NCBI GenBank assembly: GCA_030834835.1 | Contig: JAUQXD010000967.1 | Span: 1-11,397, forward strand | DNA from: Thermoflexales bacterium | GTDB lineage: Bacteria > Chloroflexota > Anaerolineae > Fen-1058 | Length of the DNA stretch: 11,397 nt | Direction of reading: 5' to 3' | Shown: positions 1 to 11,397 of the stretch, piece by piece | Numbering within the stretch: position 1 is the first letter of the stretch | Layout: the number at the start of each line of letters is the position of its first letter | Program-made: the position numbers and the translations under genes | The notes under the pieces: generated by a model | Told to the model about the DNA's origin: nothing | Seen by the model: the letters and a program-made list of their open reading frames with translations, nothing else | Database searches by the model: none

Positions 1-437
1 AGTCGGAGCAAGTCGATCACTTCGTCTTCGTCCATCGCCAACCGATCGGGCGCCAGCTGCGTCGCCAGGTAAAAATGAATGTACTCGGTGCTGAACCCTG
101 GCGCAGTATAGATGCCACCTAACCGATCGAGTTGCCCCGCCCGCTGGCCCGTCTCTTCACGCAGTTCGCGCTGCGCGGCCGCCAACGGTTCCTCACCCGG
201 CTCAAGCGTTCCCGCCGGAATCTCCAGCGTTACGGCTCGCACCGCGTGTCGATATTGCTTCACCAGCAGCACGCGCCCCGCCTCATCCAGCGCAATCAGC
301 GCAATCGCGCCCGGATGCTCCACGATCTCACGGACGCTTTCCACGCCCGCCGCTGTGCGGATTTGATCGACCCGCAGGTTGATCAGCCGCCCCTCATAGA
401 TTCGTTCCGAAGCCAACACTGTCTCAAACGATGCCAT
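1..437 (-). CDS. Nudix hydrolase, ADP-ribose pyrophosphatase-like (3' end cut by window edge)
   Basis: The minus-strand frame is open from ATG at 437 to the window edge, giving 145 residues with no stop. A complete Nudix box is visible: G76, E82, R90-E91-L92, E94-E95 and G97, matching GX5EX7REUXEEXG. The glutamates of this motif coordinate the metal in the family. The N-terminal half (a strand ending RIYEGRLINLRVD, then HPGAIALIAL and VLLVKQYRHAV) is the arrangement typical of ADP-ribose pyrophosphatases, which cleave ADP-ribose to AMP and ribose 5-phosphate. Such enzymes run about 170-190 residues, so some 30-40 residues probably lie outside the window. AAGGG lies about 5 nt before the ATG as a ribosome site. 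The last position of the box is Gln rather than a hydrophobic residue. The family call is secure; the exact substrate is inferred. The gene lies 79 nt downstream of the LysM lipoprotein gene on the same strand, with a palindrome between them. Confidence 0.9.
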   Translation of the reverse strand, partial: MASFETVLASERIYEGRLINLRVDQIRTAAGVESVREIVEHPGAIALIALDEAGRVLLVKQYRHAVRAVTLEIPAGTLEPGEEPLAAAQRELREETGQRAGQLDRLGGIYTAPGFSTEYIHFYLATQLAPDRLAMDEDEVIDLLR

Positions 438-457
438 ACGCCCTTGCCATATAAACC

Positions 458-483
458 ACCGCTGGACACAGGTGTCCAGCGGT
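458..483. repeat. Perfect 12-bp inverted repeat with 2-nt spacer
   Basis: The arm ACCGCTGGACAC (458-469) and its exact reverse complement (472-483) are separated by AG. The structure lies between the lipoprotein stop and the Nudix start, both on the minus strand. The minus-strand sequence after it (GGTTTATATGG) has no U run, so it is not a standard intrinsic terminator. It could be a protein-binding operator for the Nudix gene, an mRNA end-protecting hairpin, or a small dispersed palindrome. The palindrome itself is read directly; its role is unknown. Confidence 0.8.
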
Positions 484-516
484 GACGTGTTCAGCATCGA
501 TCGGCCTGTGCAACCC

Positions 517-1212
517 CTACGGGATCTTCAACACCTGGCCGGGATAGATTAGATTGTAATTGACAATGCCGTTCGCGGCCGCAATCGCCTGCATGGACTT
601 GCCAAACCGCAGCGCGATGCGGAACAAATTGTCGCCGGGCAGCACCTTGTACGTCGTGCCGCCGGGCTGCGGCGTCACCTGCGGCACCGGCGTTACGCTC
701 CCGGTACCCGGAATCTTCAACTTCTGACCAGGATAAATCAGATACGGCGCGGGAATCGCATTCTGCTGCGCAATCGCGTACGGGTTCACGTTATACAGTC
801 GCGCGATGCTGAACAGCCGCTCGCCAGGCTGAACCGTGTGAATGCGTTCGCCGGTTGGCGACAGCGGAGCCAGGGTTGGGGCAACCGCCGCGGGTTCAGC
901 CGTGCTCACGACGATCGGCGCGGCCGGCAACGGCGTCGGCGTCGCTTCCGGGCCAGTCGCTGGGGCCGGCAGGGTGGCCGCAGGTTGTGGTTCGGCCGCC
1001 GCTACGGTCGCGGCCAGATCGACCGGCATCTCGCCCACCGGCAAGGTCGCCGTCGGCGCAACGATGGGTGGCAAAGTGGGCTGAACTTGCGGGCCAACCG
1101 GCGCCGGCGTCTCCAACACGGCTTGCTGATCGGGCCGTTCGCAACCCGCGGCCAACAGCAAGACCAACACCAGTCCCGCTACCATCAGCGGTGAAAGTGG
1201 ACTCTTCTTCAT
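517..1212 (-). CDS. Lipoprotein with two LysM domains
   Basis: This 231-residue protein starts at ATG 1212, with AAGGAG about 8 nt upstream. A positively charged N-terminus (MKK), a hydrophobic core (residues 8-20) and the lipobox-like LAAGC (Cys24) indicate a lipid-anchored exported protein. Residues 25-120 are a Pro/Ala/Thr-rich low-complexity linker. Two LysM domains follow, at about 124-168 and 187-231; each begins with V-x-PG-(E/D)-x-L-F and ends in IYPGQ-x-LKIP. LysM domains bind the N-acetylglucosamine chains of peptidoglycan or related glycans. There is no enzymatic domain, so the protein may be a cell-envelope tether or binding factor. The second LysM ends at the last residue, so nothing follows it. 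A promoter lies about 60 nt upstream, so this gene and perhaps the Nudix gene can be transcribed independently of the genes before them. The LysM and lipoprotein calls are firm; the biological role is inferred. Confidence 0.9.
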   Translation of the reverse strand: MKKSPLSPLMVAGLVLVLLLAAGCERPDQQAVLETPAPVGPQVQPTLPPIVAPTATLPVGEMPVDLAATVAAAEPQPAATLPAPATGPEATPTPLPAAPIVVSTAEPAAVAPTLAPLSPTGERIHTVQPGERLFSIARLYNVNPYAIAQQNAIPAPYLIYPGQKLKIPGTGSVTPVPQVTPQPGGTTYKVLPGDNLFRIALRFGKSMQAIAAANGIVNYNLIYPGQVLKIP

Positions 1213-1275
1213 TGAGACTTCTCCTTGCTTCAGTCTACCAACAGATAAGGCTTCACATGAATTACGTCGAGTGTG

Positions 1276-1304
1276 AGGATAGCATAAGTCAAGATCAGAG
1301 TCAA
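1276..1304 (-). promoter_or_regulatory. Sigma-70-type promoter for the LysM lipoprotein gene
   Basis: On the minus strand the -35 box TTGACT (1304-1299) and the -10 box TATCCT (1281-1276) are separated by exactly 17 nt, and TGC before the -10 resembles an extended -10. Transcription would start near 1269 and leave a leader of about 57 nt before the ATG at 1212. The rest of 1213-1347 holds no gene. The boxes match consensus at 5/6 and 4/6 positions; function is inferred. Confidence 0.55.
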
Positions 1305-1347
1305 GCGTAAAACGCGTATTGAGCGTGCGGTGCGCCGCTCTGCGCCT

Positions 1348-3213
1348 TCATGGGCCGCGTTCGATCGTGACGGCGATCCCGCGATGGTCCGAAGCCGTGC
1401 CCTCATTCACGTGAAAGTCGCGGGCCGTCAAATCCGCCGAATGATAGATGTAATCGATGCGATGATAGGGCCGATTCGATGCATACGTGAAACCATCACC
1501 TGTACCGATCGTGGCAAACGCATCGATCAGGCCTGCCTCGCGCAGCAGCTGCATTTCAGGGGCGTCCGGTGTGGCGTTCAGATCGCCCAACAGTACGGTG
1601 GTCGCCCGATTAGCCCACGTCGCAATCATGGCCTGCACCTGCGACACGCGCTGCGCACCGTCCGGGCCGACGTGATGCAAATGCGTCACAATCAGGTTCA
1701 GGGTCTGATCGCCGATCTCAATTTGCGCCGCCAGATAACCGCGCGCCGGCCGCACCACCTCATTATTGGGCATGGCAAAATACTGCGCGCCCTTAATCGG
1801 ATAGCGGCTGAGGATCGCATTGCCCCACATCGGATCAGCCGTCGGCCCCCACACATACGGCAGCTTCAACCGCTGCGACAGCCACGTCAACATATCGATC
1901 GATCCATCTATCACCCAGCCGCGCGACACTTCCTGCAAGCCAATCACGTCGGCCTGCTCCGCCTCGATCGCCTGCGCGACTTCCTCCAGGCTCAAGCGAC
2001 CCGTCACGTCGAAGCCCGAATGCAAATTGTAAGACATGATCCGAACGGGAAGTTGTCCTGAGGTTGCGGACGGCTCTTGCCACCCCAGCAGCGCGATCAC
2101 GGGCAGCGCCATCAACCCCAATCCGATCAAGCCCGGCGTCCAATCCAGCCGATCGGGTGCGGGTGACGCGCTGAAGCGCAGCACGGTCAGCGTCATCGCC
2201 CCCAGCACGATCAACGCTGCCAGCGGCTGAAACATCCAGTGCGCGATCGGCAGTTTGAATACGTGCCCGATGTAGTAACCCACCAGCAGGACAAACATGA
2301 TCACCAGACCGCTGCCGATCACGCTCGATGCCGAACGCGAGCCGCGCGCCTGAGTGATGACGGCCAACCCGATCGAGGCCGCCACCTGCCCGGCCATAAG
2401 TTCCAGCGGCGCCAGCGGATCGCTCACCAGTTGCGCAAACAGATCCGTGATCAACGGCAGCGTCGTCACCACCAGCAGCAAGCCCACCGCCAGTGTCCAC
2501 GTCCAGGCGCGGCGCGGCAAACGCCCGTACAACGCGCCCACGACCACCAGGCTAAACGCATTCGCCAGCACGATCAGCTCAAACGCCAGCGGTTGGCTGA
2601 AACCCGTCAACACCGACACGTGCCCGATGTTTTGAAACAACTGCGCTTCCAGAAACAGGAACGGCCCAATCGCCAACAGCGCCCAACTGACAGTCGCACT
2701 CTGCGAGGATTGAATGTAGTATCGGGTCAGCAAGGCCAGTTGCAGCGCCACCCCGATCACAACAACGATTAACGGCAGCGCACCCGACACCCATGACAAT
2801 TCCAGTGTCCCCAGCGCCCCTTTGATCGCCGTATCGATCGAGACGCCCAGCACGATCGATGTGGCAAAGTGACGATCGTGTTCGTTCGCGCGCAGCGATT
2901 CCAGCATGAGGGGGATGAACATGAAGAACAGCGCCAGCCCGATCGAAGCCGCGACCAGATCGAGCGCGGGGTCTTGATTGATTTGCTCGATCACGCGCAG
3001 CGCGCCCACGCCGCCGCCGATGATGAGCAACGCGCGCGCGCCCAATCGACGCCGCACAATCCCCGCAAGGAATGTGGCCGCAAACACCAACGCCGCCACA
3101 CCCAGCATCACAGCCGGCGCGGCGTGGGCCACTTCATACCCATAATACAACAGCCCCGCGATCCACACGCGGAGCAGTTGAAGTCCAAACGTCACCGTGA
3201 GCGCCAGCGGCAA
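1348..3213 (-). CDS. Polytopic membrane protein with C-terminal endonuclease/exonuclease/phosphatase domain
   Basis: From the TTG at 3213 this is 621 residues. About 12 hydrophobic segments fill residues 1-377, with charged loops such as RRRLGAR and SLRANEHDR. Residues 388-620 form an endonuclease/exonuclease/phosphatase fold: SYNLH (N396), LQEV (E428), GNAILSR, THLHH (H511), GDLNATPD (D544, N546), RIDYI (D587) and SDH (D609, H610). These are the metal and catalytic positions of the family, which cleaves phosphodiesters in DNA, RNA, phosphoinositides or sphingolipids. A large membrane part suggests a membrane-associated substrate, possibly a lipid, but this is inference. The start is uncertain. 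The frame stays open upstream to 3253, and an AUA at 3243 with AGGAG about 8 nt before it would add IKSSTLKVLL and complete the first hydrophobic helix. The gene follows fabI closely on the same strand, so co-transcription is likely. Confidence 0.85.
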   Translation of the reverse strand: MPLALTVTFGLQLLRVWIAGLLYYGYEVAHAAPAVMLGVAALVFAATFLAGIVRRRLGARALLIIGGGVGALRVIEQINQDPALDLVAASIGLALFFMFIPLMLESLRANEHDRHFATSIVLGVSIDTAIKGALGTLELSWVSGALPLIVVVIGVALQLALLTRYYIQSSQSATVSWALLAIGPFLFLEAQLFQNIGHVSVLTGFSQPLAFELIVLANAFSLVVVGALYGRLPRRAWTWTLAVGLLLVVTTLPLITDLFAQLVSDPLAPLELMAGQVAASIGLAVITQARGSRSASSVIGSGLVIMFVLLVGYYIGHVFKLPIAHWMFQPLAALIVLGAMTLTVLRFSASPAPDRLDWTPGLIGLGLMALPVIALLGWQEPSATSGQLPVRIMSYNLHSGFDVTGRLSLEEVAQAIEAEQADVIGLQEVSRGWVIDGSIDMLTWLSQRLKLPYVWGPTADPMWGNAILSRYPIKGAQYFAMPNNEVVRPARGYLAAQIEIGDQTLNLIVTHLHHVGPDGAQRVSQVQAMIATWANRATTVLLGDLNATPDAPEMQLLREAGLIDAFATIGTGDGFTYASNRPYHRIDYIYHSADLTARDFHVNEGTASDHRGIAVTIERGP

Positions 3214-3240
3214 CAGAACCTTGAGCGTGCTTGATTTGAT

Positions 3241-3257
3241 TATTGCCTCATCTCCTC
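3241..3257 (-). promoter_or_regulatory. Ribosome site and competing starts for the membrane-EEP gene
   Basis: On the minus strand AGGAG (3257-3253) is the only good Shine-Dalgarno sequence upstream of the membrane-EEP gene. The ATG within it (3252-3250) opens a frame of three codons (MRQ, then TAA) that is not in frame with the protein. The in-frame codon at proper spacing is AUA (3243-3241), a very rare initiator. The first conventional in-frame start, TTG at 3213, lies about 40 nt further on with no ribosome site of its own. Either AUA initiation or reinitiation after the tiny frame could operate. Confidence 0.4.
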
Positions 3258-3275
3258 ATCACTCGTCAATCGTCG
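3244..3275. repeat. Degenerate heptad-period repeat at the fabI / membrane-EEP junction
   Basis: Minus-strand units GATTGAC, GAGTGAT and GAG-GAGAT-GAG follow one another, close to the GAGTGAC unit seen on the same strand in the array at 9976-10036. The fabI stop codon (3268-3266) lies inside the first unit, and the Shine-Dalgarno of the next gene lies within the array. The array is short and imperfect, so membership in the wider family is moderately certain. Confidence 0.55.
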
Positions 3276-4051
3276 TCGGGCGACGCCATCGCCAGAATGT
3301 TGCCGCCGCAATCGACGTAGATCGTCGCGCCCGTCGTGCCCGCCGAGAGATCGCTGGCCAGCCAGACCGCGGTGCCGCCCACGTCCTCGATGGTGGTGGC
3401 GCGGCGCAAGGGCACGACTTCTTTGTATTTGCCGTACATGTTGCGGAAACCCGCAATGCCGCCGGCCGCCAGCGTACGAATCGGTCCGGCGCTGATGGCA
3501 TTGACGCGAATGCCCTGTGCGCCCAGGTCATCGGCCAGGTAGCGCACACTGGCTTCCAATGCCGCTTTAGCCACGCCCATCACGTTGTAGTGTGGCACCA
3601 CTTTTTCAGAGCCGTAATACGTCATCGCCATGATGCTTGAACCGTCGTGCAGCAGCGGCAGCGCATGTTTGGTCAGCGTCACCAGCGAATACGCGCTGAT
3701 GTCCAACGCCAGTTTGAAGCCGTCCCGTGAGGTATTGACAAAGGTGGCGGCCAGATCGTCGCGATGGGCGAACGCCATCGAATGCACCAGAATATCCAGC
3801 GTGCCGTACTGCGCCTGCCATTTGGCAAACACGTCCACAATATCGTCATCCTGCTGCACATCGCACGGCTCGACAAAGGTCGAACCCAGGCTGTCCGCCA
3901 GCGGCTTCACACGCCGCTCCAACAGCTCGGCGATCGACGAAAACCCGACCGTCGCCCCCTGCTCGTGAAATGCTTTGGCGATGCCCCACGCGATCGAGTG
4001 ATCATTAGCTACCCCAAAGATCAGTGCTTTCTTGCCGTCCAGAATTCCCAT
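3266..4051 (-). CDS. fabI: Enoyl-[acyl-carrier-protein] reductase (NADH), FabI type
   Basis: This 261-residue protein is the usual FabI length (about 255-265). It catalyses the last step of each type II fatty-acid elongation cycle, reducing the trans-2-enoyl-ACP double bond with NAD(P)H in the cytoplasm. It shows the FabI variant of the Rossmann start (GVANDHSIAWGIA, residues 13-25), a CDV segment at 63-65, SMAFA at 91-95, and the active-site region TYYGSEK...YNVMG.AKAALE. The catalytic pair is Tyr155 and Lys162 with the YX6K spacing of FabI rather than the YX3K of FabG-type reductases. SAGPIRTLAA (187-196) is the substrate-loop region. The start is ATG 4051 with GGAG 7 nt upstream. The acidic end (DDD) and stop codon run into a heptad repeat. 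The gene lies about 100 nt after the DNA glycosylase gene and just before the membrane-EEP gene, all on one strand. Confidence 0.97.
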   Translation of the reverse strand: MGILDGKKALIFGVANDHSIAWGIAKAFHEQGATVGFSSIAELLERRVKPLADSLGSTFVEPCDVQQDDDIVDVFAKWQAQYGTLDILVHSMAFAHRDDLAATFVNTSRDGFKLALDISAYSLVTLTKHALPLLHDGSSIMAMTYYGSEKVVPHYNVMGVAKAALEASVRYLADDLGAQGIRVNAISAGPIRTLAAGGIAGFRNMYGKYKEVVPLRRATTIEDVGGTAVWLASDLSAGTTGATIYVDCGGNILAMASPDDD

Positions 4052-4091
4052 AACGAATCTCCTGTGCTCAAGGATTTGGCTGCCAGACTAA

Positions 4092-4144
4092 TGCGTAATA
4101 CGTACTGCGTGCTGTGTGAGCCATTACGCAGTACGTATTACGCA
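4092..4144. repeat. Perfect 19-bp inverted repeat built from heptads
   Basis: TGCGTAATACGTACTGCGT (4092-4110) is matched exactly by its reverse complement at 4126-4144, with a 15-nt loop. Each arm has a 7-nt period: left units ATGCGTA, ATACGTA, CTGCGTG; right units ATTACGC, AGTACGT, ATTACGC. It fills most of the gap between the DNA glycosylase stop and the fabI start. Neither strand has a T run after the stem, so an intrinsic terminator is unlikely. It resembles a dispersed palindromic element; an effect on mRNA ends or on fabI expression is possible but not shown. Confidence 0.9.
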
Positions 4145-4150
4145 GTTGCT

Positions 4151-4741
4151 TCATTTCGATACAAACGGATTATCTTTGATCCAGTAGCGCCACGGCCTGC
4201 TCAACCACGGCTCCGGCGTGCTGCCCAGGCCGATGCGCGGGCCGCTGAGGATCGATCGGGTGGGCACGGTTCGATCGGCTTCGATCCACAGGCTGCTGCG
4301 CGCATCAGTGAGATCAACCCCGTTCGAGGCCCGATCGATACGCAGCGCCTGGCACACTTTAGCCGGGCCGTTGGTGAGATCGCCGATCGGGCGTTGGCCG
4401 CGCGCCGCCTGCATCAGCGCCACGCCTTCGACCGGCTCAATCGCGCGAATCAGCACGGCCGCCGGGTAATCGTCGCGTTCGCTGACGACGTTCAGCATCC
4501 AGTGCAGGCCATAGGTGAAGTACACGTAAGCCAGACCGGGATGGCTATACATGACCTCAGTCCGCGCCGTGCGCCCCGCCCGCGCATGACAGGCCAGATC
4601 AGTTTCGCCGATGTAGGCTTCGGTCTCGACAATGACGCCGGCTGCGCGCTGCCCGTCTAAACTGCGCACCAATCGACAGCCCAACAACGCTTTGGCCAGT
4701 CGGCGTGTGGGTTGGGCATAGAAGGATCGAGGCAGGCGCAT
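4151..4741 (-). CDS. 3-methyladenine DNA glycosylase (AAG/MPG family)
   Basis: From ATG 4741 this gives 196 residues, typical for bacterial members of the family. The enzyme removes alkylated or deaminated purines such as 3-methyladenine and hypoxanthine to begin base-excision repair. By comparison with human AAG, Glu41 in VETEAY aligns with the catalytic Glu125, Tyr43 with the intercalating Tyr127, His52 with His136, Tyr74 and Tyr77 with Tyr159 and Tyr162, and Asn84 with Asn169. Further family motifs are AYVYFTYG (71-78), IRAIEPVEG (98-106), NGPAKVCQAL (124-133) and GPRIGLG (167-173). The frame continues upstream to an ATG at 4810, but those 23 extra residues are encoded by heptad repeats and do not look like protein, so 4741 is preferred. 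No clear ribosome site precedes 4741, so the start is less certain than the family. Confidence 0.93.
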   Translation of the reverse strand: MRLPRSFYAQPTRRLAKALLGCRLVRSLDGQRAAGVIVETEAYIGETDLACHARAGRTARTEVMYSHPGLAYVYFTYGLHWMLNVVSERDDYPAAVLIRAIEPVEGVALMQAARGQRPIGDLTNGPAKVCQALRIDRASNGVDLTDARSSLWIEADRTVPTRSILSGPRIGLGSTPEPWLSRPWRYWIKDNPFVSK

Positions 4742-4750
4742 ACACGTAAC

Positions 4751-4840
4751 AAGTTGACTGGTAACTGGTGATCGGCAATTGGTCGATGGGTGTTCCAAAT
4801 GACCAGTCACCAGTTGACCAATTTACCGATTAACCAATCT
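4751..4840. repeat. Two converging heptad-repeat arrays forming an imperfect cruciform
   Basis: The left array (about 4751-4790) reads AGTTGAC, TGGTAAC, TGGTGAT, CGGCAAT, TGGTCGA on the plus strand. The right array (about 4801-4840) carries the same kind of unit in reverse complement: ACCAGTC, ACCAGTT, GACCAAT, TTACCGA, TTAACCA. The centre is TTCCAAAT. Units share roughly (C/T)TGGTNA and a strict 7-nt step. The array fills the space between the divergent DNA glycosylase and FHA genes and adjoins the glycosylase start. Together with the promoter it accounts for most of the 187-nt gap 4742-4928. Confidence 0.8.
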
Positions 4841-4880
4841 ACTGAGTGACTGCTGCGCAGTTTACCTTACTCGCATCCAT

Positions 4881-4909
4881 TTGGCAACAGCCCCGCGCCC
4901 GATTATAAT
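4881..4909 (+). promoter_or_regulatory. Near-consensus sigma-70-type promoter of the FHA/PP2C gene cluster
   Basis: TTGGCA (4881-4886) and a perfect TATAAT (4904-4909) are separated by 17 nt. Transcription would start near 4916, leaving a leader of only about 13 nt that contains the GGGGG ribosome-site candidate (4920-4924) before ATG 4929. The promoter overlaps in-frame start codons further upstream (TTG 4881, ATG 4908), which argues against using them. The match is 11 of 12 consensus positions with ideal spacing; activity is inferred. Confidence 0.75.
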
Positions 4910-4928
4910 GTATGTATCAGGGGGCTGC

Positions 4929-5654
4929 ATGCCGCGCAAGTCTACGTTAATCAGCGGGTTGGTGTCAATCTTGGCCGGTGTGCTGATATTCAGCCAACCG
5001 GCTTTGCCATCAATCGCGCAAACGGCCAGCCCGCTTCAATCGCCGTCGGCCAGCCCGACACCGGCCTACACACCGCCGCCGACCTTTACACCTCAACCAA
5101 CGTTTACACCCCTGCCGCCTACTATGACGCCCACACCTGTCCCGCCTATTGCCGCACCCGTCACTGCGCCATTGCCGCCCATCATCGATCCGATTTTGAT
5201 CATCGGGGGCGGTCTGCTGGCGTTGGTTATTTTGCTGATCGTGTGGAGCCGGTTGCGCCGATCGCGTCACACCGCGGCCGAGCGCGCTGCACAACCGACC
5301 GAGCCCGTCAAGCCGATCGCGCCGCCGCCAGCCCCCACGGCCGCGCTGGAATTCAAGGACACGGCCGGCAACGTCGTGCGCTTCGCCCTGACCACCCCGT
5401 CGTTGACGCTGGGCCGCTCGGCGGACAACGATCTGATCGTGCCCGACAGCGTGCCCGAGGCGGACACAGTGTCGCAACATCACGCGCAGTTCAGGCGCGA
5501 TCAAGACGACTACATCGTGCGCGATCTCAACTCGCCCAACGGTCTCACCGTCAATGGCCGGCACACCAATCACAACGTCCTGCAAGACGGCGACCGGATC
5601 GCCTTTGGCGCGGCCGAGGCTGTCTTCCGCAAGCCGTCAGGAGGCGCAGCATGA
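4929..5654 (+). CDS. Membrane-anchored FHA-domain protein
   Basis: This 241-residue protein begins with a hydrophobic signal-like segment (residues 7-22, possible cleavage after SIAQ near 31). A Pro/Thr/Ser-rich stretch of about 50 residues follows, with TFTP-type repeats and very little charge, and would lie outside the membrane. A strong transmembrane helix occupies about 86-106, followed by WSRLRRSR as a cytoplasmic anchor. The C-terminal FHA domain spans about 139-235: LGRS (G162, R163, S164), VSQHHA (S182, H185), and NSPNG...VNG (N204, N209). FHA domains bind phosphothreonine peptides, so this protein could recruit phosphorylated partners to the inner face of the membrane. ATG 4929 is chosen because a promoter overlaps the earlier in-frame starts. 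Its stop overlaps the next gene by 4 nt (ATGA), indicating translational coupling. Domain calls are firm; the partner is unknown. Confidence 0.9.
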   Translation: MPRKSTLISGLVSILAGVLIFSQPALPSIAQTASPLQSPSASPTPAYTPPPTFTPQPTFTPLPPTMTPTPVPPIAAPVTAPLPPIIDPILIIGGGLLALVILLIVWSRLRRSRHTAAERAAQPTEPVKPIAPPPAPTAALEFKDTAGNVVRFALTTPSLTLGRSADNDLIVPDSVPEADTVSQHHAQFRRDQDDYIVRDLNSPNGLTVNGRHTNHNVLQDGDRIAFGAAEAVFRKPSGGAA

Positions 5655-7483
5655 AGTGCGTCAACTGCGGCACTCAAAACACGCCGGATGCCCGACACTG
5701 CCGCCATTGCGGCGCGGTGCTGCCCACCACCGCCGGGGTGGCCGAAGTGATCCCGTCGTACGGGGAGGATCCGGGCGGCACACAGCCGCTGGGCGCGGAT
5801 CTCACCGACAACGGCGGTACCCGCCCGCTCAGCGACACCGCCACGACCATACCCATCGAAGTGCCGGCCGCGCCGGGTCCGCATACGCGCCCGCTGCCTC
5901 GCAGCCGCATGTTCTTTGAGCCGCTGCCCGAGCGCGCCCTGCTGGCCGAGGACCGTTACAAGATTCGCGCGCTGATTGAAGAAACGCCGATGCTCAACAC
6001 GTATTCGGCCGTCAGCCGCCGTGCGCTGGTCGATTGCAAACAGTGCGGCTTTGCCCGCAACAACTACGGCGATCAGTTCTGTTTGCAGTGCGGCGCCAGC
6101 CTGGCCAACCTTGAGCCACTGTATCCCAACTACGTTATCAAAGAAACGCTCGCGCCCGACGCCGTGGCCGCCGAGCGCCGTCTGGCCGAAATGGAACTAC
6201 ATCACGGCGGGGCGCTGCTGCCGATCGAGACGTTCAATGAAACGCTCTTCGGCACGCGCCGCGTATACGTGGTGCTGCCCGAGCCGTCGCCGTTTACAGC
6301 GGCGCGGCTGCCCTCGCCGCCGGAAACGACCGATGTGGTCCACTGGGGTGTGCAGCTGGCCGATGCGCTGGCCTATTTGCACAAGAACAACGTCGCCTTC
6401 GGCGCAGCCGATCTCGATCACGTGGCAATCGCCGGCAAGGCCGCGCGCTGGTTCAATTTCGCGTCGGCGCGCGCGCAGACGCCGGGCACCCGCAACCGCA
6501 AAGTCTATACCGACGATGTGATTACGCTGGCCGCCAGCCTGGTGGTGCTGCTGACGGGCAAAGCCTTTGCGCCCGACATGACCGTGTCGCCGCCCGGGCT
6601 CGATCGGACGCTGCGGAACGTCTTCACCGGCAAAACGACCGCCGCCTCGCAATTCGCCGATCAGCTGCGCGACGTCATCAGCGAGATTCGCCGGCCCACC
6701 AGTTACGATGTGCGCGTGGGCCGCTTAAGCGATGTGGGACACGTGCGCCAGATCAACGAAGACAGTTTGCTCTCGATGGAAGTGGGCCGCGTGCACCGCT
6801 CGATCGGCACCCCGATCGGACTGTACGCCGTAGCCGACGGCATGGGCGGCCACTCCGCGGGCGATGTCGCCAGCGGCCTGACCGTCGATCTGATCGCCCG
6901 CCATGCCGTCGAAACGCTGCTGGCCGCCAACCTGGACGATCAGGGCAACGACTTCGATGTCAGCGCCTGGCTGCGCGAAGCGGTGGCCCTGGCCAATAAG
7001 ACTGTCCACGAACAGCGCCAGCTGGCGGGCACCAACATGGGCACCACGCTGGTCATGGCCTTCATCGCGGCCGGCCGCGCGTACCTGGCCAATGTCGGCG
7101 ACAGCCGCGCCTATTTGATCAATCAAGCCGGGATGAAACAGATCACCGTCGATCACTCGCTGGTGCAACGCCTCATCGAAACGAAGCAGCTCACCGTCGA
7201 AGAAGCCCGCACCCATCCGCAGCGCAACGTCATCTACAAGAACCTGGGCGATCGCGCCAACGTGGAGCCGGACATCTTCCAGATCGATCTTCAGCCGGGC
7301 GATCAACTGCTGCTCTGCTCCGACGGCCTGAGCGGTTATGTGGAAGATAGCGCGACCCTGGACATCATCCGATCGGCCCCCTCACCCCAGGTGGCCTGCC
7401 GCCAGTTGATCGACGCCGCCAACGCCAACGGCGGGCCTGATAACATCACGGCTATCATCGTGCAGCTGGAGACGTTGTCATGA
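5651..7483 (+). CDS. Zinc ribbon - pseudokinase - PP2C-type protein phosphatase fusion
   Basis: This 610-residue protein starts at ATG 5651, with a perfect AGGAGG at 5639-5644. Residues 3-20 are a zinc ribbon (C3, C6, C17, C20), followed by a Gly/Pro/Thr-rich linker. Residues about 100-350 resemble a Ser/Thr kinase fold: YKIRALIEE as first strand, a second zinc ribbon (C129, C132, C144, C147), VIK with Lys164, and QLADALAYLH at 235-244. The catalytic loop reads FGAADLDH where HRDxKxxN is expected, and DFG is replaced by NFA (269-271), so catalysis is very unlikely. Residues about 354-607 are a complete PP2C phosphatase: DVGxxRxxNED (E370, D371), ADGMGGH (D396), GTT, NVGDSRAY, CSDGL (D558) and GGPDNIT (D597). 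It should remove phosphate from Ser/Thr using Mn/Mg. The start ATGA overlaps the preceding stop and the end ATGA overlaps the next start. The zinc ribbons and PP2C are certain; the pseudokinase is a strong reading by eye. Confidence 0.9.
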   Translation: MKCVNCGTQNTPDARHCRHCGAVLPTTAGVAEVIPSYGEDPGGTQPLGADLTDNGGTRPLSDTATTIPIEVPAAPGPHTRPLPRSRMFFEPLPERALLAEDRYKIRALIEETPMLNTYSAVSRRALVDCKQCGFARNNYGDQFCLQCGASLANLEPLYPNYVIKETLAPDAVAAERRLAEMELHHGGALLPIETFNETLFGTRRVYVVLPEPSPFTAARLPSPPETTDVVHWGVQLADALAYLHKNNVAFGAADLDHVAIAGKAARWFNFASARAQTPGTRNRKVYTDDVITLAASLVVLLTGKAFAPDMTVSPPGLDRTLRNVFTGKTTAASQFADQLRDVISEIRRPTSYDVRVGRLSDVGHVRQINEDSLLSMEVGRVHRSIGTPIGLYAVADGMGGHSAGDVASGLTVDLIARHAVETLLAANLDDQGNDFDVSAWLREAVALANKTVHEQRQLAGTNMGTTLVMAFIAAGRAYLANVGDSRAYLINQAGMKQITVDHSLVQRLIETKQLTVEEARTHPQRNVIYKNLGDRANVEPDIFQIDLQPGDQLLLCSDGLSGYVEDSATLDIIRSAPSPQVACRQLIDAANANGGPDNITAIIVQLETLS

Positions 7484-8016
7484 TCAGTGACGGTCGACCA
7501 TCGACTGTCGACCGTCGTTCGTCATCAGCTTGCGGAGTGTGCGGCACGCCGGCCGAAGCGGGCGCGCGCTTTTGCATTCACTGCGGACATCCCTTCCCCA
7601 ACCCCATCGGCCTGCGCTGCCCCGCGTGTCACTCGATCAACCTGCCAGGCGAAGCCTTCTGCGAAGTGTGCGGCGCGCCGCTGCCCGTTGCACCCTACCT
7701 GGTCATCACCGAAACGGGGCTGCGTCTGCCGGTGTTTGTCGGAGAACAAGCCTCCCTGGTCGTGGGCCGCGCGGATGCGCTCAGCGGCGTCTTCCCGGAG
7801 ATCGATCTGTCACCCTACGGCGCAGAGGCCGCCGGCCTGTCGCGCCATCACGCGCGCCTGACGCGCAAAGACGATCAATACTGGCTCGAAGATCTCAACA
7901 GCGTCAACCTGACTTATCTCAACGATCAGCGTCTCACACCCGATCGGCCTGTGCGGCTCAAAGACGGCGATCTGATCCGGCTGGCGCGGCTGCTGGTGAC
8001 GTTCCGGGCGGGGTGA
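7480..8016 (+). CDS. Double zinc ribbon plus FHA-domain protein
   Basis: This 178-residue protein starts at ATG 7480, overlapping the PP2C stop by ATGA, with GGAG 8 nt upstream. Two zinc ribbons lie in tandem: C18, C21, C32, C35 and C47, C50, C61, C64. An FHA domain follows at about 72-176, with VVGRAD (G96, R97) and LSRHHARL (S121, H124). Its loop reads NSVNLTYLND where the usual NGT...VNG is expected, so two conserved glycines are missing (L144, D149), which may alter phosphopeptide binding. No membrane segment is present, so it is probably a soluble adaptor. Residues 5-15 are encoded by a GTCGACC-type heptad repeat; no later start would keep the first zinc ribbon intact, so the repeat is genuinely within the gene. 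Tight coupling to the phosphatase suggests the two act together, perhaps through their zinc ribbons. That partnership is inference. Confidence 0.88.
   Translation: MISDGRPSTVDRRSSSACGVCGTPAEAGARFCIHCGHPFPNPIGLRCPACHSINLPGEAFCEVCGAPLPVAPYLVITETGLRLPVFVGEQASLVVGRADALSGVFPEIDLSPYGAEAAGLSRHHARLTRKDDQYWLEDLNSVNLTYLNDQRLTPDRPVRLKDGDLIRLARLLVTFRAG
7489..7523. repeat. Heptad repeat inside the N-terminus of the zinc-ribbon FHA gene
   Basis: Plus-strand units GTCGACC (7493-7499), ATCGACT (7500-7506), GTCGACC (7507-7513), GTCGTTC (7514-7520) follow with an exact 7-nt step. The outer parts also pair: GACGGTCGA (7489-7497) with TCGACCGTC (7508-7516). Since 7 is not a multiple of 3, the repeat is read in shifting frames and yields a non-repetitive peptide (residues 4-15). 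Confidence 0.75.
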
Positions 8017-8047
8017 ATCGGAGCAATTCCAGACGGAGTAAGTCAAG

Positions 8048-8953
8048 ATGACCGTTCCAGAATATCAAACTTTCATGCTGCCCTTGTTGAAACTGGCGAG
8101 TGATCAAAAAGACCACACGTTGAGTGAAGTGTATGATCGTCTTGCTCAAGAATTCGGTATCAGCGATGTGGAACGATCAGAGTTGCTACCCAGCGGCAAA
8201 CAATCGCGTTTCGATAATCGAGTGGGCTGGGCGCGCACTTACCTGAAAAAAGCCGGGTTAATCGATAGCGCCGGACGCGGCGTATTCCACATCACCAGAC
8301 GCGGGTTGGATGTCCTCAAATCAAAGCCCACCTCAATCACGAAAGACTACTTGACCCGGTTTCCAGAATTCAAAGACTTCCAAGCACGGCAGACCGTAAG
8401 AACGGCCACTGGTGAATCCGAAGAGAACCACGATAAAACGCCAGATGAAACGCTCGATGCGGCCTATCAAGTCTTGCGGCGCACACTGGCACAAGACCTG
8501 CTTGATCGCATCAAGAACAGTTCGCCACGCTTCTTCGAAGCGGTGGTCATTGATTTGCTGCTGGCAATGGGCTATGGCGGCTCAAGAATCGACGCTGGAG
8601 AAATCGTCGGCAAGAGCGGCGATGGCGGCATTGACGGCATCATCAAAGAAGACAAGCTGGGCCTTGACGCGATCTACGTTCAAGCCAAACGCTGGACAGG
8701 AACGGTAGGACGCCCAACTCTACAAGAATTCGCGGGCAGTCTGGCCGGGCGCAAAGCGCGCAAGGGCGTGATCATCACAACTTCGCAATTCACATCAGAA
8801 GCGAAAGACTACGCTGATCGACTGGATATGAAGATAGTGCTCATCGACGGCGAGCGGCTGGCCCAACTCATGATCGACTACGGCGTCGGCGTAGCTGAAA
8901 AAGTTGCTTACTCTGTCAAACGCATTGACGAAGACTACTTCACGGAAGAATGA
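8048..8953 (+). CDS. mrr: Mrr-type restriction endonuclease
   Basis: This 301-residue protein is close in length to E. coli Mrr (304). Residues about 5-90 form the Mrr N-terminal winged-helix domain (MLPLLKLASD, LSEVYDRLAQEF, RVGWARTYLKKAGLI, GVFHITRRG). Residues about 150-285 are the Mrr catalytic domain of the PD-(D/E)xK superfamily: FFEAVVIDLLLAMGYG (E164), SGDGGIDG (D196), YVQAKRW (Q212, K214), GVIITTSQFT and VLIDGERLAQLM. Mrr enzymes cut DNA carrying methylated bases (type IV restriction). ATG 8048 has GGAG 9 nt upstream. The gene is 31 nt after the zinc-ribbon FHA gene, so it can be co-transcribed with the signalling cluster. It is visibly more AT-rich than the PP2C gene and has no CGATCG, hinting at more recent arrival. 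No hsd- or mod-type DNA methylase lies beside it, consistent with a stand-alone enzyme. The family is secure; its biological target is unknown. Confidence 0.93.
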   Translation: MTVPEYQTFMLPLLKLASDQKDHTLSEVYDRLAQEFGISDVERSELLPSGKQSRFDNRVGWARTYLKKAGLIDSAGRGVFHITRRGLDVLKSKPTSITKDYLTRFPEFKDFQARQTVRTATGESEENHDKTPDETLDAAYQVLRRTLAQDLLDRIKNSSPRFFEAVVIDLLLAMGYGGSRIDAGEIVGKSGDGGIDGIIKEDKLGLDAIYVQAKRWTGTVGRPTLQEFAGSLAGRKARKGVIITTSQFTSEAKDYADRLDMKIVLIDGERLAQLMIDYGVGVAEKVAYSVKRIDEDYFTEE

Positions 8954-8959
8954 TTCTGA

Positions 8960-8979
8960 CGCTCTTGGCGTCTTGGCGG
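8960..8979. repeat. Short tandem TCTTGGCG repeat before the methyltransferase
   Basis: TCTTGGCG occurs twice in succession (8963-8970 and 8971-8978), followed by GTCAATC. It occupies most of the 35 nt between the Mrr stop and the preferred methyltransferase start. It looks like a fragment of an interspersed noncoding repeat, which supports placing the start at 8989 rather than 8950. Confidence 0.5.
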
Positions 8980-8988
8980 TCAATCCCT

Positions 8989-9819
8989 ATGGCTCATATC
9001 AACGATCAAACCTATCTGCTGAAAGACCAATACCGCGACTCAGCCAACCTCGATGCGCGAGTGCGGCTGCACGTGCTATTCAGCACCAACAAATCCGGCT
9101 GGAATCGCTGGTACTTCGATCAACTCGATCTGCCACCCAACGCCCGCATCCTTGAACTGGGCTGCGGGCCGGGCTATCTGTGGCGTGACAACCTCGAGCG
9201 CATTCCGGCGAGTTGGGACATCACACTGTCCGATTTTTCAGCCGGCATGATCGATCAGGCCCGCACGAATCTACAAGCTGCTCAGAGCGGATTGCCAAAT
9301 CCGCGCTCCACAACCGAATCGTTTCGATATGAGATCATCGATGCGCAATCGATCCCGTTTGATGACAACACCTTTGACGCCGTGATCGCCAATCACATGC
9401 TGTACCACGTTCCCGATCGAGCGAAGGCGCTGTCGGAAATGCGACGCGTGCTCAAATCGACTGGCGTTGCCTGTCTCGCCACCAACGGCGATCGGCATCT
9501 GACGGAACTATATAATTTACACTACCGTTTCGATCCGAACATAGCCTTTGGCTGGGGAAAGCGAGCGCATGAGATGTTCTCGATCGATACCGGCAGTGCC
9601 GAACTGCGACCCTGGTTTCCGTCGATTGAAGTCCGCCGCTACGACGATGCGCTGATCGTGACCGAAGTGCAACCGCTGGTTGATTACATCCTGTCGATGG
9701 CGACGCCTGAAGTTGTCGCGCAGCGCCGCGCCGAACTGACCGCCTTCATCGAGCGTGAAATGCAGCCGACCGGAGCCATTCACATCACCAAAGATTCCGG
9801 TCTGTTCATCGCGCACTGA
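8989..9819 (+). CDS. Class I SAM-dependent methyltransferase
   Basis: From ATG 8989 this is 276 residues. The Rossmann-like methyltransferase core has motif I ILELGCGPGYLW (54-65), motif II ITLSDFSAGMIDQA (78-91), IPFDDNTFDAVIANHMLYHV (122-141) and RRVLKSTGVACLAT (152-165). This matches the UbiE/Methyltransf_11 type that methylates small molecules, lipids or quinones; there is no DNA-methylase catalytic motif such as NPPY, DPPY or a PC motif. The N-terminal YLLKDQYRDSANLDARVRLH appears conserved in related proteins of unknown substrate. The frame continues to an ATG at 8950 that overlaps the Mrr stop (ATGA), but that extension is encoded by a short noncoding-like repeat, so 8989 is preferred. 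Neither start has a strong ribosome site. The gene closes the possible operon running from 4929. Its substrate and link to the signalling genes are unknown. Confidence 0.88.
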   Translation: MAHINDQTYLLKDQYRDSANLDARVRLHVLFSTNKSGWNRWYFDQLDLPPNARILELGCGPGYLWRDNLERIPASWDITLSDFSAGMIDQARTNLQAAQSGLPNPRSTTESFRYEIIDAQSIPFDDNTFDAVIANHMLYHVPDRAKALSEMRRVLKSTGVACLATNGDRHLTELYNLHYRFDPNIAFGWGKRAHEMFSIDTGSAELRPWFPSIEVRRYDDALIVTEVQPLVDYILSMATPEVVAQRRAELTAFIEREMQPTGAIHITKDSGLFIAH

Positions 9820-9849
9820 ATCTACCAACTCGCCTTTTACAGAACCGCC

Positions 9850-9916
9850 CCTTCGACTACACGGCAAGGGCGCAGCCTGAGCGAAACACAGTGAAGTCGA
9901 AGGACGCCCTTGCCGT
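9850..9916. repeat. Nested inverted-repeat element
   Basis: ACGGCAAGGGCG (9861-9872) is matched exactly by CGCCCTTGCCGT (9905-9916), and CCTTCGACT (9850-9858) by AGTCGAAGG (9895-9903). The two pairings interlock, so both cannot form in one simple hairpin. The internal minus-strand text CCTTCGACT...GCTCAGG resembles a dispersed intergenic element type seen in many genomes (recognised by eye). There is no T run, so it is not called a terminator. Confidence 0.65.
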
Positions 9917-9975
9917 TTCGCTCACGCCCTATCCGCGAAGCGGGGGCGCGCCAGGCGGGGTGCTTGTGTAAGGTG

Positions 9976-10036
9976 AGTCACCAATTGACCGATTACCAAT
10001 CACTCATTACTCGTCACTCGTCACTCGTCACTCATC
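9976..10036. repeat. Heptad-repeat array abutting the FHA-ABC start codon
   Basis: Units step by 7 nt: ATTACCA (9992), ATCACTC (9999), ATTACTC (10006), then three exact GTCACTC copies (10013-10033), followed by ATC and the ATG at 10037. The left part (CACCAATTGACCGATTACC) resembles the right array at 4801-4840. The array occupies the place where a ribosome site would be expected. Confidence 0.85.
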
Positions 10037-11397
10037 ATGTCCGCCACTCCACCCAATCAATCTCAACCCTTCGACGGCACGCAAGTCGTGATGCTGGCCC
10101 GCGCCACGTTGAGCGTGCGCCAGCCTGACGGCCGCGCCCGCACCATCGTGTTGACGCGCGAGCCGCTGACCATTGGCCGCCATCCCACCAACGATGTCGT
10201 CATCGACATCGCCACGGTCTCGGCCGAACACGCCATCATCGAGAACGTCGACAGGCAATATTGCCTGACCGATCGCGGCAGCCGCAACGGCACGTTTGTC
10301 AACGGGCAGCGCGTCGTCACGGTCGGCACGTCGGTCGACTGCGACCTCGCGCTCACCGATCCGACGGTCAGCCGCTACCACCTCGAGGTCCGCCACGCCG
10401 CCGACGGCCTCGCGCTCGTCGACCTCGGCAGCCGCAACGGCACGTTCGTCAACGGCCAGCGCATCTCCATTGCCATGCTCAAAGACGGCGACATCATCCG
10501 CATCGGCGATGCACGCGGCAACTCGGTCGGCCTGACGTTTCACGCCGGCCAGGCGCCACAGGCCACTTCCGTCGAGACGTTCGATCTGGCCGCGAACGAC
10601 ACGCTGACGATCGGGCGCGATCCCGGCTGCGATCTCACCCTCGATTCGCCGCTCGTGTCACGCCATCACGCCCGATTGGAACGCAGCGGCCCCACGCACA
10701 CCCTGATCGATCTGGGCAGCACCAACGGCACATTCGTCAACAGCCAGCGGATCGATCAGCAACCGCTGCGGCCGGGCGACATCGTGCAGATCGGCCCGTA
10801 TCGCCTGACGTATCAGCCCGGCGCGATCAGCCAGGTGCTGCCCGCGCAGCGCGGCCGATTGGATGCCTTGCACCTCACGCGCCGCATCAATGGCGATCGC
10901 GGCGAACGCCGCATCATTCTGAGCGACGTCTCGCTCTCGATCGCGCCGCGCGAATTTGTCGCCATCGTCGGCGGTTCGGGCACGGGCAAGACTACCCTGC
11001 TCAATGCGCTCAGCGGCTTCGAACCGGCCGAGGGCCGAGTCCTGCTCAGCGGTGATGACTTCTACGAGCACTTCGATCTATATCGCGGCCTGATCGGTTA
11101 CGTGCCGCAGGACGACATCATCCATCGCGAATTGCCCGTGGGGCAAGCCCTGCGTTACGCCGCGCAATTGCGCCTGCCGCGTGACACCTCCGAAGGTGAA
11201 ATCGACAGCCGCATCGAGCGCGTTCTGACCGAAGTGGAAATGGACGAACAGGTCGAGCGCGTCATCGGGCGTTTGAGTGGCGGGCAGCGTAAGCGTGTCT
11301 CGATCGGCGTGGAGCTGCTGGCCGAACCCGGCGTCTTCTTTCTGGACGAGGCAACTTCGGGGCTTGATCCCGGCCTCGAAAAGAAGTTGATGTACAC
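10037..11397 (+). CDS. Triple-FHA ABC-transporter ATPase, ABCG-like (3' end cut by window edge)
   Basis: The frame is open from ATG 10037 to the window edge, giving 453 residues. Three FHA domains come first. FHA1 (about 24-92) has IGR (R48), VSAEH and NGTFVNG (N84). FHA2 (about 93-168) has VGT with Thr98 in place of the phosphate-binding Arg, VSRYH and N134. FHA3 (about 178-260) has R194, S208, H211 and N230. The ABC ATPase follows from about 277: Walker A GGSGTGKTT (312-320), Q-loop Gln358, signature LSGGQ (413-417), Walker B VFFLDE (433-438) and SGLD. The order FHA then ABC, and DDIIHRELPVGQALRYAAQLRLP after the Q-loop, are typical of ABCG-like exporters that continue into an ABC-2 membrane domain, presumably beyond the window. 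No ribosome site precedes the ATG, which adjoins a heptad array; ATG 10091 is a less likely alternative. FHA control by phosphothreonine links it to the PP2C cluster by inference. FHA1 seems to lack its final strands. Confidence 0.92.
   Translation, partial: MSATPPNQSQPFDGTQVVMLARATLSVRQPDGRARTIVLTREPLTIGRHPTNDVVIDIATVSAEHAIIENVDRQYCLTDRGSRNGTFVNGQRVVTVGTSVDCDLALTDPTVSRYHLEVRHAADGLALVDLGSRNGTFVNGQRISIAMLKDGDIIRIGDARGNSVGLTFHAGQAPQATSVETFDLAANDTLTIGRDPGCDLTLDSPLVSRHHARLERSGPTHTLIDLGSTNGTFVNSQRIDQQPLRPGDIVQIGPYRLTYQPGAISQVLPAQRGRLDALHLTRRINGDRGERRIILSDVSLSIAPREFVAIVGGSGTGKTTLLNALSGFEPAEGRVLLSGDDFYEHFDLYRGLIGYVPQDDIIHRELPVGQALRYAAQLRLPRDTSEGEIDSRIERVLTEVEMDEQVERVIGRLSGGQRKRVSIGVELLAEPGVFFLDEATSGLDPGLEKKLMY
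10276..10462 (+). repeat. Near-identical 37-bp direct repeats within FHA1 and FHA2
   Basis: The stretch 10276-10312 recurs at 10426-10462 with 35 of 37 bases the same, exactly 150 nt apart and in frame. It encodes GSRNGTFVNGQR in both domains. FHA3 has a more diverged version at 10714-10750. Such similarity can come from recent duplication or gene conversion, and it makes the region prone to in-frame deletion or misassembly. Confidence 0.85.

Follow-up and report, generated by a model that had tools for sequence, protein, structure and literature searches.

An apparently inactivated PknB-like kinase fold joined to a predicted Stp1-type phosphatase in a Thermoflexales bacterium

The window analyzed here, the whole 11,397-nt stretch of a Thermoflexales bacterium (assembly GCA_030834835.1, contig JAUQXD010000967.1), carries a gene for a 610-aa protein that combines an N-terminal zinc ribbon, a linker with T-x-P-L motifs, a pseudokinase domain with an inserted zinc ribbon, and a PP2C phosphatase domain. 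The fusion ORF is real and in frame, with the ATG at 5651, an AGGAGG sequence ahead of it at 5639-5644, and the stop codon at 7481-7483; at both ends, it overlaps the adjacent gene within an ATGA sequence. Both adjacent genes encode FHA-domain proteins, and no kinase gene was detected within the window. The features are as follows.

4929..5654, forward strand: membrane-anchored FHA protein (FHA, E 1.3e-15), its stop overlapping the start of the phosphatase gene
5651..7483, forward strand: whole phosphatase-fusion gene, 610 aa
5651..5725, forward strand: N-terminal zinc ribbon, residues 1-25, with Cys3, 6, 17, and 20 (Pfam PF13240)
5726..5911, forward strand: disordered linker, residues 26-87 (pLDDT below 50 for 27-85)
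5780..5791, forward strand: T-x-P-L motif 1, Thr44-Leu47
5819..5830, forward strand: T-x-P-L motif 2, Thr57-Leu60
5885..5896, forward strand: T-x-P-L motif 3, Thr79-Leu82
5942..6694, forward strand: predicted pseudokinase domain, residues 98-348 (hhalign and structure models)
6026..6115, forward strand: zinc ribbon in the beta2-beta3 loop, residues 126-155, with Cys129, 132, 144, and 147
6140..6142, forward strand: Lys164, the retained beta3 lysine
6398..6421, forward strand: degenerate catalytic loop, residues 250-257, FGAADLDH in place of HRDLKPxN
6455..6463, forward strand: degenerate DFG, residues 269-271 (NFA)
6515..6517, forward strand: Asp289, the retained structural Asp of helix F
6707..7480, forward strand: PP2C phosphatase domain, residues 353-610 (NF033484, Stp1)
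7480..8016, forward strand: double zinc ribbon-FHA protein (FHA, E 1.4e-16; Zn_Ribbon_1, E 4.7e-11), its start overlapping the stop of the phosphatase gene
10037..11397, forward strand: protein with three FHA domains and an ABC ATPase, cut by the contig end, start placed by eye

The upstream FHA protein consists, in this order, of a signal-like start, a Pro/Thr-rich stalk, one transmembrane segment, and the FHA domain; its start at 4929 was picked by eye, with 4908 as the alternative. In the 610-aa protein, a Pfam scan recovered the N-terminal zinc ribbon, a weak second ribbon, and PP2C. The PP2C half scores 244.6 bits with the Stp1/IreP equivalog model NF033484, whose cut-off is 230, and the metal residues, all of which the earlier note had read as present, are conserved across the 71 sequences of alignment A1 described below: Asp371, Asp396-Gly397, and Asp558-Gly559 in all of them and Asp597 in 70, with one gap. 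By equivalog score and metal aspartates, this half is a predicted Stp1/IreP-type phosphatase. The solved structures that were matched among Stp1/IreP/PstP-type PP2C phosphatases are catalytic domains alone, whereas here the zinc ribbon, the T-x-P-L linker, and the pseudokinase lie in front of it. The full-length structure model has a pTM of 0.51, and the domain arrangement in it is not reliable.

For residues 100-350, the earlier note had claimed a kinase fold. Standard profile searches provide no indication of it: in the Pfam scan, a kinase was not found even at E 10; the Pkinase model run over the genome of the bacterium matched 11 places, with the 610-aa protein not among them; and a single-sequence PDB search with the domain did not find a kinase. 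In contrast, profile-profile comparison with hhalign aligned the pseudokinase with 15 canonical kinases at a probability of 96.8 (E 2.5e-10), compared with 2.74 (E 0.017) for the PP2C part taken from the same alignment and 0.07 to 1.06 (E 0.05 to 0.7) for five column shuffles. The iterated hhalign score of 99.0 is weaker evidence than it appears because the alignment included relatives already recognized by the kinase model. We folded the domain alone because the fold search with the full-length model returned PP2C throughout the matches listed and was uninformative on the kinase part. The lone domain yields a confident, complete, bilobal kinase fold; in both Foldseek and VIA-align, all among the 50 matches listed are protein kinases, and PknB ranks at the top by Z. 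A fold unrelated to kinases, which would have spoken against the earlier note, emerged neither from hhalign nor from fold comparison.

Both hhalign and the positions of strands and helices in the models confirm the register assigned in that note, with Lys164 as the beta3 lysine, Ala252 in place of the HRD Asp, His257 in place of the loop Asn, and Asn269-Phe270-Ala271 corresponding to DFG. Profiles and models thus jointly indicate that the domain is a kinase fold of the PknB type in which the order of elements is retained. It shares with PknB-type kinase domains the fold, the element order, the beta3 lysine, and the helix F Asp. Unlike PknB, it lacks the HRD Asp, the loop Asn, DFG, and the glycine loop, carries a zinc ribbon in the beta2-beta3 loop, and has a short activation segment (about residues 268-282 in the full-length model).

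Residues 95-352 are matched by 95 proteins, query included, of which 91 cover at least 97% of that stretch; where the source is named, it is Chloroflexota (Thermoflexales, Anaerolineae). Removal by eye of 24 near-duplicates and fragments left the 71 proteins of A1, the window protein included. The catalytic losses seen in the single sequence recur throughout this collection. Position 252, that of the HRD Asp, is Ala in 63 and Thr in 4 sequences, with single Leu, Met, Val, and Gly, and is never Asp; position 257, that of the loop Asn, is His in all 71 (and in 93 of the 95 proteins, the other two being unmatched by the pattern). At the DFG motif, position 269 is Asn in 48 sequences and Asp in 23, Phe270 is invariant, and position 271 is Thr in 45, Ala in 13, and Ser in 9, with single Val, Asp, Gly, and Asn. 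The glycine-rich loop is absent, the window reading IEETPMLN in its place. Among the hallmarks of an active Ser/Thr kinase, then, the beta3 lysine is kept (Lys in 70 sequences, Arg in one), and the HRD Asp, loop Asn, and DFG are not. Asp289 is present in all 71; Glu165, His257, Trp267, and Phe270 are likewise invariant, across sequences whose identity falls to about 50%, as are the prolines at the putative hinge, Pro210 and Pro212. The pseudokinase, with 38 of its 251 positions invariant, has a mean pairwise identity of 63.5%, nearly as high as the 68.7% of PP2C; for the linker, the value is 38.1%. Because the same substitutions are fixed across the 71 aligned sequences, the alignment indicates that the catalytic losses are conserved and are not decay.

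The four cysteines of the inner zinc ribbon, located between strands 115-122 and 160-166 of the full-length model, are invariant in A1 and in all 70 rows of a broader alignment, A2 (the window, 29 of 35 locus fragments, and 40 homologues), which reach 22% identity. No active kinase with the same beta2-beta3 ribbon was found among 15 kinase segments (16 before duplicate removal) in 116 loci, a set that comprises HRD/YRD loops only, so that an FRD kinase beside locus L012 lies outside it. The cysteines of the N-terminal ribbon, Cys3, 6, 17, and 20, are kept in 69, 70, 70, and 70 of the 71 sequences, the remainder being gaps. The earlier note mentions neither the inner zinc ribbon nor the T-x-P-L motifs or the FHA neighbors.

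Relatives with intact HRD and DFG, which that note would have taken as a sign of simple decay, did not turn up: none of 169 proteins matches the intact HRD/DFG pattern. Among 42 locus rows of at least 190 residues, window included, the HRD position is Asp in two and the loop position Asn in three, never both, and the helix F position is Asp in 40 and Asn in 2. A second homologue search, started from L053, yielded 74 proteins including the query (the L053/Kallotenue set), in which the HRD-Asp position is Asp in 58, Asn in 6, Glu in 5, Gln in 4, and Ser in 1, the DFG-Asp position is Asp in 73 and Glu in 1, and the loop Asn is replaced by Gln in 67 and His in 7; the predominant residues of the beta3 stretch do not include lysine. 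Thus, separate clades have lost separate residues, this set keeping mostly the HRD Asp and DFG Asp and losing the loop Asn and the beta3 lysine. A plasmid search with the L053 relative yielded 68 records; in the 40 listed, the matches are confined to the PP2C part.

The domain or a part of it is matched in 23 of the 151 genomes of the window's phylum (its own included). In 10 of the 23 (L011, L014-L020, L023, and L025), the match spans at most 71 residues, corresponding to the N-lobe and ribbon part; no PP2C match was found in L025. Only the N-lobe and zinc-ribbon part is matched in L011, L014, L016-L020, L023, L068, L083, and L084. Pseudokinase-PP2C fusions that the kinase model matches directly (7e-20 to 3e-24) are present in L074, L085, L087, L091, L095, and L098, labeled Deltaproteobacteria or Proteobacteria, and in L079, labeled only as bacterium. 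One of these distant relatives, L095, scores 50.1 bits with Pfam Pkinase (cut-off 31.7); by eye, its loop reads NDLCPES, and its DFG is TGL. Extension of the family to NF011149/PRK14559 is possible; this model has matches in 6 of 14 control genomes, including Synechococcus elongatus, and is above the cut-off in one. From these comparisons, the pseudokinase group looks old and conserved, shrinking at times, rather than like a recent wreck.

The linker is the most variable part of the three that we compared, and conservation in it is concentrated in the motifs. Just ten of its 62 positions are conserved in at least 64 of the 71 sequences (T44, P46, T57, P59, L60, T79, P81, L82, R84, and R86); eight of these are motif positions, the others being Arg84 and Arg86. 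In motif 1, Thr44 and Pro46 are each present in 70 sequences, and position 47 is Leu in 49, Phe in 17, Val and Ile in 2 each, and Pro in 1. In motif 2, the Thr and Pro59 are found in 70 each and Leu60 in 64; in motif 3, the Thr and Leu82 are invariant, and Pro81 is found in 66. The pattern T-x-P-[LFVIM] occurs 3.42 times per linker, whereas 200 shuffles averaged 0.21 and peaked at 0.36; for the serine control S-x-P-[LFVIM], the values are 0.40 and 0.13. These statistics cover the 67 of 71 linkers that were parsed, and the shuffles ignore the kinship of the sequences. Similar motifs appear in other clades, as GGTQPL in Herpetosiphon and HGTRPL in L030, and also in L035, L047, L051, L060, and L070 (TGPL). 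In the L053/Kallotenue set, 28 of the 74 proteins contain an [ED][ED]LV.Q block; of these 28, 27 have Thr at the fixed site and 20 read TQP[VL]. The motif of this clade is EELVTQP[VL]. In several Chloroflexia members, for example L041, L042, L046, L049, and L059, T-x-P-[LFVIM] was not found. Some FHA domains prefer Ile or Leu at pT+3, and the T-x-P-L motifs resemble FHA-domain ligands in sequence. Reported FHA pT+3 residues include Ser, Asp, Met, and Val (PMC5549992).

FHA genes are frequent in the vicinity. Among 36 loci (the window and 35 others), 21 have an FHA-model match in the flanks, 15 a kinase-model match, and 25 at least one of the two, counts that are lower bounds and not independent because many flanks are short and several loci are close kin; L004 and L009 (short flanks) and L074 and L095 (a separate group) were left out of the count. 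In the window, L026, L027, L028, L030, and L032, the fusion gene is overlapped or directly adjoined on its upstream side by a membrane FHA gene; in L031, the distance to such an upstream gene is about 1.1 kb. FHA-model matches similar in length to the FHA-ABC gene of the window are found downstream in L027, L028, and L029; the L027 protein, the only one of the three scanned, has the order FHA x2-ABC-ABC2 membrane. Strict coupling of the upstream membrane FHA gene to the T-x-P-L motifs is broken by L031 and L032, which have this gene yet lack T-x-P-[LFVIM], L032 carrying T-x-x-L variants. In the Herpetosiphon-type loci L036, L039, L040, L043, L045, and L055, the motifs are kept, and no FHA or kinase match was found in the available flanks. 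L033 and L038 have transmembrane segments and lack the N-terminal zinc ribbon, as expected if the N-terminus serves localization. The genome comprises 6.48 Mb in 1452 contigs; its completeness of 90.7% and contamination of 7.0% limit claims on what it contains or lacks. On its contig C1333, a second PP2C gene adjoins a kinase-model match with beta-propeller repeats.

PP2C-kinase fusions and bacterial pseudokinase families are already known from the literature (PMC1262709, PMC12599244). As reported by Krupa and Srinivasan 2005 for Pseudomonas (PMC1262709), a kinase domain and PP2C can share one chain, but there PP2C is N-terminal to the reported kinase domain, whereas in the window protein a catalytically degenerate kinase fold precedes PP2C. 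The seven families of O'Boyle et al. 2025 (ActPs1-3, GLW, CP1, DYD, and DLHK; PMC12599244) resemble our group in having lost catalytic motifs in a conserved manner and in having a domain partner. In GLW pseudokinases as described there, GLW replaces HRD and Leu or Trp replaces the beta3 lysine, whereas the window protein has FGA at 250-252 and keeps Lys164; CP1 pseudokinases are linked to a COG3899 domain, whereas here the partner is PP2C and the Pfam scan contains no ATPase domain. The words PP2C, zinc, and Chloroflex are absent from the main text of that paper. It also describes the mycobacterial pseudokinase MviN, a phosphorylated protein to which FhaA binds; an FHA ligand in the form of a phosphorylated segment on a pseudokinase protein would be common to both systems, although here it is only predicted, and MviN, unlike this fusion, is described without a phosphatase domain. 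ArnA of Sulfolobus, with the order zinc ribbon-linker-FHA (PMC12852372, PMC6509490), similarly places a zinc ribbon and FHA in one pathway and, as described, has neither a kinase nor a phosphatase domain; the A1 profile matches it over residues 2-101 (E 7.9e-6), which probably reflects the shared zinc ribbon. A dead kinase with an N-lobe zinc ribbon ahead of an intact PP2C was not found among the papers listed by our searches of the open-licence PMC literature. The pseudokinase group appears to be without description among the seven families of PMC12599244, and the standard kinase profile misses the window protein.

Taken as a whole, the protein suggests an inactivated kinase fold joined to an apparently intact phosphatase. 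The role that its sequence favors most is recruitment by FHA domains via the N-terminal linker, the pseudokinase being a conserved module without catalysis. The T-x-P-L threonines would be phosphorylated by a Ser/Thr kinase whose gene lies elsewhere, and the FHA domains of the operon would bind the phosphorylated motifs, which would direct the phosphatase to the membrane and to clients that carry FHA domains, the nearby FHA-ABC protein being one example. PP2C would then strip phosphates locally, including those of its own linker, so that recruitment would be self-limiting. The pseudokinase and its zinc ribbon would act as a docking or allosteric module without catalysis, in the simplest form by presenting inactive PknB-like surfaces for pairing with either a live kinase or PP2C. 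We hold this account, recruitment by FHA proteins upon linker phosphorylation with the dead kinase for docking or allostery, to be slightly better than an even bet.

The earlier note is supported in its kinase fold, its catalytic losses, and its phosphatase with a full set of metal residues; ligand sensing or substrate holding by the dead kinase, as the reverse of a kinase-phosphatase toggle, stays at the level of a suggestion. The former ATP site could instead bind a nucleotide or another small molecule through Lys164, Glu165, His257, Trp267, and the hinge and thereby switch PP2C allosterically. Such a sensor is consistent with the near-invariance of Lys164 and the full conservation of Glu165, His257, Trp267, Phe270, and the two hinge prolines, but this invariance may be structural, and the pocket chemistry is not family-wide, given the missing glycine loop, the Asn at the metal-Asp position in 48 of 71 sequences, and the absence of the beta3 lysine in the L053/Kallotenue clade; we consider it possible and rather unlikely. 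Lys164 together with the invariant His at the loop-Asn position might also hint at unusual chemistry by the pseudokinase, such as AMP transfer or glutamylation, as in SidJ, a glutamylase with a kinase-like domain (PMC12599244). This is highly improbable in the face of a catalytic-Asp position that is mostly Ala and never Asp, the frequent Asn for the DFG Asp, and the loss of separate residues in separate clades. Simple decay, with the former kinase half on its way out, has a counterpart in the loci reduced to the N-lobe and ribbon match, where loss does occur; as a full account of the window protein, it is already contradicted by the clade-wide fixed substitutions, the constraint on the domain, and its confident complete fold, and we assign it next to no weight. 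A joint reading would have an ancient phosphatase class switched by its built-in dead PknB, which would pair with live PknB-type kinases via kinase-kinase surfaces and hand their phosphorylated segments to PP2C in the same chain, while phosphorylated T-x-P-L motifs and FHA proteins would clamp the assembly to the membrane and the His257/Lys164/Trp267 pocket would read a small molecule gating the handover; in its entirety, this combination seems improbable.

To our knowledge, substrate choice by bacterial PP2C phosphatases is little understood. The features described here suggest a Stp1/PstP-type Ser/Thr phosphatase that may be steered by phosphorylation-reading partners, rather than a decayed kinase. 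With its predicted dead kinase, its pair of zinc ribbons, and its motifs of the FHA-ligand type on a single chain, it would offer a testable route to regulated, local dephosphorylation.

The window also carries the following genes:

8048-8953, forward strand: Mrr-type restriction endonuclease, inside the FHA/phosphatase locus
8950-9819, forward strand: class I SAM methyltransferase, inside the FHA/phosphatase locus
10037-11397, forward strand: Rv1747-like ABC ATPase that carries three FHA domains

The end of the Mrr gene and the start of the methyltransferase gene share an ATGA overlap (8950-8953 region). When the loci of relatives were compared by eye, the Mrr gene was found in the same position in L026 and L028, and was not at the corresponding place in L027 and L029; the methyltransferase gene keeps its position in L027, L028 and L029. 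In the second FHA domain of the FHA-ABC protein, GT was read by eye at the site of the expected phospho-binding GR.

The pseudokinase-PP2C relatives of L033 and L038 lack the N-terminal zinc ribbon and carry their own transmembrane segment; that of L034 shows the same build by eye and is not flagged by the hydropathy cut. In other PP2C proteins (L011, L014, L016-L020, L023, L068, L083 and L084) the pseudokinase is reduced to its N-lobe and zinc-ribbon portion, and the long linkers in L011, L016-L020 and L023 contain PTxx[LMI] stretches. A separate and less degenerate pseudokinase-PP2C fusion (L074, L079, L085, L087, L091, L095 and L098), from genomes labeled mostly as Deltaproteobacteria, is accompanied by nearby matches to FHA and kinase models. 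The genome of the window itself encodes a plain PP2C on another contig (C1333, locus L002), flanked by a partial kinase-model match with beta-propeller repeats and, on the other side, a DnaJ-vWA gene.

In the L053 relative, the match to NF011149 (PRK14559), a cyanobacterial PP2C family, starts about 120 residues ahead of the PP2C domain, so this family may share the same pseudokinase C-lobe.
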